NCBI GenBank assembly: GCA_017509205.1
Contig: JAFWQF010000033.1
Span: 1 to 64,000 of the forward strand
Direction of reading: 5' to 3'
Length of the DNA: 64,000 nucleotides
From: Clostridiales bacterium
GTDB taxonomy: Bacteria; Bacillota; Clostridia; Saccharofermentanales; Saccharofermentanaceae
The notes beneath the pieces were generated by a model. It did no database searches, had not been told where the DNA came from, and saw nothing but the letters and a program-made list of their open reading frames with translations. Position 1 is the stretch's first letter, and every line of letters starts with the position of its first letter. The translations under genes were made by a program, and so were the position numbers. Of the stretch, positions 1 to 64,000 are shown piece after piece.

Positions 1-1286
1 CATTTGGAAAAAGCAAAGTCTCCGATAGTCTTAACACTGACCGGGATCGAAACGTCAGTCAGCCCAGTACAATTGGCAAATGCATATTCACCGATAGTAG
101 TAACACCCTTGGGAATGGTAACCTTTGTTAATTTGCTGCAGTAGTCGAAAGCCCTGCCGCCGATCGTCTTTACACTGGCAGGAATAGAAACGCTTGTCAA
201 CGCGGTACAATTGTAAAACGCATAAAGATCAATGGTCGTAACACCCTTGGCAATGGTAACACTTGTTAATCCGCTGCAGTAATAGAAAGTCCTGCCGCTA
301 AGTGTTTTTAAACTTCCAGGAATTGTAATACGCGTCAATCCAGTACAATAGGCAAATACATATTCACCAATAGACGTTACACCCTTGGCAATAGAAACAC
401 TTGTTAATCCACTGCATCTGTAGAAAGCCCTTCCGCCGATCGTTTTTACAGTGGCAGGAATGGAAATACTCTTAAGCTTAGCGCATTTGTAAAAAGCATA
501 CTCACCGATCTTTGTTACGCCCTTGGGAATGTTAATGCTCTCAAGGTTTTCGCAATCAGAAAAAGCCCCATAACCGATCGTAGTAACTTTTGAGGGAATG
601 ACAACTTTCGTCAGACCCTTACAGAATGCAAAAGCATCGTAATTAATTGCTTTCAGTGTTTTAGGAAGCGATACGCTCGTAATTTTAGAGCAGTTGTAAA
701 AAGCATAGTTTCCGATGGTGGTGACACCCTTGGCAACAACAACTTTCGTTATCTTATCTCTATAATCTTTCCACGGTACAGGATTGGCCTGATCGGGCTT
801 ATAAGCGTACATGACACCCTTACCGGATATTGTTAAAACACCGGCAGTACTCAGAGACCAGTTCAGCTTCTTGCCGCACTTGCCTTTAGCCAATGCAGGA
901 GCATCATCAGCCTCAGAACTGTCTTCGTCTTCCAGCTCCTTATCTTCAACTGCTTCAGGATCCTCATCCTCAGTTTCAGCCGGAACCTGTTTCTCTGTCT
1001 CAGCAGGTTCCTCTTTCTGAGTCTGCTCAGGTTCCTGCTTATCTGTCTCGGCAGGTTCCTCTTTCTGAGTCTGCTCGGGTTCCTGCTTCTCTGTTTCTTT
1101 TACAGCAGGCTTTTCAGTCTCCTTGGGAGCTGGTTTTTCTGTTTCTTTTGCTTCCTGCTTTTCTGTCTCTTCAACCTGAGTCTCCTCAGGTGCAGCCTCA
1201 TCTGCCATGACAGAAACAGGCGTCATGACCATAGACATGCACATTGCCGCAGAAAGCATGACTGATGTAACTTTAAGTCGTTTCAT
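1..1286 (-). CDS. BspA-like LRR_5 surface protein, first visible copy of four (3' end cut by window)
   Basis: The 428 visible residues start MKRLKVTSVMLSAAM, a signal peptide ending near VSVMADE, after a strong GGAGG ribosome site. An acidic Glu/Thr/Gln/Lys/Pro linker of roughly 100 residues follows and contains a duplicated 16-residue unit. Then comes the entry module GKCGKKLNWSLS…LTISGKG, followed by about a dozen 23-residue LRR_5 repeats of the form IPxxVTxIGxxAFxxCxxLxxV. The stop codon and the expected Lys-rich tail lie beyond the window edge. It is the last visible gene of a tandem array, 22 bp after the next paralogue. The family is known for secreted, surface-exposed adhesin-like proteins; ligand and anchoring here are unknown. 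Confidence 0.85.
   Translation of the reverse strand, partial: MKRLKVTSVMLSAAMCMSMVMTPVSVMADEAAPEETQVEETEKQEAKETEKPAPKETEKPAVKETEKQEPEQTQKEEPAETDKQEPEQTQKEEPAETEKQVPAETEDEDPEAVEDKELEDEDSSEADDAPALAKGKCGKKLNWSLSTAGVLTISGKGVMYAYKPDQANPVPWKDYRDKITKVVVAKGVTTIGNYAFYNCSKITSVSLPKTLKAINYDAFAFCKGLTKVVIPSKVTTIGYGAFSDCENLESINIPKGVTKIGEYAFYKCAKLKSISIPATVKTIGGRAFYRCSGLTSVSIAKGVTSIGEYVFAYCTGLTRITIPGSLKTLSGRTFYYCSGLTSVTIAKGVTTIDLYAFYNCTALTSVSIPASVKTIGGRAFDYCSKLTKVTIPKGVTTIGEYAFANCTGLTDVSIPVSVKTIGDFAFSK
1003..1098. repeat. 48-bp direct repeat, two copies, in the acidic linker
   Basis: Two adjacent near-identical 48-bp units (1003-1050 and 1051-1098) encode the same 16-residue block, roughly DKQEPEQTQKEEPAET. 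This in-frame minisatellite lengthens the acidic linker of this paralogue relative to the other three. Confidence 0.8.
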
Positions 1287-1308
1287 TTCAGTTCCTCCCT
1301 AAACACCC

Positions 1309-3177
1309 TTATTTCTTTATTTTAACCTTTTTTCCGCAGTTTTTCTTCTTAAAAATCTTCTTGTACTTCTTTACCTTAGATTTCTTGACCTTGACCGTCT
1401 TAACAGAAGATCCCTTCAAAGAGTTCTTTACACCGGACTTAACAAGCTTGGTTGTCTTATTGATTTGCAGCGTCTTGAGATTCTTATCGAGTGCAAATGC
1501 AAAAGGTCCAATCTTCGAAAGAGACTTGGAGGAGAGCTTGAACACTTTGAGTTTCAGACATTTTTCGAATGCTCTTGCTCCTATTGTTTTAAGTCCTGCC
1601 CCGCCGGTAACTGATTCAAGTTTAGGGCATCCTGAGAAGTTTTTCTCTCCAATAGAAATAACATTTGACCCTATTACCAGGGTCTTAAGGTCATCCATTT
1701 TGCCATACTTTTCAATGTTGTCTTCAATCTGTATGCTTGTTACCTTATACTTCACGGTTTTGTACACAACAGTATTAGGGATAACCACACGTTCAGCAGA
1801 AGGACTCAAAGCAACAACGGCAAGTGTTCCTGTTCCGTCTATAGCTGGATTAGTAACCATATAGACTATTGTTCCATCCGGCATAAAAAGGTCACCGGAA
1901 GCTGCGTAAGGATAGATATGAGGTTCAAGATTATTACAGTCTTTAAACACATTATCCGTGCTGTATTTTTTCAGTGTCTCGCTTATCCAGACTTCTTTAA
2001 GATTTGTACATCCTTCAAACGCACAATCAGCTAAAGTCTTGACCGAAAGCGGAATATTAAAGCTTTCAAGGCTCGTGCATCCGTAAAAAGCGTGATATCC
2101 GATGAAAGAGCATCCTGCAATAGGGATACTGACAGACTTCAGCTTCGAACAACGCCTAAACGCTTCTTCATCAATCTTCGTAACGCTTGCAGGAATTGAG
2201 ATTTTTTCAAGCTTACTGCATCCGCTAAAGGCTGCGACGCCAATTGTCTTCAGGCTCTTAGGTAAGGAAACGCTAGTCAATCCGCTGCAGCTGCAAAAAG
2301 CTTCTTTGCCTATTGTTGTCACACCGTTTGGAATGACCAGGTTCGTAAGCTTTCCGCATCCATAAAAAGCTGCCTCACCGATCGTTTTCACGCCGGAACC
2401 GATCGTCAGTTTGTCTAAAGCCATACAATAATAGAACGCCTTATCACCGATGGACGTAACACTCTTCGGAATGGTTACGCTCGTCAGGAAATAGCAATCA
2501 GTAAATGCCCCTTCGCCGATCTTCGTTACTCCATTGGGAATGGATATGGAAGTAAGAGACTGGCAATACTGGAAAGCATATGCTCCGATGGACTTCAAAG
2601 TTTTAGGGAGCGTGAACTTGGGTGTATCGTACAAGCTTGAAAATGCATAGGAACCGATAGTGGTGACCCCCTTGGATACCGTTACCGCCTTGATCTGTGA
2701 ACTGTATTTATTCCAAGGTGCTTTATTAGGTTCGCCGGGATAATCATAGTTGTACATTGCACCTTTGCCGGAGATAGTTAATACTCCCGCTGTGCTCAAA
2801 GTCCACGTAAGTTTTTTACCGCACTTACCGGATGCAACTGCGTCAACGGCTTCACGGGAATCCTCATCTTCAAGGCCCGGTTCTTCAACTTCTTCGCTCT
2901 CCTGCTTTTCAGACTCTGAAGGTTCTTCCTTCTCCGTTTCGGCAGGTTCTTCTTTCTGAGACTCTTCTGTTTCCTGCTTTTCTGTTTCTTTCTCAGCAGG
3001 CTTCTCAGTTTCCTTAGGGGCAGGCTTTTCTGTTTCTTTTTCTTCCGGCTTCTGAGTCTCTTCGGACTGTGTCTCTTCAGGCGCAGTCTCATCTGCCATG
3101 ACAGAAACAGGTGTCATGACCATCGACATGCACATTGCAGCAGAAAGCAGAACAGATGTTACTTTAAGATGTTTCAT
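1309..3177 (-). CDS. BspA-like LRR_5 surface protein (622 aa), second copy
   Basis: Secreted protein: signal peptide (residues 1-28, MKHLKVTSVLLSAAMCMSMV…VMADE), acidic linker to about residue 110 built from ETEKP/EETQ-type words, entry module GKCGKKLTWTLSTAG, then about fifteen LRR_5 repeats. A non-LRR patch (IDGTGTLAVVALSPSAERVVIP…VKYKVTSI) precedes the last repeats. The last 25 residues are extremely basic (KKSKVKKYKKIFKKKNCG…). It starts after GGGAGGG and sits 15 bp behind the next paralogue, so it is probably cotranscribed. The tail may bind anionic wall polymers or another protein's acidic linker; that is inference. No LPXTG motif or SLH domain is visible. Confidence 0.85.
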   Translation of the reverse strand: MKHLKVTSVLLSAAMCMSMVMTPVSVMADETAPEETQSEETQKPEEKETEKPAPKETEKPAEKETEKQETEESQKEEPAETEKEEPSESEKQESEEVEEPGLEDEDSREAVDAVASGKCGKKLTWTLSTAGVLTISGKGAMYNYDYPGEPNKAPWNKYSSQIKAVTVSKGVTTIGSYAFSSLYDTPKFTLPKTLKSIGAYAFQYCQSLTSISIPNGVTKIGEGAFTDCYFLTSVTIPKSVTSIGDKAFYYCMALDKLTIGSGVKTIGEAAFYGCGKLTNLVIPNGVTTIGKEAFCSCSGLTSVSLPKSLKTIGVAAFSGCSKLEKISIPASVTKIDEEAFRRCSKLKSVSIPIAGCSFIGYHAFYGCTSLESFNIPLSVKTLADCAFEGCTNLKEVWISETLKKYSTDNVFKDCNNLEPHIYPYAASGDLFMPDGTIVYMVTNPAIDGTGTLAVVALSPSAERVVIPNTVVYKTVKYKVTSIQIEDNIEKYGKMDDLKTLVIGSNVISIGEKNFSGCPKLESVTGGAGLKTIGARAFEKCLKLKVFKLSSKSLSKIGPFAFALDKNLKTLQINKTTKLVKSGVKNSLKGSSVKTVKVKKSKVKKYKKIFKKKNCGKKVKIKK

Positions 3178-3192
3178 TTCAGACCCTCCCCT

Positions 3193-4890
3193 TTATTTTT
3201 TGACTTTTACTTTTCTACCGCAGTTTTTCTTTTTGAAGATCTTCTTGTACTTCTTTAGCTTTGATTTCTTTACCTTGACGGTCTTTACGGAAGAACCCTT
3301 CATGGAACTCTTTACACCGGACTTTGTTAGCTTTATAGTCTTCTTGATCTGCAGGGTCTTGAGATTCTTATCGAGTGCAAATGCAAAAGGTCCGATCTTC
3401 CAAAGAGCTTTGGATGTGATGTTGAACACCTTAAGGTTGGGGCAATTTGCAAATGCGCGGGTTCCAATGGACTTGAGTCCGGCGCCGCCCGTGACGGAAA
3501 CAAGATTCTTATAACCTGCGAATGCTTTATCATCTATCGTCTGCACATTAGCTCCGATGACAAGTGTCTTCAGCTTGCTGTAAGACGAATCGCCGGCACC
3601 ATTTGGTGTGATCCTGATTACTTTGTATTTGACTCCAAGATTATTGATCTCACTGGGAATAACAATCTTCTCTAATGTATAGTTATATCCCACTAAAGCA
3701 ACAGTGCCTGTTCCGTCAATTGCCGGAAAAAGCACAGCGTATGCAAAATCACCTAAAAATATACCATCACCTTCAAGCGGATAATTAAATGTGCTGATCC
3801 CGCTTAACTTGAAGCAGCCTTGAAAAGCGCCCGAGTTCATTGATTTTTTGAGTTTCAGACTCATCCAGACTTCTTCAAGACTAGCGCATCCGGCAAACGC
3901 ATTGTTTTCCAATGTTTTTACAGTCAGCGGTATCTCAATTTTCTTCAGGCCGGAACACTTTTGAAAAGCACTTTCTTTAATCGTTACAAGACCTGCAAGC
4001 GGAATTTTGACGGTTTCAAGTTTGCTTCCGAAAAAAGCCCTCTCCCCGATAGTTTTCACGCTGACGGGAATGGAAACATTCTTAATTGCAGTGTACTCAA
4101 AAGCACTATCTCCTATCGTTGTAACACCATTAGGTATGTTAACGGAAGAAAGCAGTTCACAATAAATGAACAATCCGGTTGAAATGGCTTTTAACCCCTT
4201 CGGAAGTTTTGCTTCATACAGACGATCACATTCAATAAATGCATATTCACCTATTGTCTTAACGCTGTCAGGTATGGTTATCCTTAAAAGACCTGTACTC
4301 GCGAAAGCACCGGCGCCAATAGTCGTTACCTTTTTGGGAATCGTAATCGATTTAAGATTAATGCATGAAGAAAAGGCAGCTATGCCTATAACCTTTAAAT
4401 TTGCAGGCAGAGATACACTTGCAAGCTGCGGGCAGTAAAAGAATGAGTATGCACCGACAGATGTAATCCCTTTTTTTATAACAACTCTTTTGATCAGATC
4501 TTTTTTGGAAAACCAGGGCGCGTTTGTTTTACCGGTAGCCGTATTATGTGTGTAATTTGTCATGGCACCCGAACCGGAGACCGTGAGGACACCATCCTTG
4601 CTCAAGGACCACTTGGCCTTCTTACCGCATTTGCCGGAAGCCAATGCATCAAGAGCATCATCAGCATCTTCGGCTTCAGGAGTCTGTTCTTTTTCAGTTG
4701 CTTCAGGCTCTTCCTGAGTCTCCTCAGTTTCGTGCTTCTGCGTTTCTTCCGGCTCCTGCTTTTCGGTCTCTTCCACCTGTGTTTCTTCAGGAGCAGATTC
4801 CTCATCTGCAATTACGGAAACGGGTGTCATTACCATCGAAGCACACATTATGGCCGACAGTAAGACTGACGCGAACTTAAGCTGTTTCAT
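3193..4890 (-). CDS. BspA-like LRR_5 surface protein (565 aa), third copy
   Basis: Same architecture as its neighbours with the shortest acidic linker (about residues 28-78). It has the signal peptide MKQLKFASVLLSAIMCASMV, the entry module GKCGKKAKWSLSKDG, LRR_5 repeats, the insert FPAIDGTGTVALVGYNYTLEKIVIP, and a conserved C-terminal block (VTGGAGLKSIGTRAFANCPNL) ending in the Lys tail KKSKLKKYKKIFKKKNCG. LRR cores differ clearly between copies while the ends are almost identical, which suggests gene conversion or purifying selection on the ends. Spacing to both neighbouring paralogues is 15 bp. Confidence 0.85.
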   Translation of the reverse strand: MKQLKFASVLLSAIMCASMVMTPVSVIADEESAPEETQVEETEKQEPEETQKHETEETQEEPEATEKEQTPEAEDADDALDALASGKCGKKAKWSLSKDGVLTVSGSGAMTNYTHNTATGKTNAPWFSKKDLIKRVVIKKGITSVGAYSFFYCPQLASVSLPANLKVIGIAAFSSCINLKSITIPKKVTTIGAGAFASTGLLRITIPDSVKTIGEYAFIECDRLYEAKLPKGLKAISTGLFIYCELLSSVNIPNGVTTIGDSAFEYTAIKNVSIPVSVKTIGERAFFGSKLETVKIPLAGLVTIKESAFQKCSGLKKIEIPLTVKTLENNAFAGCASLEEVWMSLKLKKSMNSGAFQGCFKLSGISTFNYPLEGDGIFLGDFAYAVLFPAIDGTGTVALVGYNYTLEKIVIPSEINNLGVKYKVIRITPNGAGDSSYSKLKTLVIGANVQTIDDKAFAGYKNLVSVTGGAGLKSIGTRAFANCPNLKVFNITSKALWKIGPFAFALDKNLKTLQIKKTIKLTKSGVKSSMKGSSVKTVKVKKSKLKKYKKIFKKKNCGRKVKVKK

Positions 4891-4905
4891 TTATCATTCT
4901 TCCCC

Positions 4906-6717
4906 TTATTTCTTAACTTTTACTTTTTTACCGCAGTTCTTCTTTTTGAAGATCTTCTTGTACTTCTTGACCTTGGATTTCTTAACCTTAACGGTCTTAA
5001 CAGAAGATCCCTTGAGCGAATTCTTAACGCCACTCTTTGTCAGTGACTTTGTGCCCTTTAAATACAAAGTCTTGAGATTCTTATCACCGCTGAAAGCAAA
5101 CGGGCCGATCTTCCAGAGTGCGGCAGAGCTTATCTTGAACACCTTGAGATTCGGGCAGTTGCAGAAAGCCTTGTCTCCTATGGTCTTAAGTCTTCCGCCG
5201 CCGGTTACTGAAACCAGGTTCGTGCATCCCTTGAAAGCAGAATTGCCTATATAAAGAATGTTCGAACCCAGAACGACCTTCTTCACAGTCAGATTATCCA
5301 TAAAACTTTCAGAAGTAATGTCTGTAACCTTATAGTTCTGACCAAGTATCTCAACTACAGCGGGAACGGTTACTGTCTCAGTCTGTTCCTCAACGCCGTA
5401 AAGTGTCACGCATCCTTTTCCGTAAACGGCAGGATATGTAACAGCATAAGTGAAATCCCCTACTCTAAACATCTCGTTGAGTGAAGCATACTTATAATCC
5501 GATATGTTCAAAGATGAAGGACAGCCTGAAAAAACTGACGAATTCAGGTTCTTATGAAGATTCTTGTCCATAATGACTGAATTAAGATTTTTACAATCGG
5601 AAAATGCGGAATCACCAATCTCGATCGTTGTTACCGGAACAGCAAATTTAAAAAGCGAATTGCAGCCTGTAAAGGCTTTTTCTCCAATCGAAACCAATCC
5701 GTTTATCGGAATATCAACGGTCGAAAGCATGTAACAGTTTCCGAAAGCCCGGGGTCCAATTACCTTCACACTCTCGGGAATGCTTACTTTTTTCAGTTTG
5801 CTGCAGTTGCTGAATACCGCTTCACCGATCGAAGTAACACTCGCAGGAATGACTACTTCCTGCACTGCAGTACTTCCAAAAGCACAGACTCCAATGGAAG
5901 TTAAGCCTTTTGACAACGTAATTTCTGATAATAACCAGCAATCTGCAAAAGCATCCTCACCAATTGACTTCACGGTAGAAGGAATTGTAATGCTTTTAAG
6001 ATTAGTAGCTGCGAAAGCTGCCGGACGAATAACGGTTACACCTTTGGGAATGTTAATGCTTTCAAGTGTTGATTCACAAAATGCATATTTACCGATCGAC
6101 TTGACGCTTTTGGGCAAAACGACATTCTTCAATCCGGTTATGGAAAAGGCAGCTTCACCGATAGTTTTAAGCGTGCTTGGTAAAGAAACACTCGTCAAAT
6201 TTCTGCAATAAGAAAAAGCATTCGCTCCAATGGTTGTTACACCTTTGGATACAACAACTTTGTTGATCTTATCAGCGTAACCGAACCAAGGTGATGTAAT
6301 TCTATTCGTAGAATAATTATATTTGTAAGCATACATGGCACCCTTGCCGGTGATCTTAAGTGTACCGTTCTTATCAAGGGTCCACTTGAGCTTTTTACCG
6401 CATTTGCCGGATGCAACAGCATCTTCGGCCTCATGTGCAGCCTCACCTTCAAGCGGAGGTTCTTCGTTTGCTTCAGCAGCCTTTTCTTCAGGCTGTTCTT
6501 CAGTTTCGGCAGGTTCTTCTTCCTGAGTCTCCTCGGGCTCCTGCTTCTCTGTTTCTTTTACGGAAGGCTTTTCTGTTTCCTTTGGCTCCTGCTTTTCCGT
6601 TTCTTCCACCTGAGTTTCTTCAGGCGCAGATGTCTCGTCTGCCATGACAGGAACAGACACCATGGACACACACATAGCCACGGAAAGCAACAATGACGTT
6701 ACCTTGAAATGTTTCAT
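4906..6717 (-). CDS. BspA-like LRR_5 surface protein (603 aa), promoter-proximal copy
   Basis: First gene of the array. Signal peptide MKHFKVTSLLLSVAMCVSMVSVPVMA, acidic linker to about residue 105, entry module GKCGKKLKWTLDKNG, about fifteen LRR_5 repeats with many conserved Cys in AFxxCxxL, an insert module (AVYGKGCVTLYGVEEQTETVTVP), then the common end block and basic Lys tail. The start follows GGGGGA eight bases upstream. One promoter upstream could drive all four copies. LRR_5/BspA proteins in other bacteria bind host or matrix proteins, but nothing here identifies a ligand. Confidence 0.85.
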   Translation of the reverse strand: MKHFKVTSLLLSVAMCVSMVSVPVMADETSAPEETQVEETEKQEPKETEKPSVKETEKQEPEETQEEEPAETEEQPEEKAAEANEEPPLEGEAAHEAEDAVASGKCGKKLKWTLDKNGTLKITGKGAMYAYKYNYSTNRITSPWFGYADKINKVVVSKGVTTIGANAFSYCRNLTSVSLPSTLKTIGEAAFSITGLKNVVLPKSVKSIGKYAFCESTLESINIPKGVTVIRPAAFAATNLKSITIPSTVKSIGEDAFADCWLLSEITLSKGLTSIGVCAFGSTAVQEVVIPASVTSIGEAVFSNCSKLKKVSIPESVKVIGPRAFGNCYMLSTVDIPINGLVSIGEKAFTGCNSLFKFAVPVTTIEIGDSAFSDCKNLNSVIMDKNLHKNLNSSVFSGCPSSLNISDYKYASLNEMFRVGDFTYAVTYPAVYGKGCVTLYGVEEQTETVTVPAVVEILGQNYKVTDITSESFMDNLTVKKVVLGSNILYIGNSAFKGCTNLVSVTGGGRLKTIGDKAFCNCPNLKVFKISSAALWKIGPFAFSGDKNLKTLYLKGTKSLTKSGVKNSLKGSSVKTVKVKKSKVKKYKKIFKKKNCGKKVKVKK

Positions 6718-6791
6718 AATCTATATCCCCCATTAAACACATAAAAAATGTCCAACATATCAAGTTTACTACGGTCACGGTAAAACTTCAC

Positions 6792-6821
6792 TATATATTT
6801 AAAATAAAATTAATTTTTCAG
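6792..6821 (-). promoter_or_regulatory. Possible promoter of the LRR array
   Basis: On the minus strand a CTGAAA (-35) and TATATA (-10) are separated by 18 bp in a very A+T-rich stretch, leaving a leader of about 70 nt. Both boxes depart from consensus, so support is modest. The rest of this 165-bp gap holds the prfB terminator and no gene. Confidence 0.35.
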
Positions 6822-6830
6822 AAGAATAAT

Positions 6831-6855
6831 AAAAAATCCCGGATTGCTCCGGGAT
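6831..6855 (-). terminator. Rho-independent terminator of prfB
   Basis: Perfect 8-bp stem ATCCCGGA/TCCGGGAT with a 4-nt loop, followed on the minus strand by a run of six Ts. It lies just after the prfB stop and separates that operon from the LRR array. Confidence 0.85.
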
Positions 6856-6882
6856 CTTAAGTGCTTATTTAATATATTAAGA

Positions 6883-7998
6883 TTACTTCTCGTTCTTCAT
6901 TCCTGAAAGGTAAGCATTGATGAAGCCGTCGAGGTTGCCGTCCATTACGGCATCAACGTCCACTTCCTCGTAACCCGTGCGGTTGTCCTTAACGAGCGTG
7001 TACGGGCAGAAAACGTATGACCTGATCTGTGACCCCCATGCAATATCCATCTGGTTGCCCTTGAGGTCTTCGATCTTCTCCATCTCGGATGCCCTTGCGA
7101 GTGCGAAAAGCTTTGCCTTGAGCATCTTAAGGCAGGTTTCCCTGTTCTGGAGCTGAGATCTTTCAGCCTGGCAGGAAACAACGATGCCCGTGGGATTATG
7201 CGTCATTCTGACCGCGGTATCGGTCTTGTTGATGTGCTGACCGCCCTTACCTGTTGAACGGTATGTATCGACTCTGACTTCGGTCATGTCGATCTTGATG
7301 TCGTCCTCGGTCTTCTGGTCGAGCTCGGGGATGACTTCGCATGAAGCAAAGGATGTATGTCTTCTTCCTGCGGAATCGAACGGTGAAATCCTTACAAGAC
7401 GGTGAACGCCGAGTTCAGACCTTAAGAAACCGTATGCATACTCACCCTTGATCATGATGGAAACAGACTGGATGCCTGCGGTATCGCCTTCGACATAGTC
7501 GAGTTCTTCAACTGCGAAGCCGTGGTTTTCAGCCCATCTTGTATACATTCTGTAGAGCATGGAGCACCAGTCCATGGCTTCCGTTCCGCCTGCGCCCGCA
7601 TGAAGCGTGAGCGTGGCGTTATTTGCATCGTAAGGTCCCGTGAGGAGCGTCTCAAGACGCATCTTCTCAAAGGCTTCCTTGAACTTTGCAACGTTTTCAC
7701 GGAGCTCTGTGAGAGAATCCATGTCCTCTTCCTCGTTTGCGAGCTCGCAGAGAGCAAGAAGGTCCTCTCTTTCGGCAGCAAGCGAATTGTAGCTCTCAAC
7801 CTTCTTCTTGAGCTGTCCGAGCCTCTGAGTCAGTTCCGTTGCCTTGTCCGGATTGTTCCAGAAATCAGGCTCGGTAGTACGGTTCTCAAGTTCGCTGATC
7901 TGGTCACTTACGTGATCGATGTGCAGAGCATCCCTGAGCTTGGCTACGGGTTCTTCGAATGACTCGAGGTCAAGTCTGATGTTGTCGAATTCAAGCAT
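6883..7998 (-). CDS. prfB: Peptide chain release factor 2
   Basis: RF2 (371 aa) recognises UGA/UAA stop codons and triggers peptidyl-tRNA hydrolysis. The catalytic loop GGQHINKT is present, and the RF2-type codon-recognition tripeptide SPF occurs in RISPFDSAGRRHTSF. The N-terminus (MLEFDNIRLDLESF…TEPDFWNN) reads through in one frame: the in-frame UGA and CTTTGA slippery site that control prfB by +1 frameshifting in E. coli and B. subtilis are absent. It is the last gene of the lrp–aminotransferase–prfB operon, 3 bp after the aminotransferase stop, and is followed by a strong terminator. Confidence 0.97.
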   Translation of the reverse strand: MLEFDNIRLDLESFEEPVAKLRDALHIDHVSDQISELENRTTEPDFWNNPDKATELTQRLGQLKKKVESYNSLAAEREDLLALCELANEEEDMDSLTELRENVAKFKEAFEKMRLETLLTGPYDANNATLTLHAGAGGTEAMDWCSMLYRMYTRWAENHGFAVEELDYVEGDTAGIQSVSIMIKGEYAYGFLRSELGVHRLVRISPFDSAGRRHTSFASCEVIPELDQKTEDDIKIDMTEVRVDTYRSTGKGGQHINKTDTAVRMTHNPTGIVVSCQAERSQLQNRETCLKMLKAKLFALARASEMEKIEDLKGNQMDIAWGSQIRSYVFCPYTLVKDNRTGYEEVDVDAVMDGNLDGFINAYLSGMKNEK

Positions 7999-8001
7999 TT
8001 G

Positions 8002-9189
8002 TTAACCTTTCTTCAGTTCTTCTACAAATTCCTTAAGGAGCTTCATGGCTTCCTTGATGTCATCCAGAGAAGCAGCATAACTGATCCTTACGAAGCCCTC
8101 GCCGCATTTGCCGAACGCGTTGCCCGGAACGATCGCGACGTGCTTTTCGAGCAGGAATCTCTCGCAGAACTCCTCGGAAGACAGTCCCGTGGACTTAATG
8201 CACGGGAAAGCATAGAAAGCGCCGTAAGGCGTAAAGCAGTCAAGGCCGGCATCTTTAAGGCCTTTGACGATGACTCTTCTTCTGTGATTATATTCATCGC
8301 GCATCTTGGCGATCTCATTATCGGCATTCATCGCTGCCTCAATGACAGCATACTGGGATGTCGAAGGAGCGCACATGATGCAGTACTGATGGATCTTGAA
8401 CATCTGAGCGACAAGCTCATGAGGTCCTGCCAGATAACCGACCCTGAAACCGGTCATTGCGTAGGACTTAGAGAAGCCGTTTACCATGATGATCCTGTCT
8501 CTCAACTCCGCAAACTGTGTAAGCGATGCGGGCTTGCCGTCGAGATAGTTGAGCTCGCAGTAAAGCTCGTCGGAAATGACGATTACTTCGGGATGCTTCA
8601 TGAGAACATCCTTGATCTTTGCCCAGTCCTCGAGCGTCATGACGGCGCCTGTGGGGTTGTTGGGATATCCGACGATGACATACTTGGTCTTATCGGTAAT
8701 TGCTGCCTCGAGTTCCTCAGGCATGAGCTTGTAGTTGTTCTCGGGCTTTGTCTCGACCACTACGGGTACTCCGTGGGCAAACTGGACAGTCGCCTTGTAA
8801 GCAACGAAACAGGGCTCGACGATAACTACCTCGTCACCGGGATTGATAAGTGAACGTGCAGCGAGGTCAAGACCTTCACTGCCGCCTACCGTGATCAGGA
8901 TCTCGGTTTTCGGATCGTAGGAAACACCGTATCTTCTCTTGATGTAATCAACGATAGCGACTCTGGCATCGATATAACCGGAATTCGGTGAATAGTGCGT
9001 ATATCCGTCGACAATGGAGGATATTGCAGCTTCTCTGATGGACCAGGGTGTAACAAAGTCAGGCTCACCTATGGAAAGCGAGATGACATGGCCCTGCATC
9101 TCATTAGCAAGATCGAAAAATTTCCTGATGGCAGACGGCGGTACCTGCTGTACTGCCTTGGATATCTTGGATTCGTAATCGATACTCAT
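8002..9189 (-). CDS. PLP-dependent class I/II aminotransferase
   Basis: 395-aa fold-type I aminotransferase that would transfer an amino group to 2-oxoglutarate or a similar acceptor. The Schiff-base lysine is in NGFSKSYAMTGFRVGY; other family marks are ISLSIGEPDFVTP near the N-terminus, YPNNPTGAVM, and the substrate-carboxylate Arg in EGFVRISYA. It resembles the aspartate/aromatic aminotransferase branch, but the substrate cannot be decided from sequence. It overlaps the upstream Lrp-type regulator by an ATGA, so the regulator probably controls or senses the metabolism of its amino acid. Confidence 0.9.
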   Translation of the reverse strand: MSIDYESKISKAVQQVPPSAIRKFFDLANEMQGHVISLSIGEPDFVTPWSIREAAISSIVDGYTHYSPNSGYIDARVAIVDYIKRRYGVSYDPKTEILITVGGSEGLDLAARSLINPGDEVVIVEPCFVAYKATVQFAHGVPVVVETKPENNYKLMPEELEAAITDKTKYVIVGYPNNPTGAVMTLEDWAKIKDVLMKHPEVIVISDELYCELNYLDGKPASLTQFAELRDRIIMVNGFSKSYAMTGFRVGYLAGPHELVAQMFKIHQYCIMCAPSTSQYAVIEAAMNADNEIAKMRDEYNHRRRVIVKGLKDAGLDCFTPYGAFYAFPCIKSTGLSSEEFCERFLLEKHVAIVPGNAFGKCGEGFVRISYAASLDDIKEAMKLLKEFVEELKKG

Positions 9190-9674
9190 AAGATTATTGC
9201 CTGCCTGTCGTCGGAATTCGGATTATCGTAGATTATACCATTCGCCTTATATTTCTTAAGGATGAAATGGGTCGTCGTGGAGAGAACGCCCTCCTGTGTG
9301 GCGATCTTCTCGGTAACGAAGTTGGCGATGTTCCTTAAGTTGCTGTCCTCGTAGATGATCATGAGATCGAATCCGCCGGACATGAGGTAGCATGCGGTTA
9401 CCTTCTCATACTTGCTTAAGATCTGGGCAATGTGGTCATAGCCTTTGTTCTTGATGGGTGCGATCCTGACCTCGATCATGCCGATGCAGTTGTCGGGTGC
9501 GATCTTTTCCCAGTTGATTATGGTCGAATAGCCGAGGACTATGCCGTCGTCCTTGAGGCGCTTGATCTCCTTTTCGACCTCTTCGGAAGTGGTTCCCAGC
9601 ATGACGGCGATCTCTTCGGCTGACAGCCTGGCATTATTTTCTATAACTCTAAGTAATTCGATATCGTCGATCAT
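9186..9674 (-). CDS. Lrp/AsnC-family transcriptional regulator
   Basis: About 162 aa from the ATG encoding MIDDIELLRVIENN. This start is preceded by AAGGAAGG at good spacing, whereas the longer open frame begins inside a terminator-like hairpin. An N-terminal winged HTH (AEEIAVMLGTTSEEVEKEIKRL) is followed by a RAM/ligand-binding ferredoxin-like domain (IGMIEVRIAP…VTACYLMSGGFDLMII). Such proteins form dimers to octamers and respond to amino acids. First gene of the operon with the aminotransferase and prfB. Confidence 0.92.
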   Translation of the reverse strand: MIDDIELLRVIENNARLSAEEIAVMLGTTSEEVEKEIKRLKDDGIVLGYSTIINWEKIAPDNCIGMIEVRIAPIKNKGYDHIAQILSKYEKVTACYLMSGGFDLMIIYEDSNLRNIANFVTEKIATQEGVLSTTTHFILKKYKANGIIYDNPNSDDRQAIIL

Positions 9675-9701
9675 ATGAACCTTCCTTTCAAAAATGAAAA
9701 T

Positions 9702-9727
9702 CTCCCGCATAATTTCTTATGCGGGAG
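9702..9727 (-). terminator. Hairpin between malic enzyme gene and lrp
   Basis: Perfect 11-bp stem CTCCCGCATAA/TTATGCGGGAG with a 4-nt loop, followed on the minus strand by ATTTTCATTTTT. It probably terminates the malic enzyme transcript. A TATAAT on the same strand lies immediately upstream (rc of 9730-9735), so an lrp transcript starting there would carry the hairpin in its 5' leader just before the ribosome site. Confidence 0.75.
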
Positions 9728-9758
9728 ACATTATACCATTAATTATAAATTATTAAAA

Positions 9759-10931
9759 TCAGATACGGGCAACGCCTGTGTCACGTGCAGCCTGAGCAAC
9801 AGCAGCAGCAACTGCCTTTCCGACTCTTGCGTCGAATGCGTCAGGAAGGATGTAATCAGGGTTGAGCTCAGAATCGGAAACGATGCCTGCGATAGCGTTT
9901 GCGGCAGCGATCTTCATCTCGTCATTGATATCGGAAGCTCTTACGTCGAGAGCACCGCGGAAGATACCGGGGAAAGCAAGAACGTTGTTGACCTGGTTCG
10001 GGAAGTCGGAACGGCCTGTAGCCATGACCTTAACGCCTGCCTTCTTAGCTTCGTCAGGAAGGATCTCAGGTACGGGGTTAGCGCAAGCGAAAACAACAGG
10101 ATCCTTAGCCATTGTAGCTACCATGTCTGCTGTGAGAACGCCGGGAGCGGAAACACCGATGAATACGTCAGCACCAACGATAACGTCAGCGAGAGCGCCG
10201 GCCTTCTTCTCAGGGTTGGTGATCTTAGCCATCTCTTCCTTAGCGGGATTGAGTCCTTCTCTTCCCTCATAGATAGCGCCCTTACGGTCGCAGAGGATAA
10301 CGTTCTTGAGGCCTCTGGAGATGAGGAGCTTTGTGATTGCCGTAGCAGCAGCGCCTGCGCCGTTAACTACAACGTGGATGTCTTCCATCTTCTTGCCAAC
10401 GATCTTGAGAGCGTTTGTAAGACCTGCAAGTGTGATGACTGCTGTACCGTGCTGGTCATCGTGGAAGATCGGAATGTCACATCTTTCCTTGAGCTTCTTC
10501 TCGATCTCGAAGCAGCGGGGAGCTGAGATGTCCTCGAGGTTTACGCCGCCGAAAGAACCTGCGAGAAGAGCAACTGTGTTAACGATCTCGTCAACGTCCT
10601 TAGAACGGATGCAGAGAGGGAATGCGTCAACGTCGCCGAAAGCCTTGAACAGAGCGCACTTACCTTCCATAACCGGCATACCTGCTTCAGGTCCGATGTC
10701 GCCAAGACCCAGAACTGCGGTACCGTCTGTAACAACAGCTACGAGATTGTGTCTTCTTGTGTACTTATATGAGAGATCAACGTCCTTCTGAATAGCAAGA
10801 CAAGGCTCGGCAACACCCGGTGTATAAGCGATTGCGAGTTCTTCCTTGGTGCCTACAGGAGCCTTAGCGATAACTTCGATCTTACCTGCCCACTGCTCAT
10901 GCATCTGCATAGCCTTCTCTTTGACGTCCAT
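9759..10931 (-). CDS. NAD(P)-dependent malic enzyme
   Basis: 390-aa short bacterial malic enzyme that oxidatively decarboxylates malate to pyruvate in the cytoplasm. Landmarks are the N-terminal LAIAYTPGVAEPCLAI, the metal/substrate region VTDGTAVLGLGDIGPEAGMPVMEGK, FHDDQHGTAVIT with the metal-binding Asp pair, and the Rossmann motif VVNGAGAAATAI. The length is usual for Firmicutes forms without the phosphotransacetylase extension. It starts after CGGAGG, has its own promoter with an inverted repeat over the -35, and ends before a strong hairpin. NAD versus NADP preference cannot be read with confidence. Confidence 0.95.
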   Translation of the reverse strand: MDVKEKAMQMHEQWAGKIEVIAKAPVGTKEELAIAYTPGVAEPCLAIQKDVDLSYKYTRRHNLVAVVTDGTAVLGLGDIGPEAGMPVMEGKCALFKAFGDVDAFPLCIRSKDVDEIVNTVALLAGSFGGVNLEDISAPRCFEIEKKLKERCDIPIFHDDQHGTAVITLAGLTNALKIVGKKMEDIHVVVNGAGAAATAITKLLISRGLKNVILCDRKGAIYEGREGLNPAKEEMAKITNPEKKAGALADVIVGADVFIGVSAPGVLTADMVATMAKDPVVFACANPVPEILPDEAKKAGVKVMATGRSDFPNQVNNVLAFPGIFRGALDVRASDINDEMKIAAANAIAGIVSDSELNPDYILPDAFDARVGKAVAAAVAQAARDTGVARI

Positions 10932-10983
10932 AAATGTACCTCCGTATAAAAACTTGTATGGAACTGTTAAATCAAGCGTAATT

Positions 10984-11017
10984 ATCTTATTTTAAAACCA
11001 CGTGAAATACAATCACG
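10984..11017 (-). promoter_or_regulatory. Malic enzyme promoter with inverted repeat over the -35
   Basis: TTGTAT and TAAGAT are spaced 17 bp on the minus strand. The -35 lies inside the loop of the inverted repeat CGTGA-N7-TCACG (11001-11017), a natural position for an operator. The factor is unknown. Confidence 0.6.
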
Positions 11018-11033
11018 CGAAGTGCAATAAAAG

Positions 11034-11843
11034 TTAACCTATTTTGCCCTCTTTTTCGGGTGAAATCTCAGGGTGCTCCTTCGCGTCCCTCATTGCGCTG
11101 TAAGCCATGCCCGCATATCTGCCGAAGGAAAAGGTTATCCATGTCGAAAATGCGGACGAAAGGATATAGAACGTGGTATTTGAAACAAACGATGTCAGGC
11201 CCGCGATTCCGTCCGTAAAGAAGAACACCAGAACGATAAGCACCAGGCTCCTCATATGCGCGGAATAAAAGCCTCTCGTAAGCTTTACGACATAAGGGAT
11301 CGAGCTGAACATACCCTTATCACCGAGCAGATAACATGCCGGCGCCGTAAACAGGAACGGGAATCCGATGAAGAAGAACAGCAGGAAATTTGAGCTGATC
11401 AACATAAAAGGTATTGAAACCGCCAGATAAAACAACGTCAGAAGCAGAAATTTCTTGAGGATGGCGCCTGTCTTGGGGAGCTCTTCCCCGCTCTCAGATA
11501 CGCCGATCTCCTTGGCCTTCTTCTGGGAACGCAGATATCTTGCATAAAGGCCCGAATAGAGAACGCCCATGACGAACGTCAAAAACAATGCCAGGAATGC
11601 CGTAACGAGGAAAATTATGTTTCCTGTCGTGATCGGGAGCGTTGCCGGCAGCTGATCAGGCGTCTTTGCAGACTCATAAGTGGTTATCCATGTATTAAGC
11701 CATGTGAAATCGGTATCCGAATACGGATTGAACATGACCGCACAGCGTGCGATCACGCAAAACAGGAACATAAACCTTACGCCCCATTTGCAGTCTATAT
11801 CATCTATGTTTAGCAGTCTTTCGAAAACTTTGAAGATAATCAT
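11034..11843 (-). CDS. Polytopic membrane protein of unknown function
   Basis: About 269 aa with some five to six hydrophobic segments: FMFLFCVIARCAVMF, IIFLVTAFLALFLTFVM, FLLLTLFYLAVSIPFML, LLFFFIGFPFLFTAP, SLVLIVLVFFF and a weaker one near the C-terminus. The two loops carry basic residues and the tail is charged (AKEHPEISPEKEGK). I do not recognise a family; the layout recalls DUF975-type integral membrane proteins but no diagnostic motif is visible. An ATG at 11843 is preferred to the TTG one codon upstream. A TATAAT lies only 8 bp upstream and there is no good ribosome site, so the mRNA may be almost leaderless. Confidence 0.7.
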   Translation of the reverse strand: MIIFKVFERLLNIDDIDCKWGVRFMFLFCVIARCAVMFNPYSDTDFTWLNTWITTYESAKTPDQLPATLPITTGNIIFLVTAFLALFLTFVMGVLYSGLYARYLRSQKKAKEIGVSESGEELPKTGAILKKFLLLTLFYLAVSIPFMLISSNFLLFFFIGFPFLFTAPACYLLGDKGMFSSIPYVVKLTRGFYSAHMRSLVLIVLVFFFTDGIAGLTSFVSNTTFYILSSAFSTWITFSFGRYAGMAYSAMRDAKEHPEISPEKEGKIG

Positions 11844-11851
11844 CAACCGCT

Positions 11852-11857
11852 ATTATA
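11852..11857 (-). promoter_or_regulatory. TATAAT box very close to the membrane-protein start
   Basis: A consensus -10 ends 8 bp before the ATG, with a poor TATTTT 17 bp further up. If used, the transcript would have a leader of only a few bases. Confidence 0.4.
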
Positions 11858-11905
11858 CGACAAAAAGAGGAACAAAAATAATCAGATATATTTATTATAT
11901 TCTTG

Positions 11906-11914
11906 TGATAGAAT
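11906..11914 (+). promoter_or_regulatory. Extended -10 promoter of the glutamine synthetase gene
   Basis: TGA-TAGAAT reads as an extended -10 with no good -35. An AAGGACGGG ribosome site follows just before the ATG at 11950. Confidence 0.5.
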
Positions 11915-11949
11915 TTATTCGGTATTTTTTCATTTAAGGACGGGACAAA

Positions 11950-13860
11950 ATGATTGATTTTCATGTAATTCCGGATCTGCTCTATGTTATCCCCACGGAC
12001 AAACATTCAGCATCCGAGCTAAAAGCGGTTCTCACAGCACATCCCGAAGTCAGGTTCGTATCTCTCGCAGCAGTCGACCTTATGGGCAACGATACCGACG
12101 AGAAGATACCGATAGCTGATTTCATCTCAAACATCGACGATTACCTCGAAGGAAAGGCCGTCCAGACCGACGGTTCCTCAGTTGTACTTCCCGGGATCGC
12201 TACACTCAATGACGGTAAGGTCGACCTTATCCCCGACCCGGAAGTCATCTGGTACATCGACTATAACTACGAGCACATCGATCTGGCCACGGGAAAGCCC
12301 GTAGGAACACTGAGGATCCCCTCTTTCCTTCACCACAACGGCGAAGAGGTCTGCTCCAGATCGATCCTTCGCAGAAGCACTGCAAATTTCGAGGAAAAGG
12401 TTAAGGAAATGTTCCTTTCAAATCCTTCCCTTTGCTCACAGTACGGCTTTACACCCGATCAGCTCGACAGGATCATGCTGATCACGGCCACAGAGCTCGA
12501 ATTCTGGGTCAATTCACCCGACGAGATCATCAGCACAGAGCAGCTCTCAATCTCACAGGAGCTTAAGGAATCCTACTGGAAGCGTACAAAGGGCGTCGTA
12601 AGGACAGCTCTTGAGCAGGTCATCCTCATGCTCGAAAAGTACGGCTTCGGTCCCGAGATGGGCCACAAGGAAGTCGGCGGCGTTAAGGCCTCCCTCAACT
12701 CTTCCGGTGAGTTCCATTTCATCATGGAGCAGCTCGAAGTCGACTGGAAGTATTCCGGTGCAAGACAGGGTGCAGACTATGAGCTCATCGCAAGGATCCT
12801 CATCAAGGAGATCTTCCGTCTCCACGGCTTAGACGTCAGCTTCAATGCAAAGCCCCTTCCGGGTGTTGCAGGTTCAGGTGAGCACACCCACGTAAATGCT
12901 GTTGCTTATCTCAAGAACGGCAAGAAGATCAACCTCTTCTCACCCGAAGATCCCGGATCTGATTTCCTCAGCGTATTCGGATGGGGATGCCTTTTCGGTA
13001 TCATGAAGAACTATTCAAGGGTCATCAACCCGTTCGTATCAGCAACAACTGACGCATTTGAAAGACTTACACCCGGTTTCGAAGCACCCACTCACTGCGT
13101 AGCTTCCATCGGCAAGGACGTTAAGACACCTTCTAGAAACAGATCAGTCCTCTTAGGTCTTGTCAGGAGCGAAGACAACAAATACGCAACACGTTTCGAG
13201 CTCCGTGCTCCGAACCCTCACACGAATACATATCTCTGCCTCTCAGCCGTATATCAGGCAATGCTCGACGGCATCGATTACGCGATCGGTTCAGGCAAGG
13301 ATACAAAGACTCTCGAAGCTGAGTTCTGCAAGCCTTACGGAACACCGAGCGACTATCTGCTCGCTGACAGGCTCTACAGATGCGAAGACGATATCTTCGA
13401 GGATATGGATTCCAACGAGAGAGACAGACTCTTCGGCACACCTGCCGCTACGGTATTTGATTCGATCAGCCCTCTCAAGGATTCTGATGTCGCAGAAATC
13501 TTAAACCGCGACGACGTATTCTGCACAAGCCTTGTCGATTCCTACTATCAGGCAATGCTCGTACGCTGGGAGATGGAACTTCTGCAGAAGATCATTCCCG
13601 CAAACCTCTCCACATTAAGGAGCATCACGAGAAACGAAGAGGGCGAATGCGCTTACGACGGACGTCTCTGGAATGACATTACTGATCTCAAGAACCTTCT
13701 CGGCAAGGACACCGGCGAGAAGCAGTCCATCTTCACTCGCATCAAGGCTGCAGTTAAGGCCAACGACTGGGCTAAGACTTCCGAGTATCAGCTGGCAATG
13801 AAGAACGCCATGACTGAACTTCGTACGAAGTACAAGGCTTACTGTGAGAACCAGATCTGA
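11950..13860 (+). CDS. Divergent glutamine synthetase (636 aa)
   Basis: Glutamate–ammonia ligase family, ATP-dependent. Recognisable active-site blocks are TATELEFW (metal Glu pair), MGHKEVGG, FNAKPLPGVAGSGEHTHVN (the substrate/metal His), PGFEAPTH…SRNRS and RFELRAPNPHTNTYL. The length lies between GSI (about 450) and GSIII (about 700): there is an N-terminal beta-grasp-like part with VDLIPDPEVIWYIDY, and a long helical C-terminal extension of about 150 residues (from about DIFEDMDSNERDR) not seen in GSI. It is the only plus-strand gene in the first 53 kb and ends in a bidirectional terminator. It probably assimilates ammonia, though activity on glutamate rather than another acid is inferred. 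Confidence 0.85.
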   Translation: MIDFHVIPDLLYVIPTDKHSASELKAVLTAHPEVRFVSLAAVDLMGNDTDEKIPIADFISNIDDYLEGKAVQTDGSSVVLPGIATLNDGKVDLIPDPEVIWYIDYNYEHIDLATGKPVGTLRIPSFLHHNGEEVCSRSILRRSTANFEEKVKEMFLSNPSLCSQYGFTPDQLDRIMLITATELEFWVNSPDEIISTEQLSISQELKESYWKRTKGVVRTALEQVILMLEKYGFGPEMGHKEVGGVKASLNSSGEFHFIMEQLEVDWKYSGARQGADYELIARILIKEIFRLHGLDVSFNAKPLPGVAGSGEHTHVNAVAYLKNGKKINLFSPEDPGSDFLSVFGWGCLFGIMKNYSRVINPFVSATTDAFERLTPGFEAPTHCVASIGKDVKTPSRNRSVLLGLVRSEDNKYATRFELRAPNPHTNTYLCLSAVYQAMLDGIDYAIGSGKDTKTLEAEFCKPYGTPSDYLLADRLYRCEDDIFEDMDSNERDRLFGTPAATVFDSISPLKDSDVAEILNRDDVFCTSLVDSYYQAMLVRWEMELLQKIIPANLSTLRSITRNEEGECAYDGRLWNDITDLKNLLGKDTGEKQSIFTRIKAAVKANDWAKTSEYQLAMKNAMTELRTKYKAYCENQI

Positions 13861-13887
13861 TAAAGATCACACAAAAGCAAAATTAAA

Positions 13888-13910
13888 GGGGGTGCGAACT
13901 TCGCACCCCC
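13888..13910. terminator. Bidirectional terminator between convergent glutamine synthetase and aquaporin genes
   Basis: Perfect 10-bp stem GGGGGTGCGA/TCGCACCCCC with a 3-nt loop. On the minus strand it is followed by TTTAATTTTGCTTTT; on the plus strand by a weaker TTATCATATA. Confidence 0.9.
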
Positions 13911-13954
13911 TTATCATATATCAATCCGGTCGGGGATCAAAAATGACTTGTTTA

Positions 13955-14641
13955 TCAGCCCTTCTTACCAGCGAGGAACTTGTAGCAGAAAGCTGCAAGA
14001 GCTGCACCGATGAAAGGTCCTACGATGAAGACCCAGAGGCTTGAAAGAGCAGCACCGCCTGCGAAGAGTGCAGGTCCGATGGATCTTGCAGGGTTAACAG
14101 ATGTACCTGTAAGACCGATGCCGAGGATGTGTACCATAACGAGTGAGAAACCGATTACGACACCACCGAAAGAACCATGCTTGTAATCACCGTCTGTAAC
14201 GCCGAGGATTACGAGAATGAAAATGAATGTGAGGATAACCTCAACGATAAGGCCTGCGCCGATGTTTCCGTTAACGCCGCCGAGTCCGTTTGAGCCGAGA
14301 CCGCCTGTAGCGTCCGTAATTCCGCCCATACCGAAGATAGCCTTAAGAACAGCAGCACCTAAGATGGCACCGATGGTCTGGGAAACAAAATAAAGGCCGA
14401 AATCCTTTGCGTTCATTCTACCTGAGATCAGGCAAGCGAGTGAAACTGCAGGATTGATGTGGCATCCGGAGATATTGCCTACGCAATAAGCCATACCAAC
14501 GATTACGAGACCGAAAGCAAATGCGGTGGTAAGATATCCTCCCCACTTGTCACAGCCGGTCAACATAGCTGTTCCACAACCGATAAGAACAAGAGTGAAT
14601 GTACCGATGCACTCGGCAACATACTTCCTTAAATCTTCCAT
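13955..14641 (-). CDS. Aquaporin (MIP family, AqpZ-like)
   Basis: About 228-aa membrane channel with six hydrophobic helices and the two half-helix motifs HINPAVS and VNPARSIGPAL. NPARS rather than NPARD in the second motif and the compact loops favour a water channel of AqpZ type over a glycerol facilitator. AGGAGG lies 12 nt before the ATG at 14641; a GTG at 14650 in the same frame is only 3 nt from it and is less likely. Monocistronic, convergent with the glutamine synthetase gene; purM lies 58 bp upstream on the same strand. Confidence 0.92.
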   Translation of the reverse strand: MEDLRKYVAECIGTFTLVLIGCGTAMLTGCDKWGGYLTTAFAFGLVIVGMAYCVGNISGCHINPAVSLACLISGRMNAKDFGLYFVSQTIGAILGAAVLKAIFGMGGITDATGGLGSNGLGGVNGNIGAGLIVEVILTFIFILVILGVTDGDYKHGSFGGVVIGFSLVMVHILGIGLTGTSVNPARSIGPALFAGGAALSSLWVFIVGPFIGAALAAFCYKFLAGKKG

Positions 14642-14698
14642 AAGATTCACCGTCCTCCTTTAATGATTCCGAGACGGTGAACTATGGCCGTCCCTTAA

Positions 14699-15874
14699 TT
14701 AATTATATACAAATTCCTCGCCGTGGGATTTAATTATGACTTCATTTGTATTACCATTTGAAGACTTTTCGACGTGGCCGACAATCCTGGAATCAATGTT
14801 GAATGAAGATGCGATATCCATGATGCCCTGAGCTTCCTTTTCATCAACATAGAACTCGATCCTGTGACCGCAGTTGAATACCTGGAACATCTCCTTCATC
14901 GGGATCTCGCCTGACTCATAGATTGCAGCGAAAAGCGGAGGAAGTTCGAAGAGATTGTCCTTAACGTACCTTACGCCGTTGCCGAAATCCCTGCACTTAG
15001 CCTGTCCGCCGCCCGTGCAGTGGATGATGCCGTGGATCCTCTCCCTGCCTCCTTCGAGAACCTTGGAGATTACGGGCAGGAATGTTCTTGTGGGAGCAAG
15101 GATTGCCTCACCTACGGTAACGTCAGCTCCGGGGAGCTTGTCGGTAAGACGGAATTTTCCGCAGTAAGCCTTGTCTGCGGGAACCGTATCGGAAAATGAC
15201 TCCTTGAAATTCTCATAGTAGTACTTGGAAAGCAGCATGTGACGTGCAGCCGTAAGACCGTTGGAAGACATGCCTGAGTTGTATGCTGACTCATATGTTG
15301 CCTGGCCGAAAGAAGCGAGGCCTACGATGACGTCACCGGGCTTGATGTTTGCCGCATTGATGACATCTGATCTCTTTGCTCTTGCAACGATCGTGGAGTC
15401 AACGATGAGTGTTCTTACGAGGTCGCCAACGTCAGCTGTCTCGCCGCCGCACATCGTGATTCCGATGCCGAGGTCAGCAAGCTTTGCGATGATCTCATCG
15501 TAACCTTCGATAACCTTTGCGATGGCCTTTCCGTCAACGAGGTGTGCGTTACGGCCGATCGTGTTGGAAAGCATGAGATTGGAAGTAAGACCTACGCATG
15601 CGAGGTCATCTGTGTTCATGACGAGAGAGTCCTGTGCAAGGCCCTTGAACCAGTCGTAGCTGCCGGTCTCCTTGTACATGAGATATGCAACGGAGGATTT
15701 TGTTCCAGCACCGTCAGCATGGATAGCCGTGCAGTAATCAGGATCGCCTGCGATGTCATCGATCAGCTTGCAGAATGCACCGGGGAAAGCACCTTTAGAC
15801 TGGTTCTTTACCGCTGCCTTTACCTCATCCTTCGTGGGTGAAACGCCTCTGCTCAAGTAAGATTCTGCTGACAT
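14699..15874 (-). CDS. purM: Phosphoribosylformylglycinamidine cyclo-ligase, Bacteroidetes-type
   Basis: AIR synthase: ATP-dependent closure of the imidazole ring in purine synthesis. The protein is 391 aa, longer than the usual 340-350. Blocks HADGAGTKSS, AQDSLVMNTDDL, MCGGETADVGDLVRT, ASFGQATYE and VFNCGHRIEFYV place it with the PurM form I know from Bacteroides rather than the common Firmicutes form. No other pur gene lies beside it. It starts after GGGAGGT, 40 bp downstream of the RNase P RNA 3' end with no terminator between, so it may be transcribed from the rnpB promoter. Confidence 0.9.
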   Translation of the reverse strand: MSAESYLSRGVSPTKDEVKAAVKNQSKGAFPGAFCKLIDDIAGDPDYCTAIHADGAGTKSSVAYLMYKETGSYDWFKGLAQDSLVMNTDDLACVGLTSNLMLSNTIGRNAHLVDGKAIAKVIEGYDEIIAKLADLGIGITMCGGETADVGDLVRTLIVDSTIVARAKRSDVINAANIKPGDVIVGLASFGQATYESAYNSGMSSNGLTAARHMLLSKYYYENFKESFSDTVPADKAYCGKFRLTDKLPGADVTVGEAILAPTRTFLPVISKVLEGGRERIHGIIHCTGGGQAKCRDFGNGVRYVKDNLFELPPLFAAIYESGEIPMKEMFQVFNCGHRIEFYVDEKEAQGIMDIASSFNIDSRIVGHVEKSSNGNTNEVIIKSHGEEFVYN

Positions 15875-15913
15875 GCCAATTACCTCCCAAAATGTTCAAC
15901 AATTATGTTTTCA

Positions 15914-16252
15914 CGCAGACCGGTAAGCCGGGTTCTGTATATGACAATCATCTATCTAGGCCATGCATTTCTGCAAGGCTCAAGCCGTCTCCTCAGGCCC
16001 GCGGACCACGGTTAAGCCTGTTTCCTCGACGTTGCTCCGGATGGGGTTTACAAGGCCGCTAAGTCTCCAAAGCGCCGGTGAGCTCTTACCTCGCCTTTTC
16101 ATCCTTACCCTTGCGGGCGGTTTCCTTTTCTGTTGCACTTTCCTTAAAGTTGCCTTCACCGGGAGTTGCCCGGCATCCTGTCCTGCGGAGCCCGGACTTT
16201 CCTCATGCGCCGGACTTTCGCCCGATGGCGCCCGCGATTGTCTCGGTCTGCG
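15914..16252 (-). ncRNA. rnpB: RNase P RNA, class A
   Basis: Catalytic RNA that matures tRNA 5' ends. On the minus strand the 5' conserved block GAGGAAAGTCCGGGCTCC and the 3' block ACAGAACCCGGCTTAC are both present, as expected for bacterial RNase P RNA. The ends pair as helix P1 (CGCAGACCG with CGGTCTGCG), which sets the limits at about 339 nt. A TATAAT at the rc of 16266-16271 fits a transcription start a few bases before P1. No U-rich terminator follows; purM begins 40 bp later. Confidence 0.95.
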
Positions 16253-16265
16253 GGAAAACAAGATT

Positions 16266-16294
16266 ATTATACTAAAACACCTGTTAAATAACAG
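16266..16294 (-). promoter_or_regulatory. rnpB promoter with a 14-bp palindrome at the -35 position
   Basis: TATAAT lies about 8 bp before the RNA start. The -35 region (CTGTTA) is half of a perfect palindrome CTGTTA-TT-TAACAG at 16281-16294, which also overlaps the stop codon of the upstream gene. The palindrome could be an operator or chance. Confidence 0.5.
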
Positions 16295-17048
16295 AAGCCT
16301 TTTCGTTGTTATAATTCACAATAAAATTGAGGCTCGGGAACTGCGAAGACAGCCTTTCTTTAAGTTTTGGCAGATAGATCTGCTCGGTTGCGGAATGTCC
16401 CGCTATTACGGTGTTAATGCCGCACTCCTCAAGCTCAACACAGATGTGATGCTTGATCTCGCCCGAGAGCACAGTGTCCGCTCCGCTCTTTAATATCGCG
16501 GGGATGCTGTCCTCATCGAAAGCACCGCCCTGAACGAAGATCTTTGAGACCTTGCTGTCAGGCTTGTTTATGGTGATTATGCCGCTGGCACCCAGGTCTA
16601 TTTGAACCCTTGATGCAAACTCCTTAAGAGTCTCTTCCTTCTGTTCGTAGATGATGCCGCACCCTGTGCCGTCAAGATGCGAAGGCTCTTCAGCACCCAG
16701 TGCAGATGCGATCGCAAGGTTTCCGAATTCATCGGTCATGTCAAGATTAGTGTGGCAGGCATAGCATGAAATGCCGCTCCTGATAAGATTTGTAAGGAGT
16801 CTTCCCTTGTATGTCTCTGTGCTGAGAGTCTTTATCCCGCCGAATATTATCGGGTGATGCGTGATGATGAGATCCGCACCGTTCTGTCTGGCGCATTCGA
16901 CTGCCTTTCCGGTGAGATCGAGAGAAAGTACGCAGGCGGTCACAGCCCTTTCAGGCTCTCCTGCCATGATTCCGACGTTGTCATAATCCAAAGCATTCTC
17001 TCTCGGGAAACACTGGTCCAGAAATCCCGTAACATCACTGATCTTCAT
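16284..17048 (-). CDS. Nif3-like dinuclear metal-centre protein (DUF34)
   Basis: 254-aa Nif3/YqfO family protein that forms a hexameric ring with a dinuclear metal site. Metal ligands are visible in IITHHPIIFGG, CYACHTNLD and INTVIAGHSATEQ. The exact reaction in cells is not settled in the literature. It overlaps the upstream methyltransferase trmK by 14 bp, the usual Firmicutes pairing. It lacks the PII-like insertion of the longer YqfO forms. Confidence 0.93.
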   Translation of the reverse strand: MKISDVTGFLDQCFPRENALDYDNVGIMAGEPERAVTACVLSLDLTGKAVECARQNGADLIITHHPIIFGGIKTLSTETYKGRLLTNLIRSGISCYACHTNLDMTDEFGNLAIASALGAEEPSHLDGTGCGIIYEQKEETLKEFASRVQIDLGASGIITINKPDSKVSKIFVQGGAFDEDSIPAILKSGADTVLSGEIKHHICVELEECGINTVIAGHSATEQIYLPKLKERLSSQFPSLNFIVNYNNEKASVI

Positions 17049-17730
17049 GTCTTTTCCTCTCTTCCAATGCGGCCCTTACCACCGTGTCGCTCCTCGATCT
17101 TATGCTGAACACTTCATCAAGGTGAGCAAAATAGCTTTTGACGAGTTCATCGCCTTCTTCCGCCTTTCCGGGAAGCAGCACTCCGTAGCATTCCCTGAAA
17201 GCGCCGAGTTCGTATGGGCTTACGCCGTAACTCATACGCATAATATTATAAAAGAAATCCCTGTCTGTACAAACGGACTCGTCATCGAAAACAAATCCCC
17301 TTTCAGCAAAGAACTTCCTTACGAGATTTACCGATTTCTGCGGCTGTATGATGAACCTGACATCCTTGAGAACTTCTACTGACTCGGTTTCGAGGCATCT
17401 AGTTATGATGTCTATGATGTTGAGTCCGCCCATGCCGGCAATGACGATGATGTCGCCCTTCTTAAGGCTGATCCCTTTAAGTCCGTCAGTGACAAAGACC
17501 TGTGAACGCTCTTCAAAACCCGCTTCCTTTAAAGCTTCTTTCGAATGCTCAGCGGGGCCTTCGTGGATCTCCGTGCAGATGACGTCAGAAGCAATGCCGT
17601 TTTCGAGGCAAGAAACTGCAAGAAGTCCGTGATCGGAACCTACATCTATTACCCTTCCGGGACCGATATCTTTCCTGGCTGCTGCCACCTGGTCAAAAAC
17701 GGCTGAAAGCCTTGAAGACAGTTTCAACAT
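17035..17730 (-). CDS. trmK: tRNA (adenine-22-N1)-methyltransferase
   Basis: 231-aa class I SAM methyltransferase of the TrmK/YqfN family that makes m1A22 in tRNA. The SAM loop VIDVGSDHGLLAV and the family motif VIAGMGGLNIIDII are present; a helical C-terminal part (residues about 160-231) follows, as in TrmK. Its start shares a base with the dnaG stop. In most Firmicutes sigA separates dnaG and trmK; here it does not. Confidence 0.93.
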   Translation of the reverse strand: MLKLSSRLSAVFDQVAAARKDIGPGRVIDVGSDHGLLAVSCLENGIASDVICTEIHEGPAEHSKEALKEAGFEERSQVFVTDGLKGISLKKGDIIVIAGMGGLNIIDIITRCLETESVEVLKDVRFIIQPQKSVNLVRKFFAERGFVFDDESVCTDRDFFYNIMRMSYGVSPYELGAFRECYGVLLPGKAEEGDELVKSYFAHLDEVFSIRSRSDTVVRAALEERKRHEDQ

Positions 17731-19685
17731 CAGAGTTCCTCGAGCTTTGCTCTCATCTTTGTCTTATAGTCGCTGAGCTTGGAGAGCTTTTCTTCGGCGG
17801 CGTTCCTCTCTTCGGGAGTGGAAGCATACATTCTCTGTGAGATCAGTGATTCCTCGATCTCGCTGACACGGATGATCCTGATCTTATATAGATACCCAAG
17901 ATAGTAATCGCGCTTAACATTGACATCAGAAGCGTTGTCTGCCTTGTTGCACTCGTTGTACATGACATCTTCTGCGGGAACTCCGTTGATGGTGACGCGT
18001 TTGAAGAAGTCGCTCATCCTTGCGTATGAAACGCCCTTCTTGGCATCAAATACAGAAAGGAAACTCTTAACAAGTGCCTTCATCGAGTCGCCCGAAAAAT
18101 CATCGGGCCTCATGACATCTTCCAATGCAACCTGCTTCTGATCAGCGAGAGCCGGACCCAGAGACATCGCATAGGCAAAGAGCTTTATCTCATCTTCGGT
18201 GGCAGAATCGTTAACTGAATAAGACTGTACGGGTTCTGAAGGCTGCTCGGCCTCCTGCGGGGTTTCTTCGGGCTGATCGTTAACTATGTTGCGGCTCTTG
18301 AGGTCTTCCGCCTTCTGTCTTGCGATCTCCCTCGCGTTATTGAGGTTCTCCCTTGCGCCTTCGCTCTCGGCGAGCGTGTTCATGCGGTTTAAGACCGCAC
18401 CGGGATTTGCTCCCAGCACTTTTGCGGCTTCATTTGCCATGGCTGAGCGCTTGATGTCATCTGGCATCCAGGAACCGTAAAGACAGATATCGTCCTGATA
18501 TCTTCCCTTGTCTATTCCCTTTGTCTCGTCATAGTTGTCGTTATACGCTCTCTCAAGTAGATATTCCTCAACATAAAGCGCATTCTTTACGACTTCTGCA
18601 AACTTCTCGGCGCCGTTGACGCGGATGAATTCATCAGGATCCTTGCCGTCGGGGACCTTTGCGATCTTTATCCTGATCTTAAGGCCTGAAAGCTTGGTTA
18701 AATATGCGAGCATCATCTTGATCGCGCGGATCGCGGCCTTCTGGCCAGCGCCGTCGGCATCAAAGAAGAATACGACTTCCTCGCAGTATCTTGCGCAGAG
18801 CTTTAACTGGCTGTCGGTAAATGATGTGCCGAGCGCCGCAACGGTATTGCGGAAGCCTGCCTTATGCATCGCGATGGCATCCATGTATCCCTCTACGACT
18901 ATGAGCTGCTTAGACTGCTCCTTCTTGGCGAAGTTCAAGGCATACAGGTGATTTTGCTTATTGTAGACAAGAGAATCCGGAGAGTTGATGTATTTGGGCA
19001 GCTCACCCTTCTTCAGAGTGCGTCCGCCGAAAGCAATGATGTTCCCGAAAGAATCGAATATCGGAAACATGAGCCTGCCTCTGAAAAGCTCGTAGAGTTT
19101 TCCGTTCTTATCGGATTTTTTGAAAAGACCCGAACATTCCATCTCATCTGCCGTATATCCCTTTCCGGTGAGATAGTTCGTTAATGCATCCCAGCTGTCA
19201 GGTGAATAGCCGATGCCGAAATGATCGAGCGTCTGCTTGTCCAGTGCGCGCTCCTTTGCATAAGCACGAGCAGGAGCGCCGGCATCGGGATCGTTGAACT
19301 GGAGATAGAAGAATTTGGCTGCTTCATTAAGGAGTTCCTTGACCCTCTTGGTCTTCTCCCTGCTCTTCTCATTTCCGGCTTCTTCACGGGAATCGGGAAC
19401 GTCGATCCCGTAAAGCGACCCTAAGAACCTGATGGCTTCAGGATAGTTAAGGTGCTCGATCTCCATGATGAAGCTGATGGCGTTTCCGCCCTTGCCGCAG
19501 CCAAAGCACTTATAGATATTCTTGGAAGGATTAACGGAAAAAGACGGAGTCTTCTCATGATGGAACGGGCAAAGGCCCCACATGTTGCCGCCCTTGCGGT
19601 TAAGCGAGACATATCTGCCCACGACCGATTCGATATCAGCCTTGAGAAGGATCTCGTCGATCACGCTTTCGGGTATCATTCCCAA
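17730..19685 (-). CDS. dnaG: DNA primase
   Basis: Makes RNA primers for replication. An N-terminal CHC2 zinc ribbon (CPFH…CFGCGKGG) is followed by the TOPRIM core (VVEGYMDAIAMHKAG, VVFFFDADGAGQKAA) and a C-terminal helicase-binding helical domain after a Gln/Glu/Pro-rich linker. The preferred start is a TTG nine bases after AAGGAG, giving MGMIPESVIDEIL, which aligns with the usual primase N-terminus; the longer frame's ATG sits in the tail of the yajC terminator. About 651 aa, slightly long because of the linker. Confidence 0.96.
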   Translation of the reverse strand: MGMIPESVIDEILLKADIESVVGRYVSLNRKGGNMWGLCPFHHEKTPSFSVNPSKNIYKCFGCGKGGNAISFIMEIEHLNYPEAIRFLGSLYGIDVPDSREEAGNEKSREKTKRVKELLNEAAKFFYLQFNDPDAGAPARAYAKERALDKQTLDHFGIGYSPDSWDALTNYLTGKGYTADEMECSGLFKKSDKNGKLYELFRGRLMFPIFDSFGNIIAFGGRTLKKGELPKYINSPDSLVYNKQNHLYALNFAKKEQSKQLIVVEGYMDAIAMHKAGFRNTVAALGTSFTDSQLKLCARYCEEVVFFFDADGAGQKAAIRAIKMMLAYLTKLSGLKIRIKIAKVPDGKDPDEFIRVNGAEKFAEVVKNALYVEEYLLERAYNDNYDETKGIDKGRYQDDICLYGSWMPDDIKRSAMANEAAKVLGANPGAVLNRMNTLAESEGARENLNNAREIARQKAEDLKSRNIVNDQPEETPQEAEQPSEPVQSYSVNDSATEDEIKLFAYAMSLGPALADQKQVALEDVMRPDDFSGDSMKALVKSFLSVFDAKKGVSYARMSDFFKRVTINGVPAEDVMYNECNKADNASDVNVKRDYYLGYLYKIRIIRVSEIEESLISQRMYASTPEERNAAEEKLSKLSDYKTKMRAKLEEL

Positions 19686-19710
19686 TTTCCGTTTCTCCTT
19701 AAACATAAAC

Positions 19711-19730
19711 GGCCCGGAACATGCCGGGCC
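19711..19730 (-). terminator. Hairpin after yajC
   Basis: Stem GGCCCGG/CCGGGCC with a 6-nt loop, followed by a short GTTTATGTTT on the minus strand. It may be a partial terminator that tunes dnaG expression, since dnaG starts just below it. Confidence 0.65.
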
Positions 19731-19777
19731 GGATGATTCCTGATTCGGATGACAAGTTCTGCCTTATGGCATTACTG

Positions 19778-20218
19778 TCACTCCTCTTCCTGCTTTTTCT
19801 TGCTGCCGAAAAGGCCCTTCTTCTCGGGAGCGGGGTCTTTCTTGACGGATCCGTCAGGATTGAGCCTGTCGCGCTTAACTACTGAAGAGATAGCGCTCTT
19901 TGTGAATGTAACAAGCGTATTGGCAGCGGATGTTGAGATGGTGATCTCGTTGTCCTTGATGTTTGCAACGAAACCTACGAGGCCGCCGATGGTAACAACT
20001 CTGTCGCCTACGGAGAGCTTACTCATCTGCTCCTTGAGTTCCTTATCGCGCTTACGCTGTGGTCTTATCAGTATAAAATAAAATACGATGAACATGAGGA
20101 CTAAAAGCGCGATAGACGCATAAGAGCCCATCATCGTACCCATCATATCCTCTGTCGTACCGGTTCCTGCTCCAGTTGCTCCGGCAGTCTCTCCGGCCCT
20201 GAGAATCAAATCTAACAT
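19778..20218 (-). CDS. yajC: Preprotein translocase accessory subunit YajC
   Basis: 146-aa single-pass membrane protein that associates with SecDF. After a short Gly/Thr-rich N-terminus comes one TM segment (IALLVLMFIVFYFILI) followed directly by RPQRKRDKELKEQMSKLSVGDRVVTIGG, the family signature. The tail is charged (KKGLFGSKKKQEEE). No secD/secF genes are in the window; its neighbours are dapB and dnaG. Confidence 0.95.
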   Translation of the reverse strand: MLDLILRAGETAGATGAGTGTTEDMMGTMMGSYASIALLVLMFIVFYFILIRPQRKRDKELKEQMSKLSVGDRVVTIGGLVGFVANIKDNEITISTSAANTLVTFTKSAISSVVKRDRLNPDGSVKKDPAPEKKGLFGSKKKQEEE

Positions 20219-20251
20219 TTCAAAAAACCTCCATAAACAAGCTTAGGCTTG

Positions 20252-21019
20252 TTATTCTTTTATAGCTTCCGCAATAACATCGGACATATTATAATACCCG
20301 GCCTGCTTTCCGCACATAAAGCCGGCAGCGGTCAGAGCGCCCTTTGCGAAGACATCCCTTGTCATGGCACGGTGGCTTACCGTAAGGATCTCCTCGTCAT
20401 TGATGAACATGGCGCTGTGGTCGCCTACGATATTTCCGCCCCTGATGGATGAGATGCCGATCTCATTCTTCTTGCGGGCTTCGTTCTTGCTCTGTCTGTC
20501 ATAGACATAGTCAACTTCTTCAGGGATCTCCTGTGAAATCGCATTGGCGATCATCATAGCAGTTCCTGAGGGAGCATCGAGCTTTCTGTTGTGGTGAGCC
20601 TCAACGATCTCGATGTCATACTCGGGATAAAGTGTCTTGGTGCACTTCTTTACAAGCTCGAGCATGAGGTTGATACCAACGCTCATGTTTGCTGACTTGA
20701 AAACCGGAATGGTCTCAGATGCCTTAAGGAGCTCGGCAACCGTCTCATCTGAAAGAGCTGTCGTGCAGCAGATGAAAGGCTTGTTCTTGGAAAGAGCATA
20801 GTTAAGGATCGTGGGAACTGCCTTAGCGTTCGAAAAGTCGATGATTACGTCAAAGTCCTCTGCGCAATCCTGGGGATTGGAATAAACGGGGAAATTGTAC
20901 TCATCACATGTGGTTACGTCACAGCCTGCAACGACCCTGTATTCGTCGTTGTGCTGGCACATTTTTGCAATGGTGTGGCCCATTCTGCCACAGCATCCGT
21001 TAAGGAATATATTAACCAT
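20252..21019 (-). CDS. dapB: 4-hydroxy-tetrahydrodipicolinate reductase
   Basis: 255-aa NAD(P)H-dependent second enzyme of the diaminopimelate/lysine branch. N-terminal Rossmann motif NGCCGRMGHTIAK, catalytic region EAHHNRKLDAPSGTA and RGGNIVGDHSAMF are all intact. Translationally close to dapA (15-bp gap), which makes its substrate. Confidence 0.97.
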   Translation of the reverse strand: MVNIFLNGCCGRMGHTIAKMCQHNDEYRVVAGCDVTTCDEYNFPVYSNPQDCAEDFDVIIDFSNAKAVPTILNYALSKNKPFICCTTALSDETVAELLKASETIPVFKSANMSVGINLMLELVKKCTKTLYPEYDIEIVEAHHNRKLDAPSGTAMMIANAISQEIPEEVDYVYDRQSKNEARKKNEIGISSIRGGNIVGDHSAMFINDEEILTVSHRAMTRDVFAKGALTAAGFMCGKQAGYYNMSDVIAEAIKE

Positions 21020-21034
21020 AAGAAGTCTCCTGAA

Positions 21035-21940
21035 TTATTTAGCGAGGAATTTTGCCATGGCGGAAGTGTCGTACTTTGCAAGTACTTCAGCCATCTTCTT
21101 GTGATTTGCCTCACTCATCTCGCACAGAGGAAGTCTGCAGGGACCTGCATTCCAGCCGAGCATGTTCATTGCTTCCTTTACGGGGATCGGGTTGACCTCG
21201 CAGAAGAGAGCCTTAACGAGCGGGATCATGCTGATCTGCATGTCTCTTGCCTTCTGGATATCGCCGTCGATGTAAGAGTGGATCATCTGGCTCATCTCAC
21301 GGGGCAGGATGTTTGCAACAACGGAGATGACGCCCTTTGCACCGAGGGAAACCATCGGTACTGCAAGTCCGTCCTCACCGGAATACATTGCATATCTGTC
21401 GCCGCAGAGGCTGTAGATCTCAGGGACCTGAGCAAAATTGCACTCCTTGACGCCTACGATGTTCTCACAGTCTGAAAGTCTGTAAAGAAGTTCAGGTGTG
21501 ATGTTTACGTTGGTCCTTGAAGGAACGTTGTAAAGGATAATCGGGCAGTCTACAGCATCAGCTACGGTCTTGTAGTTTCTGTAGAGGCCTTCCTGTGTGC
21601 ACTTGTTGTAGTAAGGAGTAACGAGAAGCAGAGCGTCTGCGCCCATCTTGTCCGCACGCTTGGAGAGATCAAGGCAGTATGCTGTATCGTTGGAACCTGT
21701 TCCTGCGATAACCGGAACGCGTCCTGCAACTGTATCGATAGCGCACTTGATGGCTGCCTCGTGTTCTGCATCGGTCATAGTGGCCGCTTCACCGGTCGAG
21801 CCGCAGATAACGATGGAATCAATACCGTTCTCGATCTCGAACTCGATCATCCTCTCAAGTTCCTTGAAATTTACGTCGCCGTTCTCAAAAAAAGGTGTTA
21901 CGATCGCAACTGCGGCGCCGACAAAAACAGGCTTGGACAT
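21035..21940 (-). CDS. dapA: 4-hydroxy-tetrahydrodipicolinate synthase
   Basis: 301-aa TIM-barrel aldolase that condenses pyruvate with aspartate semialdehyde. Conserved blocks CGSTGEAATMT, GTGSNDT, the catalytic Tyr in ILYNVPSRTNV and the Schiff-base Lys in GVKECN. It starts seven bases after AAGGAGG and has its own strong promoter. The leader is only about 45 nt, too short for a lysine riboswitch. Confidence 0.97.
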   Translation of the reverse strand: MSKPVFVGAAVAIVTPFFENGDVNFKELERMIEFEIENGIDSIVICGSTGEAATMTDAEHEAAIKCAIDTVAGRVPVIAGTGSNDTAYCLDLSKRADKMGADALLLVTPYYNKCTQEGLYRNYKTVADAVDCPIILYNVPSRTNVNITPELLYRLSDCENIVGVKECNFAQVPEIYSLCGDRYAMYSGEDGLAVPMVSLGAKGVISVVANILPREMSQMIHSYIDGDIQKARDMQISMIPLVKALFCEVNPIPVKEAMNMLGWNAGPCRLPLCEMSEANHKKMAEVLAKYDTSAMAKFLAK

Positions 21941-21987
21941 GGGAATGCCTCCTTATATCTTTAGATAATTAAAGAATTCACTACGGA

Positions 21988-22017
21988 ATTTTATCACCCA
22001 ATATTACTTATAGTCAA
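21988..22017 (-). promoter_or_regulatory. dapA promoter
   Basis: TTGACT and TAAAAT separated by 18 bp on the minus strand, about 45 nt before the dapA start. The rest of the leader shows no riboswitch-like structure. Confidence 0.7.
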
Positions 22018-22021
22018 TTAT

Positions 22022-22066
22022 GCCCAGAGGGTGCACATTTGTACTTGGGACACGTACAATCTGGGC
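22022..22066. other. Structured inverted repeat between priA and dapA
   Basis: Outer arms GCCCAGA/TCTGGGC enclose an inner stem TTGTAC/GTACAA, contiguous on the 3' side and separated by a 10-nt bulge on the other. On the plus strand it is followed by TTTT, on the minus strand by the dapA -35. No plus-strand gene ends here, so its role is unclear. Confidence 0.5.
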
Positions 22067-22081
22067 TTTTCGGCTCATGTA

Positions 22082-24343
22082 TCACCCTGACGGATCGTTG
22101 TCATAGGACAGCGGGTACCTGACATGGTCGAAATCTTCCATGACATGCCTGAAAACAGCGTTTATGGCCGATCTGTTCGATGCCTTTATTATGAAGCTGA
22201 GCCTGTACTTTCCTCGCAGCTCGTAAATGACCGCCGGAACAGGCCCATAAAGCTCAAACCCGTATGACTTGTCCTGATATGAAAGGAAGTCCGAAAGGTA
22301 GTGGTAAAGGTCTCTTCCTCTTTCCTGAAGAACTGATTCGTCCTCGACAGAAAGCACTATCTCGCCGATCGCTTTGAAAGGCGGCAGCGAAAGCTTCTCC
22401 CTGTAAGCGATCTCGGTATCGTAGAATGCCCTGTAATCCTGGGTGCATGCATATTTGAAGAGCGGGTTATCGGGGTTATAACTCTGGATAAAGACCTTTC
22501 CGGGATCGTCTCCCCTTCCTGCCCTGCCCGCAGCCTGCGTAATAAGCTGGAACGCGCGCTCTGACGCCCTGTAGGATGAGGCGGCGATCATGAGGTCTGC
22601 GCCTAATATTCCGACGACCGTACAGTCAGGGAAATCAAGGCCCTTGGCGATCATCTGCGTTCCTATGAGGATGGATGCCTCCTTGCGTGCAAACCTCTCG
22701 ATTATCTCCCTGTGCGCACCCGGCGATACAGTCGTATCCTGATCCATCCTTAAGACCTTTTCGTGCGGGAAAACAGTGCCCAGCAGGTCTTCCAACTGCT
22801 GGGTGCCGAAACCTGCCCTGGTAAAACGTTTGCATCCGCAGAACGTACACTTGGCCTCCGAGGCATTGATCATGTATCCGCAGTAATGGCAGATCAGGCT
22901 CTGCGAACCCGTTCTCCTGTTGTTATGAAGCGTCATTCCGACCGAGCAGTTAACACAGCTTACTGGCTGTCCGCAGTCCTCGCACACGAGCGTCCTTGCA
23001 TAGCCTCTCCTGTTGAGGAAGAGCAGCACCTGTTTCTTCTGCGAAAACGCAACGGCCATAGCCTGCCTGAGCGGAATTGAGAGAATGTCTCCCGCGCCCT
23101 GCTTTACCTGTTCCTTCATGTCCACTGGAACTATCTCAGGAAGCTTTGCGGCAGTCCTTGCGCGTGATTTCAGTTCGATGAGGTCATAGACCTTTTTGTT
23201 TGCGGCATAGAAGCTTTCTATGGAAGGCGTGGCAGAGCCTAAGACCAGCGCCGCGCCGTTCCTGTTAGCCCTCATCCTCGCGATGTCTTTAGCCGAATAT
23301 CTCGGATGGGATTCTGATTTATATGAGCCGTCATGCTCCTCATCTATAATTATCAGCCTTAAGTTCTCCACAGGCGCGAATATGCCGCTCCTCGGAGCAA
23401 CTACTACTTTTGCTTTGCCTGTCCTGATCATCTCCCACTGGGAAAACCTCTGCCTGTCGGTAAGCCTGCTGTGAAGCACGGCAACGACGCCGCCAAGACG
23501 GCCTTTTATCCAGCTGATGGTCTGAGGAGTAAGCGAGATCTCGGGAACGAGATAAAGGACCGTTCCGCCGTTATCTATTACGTTCTGTGCGCACTTGAGA
23601 TACACCTCGGTCTTGCCGCTTCCGGTAATTCCGAAAAGAAGATGCGTTCCGGGAACCGCCTCGCCGCTTTCGGGAGCGATCTTTCTGACGGCTTCCTCCT
23701 GCTCGTCATTCAGGTCATATGTTTCGGAGAACTTTCCGTCAACGGGTATGTCTTCTAGAAGATCACTGCTTTCAGCAGGATCACTGACCTCTTTGGTAAA
23801 TCTTATGAGTCCTTTTTCCTCGACTGCCTTAACCTGCGCGGAAGAAGCAGAAACAGCTGTCTGGAGCTCTTTTCTGCTGCACTTCCCGCACTTGATAAGG
23901 TATTCGAGGATGTTCGCATGAACTGCTGATCTTAATGTGCCTGATGAAAGCACTCCCTCAGCCGCATTCTTATCAACTATCTCGACAAAGACTTCAGTCG
24001 GGATCTTGTGGTTCTCAACGCATGTGGGCACCATCAGTTCGATGACATCGCCCCTGGTGCAGTTGAACCTTTCAGAAACAGTATCCACAAGAGATAAAAG
24101 ATCGGGCGTCAGGACGGGATAATCAAGAATAAGGTTCCTTATCTCCTTAATGCCCTTTATGCCTTCGCCTCCGTTCTCGGATACCGACATGACAACAGCG
24201 GTCCTGGTCTTGTTTCCGAATCCGAAAGGCACATTGCAGAAAGATCCCGGAACCACCTTTCCTTCAAGTGATTCCGGAATCTTGTAAGTATACTGTTTAT
24301 CTGTTTCTTTAACAGTGCCTCTCAGGATAACGCTGCAATACAT
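22082..24343 (-). CDS. priA: Primosomal protein N' (replication restart helicase)
   Basis: 753-aa 3'-5' superfamily 2 helicase that reloads the replisome at stalled forks. N-terminal 3'-DNA-binding domain, then Walker A FGITGSGKTEVYL, DEEH box (IIIDEEHDGSYK), LGSATPSIES, a two-zinc Cys cluster (CEDCGQPVSCVNC…CHYC…CTFCG) and the helicase motif LITQAAGRAGRGDDPG. It shares one base with the polC stop (TAATG) and is the last gene of the pyrH-to-priA run. Confidence 0.97.
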   Translation of the reverse strand: MYCSVILRGTVKETDKQYTYKIPESLEGKVVPGSFCNVPFGFGNKTRTAVVMSVSENGGEGIKGIKEIRNLILDYPVLTPDLLSLVDTVSERFNCTRGDVIELMVPTCVENHKIPTEVFVEIVDKNAAEGVLSSGTLRSAVHANILEYLIKCGKCSRKELQTAVSASSAQVKAVEEKGLIRFTKEVSDPAESSDLLEDIPVDGKFSETYDLNDEQEEAVRKIAPESGEAVPGTHLLFGITGSGKTEVYLKCAQNVIDNGGTVLYLVPEISLTPQTISWIKGRLGGVVAVLHSRLTDRQRFSQWEMIRTGKAKVVVAPRSGIFAPVENLRLIIIDEEHDGSYKSESHPRYSAKDIARMRANRNGAALVLGSATPSIESFYAANKKVYDLIELKSRARTAAKLPEIVPVDMKEQVKQGAGDILSIPLRQAMAVAFSQKKQVLLFLNRRGYARTLVCEDCGQPVSCVNCSVGMTLHNNRRTGSQSLICHYCGYMINASEAKCTFCGCKRFTRAGFGTQQLEDLLGTVFPHEKVLRMDQDTTVSPGAHREIIERFARKEASILIGTQMIAKGLDFPDCTVVGILGADLMIAASSYRASERAFQLITQAAGRAGRGDDPGKVFIQSYNPDNPLFKYACTQDYRAFYDTEIAYREKLSLPPFKAIGEIVLSVEDESVLQERGRDLYHYLSDFLSYQDKSYGFELYGPVPAVIYELRGKYRLSFIIKASNRSAINAVFRHVMEDFDHVRYPLSYDNDPSG

Positions 24344-27300
24344 TATTTATCTCCGGATGGATTAGTATCCATATCGCCACCTTTATCTCCGGATGGATCA
24401 GTACCCATATCGCTACCAAAAAAATCGAACAGGTTCATTTGCGCGCTCTCGGGCAGGTCGTCCAGGATGCCGCCGTAAGCTAACAGCTTCTCTGTAACCG
24501 ACTGTCCGACTCCTGTCCTCTTCATGAAGTCATCACGGTTCTTAAACGGACCGTCTGCCCTTGCCTTCTCGATCGCTTCGCCGTTCGCAGGCGATACTGC
24601 GGGAATTGCGCAGAACGGCGGTCTTATGAGCTTCGGGCCTGCTTTAGCGAACTTGGTTCCGAGTGAATCCTCAAGAGTGATCGGCGCAAAGGTTATGCCT
24701 CTTGCATACATCTCCTCTACCAACTCATAGAAGTAGTACTTGAGCTTGGTGTTCGGGTCGCCCTTTGCATGCATCTCCTCATTGAGTTCGATCCTTCTCT
24801 CCTTAACCTTTTCAGGTCCGCTGCACATGTCTTCTGCATTAAACAGGCCTTCACCTCTGTGAGTGAAGAATGAGCAGTAGTATTCCTCAGGATAGTAGAC
24901 CTTGAACCAGGCTACTCTCAAGGACGAGATCGCATAAGCTGCAGCATGTGCCTTAGGGAACATGTACTTGATCTTCTGGCACGATTCGATATACCAGTCA
25001 GGTACGCCGCAGGATTTCATCTCTTCAACATATTCAGGCCACTTCTCAACCTTGCCTGCAGCAACCTTACCCTTACGTACGCCTTCCATGATGTCGAAAG
25101 CGTCCTTGTTGGGAAGTCCCCAGTAGATGAGGCTCGTCATGATGGAGTCACGGCATCCGATTACCGAGTTAAGGTCACACGTGCCGTCCCTGATAAGCTC
25201 CTGGGCGTTTCCGGTCCAAACGTCAGTACCGTGTGAAAGTCCCATGAGCTGAACGAGGTCGTAGAATCTCGTCGGCTTTGTTTCCTTGATCATTCCGCGG
25301 GCCATGTTCGTACCAAGCTCGGAAAGACCCAGTGTCGCTGCGCCTGCATCCGTTGCGTCTATCGGGAATCCCAGTGCGTCAGTGCTCTGGAGAAGGCTCA
25401 TTACCTTCTCGTCAGGGATCGGGATGTCCGTTATCGTTACACCCGTGATATCACTGAGCATCCTCAATACCGTAGGATCGGCGTGGCCAAGGATATCAAG
25501 TTTCAGGATAGTATCGTGCATCGCGCGGAAGTCGAAGTGCGTGGTAATGATTCCGCCGTCGGTCTTTTCTGCCGGGAACTGGATGGGCGTGAATTCGTAG
25601 ATATCCATTTCCTTGGCAATAACGACGATACCGCCCGGATGCTGAGACGTCGTTCTCTTAACGCCGATGATGTCCCTCGACATGAATGCAAGATGAGCCT
25701 GAGTAAAGGGTTCTCCCCTCTCCTCACAGATCTTGCGGCATAAACCGTATGCGTTCTTGTCCTGGTAAGCACCGATCGTACCGGCCTTGAACGTATGCGT
25801 GCCTCCGAACAACACGCCTACGTATGCATGCGCTCTCGGCTGGTATTCACCCGAGAAGTTAAGATCGATATCCGGTTGCTTGTCGCCCTTGAATCCGAGG
25901 AACGTCTCGAACGGAATGTCCTGTCCGTCAGGTATCAGCTTCTCGCCGCATTCGGGGCAGTTCTTGGGGGGCAGATCGTAACCTGATCCGTATTTACCGC
26001 TGTTGTCAAACTCAGCATAGTTGCACTTCGGGCACCTGTAATGAGGAGGCAGCGGGTTAACTTCGGAAATACCGCACATCGTTGCGGCAAACGAAGAACC
26101 TACGGAACCTCTCGATCCTACGACGTAACCGTCGTTATTGGACTTCTTAACGAGTCTGTAAGCGATGTAGTACATGATCGCGTATCCGTTACCGATGATG
26201 GATTCAAGCTCACGGTCAAGTCTTGCCTTAACGACTTCGTTGAGAACGCCGTTATGACGGTACAGACGGTTGGCCTTTGTATAAGCGATGTCTCTGACGT
26301 CTGCTGCAGCTCTTGCGATCTGCGGCGGATACGATCCGTCCGGGAACGGCTTGATGCCGAACTCGATAAGATCAGCGATCATGTTGGTATTGTCGATTAC
26401 GACCTCTTCTGCCTTCTTCTCACCGAGATAAGAAAATTCCGCGAGCATCTCTTCCGTATTCCTGAAATACAGATCGCTCTGCATATCGGCATCGTCAAAG
26501 CCCATGCTCATCAGCATGTTTTTTCTGTACTGACCGTCTTCCTTGTTAAGGAAGTGAGAGTCAGTAGTAGCGCATACAGGCATGTTGTGATCATCGGCGG
26601 TCTCAACAAGAAGTTCGTCGATTATCCTGATATCGTCTTCATTCAACGGAACATTACTGCCATACTTGACAGGAGCCTGTCTCGTTAAGAACATATTGTT
26701 GCACAACGGCTGAATCTCGACGTAGTCATAAAGGCTCAGGATATTTCCGAATTCCTCTGACTCATTGAGGATCTTTCTGGTCAGCACTTTGTCCTTATTA
26801 TTGTTAACGTATGTCTTTAACACATAACGGTACAGTTCTCCGTCAACGCATGCGCCTCCGACGATAATGCCGGATTTGAAGTATTTCAGAAGGCTCTTGG
26901 GAGTCCTCGGTCTCTTGGAAAAGTAATGTATCTGCGATTCGGATACGATACGGTACAGGTTATAAAGTCCCATATTGGAACGTGCCAGATAAATGATGTG
27001 ATACGTCGGTGTTACGGCAAGACCTGTAAGCTTATCTTTTTCCGCCGCTTTAATCTTACCTGGCGTAAAATGTCCTGAAGCATAGTTTATCGACAGAGCA
27101 TCGGCCGTACCTGCGTCCTTAAGGCATGCAGCAAGGCAGGATGCAGACTTGTAGCATGCTTCAAACATTTCATCATGAGAGTCACCGGTTGCGGCATAAG
27201 TAAAATCGGCACCCTTGGATGCAAGAAGCTCATCTACGGTCTTATATTCACCCTTGAAGTATGTCTCCAGGATATCCTCATCACTTGTTGCAGGCATAAG

Positions 27301-29370
27301 GAACTTATGTCTGTAGTAAACGTGGTCTTCGATGTTGATGCCGTAACCGGCGCGGCGCAGGAATGCAAGCGTCGTAAAGATGTCCGGACCGGTAACATAG
27401 GAATCACCTATGAATTCCAGAAGTTCGCCCATTGCAAAATAGGAATCACAGGGCTCACCCTTACCCGGATAAATTGCGTCAGCAAAATCAGCATGAAAAT
27501 CCGCGACATGCTCAAAGATAAGCTCAGAAGGAACGACCTCATCTTCTCCGTCAGCATATTCACCTGTAAGATCAAGTTCTGCATTGACCGTCTTGCCCAA
27601 AGGCGCATGCGGTTCAAGAACCTTGGCCGCAATGGCCTCATCGCTGAGCATTTCCGGGAATTCGGATTCTTCCCAGAGAGACTTGTCGATATCGTGGGAC
27701 GCAAACTCCATCGCGTCCTGCTCTGACTCGCCCTCTTCGGCAGGCCTTAAAGCCTTATATCCTTTGAGTCTGTACTTGGATGCGCATACTGAAGTAAACG
27801 TATCCTTAAGTGCATCATCACCGTTACGCTTAATGACAATGGATACGAAAGAACCTACAGCCTTAGGTTTTTGCAGGAAATCCAGCTGTGCATCCTCATC
27901 ACCGTCAGCTTTCTTGAAGTACTTGTCGTTCTTATAATCGTAAGGCAGGTTATAGAAGACCGTGGGGCCGTCATCGACAAGATAGCCCTCGCATCCGAGG
28001 ATACACTTGATCGGAGCTTCACCCGTGTCTTTGCGCTTCTTGTTAATACCCTTTGCAGCTTCGAAAACATGAGGGAATGCCTGGACCACTCCGTGATCCG
28101 TAACGGCACAGGCCGGATGGCCGAAGCTTGCGGCAAGCTTGATGAGATCCGCAGGATCAGTCGTAGCATCACTCGCACTCATCTTGGTGTGGACGTGAAG
28201 CTCGACACGCTTGCGCTCCGAAGTGTCTTTCCTTCCCGCGGGTTTCTCCGCAGGAAAAGCACCGTTTACCTTGAACTGTATCTCACCGGAGAATGTATCC
28301 TTCTCGCAGTTTCCCTGAAGGCCGACATAACCGCCCTTTTCGAACTTCTTCTGGAAGCCGTCAGCCTCTTCGGGTCTAAGGAATGCAATGCAGGAGATAC
28401 CGTCAGTATCGTCAAAGCAATCAAACTTGGTGATGACGGACTTGCCGCTCTTGGTAAGCCTTAAGTCATCGGTTATCTTGATCTGACCGATGATGTTGAC
28501 GTCCATCTCACCTAAGGCGAGATTCTTGATCTTCATCGTAACGGCCTGCTTTTTAACCTTGCCGAAGACGATGTCTTCAGCCTGGGCAGACTTGGAATAA
28601 TCGAAACTGCTCTTGCTTTCTTCCTTTGCTTCCTTTTGGACCTGCTTAGCCTTATAAGCCCACGAATCCTTATTGGATGCGGCATCATTATCTTCGGCAA
28701 AGACCTCTGTCTCAGTCTTTTTCTTTCCGTTCTTTCTGGGAGCTGATTTGGCGTAGTTGCCATCGTACTCCTCATATGTGCCGCTTTCCAAGGCTCTGCG
28801 GATGTCATCTTCGGGAGAATAATCCTCATAATCAGCCGATATGGCAATGACCTTAATGTCATATGAATCAGAAGGTATCCTGCAGCACGCATATACGGCA
28901 TTGCCGAATGCGGATGAAAGATCGTATTTGCCGTTGGGACCGAGCATTCCGTCCCACCAGCCGGGAACGTTAAGATCGATCTCAGGCTTTGCGCCTTCAG
29001 CAAGATCATCTTCACTGCAGATCACCCTGACATAATCAGTAAAGCCCTGCAGGCTGGCACCGCCATCGCGCTTTACCATATACATGATGAGCTTTTCAAG
29101 GCCGTCCATGTAATCTACGATGTTGCCGCCCCTGCATTCGTCAAAAACGAAATTGATCCTGAAACCGAAATCGGACTCAAGGTCCTCTAAGAACTGAGCC
29201 GCGTCATTACCTGCCGAAAGGCTTAATACGCCGTTCAGCTTAAGCTCTATCAGTCCCCTGTTCTTGTAGATGTCGACCTTATGGACGGTGATCCCGTCAA
29301 GGCCTTTATATTCACGTTTGCCGCTGTTTAATTCAAACAGTTCGGTCAGCTTTGTTTCTTTCTTCTCCAA
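24343..29370 (-). CDS. polC: PolC-type DNA polymerase III alpha subunit with a degenerate proofreading domain
   Basis: Replicative polymerase, 1675 aa against about 1440 in B. subtilis. Order: N-terminal domain, charged linker (about 200-265), OB fold (about 278-375), PHP first half with LHVHTK and TDHGVVQAF, exonuclease region (about 505-755), PHP second half (TYHIIYLARS…TTDSHF), polymerase core with PDIDLNFSGEYQ (D1167, D1169), and HhH/tail. The exonuclease region aligns to PolC DEDDh domains, but the carboxylates are V512 and K514 (exo I), T667 (exo II) and E737 (exo III); only H732 remains. A sliding-clamp-like motif MNLFDFF lies near the end. TTG start after AAAGGAAG; overlaps ispG by 38 bp. 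Confidence 0.95.
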   Translation of the reverse strand: MEKKETKLTELFELNSGKREYKGLDGITVHKVDIYKNRGLIELKLNGVLSLSAGNDAAQFLEDLESDFGFRINFVFDECRGGNIVDYMDGLEKLIMYMVKRDGGASLQGFTDYVRVICSEDDLAEGAKPEIDLNVPGWWDGMLGPNGKYDLSSAFGNAVYACCRIPSDSYDIKVIAISADYEDYSPEDDIRRALESGTYEEYDGNYAKSAPRKNGKKKTETEVFAEDNDAASNKDSWAYKAKQVQKEAKEESKSSFDYSKSAQAEDIVFGKVKKQAVTMKIKNLALGEMDVNIIGQIKITDDLRLTKSGKSVITKFDCFDDTDGISCIAFLRPEEADGFQKKFEKGGYVGLQGNCEKDTFSGEIQFKVNGAFPAEKPAGRKDTSERKRVELHVHTKMSASDATTDPADLIKLAASFGHPACAVTDHGVVQAFPHVFEAAKGINKKRKDTGEAPIKCILGCEGYLVDDGPTVFYNLPYDYKNDKYFKKADGDEDAQLDFLQKPKAVGSFVSIVIKRNGDDALKDTFTSVCASKYRLKGYKALRPAEEGESEQDAMEFASHDIDKSLWEESEFPEMLSDEAIAAKVLEPHAPLGKTVNAELDLTGEYADGEDEVVPSELIFEHVADFHADFADAIYPGKGEPCDSYFAMGELLEFIGDSYVTGPDIFTTLAFLRRAGYGINIEDHVYYRHKFLMPATSDEDILETYFKGEYKTVDELLASKGADFTYAATGDSHDEMFEACYKSASCLAACLKDAGTADALSINYASGHFTPGKIKAAEKDKLTGLAVTPTYHIIYLARSNMGLYNLYRIVSESQIHYFSKRPRTPKSLLKYFKSGIIVGGACVDGELYRYVLKTYVNNNKDKVLTRKILNESEEFGNILSLYDYVEIQPLCNNMFLTRQAPVKYGSNVPLNEDDIRIIDELLVETADDHNMPVCATTDSHFLNKEDGQYRKNMLMSMGFDDADMQSDLYFRNTEEMLAEFSYLGEKKAEEVVIDNTNMIADLIEFGIKPFPDGSYPPQIARAAADVRDIAYTKANRLYRHNGVLNEVVKARLDRELESIIGNGYAIMYYIAYRLVKKSNNDGYVVGSRGSVGSSFAATMCGISEVNPLPPHYRCPKCNYAEFDNSGKYGSGYDLPPKNCPECGEKLIPDGQDIPFETFLGFKGDKQPDIDLNFSGEYQPRAHAYVGVLFGGTHTFKAGTIGAYQDKNAYGLCRKICEERGEPFTQAHLAFMSRDIIGVKRTTSQHPGGIVVIAKEMDIYEFTPIQFPAEKTDGGIITTHFDFRAMHDTILKLDILGHADPTVLRMLSDITGVTITDIPIPDEKVMSLLQSTDALGFPIDATDAGAATLGLSELGTNMARGMIKETKPTRFYDLVQLMGLSHGTDVWTGNAQELIRDGTCDLNSVIGCRDSIMTSLIYWGLPNKDAFDIMEGVRKGKVAAGKVEKWPEYVEEMKSCGVPDWYIESCQKIKYMFPKAHAAAYAISSLRVAWFKVYYPEEYYCSFFTHRGEGLFNAEDMCSGPEKVKERRIELNEEMHAKGDPNTKLKYYFYELVEEMYARGITFAPITLEDSLGTKFAKAGPKLIRPPFCAIPAVSPANGEAIEKARADGPFKNRDDFMKRTGVGQSVTEKLLAYGGILDDLPESAQMNLFDFFGSDMGTDPSGDKGGDMDTNPSGDK
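24346..24417. repeat. 36-bp tandem repeat at the 3' end of polC
   Basis: Two imperfect 36-bp copies (24346-24381, 24382-24417) encode GSDMGTDPSGDK and GGDMDTNPSGDK, the very last residues of PolC. They form an acidic Gly/Asp tail following the QMNLFDFF motif. Confidence 0.8.
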
Positions 29371-30403
29371 CTCTGATTACTTCCTTTACAAATTCGTCTA
29401 CAGCAGCGTTTGCAGGTATCTTACGGACCGGTACGCCCTTCTCGAAAAGAAGGAATTCGTCCTTTCCGCCTGCAAGCCCGATGTCACATTCCCTTGCTTC
29501 TCCGGGGCCGTTTACGACGCATCCCATGACCGCGACTTTGAGGTTGTACGGCAGACGGGAGATCTTCTCCTCTATCTTGCCTGCAAGCTCAATGAGCGGT
29601 ACCTGCGTCCTACCGCATGTGGGACAGGAAATAAAAGTTATGCCTTCGTCACGGAGGCCGAGTGCTCTGAGTATCGATTTTGCGCAATATACTTCTTCAA
29701 CAGGATCGCCGGTAAGAGAAACCCTTATGGTATCTCCTATGCCTTCGGCAAGAAGGGTTCCGATGCCTACAGCTGATTTGATCGTTCCTTCCTTTACCGT
29801 ACCTGCTTCGGTGACTCCCAGATGAAGCGGATAGTCACACATCTTCGAAAGGATCCTGTAAGTCTCTATGGTGAGCTTCGGAGATGAAGACTTGATCGAG
29901 ATAACGATGTTGTCGAAATCCTGATCTTCAAGCAGCTTCACTGCCCCCAAGGCGCTCTCTGTCATGGCATCGGCATTGACCTCGCCGTATTTGGCAAGTA
30001 TCTCTCTGGAGATGGAGCCTGAATTGACGCCGACCCTGATGGGAAGGCCTCTTTCCTTGCAGCAGTCAGCAACAAGCTTTAACTTGTCTGCACCTCCGAT
30101 GTTGCCCGGGTTGATCCTTATCTTTGCCGCGCCGTTCTCGGCGGCAGCAATGGCAAGCCTGTAATCGAAATGAATGTCCGCGACGACCGGGATCGGTGAA
30201 TTTGAAGTAATCTCCTTTAAGGCCTGCACAGCTGCCATGTCAGGTATTGCGACTCTCGTGATGTCACATCCGGCGTCCTTTAATCTTGCGATCTGTTCAA
30301 GCGTGGCCTTAGCATCACGGGTATCCGTGTTGTTCATAGACTGAATCTTTACGGATGCTCCGCCGCCTACCGCGACACCGCCGATCAATACCTGTCTGGT
30401 CAT
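29333..30403 (-). CDS. ispG: 4-hydroxy-3-methylbut-2-enyl diphosphate synthase
   Basis: Iron–sulfur enzyme of the MEP isoprenoid pathway (MEcPP to HMBPP), 356 aa from the ATG of MTRQVLIGG, chosen because AAGGAG lies at the right distance. TIM-barrel part (IQSMNNTDT, ADIHFDYRLA, KIRINPGNIG), then the 4Fe-4S ligands in ISCPTCGRTQ and GCVVNGPGEA. Overlaps the polC start. Confidence 0.97.
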   Translation of the reverse strand: MTRQVLIGGVAVGGGASVKIQSMNNTDTRDAKATLEQIARLKDAGCDITRVAIPDMAAVQALKEITSNSPIPVVADIHFDYRLAIAAAENGAAKIRINPGNIGGADKLKLVADCCKERGLPIRVGVNSGSISREILAKYGEVNADAMTESALGAVKLLEDQDFDNIVISIKSSSPKLTIETYRILSKMCDYPLHLGVTEAGTVKEGTIKSAVGIGTLLAEGIGDTIRVSLTGDPVEEVYCAKSILRALGLRDEGITFISCPTCGRTQVPLIELAGKIEEKISRLPYNLKVAVMGCVVNGPGEARECDIGLAGGKDEFLLFEKGVPVRKIPANAAVDEFVKEVIRVGEERNKADRTV

Positions 30404-30422
30404 TACTTCTCTCCTTTTGCCG

Positions 30423-31760
30423 TTATCCGACAAGGATCCTGATTATGTCTGAAGCGAACGCGAAGATAACAAGCGCGATGAGCAGGAAAAAGCCCACGAC
30501 ATTGATCACGTTCTCGGCTTTCTTGGAAAGCCGTCTGCCAATTACCATCTCGACGACGATCAGAATGATCTGCACTCCGTCAAGTCCCGGAATCGGAAGG
30601 AGGTTCGTGAAGGTAAGGCCGATAGAGATAATGCCGCATATCACGACCAGCATGTAAACCTTCTCACCAATGTCATCATCAACGTCTCCGACGACATCGT
30701 TGACCACCGTGGTGACTCCTACGGGTCCCGATACCATATTGTAAACTTTTTCCTTACCCTTAAATACGTCAGAAATCGATTTAGCGGACAACATGATGAC
30801 CGACATCGGGATCTTGGCCGCATAACCGAAAGCCCTGAAAACACGCTGCGGATTATCAGCGCGGTACGCCAAAAGCCTCAGGCCTCTGTCGTTTGCATAA
30901 GTAATCAGGGTCTTGATGCATTCCTTCTCCATCTTCTCGCCGTTGCGGATGAAAGTAAGCTTCAAAGTGTCGCCTTCGCCAAGATTATCCAAAAACTCCT
31001 GGAAGTCCTCATCTTCGACCGCTTTTCCGTCGACATGTGTCAGGAAGTCACCGACCTTTAAGACCGGTTTGCCCTTGTTCTGGTTCTCGTCAACGTTCAA
31101 GACCTCCCAGCCGTGATACTTGTTGTCTACGGTACGGTATGTCGTTATGCCAAGCATCGGTCTGGTCTTGAGTTCCGGAGTCATTACGACGTCGTACTTC
31201 TTTCCGGTCTCTGCAGACTTCAATGTAACCGTAAGCTTATCGGTCCTGGGAACCGCATTATCGAGCAGATAGTAGAAATCAAGATATGTGTATACAGCCT
31301 GTCCGTTTACTGCAGTGATCGTGTCGCCGACCGTATATTCCTGCGTGGCAAGCTGTGAGCCTTCAGGTGAAACGCCGACATCAAGGCTCGTAAAGCCTGT
31401 TGCCCAGTAGAGTACGGCAAAGATGAGCACGCCGAGAACAACGTTCATGAAAGGCCCTGCAAGAGATACCAGAAGCCTCTTCCATCTCGGCTGGTTGATG
31501 AGAAGATCCGGGGCATCGCTCGTTACTGCCTCTCCGTTCTCATCAACATCGGAAAACCTGACGTAAGCTCCAAGAGGGATGAGCCTTATGGAATAATCAA
31601 CGTCCTTGCGTTTCCAATGTATAAGCCTCGGGCCTACGAAGATCGAGACTTCAAAAGCCCTGATCTTAAGAAGGCACGCAACCCAAAAGTGACCTAACTC
31701 GTGGATCGTAACGAGCACACCGAGCATTATGATAACGACTACTATACTCCAAGCATTCAT
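30423..31760 (-). CDS. rseP: RIP metalloprotease RseP/RasP (site-2 protease)
   Basis: 445-aa intramembrane zinc protease that cleaves anti-sigma factors and leftover signal peptides. Catalytic HELGH in the first TM segment, conserved LIPLGAYVRF, two PDZ-like domains (about residues 130-280), and the third zinc ligand in PIPGLDGVQI near the C-terminus. Overlaps dxr by 4 bp; placement between dxr and ispG is the standard Firmicutes order. Confidence 0.95.
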   Translation of the reverse strand: MNAWSIVVVIIMLGVLVTIHELGHFWVACLLKIRAFEVSIFVGPRLIHWKRKDVDYSIRLIPLGAYVRFSDVDENGEAVTSDAPDLLINQPRWKRLLVSLAGPFMNVVLGVLIFAVLYWATGFTSLDVGVSPEGSQLATQEYTVGDTITAVNGQAVYTYLDFYYLLDNAVPRTDKLTVTLKSAETGKKYDVVMTPELKTRPMLGITTYRTVDNKYHGWEVLNVDENQNKGKPVLKVGDFLTHVDGKAVEDEDFQEFLDNLGEGDTLKLTFIRNGEKMEKECIKTLITYANDRGLRLLAYRADNPQRVFRAFGYAAKIPMSVIMLSAKSISDVFKGKEKVYNMVSGPVGVTTVVNDVVGDVDDDIGEKVYMLVVICGIISIGLTFTNLLPIPGLDGVQIILIVVEMVIGRRLSKKAENVINVVGFFLLIALVIFAFASDIIRILVG

Positions 31761-32935
31761 CTGTTGTTCTTCCTCAATATTTCTTCTGCTTTCGCTCTGG
31801 CTTCGCTGTCTGCCTGAGTGACTGAATCAATGTCAGCCTTCTGTCCGGCAAGATCTGCCATAAGGTCGCAGACTTCGTAAACCGTTTTCTCAATATCCGT
31901 AAATCCGATGTTTCCCGCGAGGAAAGACATGACTGCCGTTTCGTTGGCAGCATTCATTACCGCGGGAAGAAGTCCACCCTTTCTTCCGACCTCATAAGCA
32001 AGGCCGACAAGACGGAAGACTTCCGTATCGCATTTTTCAAATGAGAGATTGTTGCATCCTGCCTCGAAAGGATCGAACGGCCTTGAAACGGCCGGGCCTC
32101 TCTGCGGGTAATAAAGCGCCACAAGGATGGGAAGGATCATGGAAGGTCTTCCCATCTGCGCCAGGACAGAACCGTCCTTAAGACGGACCATCGAATGGAC
32201 TACGCTCTGCGGATGAACTACGACGTCTATCTTATCAACGTCAACTCCGAAAAGATGATGAGCCTCGATTATCTCAAGGCCTTTGTTCATCATGGTCGCG
32301 GAATCAATTGTGATCTTGCCGCCCATCTTCCATGTGGGATGAGCAAGTGCTTTTTCACAGGTAACATTTTCAAGGTCTTCCCTCTTCATTCCGCGGAAAG
32401 GACCGCCGGAAGCGGTTATCAGGATGCGGTCAAGGTTGTTCTCGTCACCGTTCCTGAGGCACTGCCATATCGCAGAGTGCTCACTGTCGACAGGAAGGAT
32501 GTCAACGCCCTTTTCCTTTGCGAGAGGCATGATGAAATCACCGCCTGACACGAGCGTTTCCTTGTTGGCAAGAGCAATTGTCTTGCCCGCTTTTATTGCG
32601 TGATAAACAGGTTTGAGTCCCGCAAATCCGACTATCGCGCCGACCACTGTATCACAGTCCGGAAGTTCGGCTACGACAGTGCTTGCATCCGCACCTGTGT
32701 AAACTTCAGTCCTGATTCCCTCGTCTTTAAGTCTTTTCGCGAGTTCAGCTCCCTTAACTGGATCGCTGACAGAGCAGGCCTTCGGAGAGAATTCTTTTAT
32801 CTGCTCATAGAGAGTTTCCGTATCCGATCCGCATGAAAGACCTTCAACGGTAAAATCCGCAGGTGCCTTACGGCAGACTTCAAGAGTCTGCTTCCCGATG
32901 GAACCTGTGGACCCCAAGATCGACAAACGCCGCAT
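31757..32935 (-). CDS. dxr: 1-deoxy-D-xylulose 5-phosphate reductoisomerase
   Basis: First committed MEP-pathway enzyme, 392 aa, NADPH dependent. Opens with LSILGSTGSIGKQTL; further marks NKETLVSGG, PVDSEHSAIWQCL (metal Asp/Glu) and TASGGPFRG. It lies between cdsA and rseP; the fosmidomycin-binding residues look intact. Confidence 0.97.
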   Translation of the reverse strand: MRRLSILGSTGSIGKQTLEVCRKAPADFTVEGLSCGSDTETLYEQIKEFSPKACSVSDPVKGAELAKRLKDEGIRTEVYTGADASTVVAELPDCDTVVGAIVGFAGLKPVYHAIKAGKTIALANKETLVSGGDFIMPLAKEKGVDILPVDSEHSAIWQCLRNGDENNLDRILITASGGPFRGMKREDLENVTCEKALAHPTWKMGGKITIDSATMMNKGLEIIEAHHLFGVDVDKIDVVVHPQSVVHSMVRLKDGSVLAQMGRPSMILPILVALYYPQRGPAVSRPFDPFEAGCNNLSFEKCDTEVFRLVGLAYEVGRKGGLLPAVMNAANETAVMSFLAGNIGFTDIEKTVYEVCDLMADLAGQKADIDSVTQADSEARAKAEEILRKNNR

Positions 32936-32946
32936 TTATCTACCCC

Positions 32947-33822
32947 TTAGAATATATTGTTGGCTACTATCGCCAGAAGAAGCCCGATGGGCATCGTGAA
33001 GAAAGCACTGTCAAATCTGTCCAGCATTCCGCCGTGCCCCGGGAATATGTTGCCGTAATCCTTGATGCCGACATGTCTCTTGATGACCGATGCAAACCAG
33101 TCGCCGAGCTGGGACATTACGGATACGAGAAAACCCATAAAGAATGTCATAACTGCAAAAGCCGCAAGATCCATTCCGATCTCGTCGACTTTGTAGATAA
33201 CAAAAACTGAATAGAGCATAACGCCTACTGCACAGAAGAAAGCACCGCCGATGCATCCTTCCCATGTCTTCTTGGGTGAGATGTGCGGAACGATCTTATG
33301 CTTGCCCATGGTAACTCCGACGAGATATGCGAAAACATCGGATATCCAAGGGGCTACAAGTCCGATCAGCATGTAATACCAGCCGTTGCAGCCTTCAGGA
33401 AGAAGCAGCATTGCCGCATCAAGGCAGAACAGCGGGAAAGTTACATAGAAAACCGTACCGCCTGTTGCGATGCCGTTCTCAAGAGCCTTGCTGTCATTCG
33501 TTCTGGCAACCGGAATGAGTATTCCGCAGGCGAGCGTGAACATTCCGATGATCATTACATAAACAGCAAGCGCATTCTCGGCTGAAACCCTGAGGCAATA
33601 GCTTGCGGCAAGTACCAGCAAAGAAATTGCGCATCCGCAAACGATAAGAGCAGTCGAAGGTTCGTATTTGCCGTTCTTTAAAGCCTTGATCAGTTCATAT
33701 ACGACAAAAGAGCCGACTACGACCGACATGATCACTGCCGTGATCGGGAACCAGAATGCCGGAAGGAAGAAAGCCGTGAATAAAGCGGCAAATATAATGC
33801 CCGTTATCGTTCTCTGTTTCAT
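32947..33822 (-). CDS. cdsA: Phosphatidate cytidylyltransferase
   Basis: 291-aa membrane enzyme making CDP-diacylglycerol for phospholipid synthesis. About eight hydrophobic segments; the signature runs from GDWFASVIKRHVGIKDYG to FPGHGGMLDRFDS, and ISPKKTWEG is present. Overlaps uppS by 4 bp. Confidence 0.96.
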   Translation of the reverse strand: MKQRTITGIIFAALFTAFFLPAFWFPITAVIMSVVVGSFVVYELIKALKNGKYEPSTALIVCGCAISLLVLAASYCLRVSAENALAVYVMIIGMFTLACGILIPVARTNDSKALENGIATGGTVFYVTFPLFCLDAAMLLLPEGCNGWYYMLIGLVAPWISDVFAYLVGVTMGKHKIVPHISPKKTWEGCIGGAFFCAVGVMLYSVFVIYKVDEIGMDLAAFAVMTFFMGFLVSVMSQLGDWFASVIKRHVGIKDYGNIFPGHGGMLDRFDSAFFTMPIGLLLAIVANNIF

Positions 33823-34601
33823 TGTTTGCTGTCACCCGATTCGGAATCTTTCGCAGAAAGTCCGCCGAAACGCCTGTCGCGCTTGGCATAATCCCTGAAA
33901 GCCTGCGTCAGCTCTTCATAACCGAAATCGGGCCAGAGTGTGTCTGAAACCCAGAGTTCGGAATAAGCGCTCTCCCAGAGAAGGAAATTTGAAAGCCTCA
34001 TCTCCCCGCTCGGTCTGATTATCAGCTCCGGATCGGGAACATCAGGCAGATAAAGATTTGAACTTATGGAATCCTCGGTGATGTCCGCAGGATCCAGTTC
34101 GCCGCGCTTTGCCTGCTCGGCGAGCTTCTTTGCGGCATAAACGATCTCTCTTCTGCCGCCGTAGTTGAATGCAACGATGAGCTGCATCTTGGGCCTGTCC
34201 TTTGATCTCTCCTCACCCTCGCGGCAAACGCGCTTTAAGTCTTCCGGAAGAGAATCAATGTCGCCCGTAAACCTTACTCTGATGCCTTCTTCGGCGAGTT
34301 CGGGATCGTACTTTTCGAAGAACTCGACAAACAGCTTCATGAGCTGGCTGACCTCATTCTCGGGCCTCGACCAGTTCTCTGTCGAAAAAGCGTAAACGGT
34401 AAGGTATTTGACTCCGTAATTACCGCAGTTGCGGCAGAGCTCCTTGAGGTTCTCTGCACCTGCCCTGTGGCCGGCACTTCTCGGAAGGAGTCTCTTCTTG
34501 GCCCATCTTCCGTTGCCGTCCATTATTACACCCAAAGACACCGGGACCTTGAGGCCCACGGTGTCATAAGTCTTTATTGATTTGTTTGCCTTTAATGCCA
34601 C
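33819..34601 (-). CDS. uppS: Undecaprenyl diphosphate synthase (cis-prenyltransferase)
   Basis: 260-aa enzyme that builds the C55 lipid carrier for peptidoglycan. Catalytic block VIMDGNGRWAKKR, then GHRAGAENLKEL, FSTENWSRP, NYGGRREI and PDPELIIRPSGEMRLSNFL. It consumes the isoprenoid units made by Dxr, IspG and IspH encoded elsewhere in the window. Confidence 0.97.
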   Translation of the reverse strand: MALKANKSIKTYDTVGLKVPVSLGVIMDGNGRWAKKRLLPRSAGHRAGAENLKELCRNCGNYGVKYLTVYAFSTENWSRPENEVSQLMKLFVEFFEKYDPELAEEGIRVRFTGDIDSLPEDLKRVCREGEERSKDRPKMQLIVAFNYGGRREIVYAAKKLAEQAKRGELDPADITEDSISSNLYLPDVPDPELIIRPSGEMRLSNFLLWESAYSELWVSDTLWPDFGYEELTQAFRDYAKRDRRFGGLSAKDSESGDSKQ

Positions 34602-34604
34602 GGA

Positions 34605-35177
34605 TCAGATTTCCATCAGTTCCTTGTTTTTCTTGTCGCAGACAGTATCTACCTCAGCGGTGAACTTGTCCGTGATCTTCTGGACCTTCTCCTCGTATTC
34701 CTTGAGGGAATCCTCGGTAAGCTCCTTCTTCTTGTTTGCAGCGCGCATCTTGTCGATGAAGTCGCGGCGTGCGTTGCGGATAACGACCTTTGTCTCGTCT
34801 CCGTAAACCTTAACCTGCTTAACGAGTTCCTTACGGCGCTCCTCAGTAAGCATAGGGAAAACGAGTCTTATGATCTTACCGTCGTTTGTGGGGTTGATGC
34901 CGAGGTCAGATGCCTGGATGGCACGCTCGATCTCCTTGAGCATCTTGGGCTCCCAGGGCTGCAGAGTGATCATTCTTGCCTCAGGAACCTGAATGTTAGC
35001 TACGTTATTGAGCGGAGACGGTGATCCGTAATAATCTACGAGGATCTTATCCAAAACATGCGGATTAGCGCGTCCGGCACGGATCGTGTTGAGGTTCTCC
35101 TGGAGGTTTTCAATATTCTTCCTCATCTTAGCTTCAACTTCATCGTAATCCTTCTGAGTGATCTCGATCATTGCCAT
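34605..35177 (-). CDS. frr: Ribosome recycling factor
   Basis: 190 aa from the ATG of MAMIEITQ, nine bases after AAGGAG; the first in-frame ATG abuts that site and is not used. Splits post-termination ribosomes with EF-G. Family marks LNTIRAGRANPHVLD, VDYYGSPSPLNNVANI and FPMLTEERRKELVK. Confidence 0.97.
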   Translation of the reverse strand: MAMIEITQKDYDEVEAKMRKNIENLQENLNTIRAGRANPHVLDKILVDYYGSPSPLNNVANIQVPEARMITLQPWEPKMLKEIERAIQASDLGINPTNDGKIIRLVFPMLTEERRKELVKQVKVYGDETKVVIRNARRDFIDKMRAANKKKELTEDSLKEYEEKVQKITDKFTAEVDTVCDKKNKELMEI

Positions 35178-35218
35178 ACCATTCATCTCCTTTACTTGTA
35201 CAGATTTATAAACTTAAA

Positions 35219-35926
35219 TTATTCAACGATTGTTCCAAGATCTTCGCCCTTGGCGATCCTGACGATGTTCTCAGGGTCCTGCATGGAGAAGACGAGTATC
35301 TTTGTGTGGTTGTCCCTGCAAAGAGCTGCTGCCGTAGCATCCATGACCTTGAGGTTGAGCCTTAAGACTTCATCGTGGGAAACCTTGTCGTACTTCTTGG
35401 CATCGGGATAAAGATGAGGATCCTTGTCGTAAACGCCGTCGACCATGGTAGCCTTGAGGAATATGTCTGCGCCGATCTCGGTAGCGCGGAGAGCTGCACC
35501 CGTATCTGTTGAGAAATAAGGGTTGCCCGTACCGCAGGCAAAGATTACGATCCTGCCCTTTTCGAGGTGCCTTACGGCTCTCTTGCGGATATAGGGCTCA
35601 GCCATCTGTCTTACTTCGATTGCTGAAAGAACTCTTGTAACAGCACCCTGCTGCTCGAGAGCATCGGAAAGTGCGAGTGAATTCATGAGTGTTGCGAGCA
35701 TGCCCATGTGGTCTGCCGTAACCCTGTCCATCTTCTCGGAAGATCTGCCTCTCCAGAAGTTTCCTCCGCCGACAACGATCGCGACCTGAACACCAAGATC
35801 TGCAACAGCCTTTATGTTCCTGGAAATCTCCTTGAGGACCTCGTCATTGATACCGAGTTTTGCCTCACCTGCCAACGCTTCACCAGAAATCTTGAGAAGC
35901 ACGCGGTTATATTTCTTCTCGCTCAT
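35219..35926 (-). CDS. pyrH: UMP kinase
   Basis: Amino-acid-kinase-fold enzyme phosphorylating UMP to UDP; about 235 aa from [22 protein letters not shown] two codons earlier sits closer to GGGAG and is an alternative start; the longest frame begins with TTG and lacks support. Blocks [24 protein letters not shown] and [13 protein letters not shown]. First gene of the long run ending in priA. Confidence 0.96.
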
Positions 35927-35964
35927 TAACACTAACGCTCCCATCTTTTGTTTCAATAAATTTT

Positions 35965-35993
35965 AACAGTTTTGGAGTGATTGTTGAATACCG
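35965..35993 (-). promoter_or_regulatory. Possible promoter of the pyrH-to-priA operon
   Basis: TTCAAC and TAAAAT are about 17 bp apart on the minus strand, within the gap between the tsf terminator and pyrH. Moderate match. Confidence 0.4.
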
Positions 35994-36022
35994 ATTTTAT
36001 TATTTATATATAGGCGGAAAAG

Positions 36023-36051
36023 AAAAAGCCGCACATTGCTGTGCGGCTTTT
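36023..36051 (-). terminator. Terminator of the rpsB-tsf operon
   Basis: Stem AAAGCCGCAC/GTGCGGCTTT with a 6-nt loop, then TTCTTTT on the minus strand. A-tract on the other side makes it potentially bidirectional. Confidence 0.88.
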
Positions 36052-36078
36052 GAAGTTCGGTTTTGTCCGGGAAAAGGA

Positions 36079-37017
36079 TTACAGACCAGCCTGCTTCCTT
36101 ACTTCCTCAGCGAAATCGTCCTGCTTCTTCTCGATGCCTTCACCGAGTGTGAAACGTGTGAAACGAACTACTGCGAGCTCTGTTCCGAGTTCCTTAGCAG
36201 TCTTTGCGATGTACTGACCAACTGTGAGGTCCTCATCCTTGATGTATTCCTGGTCAACAAGGCAGTTCATCTTGTAGAAGTTCTTGATCTGGCCGGGGAT
36301 GATCCTCTCCATGACGATCTTCTCAGGCTTGCCCTCTTCGAGAGCCTTGTTCTTGAGGATCTCTGTCTCCTTGTCGAGCTCTGCCTGAGGAACGTCAGCC
36401 TCGTTAACCCATCCGGGTCTTGAAGCTGCGATCTGCATGTTGATGTTCTTAGCGAAATCAGCGAACTCAGGCTTTGTGATGACGGAATCATCACCTACGC
36501 AGATCTCGGAGAAAACGCCGACCTTACCACCCATGTGGATGTAAGCTGTAACAGCGCCGAGGCCTGTATTCTCGAAAATCTCGAATCTTCTGATGGAAGT
36601 ATTCTCACCGATGTTAGCGATAGCTTCCTTCTGGAAGAGCTCAACTGTCTTTGAAGGATCGCTTGCGAGAGGCTGAGCCATAAGCTCCTCAACAGAAGCA
36701 GGCTTCTTCTCGATGATGTGTGAAACTACTGTATCGCAGAAAGACTTGAAGTTGTCTGTGTTAGCAGCGAAGTCTGTCTCAACGTTGATCTCAACGAGGA
36801 CACCGCTCTTCTGATCGTCAGCGATCTTAGCGATAACTGCACCCTCAGCAGCAACTCTGGAAGACTTCTTCTCAGCCTTAGCCATACCCTTCTCACGGAG
36901 CCAGCCCTTTGCCTTCTCGATGTCGCCATCGCACTCGATAAGAGCCTTCTTGCAGTCCATAATGCCGCAATCTGTCAGATCACGAAGTTCTTTAACCTGT
37001 TGTGCACTAATAGCCAT
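36079..37017 (-). CDS. tsf: Elongation factor Ts
   Basis: 312-aa nucleotide exchange factor for EF-Tu. N-terminal UBA domain (VKELRDLTDCGIMDCKKAL), conserved FAANTDNFKSF (EF-Tu-binding) and the core repeat including VAASRPGWV-like IAASRPGWVNEADVP. Follows rpsB by 21 bp in the universal order. Confidence 0.97.
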   Translation of the reverse strand: MAISAQQVKELRDLTDCGIMDCKKALIECDGDIEKAKGWLREKGMAKAEKKSSRVAAEGAVIAKIADDQKSGVLVEINVETDFAANTDNFKSFCDTVVSHIIEKKPASVEELMAQPLASDPSKTVELFQKEAIANIGENTSIRRFEIFENTGLGAVTAYIHMGGKVGVFSEICVGDDSVITKPEFADFAKNINMQIAASRPGWVNEADVPQAELDKETEILKNKALEEGKPEKIVMERIIPGQIKNFYKMNCLVDQEYIKDEDLTVGQYIAKTAKELGTELAVVRFTRFTLGEGIEKKQDDFAEEVRKQAGL

Positions 37018-37038
37018 GTGTATATCTCCTTCTATGAA

Positions 37039-37848
37039 TTATGACTCGGAAGCGATTTCTTCCATGCTCTTCTCGCCTGCTTCTTCAGAAGCCTGCTCGC
37101 CTGCAACTTCAGCTGTCTCTGCAGCAGCTGCAGCGTTGTCTACGAACATACCCTCAGAAGTAGCGTCCTCACCCTGATGAGCCTCGATTACGGCGTCAGC
37201 CATCTTAGCTGTGATGAGCTTGACTGCACGGATAGCGTCATCGTTACCGGGGATAACGTAATCAACTTCGTCAGGATCGCAGTTTGTATCAACAATAGCA
37301 ACGATCGGGATACCAAGTCTTCTAGCCTCTGCAACAGCATTGTGCTCCTTCTTTGTATCAACGATGAAGAGTGCTGCAGGGAGCTTGTTCATGCCAACGA
37401 TACCACCGAGGTTAAGGTCGAGCTTTGTCATCTCGAGCTTAAGCTTAGCAACTTCCTTCTTTGTACGGATGTCGAAAGAACCATCCTGCTCCATTCTGCG
37501 GAGCTCCTCGAGACGTGCAACTCTCTTCTTGATCGTTACGAAGTTTGTGAGAGTACCGCCGAGCCATCTGTAGTTAACATAGAACTGACCGCAACGCTGA
37601 GCTTCTTCCTTGATGGAATCCTGAGCCTGCTTCTTTGTACCAACGAAAAGGATATCACCCTTCTCAGCGAGCTCTCTCATTGCAGCGTAAGCGTCGTCAA
37701 CCTTCTTGACTGTCTTCTGCAGATCGATGATGTGGATGGAGTTGCGCTCTGTGAAGATGTACTCAGACATCTTAGGGTTCCAGCGACGTGTCTGGTGACC
37801 AAAGTGAACGCCTGCTTCAAGCAGCTGCTTCATTAAAATTACCGGCAT
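37039..37848 (-). CDS. rpsB: 30S ribosomal protein S2
   Basis: 269 aa; [27 protein letters not shown]… is the S2 N-terminus, with [21 protein letters not shown] near the end and an acidic Ala/Glu-rich tail. Start placed eight bases after AGGAGG. Confidence 0.98.
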
Positions 37849-37947
37849 AAAATAATCCTCCTGTTTTTACTTCCGCGAACGCAATGATATTAAGGCTTTG
37901 CCCACAAAAGGAACGTACGCGTGATTTTTATGCCCGAGTATTCTAAC

Positions 37948-37977
37948 AAATAGCCCCTGTCAAAGCAAGGGCTATTT
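37948..37977. terminator. Hairpin between rpsB and dfrA operons
   Basis: 12-bp stem AAATAGCCCCTG/CAAGGGCTATTT with one wobble and a 6-nt loop. U-rich tract is better on the plus strand than on the minus, but its place after dfrA suggests it ends that operon. Confidence 0.7.
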
Positions 37978-38004
37978 TCTATTTTTATAATATATATACG
38001 CGAT

Positions 38005-38499
38005 TTACTTTCTCTTGTAATGGCGGACCGTGAACTCAACGCCCTTTTCGCTCATTACGGGAGGCTCTTCCTCTTCGAGCTCCCATTCGGGATCCTCATC
38101 GAGCTTCGGGAAGTAAACATCTGCCTCAAATTCAGAGTGAATGTATGTGATTATCGCCTTGTCGCACATGCCGATCATGGAATTGTAGAGCGATGCGCCT
38201 CCGATCAGATAGACTTCGTCATCGGCCGTCATGCGCAGATAATCCTCAAGCTCGGACGTGGAATGAAGGATCAGTGCCCCGTCCTTCTTGAAATCATAGT
38301 TCCTGGACATGATCACGTTGACTCTGTTGGGAAGAAGTCTCTGTCCTGGGAAAGTCTCAAGGGTCTTTCTTCCGAAAACGACGGTATGTCCGGAAGTGTA
38401 TTTTCTGAAGACGCCCTTCTGATCTTCCGGAAGAGAGATGAGGAGCTGTCCCTTGTTGCCGATTGCCCAATTTCTGTCCACTGCTGCAATTGCGATCAT
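38005..38499 (-). CDS. Dihydrofolate reductase
   Basis: 164-aa NADPH-dependent reductase restoring tetrahydrofolate after ThyA. Signature AAVDRNWAIGNKGQLL, FGRKTLETFP, and YLIGGASLYNSM; the substrate Asp/Glu is the E in SLPEDQKG. Belongs with thyA, encoded two genes upstream, as the dTMP cycle partner. Confidence 0.95.
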   Translation of the reverse strand: MIAIAAVDRNWAIGNKGQLLISLPEDQKGVFRKYTSGHTVVFGRKTLETFPGQRLLPNRVNVIMSRNYDFKKDGALILHSTSELEDYLRMTADDEVYLIGGASLYNSMIGMCDKAIITYIHSEFEADVYFPKLDEDPEWELEEEEPPVMSEKGVEFTVRHYKRK

Positions 38500-38503
38500 A
38501 GTC

Positions 38504-39217
38504 TTAACCTCCGAACATGTCCGTGAAATATCCTGATGCCGAAAGCGGCTCGCCCGCTTCAGTCAGATGGCTTGCGTCCCCGTACACCTGTACCCTGAAT
38601 GCCGCCTGACCCGGTTTTCTCTCCTCACTTCCGATGACAGAGATAGAAGTCGGTGCCATGAAGAAACCCTGCCAGAGAGTAGGCGGCGCTATGCCCGTAA
38701 GATAACCCGTAAGGAGCGACGTGATGCCGAAATGGCAGAAGAATACAAGTACGTCATCATTATGTTCGACCACCTCATATACCCCGTCTTCCCTTCTCTT
38801 GTATCCGTGCTTTTCGAGAAGCTTGTCAAAAGCCGTGGTGACCTCGAAATAATGCTTTGCGATGTCACCGCTCTTCATTACCGCGGTATTGTACCATTCA
38901 TCCTTGCTGTGGAGATCACCGTTCGGGATAAAGTAATCAGGCAGGAAATCCCATGCGATGGTGGGCTTTGCGGTCTCCTCATCGATAATGGTGAAATAGA
39001 ATTCCTGGAGCCAGTCACAGATCTCGGCTTCGCGTCCCAGAGCCTTGAGCGAGAAAGAAGCCGTATCCTTTGCTCTTCCCAAAGGCGAGCAGTAGATATC
39101 CTTGATGTTCCACTTCGCGACACGGTGAGAAAGTATCTCAGCCTCGCGCCATCCCTTTTCTGTAAGAGAATCTATGGTGTAATCAGGTTCTGCGTGCCTT
39201 ACGAAGATAAGCTTCAT
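38504..39217 (-). CDS. Histidine phosphatase superfamily protein
   Basis: 237 aa; RHAEPDYT is the phosphoglycerate-mutase-like RHG variant with the nucleophilic His, followed by the DSLTEKGWREAEIL pattern and a later FCHFGITS with the second catalytic His. Substrate unknown. It sits between thyA and dfrA, with 4 bp to dfrA and 9 bp from thyA, so it may act on a nucleotide or folate-linked phosphate; that is only inference from position. Confidence 0.88.
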   Translation of the reverse strand: MKLIFVRHAEPDYTIDSLTEKGWREAEILSHRVAKWNIKDIYCSPLGRAKDTASFSLKALGREAEICDWLQEFYFTIIDEETAKPTIAWDFLPDYFIPNGDLHSKDEWYNTAVMKSGDIAKHYFEVTTAFDKLLEKHGYKRREDGVYEVVEHNDDVLVFFCHFGITSLLTGYLTGIAPPTLWQGFFMAPTSISVIGSEERKPGQAAFRVQVYGDASHLTEAGEPLSASGYFTDMFGG

Positions 39218-39226
39218 AAAAAAGCC

Positions 39227-40060
39227 TCAGACAGCTACCGGGATGCCCTTGATCTTGGGACCGTACTCGTATCCCTCAAGGTTGATGTCATCAACGGTGA
39301 ACTTGTAGAAATCTGTAATTCCTTCTGTGAGAACGAGCTTGGGTGCCGCAAACTTGGGGCGCTCGATGAGCTCTTTTACGATGTCGACATGTCTGTCGTA
39401 GATGTGAGCGTCAGCGATCACGTGAACGAATTCACCTACCTCGAGGCCCGTGCACCTTGCGAAAAGATGTACGAGAACAGCGTACTGGCAGACGTTCCAG
39501 GCATTTGCGACGAGCATGTCGTTGCTCCTCTGGTTGAGGATGGCATTGAGCTTGTTACCCGTAACGTTAAAAGTCATCGAATAAGCACAAGGGTAAAGAT
39601 TCATCTCGTGCAGATCCTGATGAACGTAAATATTCGTCATGATCCTTCTGCTGGAAGGATTGTTCTTGAGATCAAAGAGAACGCGGTCGACCTGGTCCAT
39701 CTCGCCTTCCTTGTACTTGTGCTTGACGCCGAGCTGGTAGCCGTAAGCCTTGCCGATGGAGCCTGTCTCGTCAGCCCATGCATCCCAGATGTGGGAATTG
39801 AGGTCATTGACATTGTTGGACTTCTTCTGCCAGATCCAGAGGAGCTCATCAACAGCAGCCTTGAAATTGATATAGCGCTGCGTGAACATGGGGAACTCTT
39901 CTGCAAGGTTATAGCGGTTAACGATCGCAAACGCCTTGTATGTGTAAGCCGGAGCTCCGTCATCAGCCCAGTGGGGCCTTACCTTGTCATTGATGGTCGT
40001 GTAACCGGAAGAAAGAATCGTTCTGATGTTCTCGTCGAAAATGTCGTCTGCACGGCTCAT
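39227..40060 (-). CDS. thyA: Thymidylate synthase
   Basis: 277 aa from MSRADDIFDENI, placed seven bases after AGGCGG. Converts dUMP to dTMP using methylene-tetrahydrofolate. Phosphate-binding NPSSRRIM, catalytic Cys in LYPCAYSMTF, NQRSNDM and HVIADAHIYDRH are present. No flavin-dependent ThyX is in the window. Heads a three-gene operon with the phosphatase and dfrA. Confidence 0.95.
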   Translation of the reverse strand: MSRADDIFDENIRTILSSGYTTINDKVRPHWADDGAPAYTYKAFAIVNRYNLAEEFPMFTQRYINFKAAVDELLWIWQKKSNNVNDLNSHIWDAWADETGSIGKAYGYQLGVKHKYKEGEMDQVDRVLFDLKNNPSSRRIMTNIYVHQDLHEMNLYPCAYSMTFNVTGNKLNAILNQRSNDMLVANAWNVCQYAVLVHLFARCTGLEVGEFVHVIADAHIYDRHVDIVKELIERPKFAAPKLVLTEGITDFYKFTVDDINLEGYEYGPKIKGIPVAV

Positions 40061-40090
40061 AAGCACACCGCCTTTGAAAAAGATAAATCG

Positions 40091-40099
40091 ATTATAACA
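40091..40099 (-). promoter_or_regulatory. Extended -10 promoter of thyA
   Basis: TGT-TATAAT on the minus strand about 30 bp before the thyA start, without an obvious -35. It lies in the short gap after the upstream secreted-protein gene. Confidence 0.6.
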
Positions 40100-40113
40100 T
40101 TAATGTCTGATGT

Positions 40114-41808
40114 TCAGCAGGACAGTTTGAGCCAACCGGCGGGAACGTCATAAACGTTCGGTGCCTTCATCCTGAACATTGCAGTTTTCGCGTCAGGCAT
40201 AGCATTTCCGCTGTCTGAGAGCCTGCGCATGTATAATCTCGCACTGATCTTGCTGCCGGATCCGACATCATACTGTGAGGCGCTTCCGAGGTTGATAAAA
40301 GGCACTGCTTCCTCACCTGCTCCGCATGTTACGGTGGCAAGGCGGAAATTATCCAGAGCAGCATCTTCTTCGCTCCTGTAGATACCGTACTGTGCGCCGT
40401 TAACGGCATCACTTCCCATTACCTTCTGAACGGGATCAGTATATCCCTGGGAAGCGGAAGCCTTGGGATTTCCGATGTGGATGACCATTACGCGCTGATT
40501 GGTATTGCCCTGTGCGGTGTAGTAAGGCTCTCTCCAGTGAAGTCCCGCCTTGACCTTGTTGGAAGTCTCGTAGAACCACTGTCCGTTCCTCATCTTTCCC
40601 TTGCTGTCAGCATGGGTGTAGTTGTAGCCTGCGTAAACGGCTGCGTGGCCCCAGACGAAGAGATTGCCCTCGCCCCTGACATAGTGGCCGTTAACCTTCT
40701 TCTTTCCGCCGTGAGCGCCGTAATTGTTCTTGTAGTACTTTCCGTCCTTGCAAAGATATGTGGATACATATCCGCCGAAGAGAACGATGTCGCCAGGCTG
40801 GGCATTGAGAGCCTTCATGCAGTCTCCCAGAGACTTGTAATCAGAGACCTTTACTCCGCCGTAGCAGTTGGGCTTTGAAAGAAGGTGCTCTGCGAAATTC
40901 GTGCAGTGGAACCAGTTTGCTCCGTTTCTGCTTATGGAACTGCCGCTGACATTTATGACCTTTGCCTTCTTCATTATGTTGACGGCATGCTTGGTCTTGC
41001 TGTTCTTCATGCTCTTCGTGAACTTGATCTTAAAGCTCTTGCCCTTGCCGACCGAGGTTGCGACTCCCAATGCTTTTGCATAGGAAGACAGGCAGTAGGA
41101 AATGCAGTCCATGTCATTGGTATATGTGGTGCCCGCCATCTTCCTGCATGCTGCGAGAACTTCATTGCCGAAGGATTCACGGGTCTTGCCGAGAACCTTA
41201 AGATCATTTTCCGTGATCCAGGTAAACTCGCCCTTTCCGTCCCTGCCGGCTTTATTCTTGCGCCACGGCTTGGGGGCCTTTCCGATATATGCTGTACCGA
41301 CATTGTATGTGCCTTTGTAGTACAGGCCGGGCTTTTTGAGGACCGGGCACTCATCGTAGGCATCAGAAGCGGTATAGGTTATTCCTTTGCCTCCGGTGAT
41401 GGTCTTGAGCGCGGTGCAGCCGTAGAATGCCCTTGAGCACACCCTGGTTACGTTCTTGCCGATGGTAACGCTCTTGATCGTGGCATTGCCCTCAAAAGCG
41501 GACTGGGCGATCCAGAGGACCTTATAAGAGACGTCCTGGTATTTGATTACGTTGGGAACAGTGAAGGTCTCGACATTGGGATTTAGCAGGCCGACGAAAG
41601 CCGCGCTGTCCTTCGAATATATCCTGTATATGCCGTTGCTTATGTATATGTCTTTGTCAGACACAAAATCCGCATCAGAAAAAGTAACCGATGCAGCGTC
41701 AGTGTCGGCTGCCGCATCCTGCGAAGGTACGGCAAAAGCCATGCCTGAAATAACCGTCAGGCAAAGGACCAGACTTATTAGACGCTTAAAAACAAATGAA
41801 TCCCTCAT
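40114..41808 (-). CDS. Secreted LRR_5 / NlpC-P60-like protein with a prealbumin-like C-terminus
   Basis: 564 aa: signal peptide (1-26), a β-rich entry (43-100) and LRR_5 patch (AQSAFEGNATIKSVTI, SRAFYGCTALKTITGG) matching the end module of the LRR array at 1-6.7 kb. Next comes an NlpC/P60-like cysteine peptidase: D234-C235 in NDMDCISYCLSSYAKALG, PGDIVLFGG (338-346) and H388 in VWGHAAVYAGY. A region of about 100 residues inserted between Cys and PGD includes a second Cys (WFHCTNFAEHLL). The C-terminal ~90 residues (NGAQYGIYRSEEDA…LATVTCG) look like a SpaA/Cna-B prealbumin domain. Peptidoglycan stem-peptide cleavage is likely but not certain. Confidence 0.8.
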   Translation of the reverse strand: MRDSFVFKRLISLVLCLTVISGMAFAVPSQDAAADTDAASVTFSDADFVSDKDIYISNGIYRIYSKDSAAFVGLLNPNVETFTVPNVIKYQDVSYKVLWIAQSAFEGNATIKSVTIGKNVTRVCSRAFYGCTALKTITGGKGITYTASDAYDECPVLKKPGLYYKGTYNVGTAYIGKAPKPWRKNKAGRDGKGEFTWITENDLKVLGKTRESFGNEVLAACRKMAGTTYTNDMDCISYCLSSYAKALGVATSVGKGKSFKIKFTKSMKNSKTKHAVNIMKKAKVINVSGSSISRNGANWFHCTNFAEHLLSKPNCYGGVKVSDYKSLGDCMKALNAQPGDIVLFGGYVSTYLCKDGKYYKNNYGAHGGKKKVNGHYVRGEGNLFVWGHAAVYAGYNYTHADSKGKMRNGQWFYETSNKVKAGLHWREPYYTAQGNTNQRVMVIHIGNPKASASQGYTDPVQKVMGSDAVNGAQYGIYRSEEDAALDNFRLATVTCGAGEEAVPFINLGSASQYDVGSGSKISARLYMRRLSDSGNAMPDAKTAMFRMKAPNVYDVPAGWLKLSC

Positions 41809-41826
41809 ATAAGACCTCCAGAACAG

Positions 41827-41835
41827 ATTCTACCA
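41827..41835 (-). promoter_or_regulatory. Extended -10 promoter of the NlpC-P60-like gene
   Basis: TGG-TAGAAT on the minus strand; TTGGCA lies 15 bp upstream. The transcript would carry a short leader holding the GGAGG ribosome site. Confidence 0.5.
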
Positions 41836-41861
41836 TAAGTTCCTGTCTGCCAATAAAAGAA

Positions 41862-41891
41862 AAAGCCCTGCATCTTCTGATGCAAGGCTTT
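41862..41891 (-). terminator. Terminator of the tRNA-Pro pair
   Basis: 12 paired bases with one mismatch (AAAGCC…TGCATC / GATGCA…GGCTTT), a 4-nt loop and TTTCTTTT after it on the minus strand. Confidence 0.8.
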
Positions 41892-41899
41892 ATCTTATT

Positions 41900-41976
41900 T
41901 GGTCGGAGTGACGGGACTTGAACCCACGACCTCTTGCTCCCTAAGCAAGCACTCTAGCCACCTGAGCTACACCCCG
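41900..41976 (-). tRNA. tRNA-Pro(AGG)
   Basis: 77 nt with encoded CCA. Acceptor CGGGGTG/CACTCCG, anticodon stem CTTGC/GCAAG and loop TTAGGGA, giving anticodon AGG (codon CCU; CCU/CCC/CCA if A34 becomes inosine), G37 and A73 as in proline tRNAs. Its body is nearly identical to the next tRNA gene. Confidence 0.92.
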
Positions 41977-42005
41977 GTTCGCATCGATAAAAGGAAAGTT
42001 TCCGT

Positions 42006-42081
42006 TGGTCGGAGTGGCGGGACTCGAACCCACGGCCTCTTGCTCCCGAAGCAAGCACTCTACCACCTGAGCCACACCCCG
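42006..42081 (-). tRNA. tRNA-Pro(CGG)
   Basis: 76 nt with encoded CCA. Anticodon loop TTCGGGA between CTTGC and GCAAG gives CGG, reading CCG. First of the two tandem genes, 29 bp before tRNA-Pro(AGG); the pair is an evident duplication with anticodon divergence. Confidence 0.93.
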
Positions 42082-42107
42082 ATGGGATTCCTTTTACGAG
42101 CCTATAA

Positions 42108-42136
42108 ATCTTATTACAACGAGCAAAAATATGCAA
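42108..42136 (-). promoter_or_regulatory. Promoter of the tRNA-Pro pair
   Basis: TTGCAT and TAAGAT with 17-bp spacing on the minus strand, about 27 bp before the mature 5' end. Confidence 0.7.
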
Positions 42137-42165
42137 GCACTAAAATTCGCATCCTGCAAAAACCG

Positions 42166-42197
42166 TAAAAAAGGCTCCGGACAAAACATCCGGAGCC
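42166..42197 (-). terminator. Terminator of the ispH-rpsA operon
   Basis: Perfect 9-bp stem GGCTCCGGA/TCCGGAGCC, 7-nt loop, followed by TTTTTTA on the minus strand. Confidence 0.9.
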
Positions 42198-42225
42198 CTT
42201 ATTATTCTGCGTTTGCGCGGATTTA

Positions 42226-44259
42226 TTAAGCCTGCTCGTCGTCTGCTGCAGGAGTTTCCTCAGCGGGAGCTTCTTCAGCTGCGGCTTCGCTCTTTACGGG
42301 ATCGATGGGAGCAACAGCCTTGATGGAGATGGAGATTCTTCTCTTCTCTGTATCGATCTCAGTAACCTGAGCCTGAACTTCCTGACCGACTGTGAGAGCA
42401 TCCTCGGGCTTGTCGAGTCTCTCAGAAGAGATCTGGGAAACATGGCAGAGTGCGTCGAGATCGGGCTCAAGCTGAACGAAAGCGCCGAACTTAGTAAGAC
42501 GTACAACAGTACCCTTAACGATGCAGCCGAGAGGCATTCTCTCTTCGATGTTGTAGTAAGGATCATCCTCAAGTCTCTTGTAGCCGAGGGAGATCTTCTT
42601 TGTATCCTTATCGAAGGACTTAACATAAACCTCAACCTGGTCGCCTACCTTGAGAACGTCAGAGGGCTTAGCGTTGCGGCTCCATGAGAGCTCGGAAACA
42701 TGAACGAGTCCGTCTACGCCGCCGATGTCGATGAATGCACCGAAATCAACGAGGCTTCTGACTGTACCGATGTAGCGCTTGCCTTCCTCGATGTTGTCCC
42801 AAACTTCAGCGGACTTCTTTGCACGCTCTTCGGAAGCGATTACACGGTGGCTGCCGGAGATTCTGAGTCTGCCCTTCTCTGTGTCGAACTTGGTGATGCG
42901 GATCTCCATTGTCTGACCGATGAAAGGATCGAGTTCCTTAACTTCGCCGTGCTTGATCTGAGTCCTGTGGATATATACGTCGATACCCTTGAATGTACCG
43001 ATGAGACCGTCCTTGACGGTACGTGTGATCTTAACTTCGATGGGAGTCTTGTTAGCGAAAGCCTCTTCGATCTCGGCTCTGCCCTTTTCAGCCTCTACGT
43101 CGTTCTTGGAAAGGATGATCTCCTTGCCCTGATCTGAATTCTTGATGCTTCTTACCTTAACGGTAACTTCAGCATGCTCAGCAACAGCCTTATCGAGATC
43201 GAAATCCGGATCGGAATCGAATTCCCTGCGGGAGATACGGCCTTCGGACTTATCATGGACGTCAACGTAAACAAAATCGCTATCTGCTGATGTGATAGTA
43301 CCTTTAACTATGGCGCCTCTCCTGACCTGCGCTAATGAATCAAGCGCGTTGGCAAAATCGCTGTCAATCTGCTGATTCTCTGTCTTCTTGTTCTCGTCTT
43401 CGTTCATTTTTTGAACAACCTCCAAAATAATAGCTTCCGGTGTAGATGCACCCGCTGTAATCCCTACACGGTCTTCAGGAAGGATCTTGCCATCGGCAAT
43501 CAGCTTTCCTGCCTCCCCTGCGGAGTTTACAAGGAATGTTCTTGCACAGCGACCTTTGCAGATGTCCAAAAGCTTAGTGGTGTTCGAACTGTGAGACGAA
43601 CCGATGACGAGCATCGAATCAGAATCTCCAGAGAGCGACGCGGCTTCCTTTTGCCTACTTTCAGTCGTAATACATATTGTATCAAAAACAAGTTTATTTG
43701 CAATTTTATTTTCTGCTTTTTTGCAAATATCTTTAAACACTTCTGACGAAAATGTCGTCTGGGACACCAATATCGCCGAAGACAGCGGAAAATCAAGCGT
43801 TTCAAGTTCTTCAGGAGAACTTATGACCGCGCATTTCACTCCGGTGCCCTGCGTTTCGCCGCAAATTCCGACAACTTCCGGGTGACCTTTTCCGCCGGTG
43901 ACGATGATATTTTTTCCTTCGAGAGCATGTTCCCTGACGATCTTGTGGATCTTGGAGACAAAAGGACAAGTGCAGTCCTTTATCTCGCATCCGCGGGACT
44001 TAAGGATATCCATTTCCTCAGGAGTGATGCCGTGGGCACGGATGAGCACGAAAGAACCTTCCGGGACCTCCGAAGCCTTCTCCACCACCGTGAAACCGCC
44101 TTTTTTCAGGCTGTCGACGACCATGGTGTTATGGACGATGTCGCCCAGCATTACCAACGGTTTTCCGGACGGAGGATTCTTGACCGCTTCCTCTGCCGCC
44201 TTGACCGCGTTCTTGACGCCGAAGCAGAAACCCGATGACTTAGCGACGGTTACTTTCAT
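42226..44259 (-). CDS. ispH: Fused HMBPP reductase (IspH) and ribosomal protein S1
   Basis: 677-aa two-part protein. Residues 1 to about 285 are IspH/LytB, the 4Fe-4S enzyme making IPP/DMAPP: GFCFGVKNAV, RAHGITPEE, CTCPFVSKIH, FDTICITTESRQ and ITAGASTPEAIILEVV. After a short Asp/Glu/Asn linker come four S1 RNA-binding domains (e.g. GTVRSLVDFGAFIDIGG, GTVVRLTKFGAFVQL) and an acidic Ala/Glu tail. The same fusion is known in other Clostridia, so it is not a local frameshift. Overlaps cmk by 4 bp; last gene of the ileS-to-rpsA run. Confidence 0.96.
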   Translation of the reverse strand: MKVTVAKSSGFCFGVKNAVKAAEEAVKNPPSGKPLVMLGDIVHNTMVVDSLKKGGFTVVEKASEVPEGSFVLIRAHGITPEEMDILKSRGCEIKDCTCPFVSKIHKIVREHALEGKNIIVTGGKGHPEVVGICGETQGTGVKCAVISSPEELETLDFPLSSAILVSQTTFSSEVFKDICKKAENKIANKLVFDTICITTESRQKEAASLSGDSDSMLVIGSSHSSNTTKLLDICKGRCARTFLVNSAGEAGKLIADGKILPEDRVGITAGASTPEAIILEVVQKMNEDENKKTENQQIDSDFANALDSLAQVRRGAIVKGTITSADSDFVYVDVHDKSEGRISRREFDSDPDFDLDKAVAEHAEVTVKVRSIKNSDQGKEIILSKNDVEAEKGRAEIEEAFANKTPIEVKITRTVKDGLIGTFKGIDVYIHRTQIKHGEVKELDPFIGQTMEIRITKFDTEKGRLRISGSHRVIASEERAKKSAEVWDNIEEGKRYIGTVRSLVDFGAFIDIGGVDGLVHVSELSWSRNAKPSDVLKVGDQVEVYVKSFDKDTKKISLGYKRLEDDPYYNIEERMPLGCIVKGTVVRLTKFGAFVQLEPDLDALCHVSQISSERLDKPEDALTVGQEVQAQVTEIDTEKRRISISIKAVAPIDPVKSEAAAEEAPAEETPAADDEQA

Positions 44260-44930
44260 TTATCTTCTTCGTCCAGATGGCTTAAAAGGAACTCCTTGGT
44301 TCCCTCGATGTCATATTTTCCGGTATCGATGACGATGGCTTCAGGAACCTGGATGAGAGGTGACGTTGCTCTCTTGGAATCCTGCTCGTCACGGTAGATG
44401 ATGTCTCTTAAGACTTCCTCTTTGGTCTGTGAATGATCGCCTGCGGCCTCAAGCTCGGCAAGTCTTCTCTCTGCCCTGACCTCAGGTGCGCATACGACGA
44501 AGAACTTGTACTTTGCGTCAGGCAGAACGACAGATGCGATGTCTCTTCCGTCAAGGACAAAGGTCTGGTTCTTTGCGATCTCCCTCTGGAGTGAGACCAT
44601 TGCGGTCCTTACGACCGGATGGGCTGAAACGTCAGATGCAGCGATAGATGTCTGGGGTGTACGGAGCTCGCCCGTAACGTCTTCACCGTCAAGGATCATG
44701 TGCTGAACGCCGTCGATGAACTTAACTTCGATCTTGATCTCTTCCATCATCTTCTTAACGGCTTCGGGATCCTTTGCGTTGATGCCGCGCTTAATGGAAG
44801 CGACAGCACATGTGCGGTACATTGCACCCGTATCCAGATACATGATGTTAAGAGCCTTTGCAACGCCCTTTGCGAGTGTGCTCTTGCCTGATCCTGAAGG
44901 TCCGTCGATTGCGATCTGAAAAATGCCCAT
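44256..44930 (-). CDS. cmk: Cytidylate kinase
   Basis: 224-aa kinase phosphorylating CMP/dCMP. P-loop IAIDGPSGSGKSTLAKG, LDTGAMYRT and DGRDIASVVLPDA. Starts after AAGGAG. Standard cmk–ispH–rpsA order. Confidence 0.97.
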   Translation of the reverse strand: MGIFQIAIDGPSGSGKSTLAKGVAKALNIMYLDTGAMYRTCAVASIKRGINAKDPEAVKKMMEEIKIEVKFIDGVQHMILDGEDVTGELRTPQTSIAASDVSAHPVVRTAMVSLQREIAKNQTFVLDGRDIASVVLPDAKYKFFVVCAPEVRAERRLAELEAAGDHSQTKEEVLRDIIYRDEQDSKRATSPLIQVPEAIVIDTGKYDIEGTKEFLLSHLDEEDK

Positions 44931-44958
44931 ATATAAATATCTCCTTAATTAATAATCC

Positions 44959-45852
44959 TTATAGAATGTAGTCGCTGTCATCCTTGCGGTCACGTCCGGT
45001 CTCGTATACGCGGTACTGCGACCAGAGTGTCTCAAGAGATGCCAGTGATTCCTTGATATGCTCTTTCCTGTGCATTCCGAGCGTGACAAGGAGCGCGTTG
45101 ATCAGCGAAAGCGATGCCGTAAGCGAATCAACGAACGAAGCCATCGACGATTTTGCGAAAAGGCTTATGTCCGCATGCTCGGTCATGGGCGTGCCGCCCT
45201 TGTCGGTGATGGCAATGATCGTTGCGCCCTTCTTCTTGGCATATTCCATCGAGTTGATGGTTCTTGCGGAATATCTCGGATATGAGATGCCTATCATGAC
45301 GTCTCCTTCACCGATCGGCATGATCTGCTCGAAAAGCTCGTTCGTACAGGTACTCCTTACGAGAACGACGTCATCGAAAAGAACGGTCATGTAGAAATAC
45401 ATGAACTCCGAAAGGGCCTGCGAAGCCCTGATGCCCATGATGTATATCTTGCGTGCCTTTAAGATCGCGTTGACCGCGCGGCCGAACTCTTCATCGTCGA
45501 TGTTCTCAAGGGTTTCCTTGAGGTTCGTGATGTCCTGGCTCATTACAGCCTTAACAGCTTCGGCGTCACCTGCAAACCTTTCGGTGTAATCAAGACGCTG
45601 GACAGATGTCAGCTTTGTCTTAAGGTCTTCCTGAAGTGCCTTCTGGAACTGCGGATAGCCCTCAAATCCGAGCTCTGTGGTAAACCTTACCACGGTCGAC
45701 TCGGAAACGCCTACTTCCTCGCCGAGCTTCGCGGCGGTCATGTAAGCTGCCTTGTCGTAGCTCTTCAGGATGAAATCGGCGATGGCCTTATGGCCCTTTG
45801 AAAGGCCCTGGTAATTTTTCTCTATGGTTGCAATGGTCTCAGTCGTTTCCAT
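44959..45852 (-). CDS. RpiR-family transcriptional regulator (HTH + SIS)
   Basis: About 297 aa from METTETIATIEKN, which follows GAGGAAG; the longer frame runs back into scpB. N-terminal HTH_6 (AKLGEEVGVSESTVVRFTTELG) and C-terminal SIS sugar-phosphate domain (KIYIMGIRASQAL, IGISYPRYSARTI). Such proteins sense phosphosugars, yet it lies between scpB and cmk without sugar genes, overlapping the end of scpB by 14 bp. Target genes cannot be named. Confidence 0.92.
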   Translation of the reverse strand: METTETIATIEKNYQGLSKGHKAIADFILKSYDKAAYMTAAKLGEEVGVSESTVVRFTTELGFEGYPQFQKALQEDLKTKLTSVQRLDYTERFAGDAEAVKAVMSQDITNLKETLENIDDEEFGRAVNAILKARKIYIMGIRASQALSEFMYFYMTVLFDDVVLVRSTCTNELFEQIMPIGEGDVMIGISYPRYSARTINSMEYAKKKGATIIAITDKGGTPMTEHADISLFAKSSMASFVDSLTASLSLINALLVTLGMHRKEHIKESLASLETLWSQYRVYETGRDRKDDSDYIL

Positions 45853-46516
45853 TGTCTTCTTCCTCTTCTGTCTCTTCAGATTCAGGCTTTGCACCGCCCA
45901 TGATCGAATCGATCGTGATCTGCTTGTCTTCTCCGCCTGCAGCCTCACGCAGCGAATTCTCCATGTCCCTGATCGTCTGGTAGCTCATGAGCTCCATCGG
46001 CGGCAGGTCATCTACGGACTCGATGCCGAATTCCGTGAGGAACTGCTTCGATGTCGCGAAGAGCGCGGGTCTTCCGGGAGCATCAAGGCAGCCTGCCTCT
46101 TCTATCCATCCGCGGTCTAAGAGCCTTGAGATGATCGAGTCGGAAGATACGCCTCTGACGGTCTCGACCTGTGCCCTCGTGCAGGGCTGGTTATAGGCGA
46201 TGACAGCCAGAGTCTCATAAGAAGCCTGTGAAAGAGGCACCTGCGCCTTGGGCGCATAGAGTCTTTCGATGAACTTCTTCTGCTCGGGTCTTGTCATCAT
46301 GGCGTAGGACTCCTCGATCTTTCTGATCTCGAGGCCGCCCCACGGATTGTTCTTGTACTTGGACATGAGGCTCTTCAACGCCTCTTCCACTGCAGCCTTC
46401 TTTACGTTGAGGAGCTCTGCGAGCTTGTCAACGGATATCGGGTCGCCCGAAACGAAAAGCAGCGATTCTATTGCGCCGGGAAGTTCCTGTGCTGTTACTC
46501 TGAATTCGTTGTCCAT
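45839..46516 (-). CDS. scpB: Segregation and condensation protein B
   Basis: 225-aa kleisin-interacting winged-helix protein of the SMC–ScpAB condensin. ESLLFVSGDPIS, LSQASYETLAVIAYNQPCTRAQVETVRGV and the RPALFATSKQFL block mark ScpB. Ends in an acidic tail. One bp after scpA's stop. Confidence 0.96.
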   Translation of the reverse strand: MDNEFRVTAQELPGAIESLLFVSGDPISVDKLAELLNVKKAAVEEALKSLMSKYKNNPWGGLEIRKIEESYAMMTRPEQKKFIERLYAPKAQVPLSQASYETLAVIAYNQPCTRAQVETVRGVSSDSIISRLLDRGWIEEAGCLDAPGRPALFATSKQFLTEFGIESVDDLPPMELMSYQTIRDMENSLREAAGGEDKQITIDSIMGGAKPESEETEEEEDNGND

Positions 46517-46517
46517 A

Positions 46518-47276
46518 TTACTTTCTCTTCTCTTCGATCAGTATGTCTTCGAAGCTGCCCTTCTGTACTGCGGTTATGTCATTGTTCCTGACAAGTTCAA
46601 GGATCGCAAGGAAACTGACTATCTTATCTATCTTTTCGGGTTTCTTGCCCGCAAAGAGCTCTGAGAAGAACATCTTGCCCTTCTTCGTTATCGTAAGCCA
46701 GAGAGTCTTCATCCTCTGCTTAACGGAGATCTTGTCTTTCCTCAGGATGTGCTTGATCTTCTGTGAGATGTCGGTAAAGCGCATCTCGTTTCTTTCATTG
46801 ATGTCGGAGATGGCGCTTTCGAATTCCTCTTTCGAGAAATCGTTCGAGATCTTCTTGGTATCAATTCCGAGTTCCTTTGCAGTCATCCTCGTCCTGAATC
46901 TCGCACCCTCGTATTTCGCACGGCGCTCGCGCAGCTCGTTCGCGAAAACACGGCATCTCTTGTATCTCATGAGCGAGATGACAAGCTCTTCCCTCGGATC
47001 GACTTCGCCGTCTTCCGCGGCACCGTTCTTCTTGCCGGGGAGCATCATGCGTGACTTGATGTGGACCAGCGTCGCACCCATCAGAAGGAACTCTGAAGCA
47101 ATGTCCATGTCGAGCTTCTTCATGGCGGCGAGATAGTCCATGTACTGCGAGGTTATCTCAGAGATCGGGATGTCGCAGATATCGATGTCATTCTTTTCGA
47201 TAAGATGGCAAAGAAGGTCCAGAGGACCTTCAAAGTGCTGCAGTCTTAATTCAGGTTTAACCAAAGCTGTTGCCAT
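46518..47276 (-). CDS. scpA: Segregation and condensation protein A
   Basis: 252-aa kleisin subunit of condensin. FEGPLDLLCHLIEKNDIDICDIPI is the ScpA N-terminal signature; DYLAAMKKLDMDIASEFLLMGATLVHIKSRMLLP-like region follows. The C-terminal winged helix (FLAILELVRN) binds the SMC head. AAAGGAAA ribosome site. Confidence 0.96.
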   Translation of the reverse strand: MATALVKPELRLQHFEGPLDLLCHLIEKNDIDICDIPISEITSQYMDYLAAMKKLDMDIASEFLLMGATLVHIKSRMMLPGKKNGAAEDGEVDPREELVISLMRYKRCRVFANELRERRAKYEGARFRTRMTAKELGIDTKKISNDFSKEEFESAISDINERNEMRFTDISQKIKHILRKDKISVKQRMKTLWLTITKKGKMFFSELFAGKKPEKIDKIVSFLAILELVRNNDITAVQKGSFEDILIEEKRK

Positions 47277-47288
47277 CGCTGTTTCCTT

Positions 47289-48023
47289 TTACAGCCCGAA
47301 CGGGATCATTATCAGGCCGCAGATAAAAGATATGAACATCGCGAAAGGCGTTTCGATCAGCGTGATCACAGTTCCGAGAATATTAAAACCGGAAAAATTG
47401 CTCATGAGGAAGAGCACCCAGATCGCATAGGGGCTGAACATCTCAAACTTGTGGTAGCCTTCTGTGCTCCTGATCCTGTAAGGTAGGAGTTCCTCCAGAA
47501 CGTGGAATCCGTCGAGCGGAGGGATCGGAAGAAGGTTGAATGCAAGGAGCATCAGCGAGAACTGCTCAGTGTAGGTGAATGCCAGGATAACTGTTGAGAC
47601 CGCAATGGAAGCATTGCTGCCGGATGCAATCCTTCCGCTTGCGATGCAGGTAATCAGAGTTGCGATTATACCTGAAAGCAGCGCCAGGATGAAGTTACCC
47701 GTAACACCCGCCAGATGGACCATTATGTTCATCAGACGGGGACTCTTGAGCTTGTTGAGCCTGTTCGGATTGTACATGACGGGCTTGCCCCATCCGAATC
47801 CGGCGAGCAGGAGCAGTATGGTTCCCGTGGGATCCATGTGAGCCAAAGGGTTCAAAGTCAATCGTCCCATGTTGCGGGGCGTCGGATCTCCGAGCCTGTC
47901 GGCTGCAAATGCATGCATGAACTCGTGGATCGAGAACGACAGCATCAAGGCGAAGATCATTATGAGACCATAAAGGATCTTCTCCGGGATGCTGATGTTC
48001 ATCTGTATCAGTCTGATCAGCAT
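47289..48023 (-). CDS. Site-2 protease family protein (peptidase M50)
   Basis: 244-aa integral membrane metalloprotease homologue of the YwhC type, smaller than RseP and without PDZ. HEFMH in the first half and NLLPIPPLDGFHVL in the second carry the zinc ligands. About five TM segments. Substrate unknown. Second M50 protein in the window, between ileS and scpA. Confidence 0.92.
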   Translation of the reverse strand: MLIRLIQMNISIPEKILYGLIMIFALMLSFSIHEFMHAFAADRLGDPTPRNMGRLTLNPLAHMDPTGTILLLLAGFGWGKPVMYNPNRLNKLKSPRLMNIMVHLAGVTGNFILALLSGIIATLITCIASGRIASGSNASIAVSTVILAFTYTEQFSLMLLAFNLLPIPPLDGFHVLEELLPYRIRSTEGYHKFEMFSPYAIWVLFLMSNFSGFNILGTVITLIETPFAMFISFICGLIMIPFGL

Positions 48024-48033
48024 TAACCGTTCC

Positions 48034-51000
48034 TCAAGCCTTGACGATCGAGAATGTGATCTTCTCGCCGTTTACGTTCCATTCCTTGGAATTCTCGCCA
48101 TCACCTGCAACGATGTCAGTTGCAAGTACTTCTGAAGCAAGGAACTCCTTCTTCTTCTCGATTACGGCGCCGAGCTTGTCGTTGCCGGAATACTTGAGGA
48201 CGATGCGGTCTGTAACCTCAAGGCCAGTTTCCTTACGCTGGGTCTGGATCTTGGAGATCATCTCTCTTACGAGACCGTCTTCGATAAGCTCTTCAGTAAG
48301 AACCGTTGAGATCGAAACGGTGAGATTGCCTGATGACTGTGTTGAGAAACCCTCGGGCTGAGTTGTCTCGATGAGGAAATCCTCTTCGGTCATCTCATAC
48401 TCTTCACCATCGACTGTGATCTTTACGGATCCTGCCTTGAGAGCCGCGTATGTCTCCTTGCCCGGGAGATTTGCGATTACTTCACGTGCAGCGTTGAGGT
48501 TCTTGCCGAACTTCTTTCCGCATGTGCGGAGCTGAGGCTTGAAGCTGTAGTCAACAAGGGTTGAGGCATCGCTTAAGACTTCCATCTTGCGGATGTTGAG
48601 CTCGTCAAGAACGATCGGCTTGTACTCGTCATCGAGGCCGATCTCGGAAACGACATAGATCTCAGACAGAGGCTGACGGTTCTTGATCGAAGCAGACTCA
48701 CGGCAGCTGTGGCCGAGGGTTACGATCTGCTGTACAAGCTCCATCTCCTCTTCGAGCTTCGTGTCAATGAGGCTCTCGTCAGCAACCGGATACTTTGCAA
48801 GGTGTACTGACTCAGGTGCATTGCTGTCTACTGAACGTACGATGTTCTGATAGATCTCTTCCGTCATGAAAGGAACGAAAGGTGCGCACAGTCTTGTGAG
48901 GTTGTCGAGAACGGTGTAAAGGGTCATGTATGCATTGACCTTGTCCTGTGTCTCATCAGCACCCCAGTATCTGTCACGGCAGCGTCTTACGTACCAGTTG
49001 GAAAGCTCTTCGGTGAAGTCCTGGATGAGTCTTGCGGACTGCGATATATCGAAAGCATCCATCTTCTCGTTAACGGTCTTGATGAGCGTGTTGAGACGTG
49101 AGAGTACCCATCTGTCCATTGCGCCCAGAGTATCCTTTGCGAGTGTATGCTTTGTGGGATCGAAATTGTCGATGTCAGCATACATTACATAGAATGCATA
49201 TGTATTCCAGAATGTTCCGATGAACTTCTTGATGCCGTCGTTTACTGCTTCCTTGGAGAATCTTGAAGGCAGCCAGGGCTGGTTTGCAGTATAGAAATAC
49301 CATCTTGCTGCGTCAGCGCCCTGTGAATCGAGAACATCCCAAGGATCAACGACGTTGCCAAGATGCTTACTCATCTTGATGCCGTCCTTATCCTGGACGA
49401 TACCCATTACGATGCAGTTCTCGAAAGGTGCTCTTCCGAAGAGTACCGTGGAGATAGCGATGAGCGAATAGAACCAACCTCTCGTCTGGTCGATACCCTC
49501 GGAGATGAACTGGCAGGGATAGTGTGACTCGAAGAATTCCTTATTCTCGAAAGGATAGTGATACTGAGCGAAAGGCATTGAACCTGAATCGAACCAGCAG
49601 TCGATAACCTCAGTGACTCTCTTCATCTTGCCGCCGCACTTGGGGCACTTGATGTGTACGTTGTCAACGTAAGGCTTGTGAAGCTCGATGTTGTCCGGGC
49701 AGTCATCGCTCATGGACTTGAGTTCTTCGATTGATCCGATGCAGTGTCTGTGGCCGCACTCGCACTCCCAAACCGGAAGCGGTGTGCCCCAGTAACGCTC
49801 ACGTGAGATTCCCCAGTCGATAACGTTTCTGAGGAAGTCGCCCATACGGCCGTCCCTGATTGTCTCAGGCATCCAGTTGACCATGTTGTTGGACTTGAGG
49901 AGCTCGTCTCTCTTCTTGCTCATGGCAATGAACCATGTACTTCTTGCGAAGTAGATCAGAGGTGTGTCGCATCTCCAGCAGAAAGGATACTCGTGCTCGA
50001 ACTTGGGAGCTGAGAAAAGGAGCTTTCTTGCATCGAGGTCCTTGAGGACTTCCGGATCTGCATCCTTAACGAACTTGCCTGCGAAAGGCGTATCCTCGGT
50101 GAGGTTACCCCTTGTATCAACGAACTGTACCATCGGGAGATCATTGTCTCTTCCGACTCTTGCGTCGTCTTCACCGAATGCGGGAGCGATGTGAACGATA
50201 CCTGTACCGTCTTCCATCGTTACATAGTCGTCGCATACCGTGTAGTGAGCCTTTTTCTTCTGGTTAGCGGCTTCCTTTGCTGCACCCTCGTAAAGAGCAA
50301 CATAGGATCTGCCCTTGAGATCTGTACCCTTGTAGGATTCGATGATCTCATATGCCTTCTCGCCGTCCTTTGCAAGGCTGCCGAGAACCGTGTCGAGGAG
50401 CGCGGTTGCCATGTAGTATGTGTAACCGTCGCAAGCCTTTACCTTTGAATATTCAGCATCAGGATTAAGGCAGAGAGCAACGTTTGAAGGAAGTGTCCAG
50501 GGTGTTGTCGTCCATGCGAGGAAGTAAGCCTCTTCGTCAACGCACTTGAATCTTACGACAGCGGATCTCTCCTTGACAGTCTTATAGCCCTGAGCAACTT
50601 CGTGTGAAGAAAGAGCCGTTCCGCATCTCGGGCAGTAAGGAACGATCTTGTGGCCCTTGTAGATGAGGTCCTTGTCCCACATCTGCTTGAGTGCCCACCA
50701 TTCGGACTCGATGTAGTTGTTGTCGTATGTGACATAAGGATTCTCCATGTCAGCCCAGAAACCTACGCGGTCGCTCATGTGCTCCCACTGATCCTTATAT
50801 GTCCAGACGGACTCCTTGCACTTCTTGATGAAAGGCTCAACGCCGTAGCCTTCGATCTGGGGCTTGCCGTTGATGCCCAAAGCCTTCTCGACTTCAAGCT
50901 CAACAGGAAGGCCGTGTGTATCCCAGCCTGCCTTGAAGACGATGCCCTCGCCCTTCATTGCGTGATATCTCGGAATTACGTCCTTAATGACTCTGGTCTT

Positions 51001-51180
51001 GATATGACCGATATGAGGCTTGCCGTTAGCCGTCGGCGGGCCGTCATAAAGTGTAAAGGTCGGAGCGCCGTCCGCTTTGGGAGCGATGCTCTTCTTGTAG
51101 ATGTCGTTCTTCTTCCAGAAATCGAGAACCTGCTTCTCTCTGTCGACGAAGTTGAGGTCTTTTGAGACTTTTTTGTACAT
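48034..51180 (-). CDS. ileS: Isoleucyl-tRNA synthetase, type 2
   Basis: 1048-aa class I synthetase: HIGH at residues 56-59 (GKPHIGHIK), KMSKH loop (GIKMSKHLGN), editing domain with AWTTTPWTLPSN, C-terminal anticodon region. Length and the motifs around HIGH and KMSKH match IleRS2, the eukaryote-like form associated with low mupirocin sensitivity. No T-box leader: the mRNA start is about 30 nt upstream. Zinc-type Cys pairs (CPRCG, CECGHRHC, CPKCGG) are present. Confidence 0.97.
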   Translation of the reverse strand: MYKKVSKDLNFVDREKQVLDFWKKNDIYKKSIAPKADGAPTFTLYDGPPTANGKPHIGHIKTRVIKDVIPRYHAMKGEGIVFKAGWDTHGLPVELEVEKALGINGKPQIEGYGVEPFIKKCKESVWTYKDQWEHMSDRVGFWADMENPYVTYDNNYIESEWWALKQMWDKDLIYKGHKIVPYCPRCGTALSSHEVAQGYKTVKERSAVVRFKCVDEEAYFLAWTTTPWTLPSNVALCLNPDAEYSKVKACDGYTYYMATALLDTVLGSLAKDGEKAYEIIESYKGTDLKGRSYVALYEGAAKEAANQKKKAHYTVCDDYVTMEDGTGIVHIAPAFGEDDARVGRDNDLPMVQFVDTRGNLTEDTPFAGKFVKDADPEVLKDLDARKLLFSAPKFEHEYPFCWRCDTPLIYFARSTWFIAMSKKRDELLKSNNMVNWMPETIRDGRMGDFLRNVIDWGISRERYWGTPLPVWECECGHRHCIGSIEELKSMSDDCPDNIELHKPYVDNVHIKCPKCGGKMKRVTEVIDCWFDSGSMPFAQYHYPFENKEFFESHYPCQFISEGIDQTRGWFYSLIAISTVLFGRAPFENCIVMGIVQDKDGIKMSKHLGNVVDPWDVLDSQGADAARWYFYTANQPWLPSRFSKEAVNDGIKKFIGTFWNTYAFYVMYADIDNFDPTKHTLAKDTLGAMDRWVLSRLNTLIKTVNEKMDAFDISQSARLIQDFTEELSNWYVRRCRDRYWGADETQDKVNAYMTLYTVLDNLTRLCAPFVPFMTEEIYQNIVRSVDSNAPESVHLAKYPVADESLIDTKLEEEMELVQQIVTLGHSCRESASIKNRQPLSEIYVVSEIGLDDEYKPIVLDELNIRKMEVLSDASTLVDYSFKPQLRTCGKKFGKNLNAAREVIANLPGKETYAALKAGSVKITVDGEEYEMTEEDFLIETTQPEGFSTQSSGNLTVSISTVLTEELIEDGLVREMISKIQTQRKETGLEVTDRIVLKYSGNDKLGAVIEKKKEFLASEVLATDIVAGDGENSKEWNVNGEKITFSIVKA

Positions 51181-51219
51181 AAACCTGAGTCACCTTTATA
51201 TATAATTTAGCAAGTAATA

Positions 51220-51249
51220 ATTATATGGTTTCAGGTTCGGTAAAGTCAA
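51220..51249 (-). promoter_or_regulatory. ileS promoter
   Basis: TTGACT and TATAAT at 18-bp spacing on the minus strand. The -35 overlaps the end of the upstream pseudouridine synthase gene. Confidence 0.75.
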
Positions 51250-51935
51250 GCAAAGAGCTTCCAGGGAAATCCTTCCGGCATTGGAGCCTCAAACGTAATG
51301 AATTCGCGCTTTACGGGGTGTTCAAACGACAATTTGAAAGATTCGAGCGCAATATCTTTGCACCGATTGTCCTTCTGACCGTATTTCTGATCGCCTAAAA
51401 GCGGGTGTCCGCCGTGAGCCATCTGTGCCCTGATCTGATGAGATCTGCCGGTTCCGAGCTTAACTTCGACAAGTGTAACGCCGTCTTTTGAGGATACAGC
51501 CCTGTAATCGAGGTAAGAAGCCTTGTATCCGGGCTTTTCGGTGTCACTGACAGTCACGATGTTCCTGCCCTCGTCTTTGGAAATGTAATTCTCGAGCCTT
51601 CCGGAACCCTCAAGAACGCCGTTTACGACGCATCTGTAGAGCTTTTCGACTTTTCTGCTGCGGATCTGCTCCGAAAGCCTCGATGCGGCTTTGGAAGTCC
51701 TCGCGAAAACCATGACGCCCGAAACGGGCCTGTCGAGCCTGTGAACAAGCCCTAAATAGACTTCTCCGGGCTTTTCGTACTTTTCCTTGATGTACCTTTT
51801 GAGGATGGTAAGCATATCGGGGGCATCAGAGCCGTCGCTCTGCGAAAGCACTCCGGCAGGCTTTATACAGACGATCAGATGATTGTCTTCGTAAAGTATC
51901 TTTATTCCTTCGAAAACGGTTACTGCGGAGTCCAT
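51246..51935 (-). CDS. RluA-family pseudouridine synthase
   Basis: 229 aa, single catalytic domain without S4. Catalytic Asp in GLVHRLDRPVSGVMVFA; also IVCIKPAGVLSQ and GRSHQIRAQMAHGGHPLLGD. It modifies rRNA or tRNA; the site cannot be told. Starts 16 bp inside the end of the upstream methyltransferase gene. Confidence 0.93.
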   Translation of the reverse strand: MDSAVTVFEGIKILYEDNHLIVCIKPAGVLSQSDGSDAPDMLTILKRYIKEKYEKPGEVYLGLVHRLDRPVSGVMVFARTSKAASRLSEQIRSRKVEKLYRCVVNGVLEGSGRLENYISKDEGRNIVTVSDTEKPGYKASYLDYRAVSSKDGVTLVEVKLGTGRSHQIRAQMAHGGHPLLGDQKYGQKDNRCKDIALESFKLSFEHPVKREFITFEAPMPEGFPWKLFA

Positions 51936-52819
51936 CTTGCCACAGAACCGCAGGGCAGATTAATGCCCATCCTGCTTACGGGAAGTCCTATCTCCCCTGC
52001 CGCGACCTTTCCGCCCTTGATTCCGAGCGAAAGGATCTGTCCGGATGCCTCGGCAGTGATCTCGGTCGCATAAGAGCTCGCAATGAAGAACAAAGGATCA
52101 TCCGAAAGCAGCTCTGACGTAAGCGAAACAAGGTCATAGAAAGAATCCTCGAGCTTCCAGAGCTCGCCTGAAGGACCTCTTCCGTATGAAGGAGGATCCA
52201 TGATTATTCCCTCGTATTTCCTGCCGCGTCTTATCTCGCGTTCGACGAACTTCTTGCAGTCATCGGCAATGAAACGGATGTAGCTTTCGGTAAGTGAGCT
52301 TGCGGAAACATTTTCCTTGGCGCGGGCGATCATGCCCTTGGATGCGTCAACGTGAACGACTTCAGTCGCTCCGTGAGCGGCACACGCAAGCGTTGCGGCA
52401 CCTGTATAAGCGAACAGGTTAAGTACCCTGATCTCCTTCTTTCCTTTTGCGGCCGCACCCTCGATGAGATTTCCGCAGAAATCCCAGTTTACGGCCTGTT
52501 CAGGGAACAAGCCTGTATGTTTGAAACTTGTGGGTTCGATGATGAATGTCAGCTTTTTGCCGAGTGAATCATAAGAGATCTTCCAGGATGAAGGCATCTG
52601 CGAAAGCCTTGTCCATGAACCGCCGCCGGTGCTGCTCCTGCTGTAGGAGGCATCGGGAGATGAAACCTTGTCCATCTGCGTGACCTTGCCGTCTGATACC
52701 ACGGGCCACACAGCCTGCGGATCGGGACGCAGGAGCTTCACATTGCCCCAGCGCTCATATTTCTCGCCTTTTCCGGCATAAAGGATCTCATAATCCTTCC
52801 ACTTGTCAGCTACAAACAT
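51920..52819 (-). CDS. Class I SAM-dependent methyltransferase (RlmI-like)
   Basis: 299 aa. SAM loop LNLFAYTGAATLACAAHGA with the acidic ligand in VVHVDASKGMI, and the catalytic motif IIMDPPSYGRG typical of rRNA m5C methyltransferases of the RlmI/RlmK type. The PUA domain of RlmI is missing, so the precise target is unknown. Start shares a base with the lipoprotein stop. Confidence 0.9.
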   Translation of the reverse strand: MFVADKWKDYEILYAGKGEKYERWGNVKLLRPDPQAVWPVVSDGKVTQMDKVSSPDASYSRSSTGGGSWTRLSQMPSSWKISYDSLGKKLTFIIEPTSFKHTGLFPEQAVNWDFCGNLIEGAAAKGKKEIRVLNLFAYTGAATLACAAHGATEVVHVDASKGMIARAKENVSASSLTESYIRFIADDCKKFVEREIRRGRKYEGIIMDPPSYGRGPSGELWKLEDSFYDLVSLTSELLSDDPLFFIASSYATEITAEASGQILSLGIKGGKVAAGEIGLPVSRMGINLPCGSVARWTPQ

Positions 52820-53370
52820 CAGTTAACCCTCATATCACCAGAAATGGCAATGTTTTTGTCTTCGGTCTCAAGACTAACGGTATAGGTACCGGCTTCAAAC
52901 GTGCCTCTTCCCTCCAGACCTGCGGAAAAATCGCATTCACAGACTACTTTTCCGTCCAATCTGATGTTCTTTACCGAGATCTGTTTTCCGTCTTTATTCA
53001 GTATAGCGCGAAAGTTCCCGTTTACGGGCCTGTTGAAATAGAAAACGCACTTCAGCGCATATGCGTCATTCGAATCTATGGAAGTATAATCGACCGGATT
53101 GTCCTTCTCAACGTCGTACCATGCGCTGTAGACATAAGATTTGCTAATCGTCTCAAATCCCGAATCAGGTGAGGTCTGTGAAGAAACGGCACTGTCCTCG
53201 GATGAAGATGAGAAATCGCTGCTGAAAGATGACTCATAAGAACTTCCGGACTGCTCCGGATCTTCCTCATCGTCAAAGATGCTGCAGGCCGGCAGCATAA
53301 CAACCGCAGCCATTAACAAGGAGGCTGCGGCAATGGAAAAAACATGTTTTGCCCTGTTCGAAATTCTCAT
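52819..53370 (-). CDS. Small lipoprotein of unknown function
   Basis: 183 aa: lipobox LPAC at about residues 26-29 after a hydrophobic signal, then a Ser-rich linker (SSYESSFSSDFSSSSED) and a β-sandwich-like part (VNGNFRAIL, GTFEAGTYTVSLETEDKNI) resembling the C-terminal domain of the lipoprotein at 53.8-55.1 kb (AAGTYTITLTAENG). Upstream, TATAAT ends 7 bp before the ATG and no ribosome site is visible, so the mRNA is probably leaderless. Confidence 0.8.
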   Translation of the reverse strand: MRISNRAKHVFSIAAASLLMAAVVMLPACSIFDDEEDPEQSGSSYESSFSSDFSSSSEDSAVSSQTSPDSGFETISKSYVYSAWYDVEKDNPVDYTSIDSNDAYALKCVFYFNRPVNGNFRAILNKDGKQISVKNIRLDGKVVCECDFSAGLEGRGTFEAGTYTVSLETEDKNIAISGDMRVN

Positions 53371-53377
53371 CCCAACG

Positions 53378-53385
53378 ATTATAAT
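53378..53385. promoter_or_regulatory. Palindromic -10 (ATTATAAT) shared by two divergent genes
   Basis: The 8-bp palindrome contains TATAAT on both strands. Distance from the box to the ATG is 6 bp (plus, 53392) and 7 bp (minus, 53370), so transcription would start at or next to both start codons. Confidence 0.6.
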
Positions 53386-53391
53386 ATACGT

Positions 53392-53670
53392 ATGAGAATT
53401 TTTCTTGTCTTTTACGCAATAATGACCGTTGTCACTTTCGCACTTTACGGAGCTGACAAATCAAAGGCCAAAAAAGGAAAATGGAGGATCCCCGAGAAGA
53501 CCCTCCTGCTGTTTGCCGCGTGTTTCGGAGGGCTTGGTGCTTTCCTCGGAATGAAGATCTTCCGTCACAAGACGAAGCACACGTCATTCAAGATCCTCGT
53601 CCCCGTCTTCATGATAATCCAATTCATCCTGATCGCGGTCGGCGCTTATTTCCTTCTCATCCGCCGCTGA
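53392..53670 (+). CDS. DUF1294 membrane protein
   Basis: 92 aa from MRIFLVFYAIM, the ATG right after the TATAAT; the longer frame has no support. Three hydrophobic segments with the family signature YGADKSKAKKGKWRIPEKTLL…GGLGAFLGMKIFRHKT. Function unknown across bacteria. Divergent from the small lipoprotein and ends in a bidirectional terminator. Confidence 0.9.
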   Translation: MRIFLVFYAIMTVVTFALYGADKSKAKKGKWRIPEKTLLLFAACFGGLGAFLGMKIFRHKTKHTSFKILVPVFMIIQFILIAVGAYFLLIRR

Positions 53671-53687
53671 TTTAACAGAACAAAACT

Positions 53688-53725
53688 AAAGAGGCAGTTT
53701 CACTTCACAAAAACTGCCTCTTTTT
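53688..53725. terminator. Bidirectional terminator between DUF1294 and lipoprotein genes
   Basis: Perfect 13-bp stem AAAGAGGCAGTTT/AAACTGCCTCTTT with a 10-nt loop and T-tracts both ways (TTTTT plus; TTTAG minus). Confidence 0.9.
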
Positions 53726-53755
53726 AATTGCGTTTATCTTTTAAATTCCCGCATT

Positions 53756-55111
53756 TTACTTATAACTGGATGCAGAATTCGGAAGTACCTGGCATTCGGC
53801 AATACCGTAAAGCGTAGACTGATCTTCTGAGAAGAACGCAAGAACATAGAAACCGGGTTTAAAGCTCTTGCCTTCCTTCGTCTTGAGACCGAGAGCATAG
53901 AATGTGCCGTTGGTGTTGACGATAGGCTTTGCCGTGCCGCTGATCGCAGGCTTGTCAGTCTTAACGTTGATCTTGAGGACCTCTGAAGCGGAAGCAGCAT
54001 AGTAATATGCAAAGTAGAGATTCTCCTCCATTGAATTATCGACCTGCATCTGGAAGGAAACCGCATTAGTATCCACTCCGTATGAATTCGCGGATACACG
54101 CTTGCCGTCAACATTGACCCAGGTTGCAGTAAGTACTTTTCTCGCAAAATCACTGTTGCTGAAGGCATATCCCTTTGAAGAAGAACCTGTGCCGGTCTCG
54201 GTAACAGCTACCGTAACATTGATGTCGGAAGAACAAAGAACCGCTCCGTTTTCTGCAGTGAGCGTAATCGTGTATGTTCCAGCCGCAAGATAATTCGATC
54301 TCAGTTCAGCAGAAGGATTCTGTGTAGTGCTGTAATCACACTGAACCCTGGTCTTGCTTCCAAGTTCGGCTGCATTGCTCTTAAAGACTTCTTTTCCGTC
54401 CTTGTAGACAGTATAGTACATCTTTACGCCCTTGCCCTTGAGCTTGGAAACATCAGAATTGAATTCGACAATCAGCGAAAGTCTCTTGGTATTCTTGATC
54501 GTTCCGTCAGAAGCGCCGTTCCATGTGGTCTTATCAACTACCTTGGTAAGATCCATGGCAAGAACACCGATATCTGAATCCATGAAATCAAAAATACCGA
54601 GGAAGCTTGAACCCATTAGGTTATCAAGGAGCCACTGGCCGTCCTCTTTTACAAATCTTGCTCCGTAAGTGACCTTGATCGTGTCATCGCAGTCTTTTAC
54701 GGCTTTAACGAGCTCATCGATGTCTTTATAGTCCTCACGCAGAAGAGCCTTGTAATCTGCAATCTTGAATTCTATGTCGACTGTAGCCTCTTTACCCTTT
54801 ATGGAAATAGAATCTTCAATGATCTCGGAACGGATCGTCTTACGGACTGCATCACAGAACTTCTTAGTGTTCTCATCAAGATACTCACCGTTAAGTCCCT
54901 TTCGAAGATCTTCCGCCTTTTCACTCTTCTTGCTGAGAGTTGAAAGATCCAAAAGCTTTTCGGCATCAAAATCCTCTATATTCTCGGCAACTTCCTTTGC
55001 AGCAGCCAAAACGTCCTTTTTGCTGAACATGCTGCAGCTGCAGAAAGACAATGCCATTGAAAAGATCAGAAGCACGGCTCCCGCCTTTTTTGTAATATAA
55101 CCGGTTTTCAT
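53756..55111 (-). CDS. Large lipoprotein of unknown function (451 aa)
   Basis: Signal peptide ending in FCSC gives a plausible lipobox (C at about 26). Residues 30-160 form a mixed helical domain with ADYKALLREDYKDIDELVKAVK and EDGQWLL, resembling NTF2/DUF-type extracellular domains. A β-rich second part (AAGTYTITLTAENGAVLC) and a C-terminal β domain with GFYVLAFFSEDQSTLYG follow, and the insert resembles the small lipoprotein nearby. I do not recognise a named family. Ribosome site AGGAGGG; divergent from the two-component pair, which may control it. Confidence 0.75.
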   Translation of the reverse strand: MKTGYITKKAGAVLLIFSMALSFCSCSMFSKKDVLAAAKEVAENIEDFDAEKLLDLSTLSKKSEKAEDLRKGLNGEYLDENTKKFCDAVRKTIRSEIIEDSISIKGKEATVDIEFKIADYKALLREDYKDIDELVKAVKDCDDTIKVTYGARFVKEDGQWLLDNLMGSSFLGIFDFMDSDIGVLAMDLTKVVDKTTWNGASDGTIKNTKRLSLIVEFNSDVSKLKGKGVKMYYTVYKDGKEVFKSNAAELGSKTRVQCDYSTTQNPSAELRSNYLAAGTYTITLTAENGAVLCSSDINVTVAVTETGTGSSSKGYAFSNSDFARKVLTATWVNVDGKRVSANSYGVDTNAVSFQMQVDNSMEENLYFAYYYAASASEVLKINVKTDKPAISGTAKPIVNTNGTFYALGLKTKEGKSFKPGFYVLAFFSEDQSTLYGIAECQVLPNSASSYK

Positions 55112-55182
55112 AGTCTACCCTCCTGATAACAGAGAGATTGTAATATCCGCCTGTTTAAAAAGCAATAAATGCCATATGATAA

Positions 55183-55188
55183 ATTATA
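55183..55188 (-). promoter_or_regulatory. -10 box of the large lipoprotein gene
   Basis: TATAAT on the minus strand without a clear -35, in the 146-bp divergent gap shared with the response regulator. Confidence 0.4.
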
Positions 55189-55196
55189 CATAACAT

Positions 55197-55226
55197 TTGT
55201 ATTTTGGATATAAAACAATATATAAT
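55197..55226 (+). promoter_or_regulatory. Promoter of the two-component operon
   Basis: TTGTAT and TATAAT at 18-bp spacing, about 30 bp before the response-regulator start with AAGGGA in between. Confidence 0.65.
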
Positions 55227-55257
55227 GAATGAAACTTTTATAAGGGACTACTGATCT

Positions 55258-55944
55258 ATGAACGGACAACCCAACATTCTGATTTGTGATGACGACCCCG
55301 TCGTTCACGAGTCACTCGCTTTATATCTTGACAACGATAACTTTACCCACACTGATGCCTATGACGGCAAGCAGGGTCTTGAAATGGCTCAGACCGGTGA
55401 TGCCGATCTGATACTGCTCGATGTCATGATGCCCGAGATGAGCGGTCTCGACGTATGCCGTGAAGTACGTAAGACTCTTTCCACTCCCATCATCATCCTT
55501 ACAGCAAAGGGTGAGGAGATCGACAAGATCTTAGGTCTTGAGCTCGGAGCTGACGACTATATCGTCAAGCCTTTCTCTCCCCGTGAGGTTATCGCGAGGA
55601 TCAAGGCGGTTCTCCGCAGATTCGGCGATACACAGCAGTCCTCTTCAGTCCTCAAATTCCCGGGTCTTGAGATCAACCTCGGAAACTATTCCGTCAAGGT
55701 CAGGGGCGAGACTGTTCCCTGCACACCCAAGGAAGTTGAAATCCTCTATCTCCTTGCCTCCCACCCTGGTCAGGTATACGAGAGAGAGCAGATCCTCGAA
55801 TCAGTCTGGGGATTTGATTACAGCGGTGATTACCGTACAGTTGATACGCACATTAAACGCATCAGGCAGAAGATCGCCTTTGAAGGCGCAACCTGGAGCA
55901 TCCAGACAATTTACGGCGTAGGCTATAAGTTCGAGGCAGACTGA
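55258..55944 (+). CDS. OmpR/PhoB-family response regulator
   Basis: 228 aa. Receiver domain with acidic pocket ICDDDPVVH, phosphoacceptor D55 in LILLDVMMPEMSG, ILTAKGEE and GADDYIVKPFSPREV, then a winged-helix DNA-binding domain (VDTHIKRIRQKI, IYGVGYKF). Overlaps the sensor kinase gene by an ATGA. Output genes are unknown; the divergent lipoprotein gene is the nearest candidate. Confidence 0.96.
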   Translation: MNGQPNILICDDDPVVHESLALYLDNDNFTHTDAYDGKQGLEMAQTGDADLILLDVMMPEMSGLDVCREVRKTLSTPIIILTAKGEEIDKILGLELGADDYIVKPFSPREVIARIKAVLRRFGDTQQSSSVLKFPGLEINLGNYSVKVRGETVPCTPKEVEILYLLASHPGQVYEREQILESVWGFDYSGDYRTVDTHIKRIRQKIAFEGATWSIQTIYGVGYKFEAD

Positions 55945-57752
55945 TGTTTCAGAGCACGCTGCTCAGAAGGACAATGTCACTTGTCATCATATCGCTGGTC
56001 GCTTCGGCGATCCTTGCGACCATCGCTTTTATCGTGGCCGGACGTACTGCCACCATTGAAAGCGAGACGAAAACCGCTATCAATCAGGATAACGTGTACC
56101 GTCAGATGTTCCTGCAGGAACCTGAACTTCTCGACAAAGAGGATTCCAGAGCATTTTTCTTCAAGACCTCTTATGCCACGGGCCATGATTATTTCCTCAT
56201 AGGTCCCGACGGGAAGCTCATTCAGTGCACCCCGATCGAGCACATGAACATATCCACCAACGATATCGATCACGTCAACAACACCCTTAATTTCAATGAA
56301 TTCAAGGCCGACAGCAGCGGCCTTTCCTCAAGAAGGTTCAGCACCGCTGATCCGATGAGGGAGATCATCGCGATCAGCCAGCCGGTCCTTTTCAATGGTG
56401 AGACCTGCACCCTTCTTTCACTTTCATATCTGAATGCATCAAACAGTCTCATCGTCCAGTACATCAACATTCTCGTCCTTTCGACCCTGATGGCTGCAGG
56501 AGTAATGCTCATCCCCGCTTATGCGCTCGTTGCAAGAATGGTCCTCCCTATCCAGGAAATGAACGAGATAGCAATGGAATACGCAAGCGGCAACTTCAAG
56601 GTCAGAGCTGATGAGAGCCACAAAGGTGAGATCGGTGAGCTCGGTGCCTCGTTCAACTATCTGGCAGATCAGCTTTCCAAGACATTCAACGACCTTACGA
56701 TCGAAAAGAACCGCCTCCAGGAGATCTTCGACGTCATTTCAGACGGTATCGTCGTGGTCGATGCGGAATCCAACCCCGTTACCACGAATGAAGCGATCAA
56801 GACACTCTTCAACAGAGCCGAAAAGAACAATATGTTCACTGAACATCTTCAGCTCATCCCGTTCGAAGAAGTCTGGCAGGATTTTGAAGACTGCATCATG
56901 ACCGGTGAGACAAAGACCCGCATGATCGAAGACCGCAGCTATGCTTACCAGTCGACCATCATCCCGAAATACGATTCAGAGGACAAAGACCGCATCATCG
57001 GAGCCACGGGATTCTTCCGTGATATCTACGAAGCCCAGAAGAACGAGCATTTCAGACAGGATTACGTTGCAAACATCTCACACGAGCTCCGTACCCCTCT
57101 TCAGACGCTCAGAGGTCTCATCGAACCTCTTTCCGACGGCATGGTAAAGAAAGAAGAAGACCGCCAGCGTTACTACGGCATCATCTTAAACGAGACGATG
57201 CGTCTTTCCAGACTCATCGACGACATGTTGGAGCTTTCAAAGCTTCAGTCACGCACGCTTGCATTCAAGACATTCCCGTTTGACGTCAACAAGCTCATCA
57301 ACAGCATCGAGATAAGGTTCGGACCCATAATGGCCGAGGCAGGAATCAAGTTCTCCGTACAGAATACTTACGGCAACCTCCCTACCGTCAACGGCAACCC
57401 AGACCGTGTTGAGCAGATCCTGGTCATTCTTTTGGACAATGCGAAGAAGTACACTCCGCGCGGAAAATCGATCACCATCATCACTGACTATATCGAGAAC
57501 GAGAAAAAGGTTTATATTTCCGTCGCTGATACCGGCCAGGGCATCCATGAGTATGACATTGACCATATCTTCGACAGATTCTTCAAGGCTGACCGTGCAA
57601 GAGGGAAGAAAGGCTCAGGCCTCGGCCTTTCCATTGCAAAAGAGCTCCTCACCTACATGGGCGAGACCATAAAGGTTACAAGCAAATACGAGGAAGGCTC
57701 CACATTCACCTTCACCCTTTCAAAGGCGGAAAACATCGATGTCTGGGACTGA
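55944..57752 (+). CDS. Membrane sensor histidine kinase
   Basis: 602 aa: TM1 about 11-33, extracytoplasmic domain to about 170, TM2 about 172-196, HAMP (197-245), PAS (about 255-360), HisKA with H380 in VANISHELRTPLQTL, and HATPase_c with the N-box (ILLDNAKKYTPRG), DTGQGI and GSGLGLSIAKEL. PhoR/WalK-like layout; the sensed signal is unknown. Next gene rluF-like starts 14 bp inside its end. Confidence 0.95.
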   Translation: MFQSTLLRRTMSLVIISLVASAILATIAFIVAGRTATIESETKTAINQDNVYRQMFLQEPELLDKEDSRAFFFKTSYATGHDYFLIGPDGKLIQCTPIEHMNISTNDIDHVNNTLNFNEFKADSSGLSSRRFSTADPMREIIAISQPVLFNGETCTLLSLSYLNASNSLIVQYINILVLSTLMAAGVMLIPAYALVARMVLPIQEMNEIAMEYASGNFKVRADESHKGEIGELGASFNYLADQLSKTFNDLTIEKNRLQEIFDVISDGIVVVDAESNPVTTNEAIKTLFNRAEKNNMFTEHLQLIPFEEVWQDFEDCIMTGETKTRMIEDRSYAYQSTIIPKYDSEDKDRIIGATGFFRDIYEAQKNEHFRQDYVANISHELRTPLQTLRGLIEPLSDGMVKKEEDRQRYYGIILNETMRLSRLIDDMLELSKLQSRTLAFKTFPFDVNKLINSIEIRFGPIMAEAGIKFSVQNTYGNLPTVNGNPDRVEQILVILLDNAKKYTPRGKSITIITDYIENEKKVYISVADTGQGIHEYDIDHIFDRFFKADRARGKKGSGLGLSIAKELLTYMGETIKVTSKYEEGSTFTFTLSKAENIDVWD

Positions 57753-58467
57753 CCCTGAGAAGTCCTCATCTGAAGGAATAAGGCTCAACAAGTACATTGC
57801 ATCATCGGGAACATGCTCGAGACGTGAGGCCGACAAACTGATCGAATCAGGAAAGGTCTCTGTTAACGGCGTTACCGCCGATCTCGGCACACGCGTTTTC
57901 GAAGGAGACACCGTTGAGATCGAAGGCAGATCCATAGTTCCAGAAGACTCTATGATCTACATCGCCTTCAACAAGCCTCTGGGCATCACATGCACCACTG
58001 ACAGAAGAGATCCTTCAAACATAATAGACTACATAAACTTCAGCGAGCGCATCTTCCCCATTGGGCGTCTGGACAAGAACTCGTCGGGACTGATATTGCT
58101 TACCAACAACGGCGACATAGTAAACAAGCTTCTGAGGTCCGAGAACGGCCACGAAAAAGAGTACGTTGTGACCATAGACCGTCCTTACGACAAGGATTTC
58201 ATTAAGAACATGTCTAATGGCGTGCCCGTATTGGGCCGCATGACGCTCCCTGCCAAGGTTATCCCCGTTAACGATAAGAAATTCAAGATCATACTGAAAC
58301 AGGGCATGAACCGCCAGATAAGGCGCATGTGCGAATACCTGGGATACAAAGTCACACGCCTTAAGAGGATCAGGTTCATGAACATTAAGCTCGGTGAACT
58401 CGAAACCGGAAAATGGCGCTATCTCACCGCAAAAGAAAAACAGGAACTCCTTAAGGACGCAAATTAA
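57739..58467 (+). CDS. RsuA/RluF-type rRNA pseudouridine synthase with S4 domain
   Basis: 242 aa: S4 RNA-binding domain (RLNKYIASSGTCSRREADKL) then the catalytic domain with Asp in PIGRLDKNSSGLILLTNNGD, and KQGMNRQIRRMCEYLG. The HEKEYVVTID block recalls RluF more than RluB. Targets 23S rRNA presumably. Ribosome site AAAGGCGG nine bases before ATG. Confidence 0.93.
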   Translation: MSGTDPEKSSSEGIRLNKYIASSGTCSRREADKLIESGKVSVNGVTADLGTRVFEGDTVEIEGRSIVPEDSMIYIAFNKPLGITCTTDRRDPSNIIDYINFSERIFPIGRLDKNSSGLILLTNNGDIVNKLLRSENGHEKEYVVTIDRPYDKDFIKNMSNGVPVLGRMTLPAKVIPVNDKKFKIILKQGMNRQIRRMCEYLGYKVTRLKRIRFMNIKLGELETGKWRYLTAKEKQELLKDAN

Positions 58468-58468
58468 A

Positions 58469-58500
58469 GGGCTGTATCACTGCAGCCCGCATTGCTTTTT
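58469..58500 (+). terminator. Terminator of the two-component/rluF operon
   Basis: 8-bp stem (GGGCTG plus wobble pairs / CAGCCC) with TCAC loop; a T5 run follows after a 10-nt gap. Confidence 0.6.
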
Positions 58501-58515
58501 CGGATCAACCGGGGA

Positions 58516-59196
58516 TTACTCTTCAGAACCCTCTTCCTTATCGCCGTTCCTTGCTTCTTCGATGATCTTGTCGATGTCAGCCTCTTCAGCATCTTCCTTG
58601 TCATCAACGTTCTTCTCATAGTAGAACTTGACCTTATCCTTGCTGTTGCGTGCGCCGTAAGCGTCAGCGATTGCAAAGCAGTCAGCCTTGAGCTTTTCGA
58701 AGTCTTCCTTGGACTCGAGGTCAGCGATCGATGTCTGATAGCAAGCATCCTCGAAAACGTCATCAAGAACGAGGTAAGCGTTGCCGCCCTTCTTGAAGTT
58801 CTTGTCAATGAGAGCTTCTGCCTGATCGGGAGCGCCGTCTCTTGCATCGAAGTTCTCAAAAGGGATCTCAATCTTGCTGTAACGGTATCTGAGAACGATG
58901 TTCTTGTTGTTGTAGTCAACAGCAACTCTGAACTTTGCAACCAGGAATGTCTGGCAGAAAACGAGTACGAAGCAGAGCGCGAGAACTATGCCTACACCGC
59001 CGAGTGCGATCATGACCACACCGTTCTTCGCATTGATGAAACCGAATACCGCAAGAGCTGCACTGAGAGCGAACATAACGAGTGATACGACCCTGTTCCT
59101 CGTGATCTTGCCGGGGTTGCCTGCATAGCAGTGAACTCCGTCCTTCGGCAGTTTTGCGATCAGTTCCTTGTTCTGAAAAGCCTCAACATTATCCAT
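58516..59196 (-). CDS. Two-TM membrane protein of unknown function
   Basis: 226 aa: N-terminal cytoplasmic segment, two TM helices (VVSLVMFALSAALAVFGFI and VVMIALGGVGIVLALCFVLVF), then a soluble part with β strands (FRVAVDYNNKNIVLRYRYSKIEIPF) and an acidic tail (DDKEDAEEADIDKIIEEARNG). Not a family I recognise; the post-TM part is compatible with a PH-like fold. 12 bp downstream of valS. Confidence 0.75.
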   Translation of the reverse strand: MDNVEAFQNKELIAKLPKDGVHCYAGNPGKITRNRVVSLVMFALSAALAVFGFINAKNGVVMIALGGVGIVLALCFVLVFCQTFLVAKFRVAVDYNNKNIVLRYRYSKIEIPFENFDARDGAPDQAEALIDKNFKKGGNAYLVLDDVFEDACYQTSIADLESKEDFEKLKADCFAIADAYGARNSKDKVKFYYEKNVDDKEDAEEADIDKIIEEARNGDKEEGSEE

Positions 59197-59208
59197 TCTT
59201 CTTCCTCC

Positions 59209-61863
59209 TTATTTGCTCAGAATCGCGATTCTGTCGACAATACTCTTATGCATTTCCTCGTACTTAACGAGCTTTGCCCTCTCCTGATCAACGACTGCAG
59301 CCGGAGCTCTTGAAACGAATGACTCGTTTGCGAGCTTGCCACTGACACGTGCTATCTCACCTTCAAGGCGCTCCTTCTCTTTTCCGAGACGCTCAAGCTC
59401 CTTGCTGATATCGATAAGGTCCTCGAGCGGCAGATAGATCTCTCCGCCCTTGAACATTGCCGCAACTGCGGTTGAAGGGATACCCTCCTTGTCCTTCCTT
59501 GTCTCAAGTCCGCTTACGGAAGCAAGTCTTGCAAGGAAGCCCTCACCGTTTACAAACATCGCAGCAGTCTTGTCGGAAGGTGTAACGACGATGATGTGAG
59601 CCTTTCTGGAAGGCGCAACGTCCATGTCCTTTCTGACTGCACGGATTCCTCTGATGGCATCCATCAGTGTCTCCATCATTTCTGCTTCATCAGGTGAAGC
59701 AGGGATCTTGTCAGCATCAGGCCAGTCGGAGATCATGATGGATTCGGACTTGCCGTCGAGAACGAGGTTGGAATAAACCTCCTCCGTGATGAACGGCATG
59801 AACGGATGCAGGAGCTGCATTGATACGCTGAGAACGTAGTTGAGCAGATAACGTGCCTCAAGTGCCGTCGGGCAGTTCTCGTCGAACAGTCTGCTCTTGC
59901 AGATCTCGATATACCAGTCGCAGAAGTTATCCCAGATGAAATCAACGATCTTGGAAAGCGCAACACCGAAATCGTAGTTATCGATATTCGTTGTTGCCTC
60001 AGCGACAACGTTATGAAGCTTTGTAAGGATCCACTTGTCTTCAAGCGTGTACTTCGCAGGATCAAGGCCGGAGTAATCGATCTCGTCAGGCATGTTCATG
60101 ATGACGAATCTCATTGCGTTCCAGATCTTATTGGAAAGATTTCTTCCCATGATGATCTTGTCTTCCTGGAATCTCTGGTCGTTGCCCGGAGCATTACCTG
60201 TGACAAGCGCGAATCTGAGCGCATCAGCACCGTGAGTGTCGATGATCTCGAGAGGATCGATTCCGTTGCCCAATGACTTACTCATCTTACGGCCCTGTGA
60301 ATCTCTTACGAGACCGTGGATAAGGACATCCTTGAAAGGAACCTGATCCATGTGAGCCATACCTGCAACCATCATCCTGGATACCCAGAATGTGATGATG
60401 TCGTAACCCGTAACGAGTGTATCCGTAGGATAGAAACGCTCAAGGTCTTCAGTCTTATTAGGCCAGCCGAGTGTTGAGAAAGGCCAAAGCGCTGACGAGA
60501 ACCATGTATCGAGCGTATCGGGATCCTGACGCATTGCCTTGCCGCACTTAGGGCAGACAGCGGAAGATTCCTTTGTAACTACGATCTCGCCGCAGTCATC
60601 GCAGTAGAACGCAGGGATCCTGTGACCCCACCAAAGCTGTCTGGAGATGCACCAGTCGCGGATATCTTCCATCCAGTTGTAGTAGTTCTTGGAGAATCTC
60701 TCGGGAACGAATCTTGTTCTGCCGTCTCTTACTGCCTCGATTGCAGGCTTTGCAAGAGTCTCCATCTTAACGAACCACTGGAGTGATACCCTCGGCTCGA
60801 TGGTCGTGCCGCAGCGGTAGCATGTACCGACGTTGTGTGTGTAGTCTTCGATCTCAATGAGGAATCCGCCCTCCTGAAGATCCTTAACGATGGCTTCTCT
60901 TGCCTCGTATCTGTCCATGCCTGCATACTTCGGATAGTCCTCAGTGATCTTGGCATCTTCAGTAAGAACAGTGATGACCTCAAGGTTATGTCTGAGGCCT
61001 ACTTCGAAGTCGTTGGGATCGTGACCGGGAGTGATCTTAACCGCACCGGTACCAAACTCGATATCAACGTAGTCGTCTGCAACAACGGGAATCTTACGTC
61101 CTACGAGAGGCAGAACGAGCATCTTGCCGATAACATCCTTATATCGCTCATCCTTGGGGTTAACGGCAACTGCAGTATCGCCCAGGAGTGTCTCAGGTCT
61201 TGTTGTTGCGAGATTGATGTATCCGGATCCGTCCTCGAAAGGATATCTGATATGCCAGAAATGACCGGGCTGTTCCTCATATTCAACCTCTGCATTGGAG
61301 ATCGATGTAAGGCAGTGAGGGCACCAGTTGATGATGCGCTCGCCTCTGTAGATGAGGCCCTGGTTGTAGTACTTTACGAATACTTCCTTAACTGCGTCAG
61401 AGCATCCCTCATCCATCGTGAAACGCTCTCTTGACCAGTCACATGAAGAACCCATCTTCTTGAGCTGCTCGACGATACGTCCGCCGTACTGCTCTTTCCA
61501 TGCCCATGCTCTCTCAAGGAACTTCTCTCTGCCGATGTCTTCCTTGAAGATGCCTTCTTTGCGCATCTCAGCAACGATCCTTGCTTCGGTAGCAATGGAT
61601 GCGTGGTCTGTACCGGGAAGCCAGAGAGCAGCGTAACCTGCCATTCTCTTATATCTCGTCAGGATGTCCTGAAGAGTGTTATCAAGGGCATGGCCCATGT
61701 GAAGCTGACCCGTGATGTTCGGCGGGGGCATTACAATGGAAAATCTCTTCTTGGATCTGTCTTCTGAAGGCTTGAAATAGCCTTTTTCCGTCCAATTCTT
61801 GTAAAGCTTGGGTTCCTCCTCATTCGGATTGAAGGTCTTGCTTATGCCGTCAATTCTAGCCAT
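59209..61863 (-). CDS. valS: Valyl-tRNA synthetase
   Basis: 884-aa class I synthetase. HMGH at 55-58 in PPPNITGQLHMGHAL, editing-domain blocks NLATTRPETLLGDTAV, KMSKS in GRKMSKSLGNGIDP, and a C-terminal coiled coil (ISKELERLGKEKERLEGEIARV). Only 30 bp from the ROK kinase upstream, so no T-box leader fits. Confidence 0.98.
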   Translation of the reverse strand: MARIDGISKTFNPNEEEPKLYKNWTEKGYFKPSEDRSKKRFSIVMPPPNITGQLHMGHALDNTLQDILTRYKRMAGYAALWLPGTDHASIATEARIVAEMRKEGIFKEDIGREKFLERAWAWKEQYGGRIVEQLKKMGSSCDWSRERFTMDEGCSDAVKEVFVKYYNQGLIYRGERIINWCPHCLTSISNAEVEYEEQPGHFWHIRYPFEDGSGYINLATTRPETLLGDTAVAVNPKDERYKDVIGKMLVLPLVGRKIPVVADDYVDIEFGTGAVKITPGHDPNDFEVGLRHNLEVITVLTEDAKITEDYPKYAGMDRYEAREAIVKDLQEGGFLIEIEDYTHNVGTCYRCGTTIEPRVSLQWFVKMETLAKPAIEAVRDGRTRFVPERFSKNYYNWMEDIRDWCISRQLWWGHRIPAFYCDDCGEIVVTKESSAVCPKCGKAMRQDPDTLDTWFSSALWPFSTLGWPNKTEDLERFYPTDTLVTGYDIITFWVSRMMVAGMAHMDQVPFKDVLIHGLVRDSQGRKMSKSLGNGIDPLEIIDTHGADALRFALVTGNAPGNDQRFQEDKIIMGRNLSNKIWNAMRFVIMNMPDEIDYSGLDPAKYTLEDKWILTKLHNVVAEATTNIDNYDFGVALSKIVDFIWDNFCDWYIEICKSRLFDENCPTALEARYLLNYVLSVSMQLLHPFMPFITEEVYSNLVLDGKSESIMISDWPDADKIPASPDEAEMMETLMDAIRGIRAVRKDMDVAPSRKAHIIVVTPSDKTAAMFVNGEGFLARLASVSGLETRKDKEGIPSTAVAAMFKGGEIYLPLEDLIDISKELERLGKEKERLEGEIARVSGKLANESFVSRAPAAVVDQERAKLVKYEEMHKSIVDRIAILSK

Positions 61864-61893
61864 CTGTTTTTATGTTCCTCTTTTCGATATTGA

Positions 61894-62850
61894 TTACTTC
61901 TTGATCATTGAAAGTGCGCCGTAAAGGATGGAATCATCACCCAGCGCAGCCTTCTTGAAAACAACGGTCTCCCTTATGGAAGGCATGCAGTATCTGTCGA
62001 CTTCAGAAAGGATCTTCTGCAGGAAGACATCGCCTACTGCTTCGATTACGCCGCCGCCGTACACAACGATCTCAGGGCTGAACGTATTGACCAGGTTGCC
62101 TGATGCGATCGCCAGATAGTGGCAGGCGCGGTTGACTGCTTCAGTCGCAACGGGATCGTTGCTGTTAAGTGCAGCCTTAAGGAGCTTGGACTTGAAAACG
62201 CCGTCCTGTACAGCCTCAGCCATTGCAGACTTTCTGCCTCTGGCTACCTGCTGTCTGATATAAGCGCTCATGCCCTGCTTGCTCGAAAATGCTTCAAGGC
62301 AGCCTCTCTGTCCGCAGTTGCACATAGGTCCCTCAGGATCGAGGATCATGTGACCGTACTCTGCAGCCTTGAACTTGTTGCCTGTGTAAAGCTCACCGTT
62401 AAGGATGAGTCCGCCGCCCATGCCTGTGCCTACGAAAAGTCCGACGACATTGTCGTAGCCCTTGGCAGCACCGAACTTGTATTCGCCCAAAACGCCTACG
62501 TTAACGTCGTTTCCGATATAGAAAGGAACGCCGAATTCGTCCTCGATGGGCTTCCTGATGTTATAGTTCTTCCAGGGAAGATTGGGTGAGAAAAGAACGA
62601 TGCCGCTGTCCTGGTTGATAACGCCCGGAGCGCCTGCGGCGATGGCATGGATCTGGCTCTTCTTGATGCCTGAACCGTCAAGCAGGTCTTTAACGACGCT
62701 GATGATGAGGTCTTCGATGTTCTGTGAAGAATCACCGCCGGACTTGGTCTTCTTCTTCATGCGGTAGACTATTTCACGCTTGGAATTGAAGATCGCGCCG
62801 AGAACCTTGGTGCCGCCGATATCGAGACAAAGATTATAAGATTCTGCCAT
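61894..62850 (-). CDS. ROK-family sugar kinase (probable glucokinase)
   Basis: 318 aa. ATP-binding DIGGTKVLGAIF, DVNVGVLGEYKFG with the catalytic Asp, GTGMGGGLI, and ROK zinc motif CNCGQRGCLEAF. Glucokinase is the usual role of such sequences, but substrate is not proven. Lies between clpX and valS. Confidence 0.9.
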   Translation of the reverse strand: MAESYNLCLDIGGTKVLGAIFNSKREIVYRMKKKTKSGGDSSQNIEDLIISVVKDLLDGSGIKKSQIHAIAAGAPGVINQDSGIVLFSPNLPWKNYNIRKPIEDEFGVPFYIGNDVNVGVLGEYKFGAAKGYDNVVGLFVGTGMGGGLILNGELYTGNKFKAAEYGHMILDPEGPMCNCGQRGCLEAFSSKQGMSAYIRQQVARGRKSAMAEAVQDGVFKSKLLKAALNSNDPVATEAVNRACHYLAIASGNLVNTFSPEIVVYGGGVIEAVGDVFLQKILSEVDRYCMPSIRETVVFKKAALGDDSILYGALSMIKK

Positions 62851-62888
62851 TGTTTTTCTCCCCTCTGTAGTAATTGTTCCTTAAGTTA

Positions 62889-64000
62889 TCAGCTTACGCC
62901 GAGTGCCGTATTGCCCTCACCTGTTCCTGCGGGCTTCTCGCTCGAGCCGTTCTTGTAGATCAGGATCGGCTGCTTGCCCTCGGTGATGCATTCCTTCTTG
63001 ATGATGCACTCCCTGATGTCGTGCTCTGACGGTACGTCAAACATGACCTGTCTCATCGTCTCTTCGATGATGGCGCGGAGTCCTCTTGCACCGGTATTCT
63101 GCTCTACGGCCTTATCAGCAATTGCACGGATCGCGTCTTCCTCGAACTTGAGATCGACGTCGTCCATCTTGAGGATCTTCTGATACTGCTTGATGATTGC
63201 GTTCTTGGGTTCTGTGAGAACTCTTACGAGAGCATCTGAATCGAGCCTGTCGAGAGCAACCGTAACCGGAATACGTCCGATGAATTCGGGAATGAGACCG
63301 AACTTCATGAGGTCATCCGGCTTTACTTCGTGATAGTAGATACCGCTGTTCATGTCACGGCGTGACTGAACGTCTGCACCGAAACCGAACTGCTTCTGCT
63401 CAACACGGTTTGCGATGATGTCATCGAGACCGTCAAACGCACCGCCGCAGATGAAAAGGATATTCGTTGTATCGATCTTGATGCACTCTTCGTTCGGGTG
63501 CTTTCTGCCGCCCTTGGGAGGAACGTTTGCGATGGTGCTCTCAAGGATCTTGAGGAGTGCCTGCTGAACACCTTCACCGCTGACGTCACGTGTGATGGAT
63601 ACGTTTTCTGACTTCTTTGTGATCTTGTCGACCTCATCGATATAGACGATACCGATCTGGGCACGTTCAATATCGTAATCAGCCGCGATAATAAGCTTTA
63701 AGAGGATGTTCTCGACGTCTTCACCGACGTAACCTGCCTGTGTAAGGCTGGTGGCATCAGCTACTGCAAACGGAACGTTGAGGATCCTTGCAAGTGTCTG
63801 TGCAAGGAGCGTCTTACCTGAACCTGTGGGTCCGAGCAGGAGAATGTTGCTCTTCTGGAGCTCGGTCTCATCGGAAGGAAGATCCGTATAGACTCTCTTG
63901 TAGTGATTGTAGACTGCAACGGAGAGCGCAACCTTGGCATCATCCTGACCTACGACATACTGGTCGAGCATGTCCTTGATCTGATGAGGCGTAACAAGCT
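62889..64000 (-). CDS. clpX: ATP-dependent Clp protease ATP-binding subunit ClpX (5' end beyond window)
   Basis: Reading frame continues upstream of the visible Met ([18 protein letters not shown]), so the N-terminal zinc domain lies outside. Walker [16 protein letters not shown], Walker [11 protein letters not shown], pore loop GYVGEDV, RNIL-type sensor [11 protein letters not shown]. Unfolds substrates for ClpP. Confidence 0.97.

What the first reader, a model, noticed from the sequence alone, without database searches (positions are those of the whole stretch)
1..6717. Tandem array of four charge-polarised LRR surface proteins
Four adjacent paralogues share the same plan: signal peptide, acidic Glu-rich linker, LRR_5 core, and (in the three complete genes) an about 25-residue Lys-rich tail with one Cys. 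Ends are nearly identical while cores differ. The opposite charges of linker and tail could let the proteins bind one another in a head-to-tail lattice or hold the tail on anionic wall polymers; no LPXTG, SLH or lipid anchor is seen. Linker length varies by copy and repeat number.
Basis: partly seen in the sequence, partly recalled or inferred. Interest (0 to 1): 0.6.

Follow-up and report, generated by a model that had tools for sequence, protein, structure and literature searches.

The report
Mosaic surface LRR genes, shared cap
A rumen-type Clostridia bacterium carries a row of secreted leucine-rich-repeat surface proteins whose lysine-rich end is predicted to be a folded cap rather than a loose charged tail; the same end sits on several other kinds of secreted protein, and in related species the middle (likely binding) part of such genes has been swapped between species while the ends stayed put.

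Summary
The observation mostly holds: four adjacent minus-strand BspA-type LRR_5 genes (one cut by the contig start) with signal peptides, acidic linkers and, in the three complete genes, a 36-residue Lys-rich C-terminus (net +18). The interpretation mostly does not hold. AlphaFold folds the 'tail' confidently (pLDDT 92-97) as a strand-helix-strand C-cap of the LRR solenoid; its Cys is not conserved. Linker and tail occur independently: 28 of 67 secreted tail proteins lack a Glu-rich linker, and about a dozen linker proteins in this genome end in a different domain. The tail closes a ~185-residue C-terminal module found at the extreme C-terminus of some 80 proteins in about ten related rumen-type genomes, including CHAP, heparinase-like and beta-propeller-like proteins. 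Tail near-identity reflects purifying selection, not gene conversion (10/32 fourfold sites identical). The array is syntenic after prfB, with one to at least five copies. New: in two pairs of related species the LRR core is 95-99% identical at silent sites while the N-terminal end, and in one pair clearly both ends, are diverged: inter-species core exchange. Surface retention by the module is inferred, not shown. New variant of a known kind.

The parts
4906..6717 (-). W1: secreted BspA-type LRR protein, 603 aa
   Evidence: ORF; LRR_5 E 1.1e-85; AlphaFold mean pLDDT 84.8
3193..4890 (-). W2: paralogue, 565 aa
1309..3177 (-). W3: paralogue, 622 aa
1..1286 (-). W4: paralogue, 428 aa seen, 3' end beyond the contig start
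6409..6636 (-). W1 acidic Glu-rich linker (76 aa, net -24), predicted disordered
4636..4803 (-). W2 acidic linker (56 aa, net -21)
2830..3090 (-). W3 acidic linker (87 aa, net -25)
885..1199 (-). W4 acidic linker (105 aa, net -28)
4909..5463 (-). W1 shared C-terminal module (185 aa), also on other secreted proteins
3196..3753 (-). W2 C-terminal module
1312..1875 (-). W3 C-terminal module
4909..5016 (-). W1 Lys-rich C-cap (last 36 aa, net +18): strand-helix-strand
   Evidence: AlphaFold strand 574-577, helices 579-588 and 591-594, strand 599-601, pLDDT 92-97
3196..3303 (-). W2 Lys-rich C-cap
1312..1419 (-). W3 Lys-rich C-cap
6833..6858 (-). terminator-like hairpin between prfB (6883-7998) and the array
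   Evidence: sequence
1..141 (-). stretch identical to the start of array contig G025:C103 (probable assembly-graph junction)

Best explanation
The region is an operon-like array of secreted BspA-type LRR surface proteins. Shown by computation: each has a signal peptide, an acidic spacer (disordered in the W1 model), a variable basic LRR solenoid and, where complete, a conserved ~185-aa C-terminal module closed by a Lys-rich cap predicted to fold as strand-helix-strand; the module also ends other secreted proteins; in related species the LRR core has moved between species as a cassette while gene ends stayed local. Inferred: the variable solenoid is the ligand- or fibre-binding face; the spacer separates it from the N-terminus; the basic C-terminal module keeps the protein at the cell surface without covalent linkage, probably by contact with anionic wall polymers; the conserved N-cap and C-terminal module also serve as homology arms for replacing the binding core. 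Confidence is about 0.9 for anatomy and evolution and 0.45 for the whole mechanism.
For: Folded cap, disordered linker. Module at the extreme C-terminus of about 80 proteins, none followed by other residues, joined to unrelated N-terminal parts: CHAP plus ricin-type lectin, heparinase II/III-like, transglutaminase-like, InlB B-repeats, beta-propeller-like. 67 of 70 complete carriers have a signal-like N-terminus. Tail conserved at 89-97% protein identity while its fourfold sites are near random. No LPXTG or SLH on the window proteins; no sortase match in 2 of 10 module-bearing genomes (drafts). Core exchange: fourfold identity 7/18, then 149/150, then 18/39 along one gene between G025 and G037, against 28/74 in the neighbouring gene; a similar profile in G016/G023.
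Against: No binding or localisation data. Lys is preferred over Arg in the LRR cores as well (147:16), so cap lysines may only follow a general bias of these proteins. A cap that merely ends the solenoid would also be conserved and also be C-terminal. Exchange was seen in relatives, not in the window's own genes, and all genomes are drafts, mostly MAGs.
Confidence: 0.45

Rival explanations
1. The Lys-rich end is only a structural cap that shields the last LRR and has no attachment role; its charge reflects the general Lys preference of these secreted proteins, which are held in some other way or released.
For: Predicted cap fold; core Lys:Arg 147:16 against 77:51 in three housekeeping proteins; diverged caps close LRR_5 proteins in Lachnospiraceae.
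Against: Near-invariant lysines at many positions and net +13 to +19 across 70 tails; the short LRR plus cap is attached to non-LRR enzymes, which have no long solenoid to cap.
Confidence: 0.35
2. The proteins are released or loosely held extracellular binders whose whole basic LRR surface sticks to anionic plant polysaccharide (such as pectin) or DNA in the rumen.
For: Basic cores, pI 9.2-9.7; no covalent anchor found; relatives come largely from rumen and omasum; heparinase-like carriers act on acidic glycans by family.
Against: Does not explain why one C-terminal module is shared by wall-type (CHAP) and other enzymes; no binding data.
Confidence: 0.12
3. One reading: acidic linkers bind basic tails of neighbouring molecules in a head-to-tail lattice.
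For: Opposite charges in the same proteins; 15-22 bp gaps suggest co-expression.
Against: Linker and tail are inherited independently; the linker varies in length and is predicted disordered; the LRR core is as basic as the tail, so there is no specific partner site.
Confidence: 0.05

Closest known systems
BspA-type (TpLRR, Pfam LRR_5) surface proteins, e.g. Tannerella forsythia BspA and Treponema LrrA; solved LRR proteins 4fs7, 4h09, 4gt6, 4oju, 6mlx
   Same: LRR_5 repeats and LRR fold; secreted; BspA and LrrA are reported surface adhesins (PMC2843621).
   Different: Acidic spacer and Lys-rich folded C-cap module; no solved chain matches the cap by sequence.
Basic terminal domain (BTD, FPm-1) of Fibrobacter succinogenes enzymes
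   Same: Basic terminal module shared by many secreted rumen enzymes of different catalytic families (PMC3079729).
   Different: Different phylum; homology was not tested here; comparison is of plan only.
Non-covalent wall-attachment modules of Gram-positives (SLH, CWB2, SH3-type/GW, SLAP)
   Same: Would do the same job if the inference is right: terminal modules on varied secreted proteins (PMC5817068).
   Different: No Pfam match to any of these on the proteins scanned.
Recombining surface-gene cassettes, e.g. Clostridioides difficile S-layer cassette
   Same: Surface genes diversified by homologous recombination (PMC7677006).
   Different: Here only the LRR core inside a gene is exchanged, between species, with the ends left local.
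LRR_5-dockerin cellulosomal proteins of rumen Ruminococcus
   Same: Secreted LRR_5 proteins with an attachment module from a rumen consortium (PMC7480376).
   Different: Attachment there is by dockerin; no dockerin match on the proteins scanned here.

Membership tests
BspA-type LRR (LRR_5) surface proteins | LRR_5 repeats above the curated cut-off | tested here: met
   255-354 bits against a cut-off of 27.7
BspA-type LRR (LRR_5) surface proteins | BspA-like LRR solenoid fold | tested here: met
   best PDB matches of the W1 model are BspA-type LRR proteins, E 1.3e-17 for 4fs7; TM-scores are modest (0.28-0.53), as usual for long curved solenoids
BspA-type LRR (LRR_5) surface proteins | secretion signal | tested here: met
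   N-terminal hydrophobic segment and AxA-like end by hydropathy and inspection; no SignalP run
BspA-type LRR (LRR_5) surface proteins | located on the cell surface, adhesive | not testable with these tools
   needs fractionation and binding assays
Sortase-anchored LPXTG proteins | C-terminal LPXTG, hydrophobic segment, basic tail | tested here: not met
   no Gram_pos_anchor match; C-termini end in VKVKK with no hydrophobic segment, although one sortase gene exists in the genome
SLH / CWB2 / SH3-type wall-binding proteins | one of the known wall-binding Pfam domains | tested here: not met
   only LRR-type families found in the window proteins
Lipoproteins | lipobox at the signal peptide end | tested here: not met
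   signal peptides end in VMADE-like sites without a lipobox Cys (inspection)
Non-covalent cell-wall attachment module (functional class) | terminal module shared by otherwise unrelated secreted proteins | tested here: met
Non-covalent cell-wall attachment module (functional class) | binds the cell wall or its polymers | not testable with these tools
   needs a binding assay
Fibrobacter basic terminal domain | sequence homology to BTD/FPm-1 | not tested
   no BTD sequence or model was compared

The most novel reading that the evidence does not exclude
The ~185-residue LRR-plus-basic-cap module is an undescribed portable, non-covalent surface-attachment module of a rumen clostridial lineage, and its conserved ends double as recombination arms that let related species trade LRR binding cores while keeping their own export and attachment ends.
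Probability: 0.35. Interest if true: 0.65.

Novelty: new variant of a known kind. Interest (0 to 1): 0.45.

Why it matters
This genome has 56 LRR_5 matches in about 20 proteins, and the array proteins have no known anchor. A C-terminal module shared by a CHAP protein, lyase-like enzymes and LRR proteins is a concrete, testable candidate for how such proteins are kept at the surface. Exchange of LRR cores between species shows that the probable binding part is traded, as expected for adhesins under shifting substrate, host or phage pressure.

Tried and rejected
Gene conversion as the cause of identical tails: rejected, fourfold sites near random. Tail as an array-specific feature: rejected, nine genes in this genome carry it. 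Concerted evolution by species: not seen. Cys cross-linking by the tail: unlikely, Cys is often Ser. Wide occurrence of the cap: among 398 genomes sampled in the phylum only the window's own genome matched at E <= 0.001, although weaker caps occur in some Lachnospiraceae and one Coriobacteriia record. Solved structure of the cap: none by sequence. Recent exchange of the window's own cores: no near-identical match in 85 genomes of the genus. Raw identity blocks as evidence of exchange: dropped in favour of silent-site profiles, because conserved housekeeping genes also give 250-560 bp blocks above 95%. Promoter scan was at chance level. The first tail logo was out of register and was redone; a first linker/core charge table failed to find the linkers and was redone.

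Full report
WHAT IS THERE. The window is the start of contig C31 of a 2.38-Mb draft genome. Four minus-strand ORFs fill 1-6717: W1 603 aa, W2 565 aa, W3 622 aa and W4 (428 aa, cut by the contig start). Gaps are 15, 15 and 22 bp with ribosome-binding-site-like sequences, and a terminator-like hairpin separates prfB from W1, so the four are probably co-transcribed from their own promoter (inference). All four are LRR_5/BspA-type. Each has a signal peptide, an acidic linker (56-105 aa, net -21 to -28) and a basic LRR core (net +21 to +29); the three complete ones end in 36 Lys-rich residues, net +18.

THE TAIL IS PREDICTED TO BE A FOLDED CAP. AlphaFold on W1 with 25 related sequences gives pLDDT of 90 or more for 475 of 602 residues. 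The signal peptide and linker are disordered (pLDDT about 28). The tail is strand 574-577, helix 579-588, short helix 591-594 and strand 599-601 at pLDDT 92-97 (model numbering is one less than protein numbering). The best PDB matches are BspA-type LRR proteins. In 70 in-register tails many V, Y, F, G and K positions are near-invariant, while the Cys position is Ser in 37 and Cys in 29. Diverged versions such as VPKSKVKxYKxxF close LRR_5 proteins in Lachnospiraceae.

THE END IS A SHARED C-TERMINAL MODULE. Nine genes in this genome carry the tail. A ~185-aa module ending in it occurs in about ten of some 85 genomes of the genus (a DNA search finds the same set plus one weak match). Named relatives are mostly rumen and omasum MAGs labelled Saccharofermentans, Clostridiales, Oscillospiraceae or Ruminococcaceae. 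It lies at the extreme C-terminus with nothing after it. N-terminal parts include CHAP plus ricin-type lectin plus InlB B-repeats, heparinase II/III-like, weak transglutaminase-core matches and large InlB-repeat proteins, and a beta-propeller-like domain (moderate model, mean pLDDT 75). More distant clostridia have diverged caps on GH9 and GH43-CBM6 enzymes. Of 70 complete tail proteins 67 have a signal-like N-terminus; the other three have doubtful starts.

LINKER AND TAIL ARE INDEPENDENT. Of the 67, 39 have a Glu-rich linker and 28 do not. In this genome about a dozen other secreted proteins have the same kind of linker but end in an Ig-like domain with a terminal KIKVK-type motif. A linker-tail lattice would need the two to travel together.

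EVOLUTION OF THE ARRAY. Tail protein identity among W1-W3 is 89-97%, yet its fourfold-degenerate sites are only 4/11, 4/11 and 2/10 identical, as low as in the core: old duplicates kept similar by protein-level selection, not recent conversion. The locus is syntenic (aminotransferase, prfB, array, PHP-type phosphatase gene): five copies in G023, four in G037, one plus a tail-less remnant in G091, at least four in G025 before the PHP gene. Copies do not group by species, though many deep branches are unresolved.

CORE EXCHANGE BETWEEN SPECIES. On contigs anchored by syntenic neighbours (G025 C44, sheep omasum; G037 C106, water buffalo rumen) one array gene is a mosaic: fourfold identity is 7/18 over codons 0-80, 149/150 over codons 120-440 and 18/39 after codon 440; the neighbouring PHP gene has 28/74 (a coarser cut, codons 80-430, gave 154/158). 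A second pair (G016 and G023, a tail gene at another locus) has 12/33 over codons 0-80, 107/110 over 120-360 and a more gradual decay afterwards, so there only the left boundary is sharp. A third case is a two-gene block 99% identical over 3.7 kb between G023 and contig C103 binned with G025, against about 83-84% for prfB and flanking regions in genome pairs of this clade. Boundaries fall in the conserved N-cap region and in or near the C-terminal module, which suggests that the conserved ends act as homology arms (inference). Conserved housekeeping genes also give 250-560 bp blocks above 95%, and one other block of about 1.1 kb lies outside the arrays, so silent-site profiles rather than raw identity carry the argument. 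The window's own cores have no near-identical partner in the genus sample.

ASSEMBLY NOTE. The reverse complement of the window's first 141 bp is identical to the first 141 bp of contig C103 of G025, and contigs C16 and C93 of the window's genome also overlap by exactly 141 bp. This is what a k=141 assembly graph leaves at a branch, so C103 is a possible continuation of the array, and the two genomes may come from the same assembly (inference). If so, W4 ends in the tail (the C103 fragment does) and the array has about eight genes.

MECHANISM. Shown by computation: anatomy, predicted cap, shared module, decoupled linker, protein-level selection, core exchange in relatives. Inferred: the LRR core is the binding face, the acidic linker a spacer, the basic C-terminal module a non-covalent surface-retention device. 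The strongest alternative is that the cap is only a fold terminator and its lysines follow the Lys preference of these secreted cores (Lys:Arg 147:16 in cores, 77:51 in three housekeeping proteins).

NOVELTY. LRR_5 surface proteins, wall-binding terminal modules and recombining surface genes are known kinds (PMC2843621, PMC5817068, PMC7677006), and basic terminal modules on secreted rumen enzymes are known in Fibrobacter (PMC3079729). No Pfam or NCBIfam model specific to this module was hit and no PDB chain matches the cap by sequence. New variant of a known kind.

Noticed in passing
window 1-141 with L185 1-141; L073 end with L077 start: Contig ends overlap by exactly 141 bp, as a k=141 assembly graph leaves; contig C103 binned in G025 may continue the window's array, and C16/C93 together encode one very long InlB-repeat protein with the same C-terminal module.
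   Followed up: partly
L074, L075, L079-L084, L086, L088 (same genome): About a dozen secreted proteins share a Glu-rich linker but end in an Ig-like domain with a basic C-terminus ending in KIKVK; a second, non-homologous basic C-terminal type.
   Followed up: partly
L076 4230-6284: CHAP plus ricin-type lectin plus InlB B-repeat protein ending in the same LRR-cap module, without a Glu linker.
   Followed up: partly
L108 5652-6617: Tail-less 321-aa remnant of an array gene next to the single intact copy in G091.
   Followed up: no
L190 5779-11018 and L192 6196-11418: A second conserved cluster of tail genes: a short LRR protein followed by two beta-propeller-like proteins with the same C-terminal module.
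   Followed up: partly
L109 1759-2836 against L190: A block of about 1.1 kb, 97.9% identical between G016 and G069, outside the LRR arrays; possible transfer of a neighbouring gene.
   Followed up: no
window 40114-41808 (-): Another secreted-type ORF (564 aa) with a weak LRR_5 match at 41335-41511 and no basic tail.
   Followed up: no
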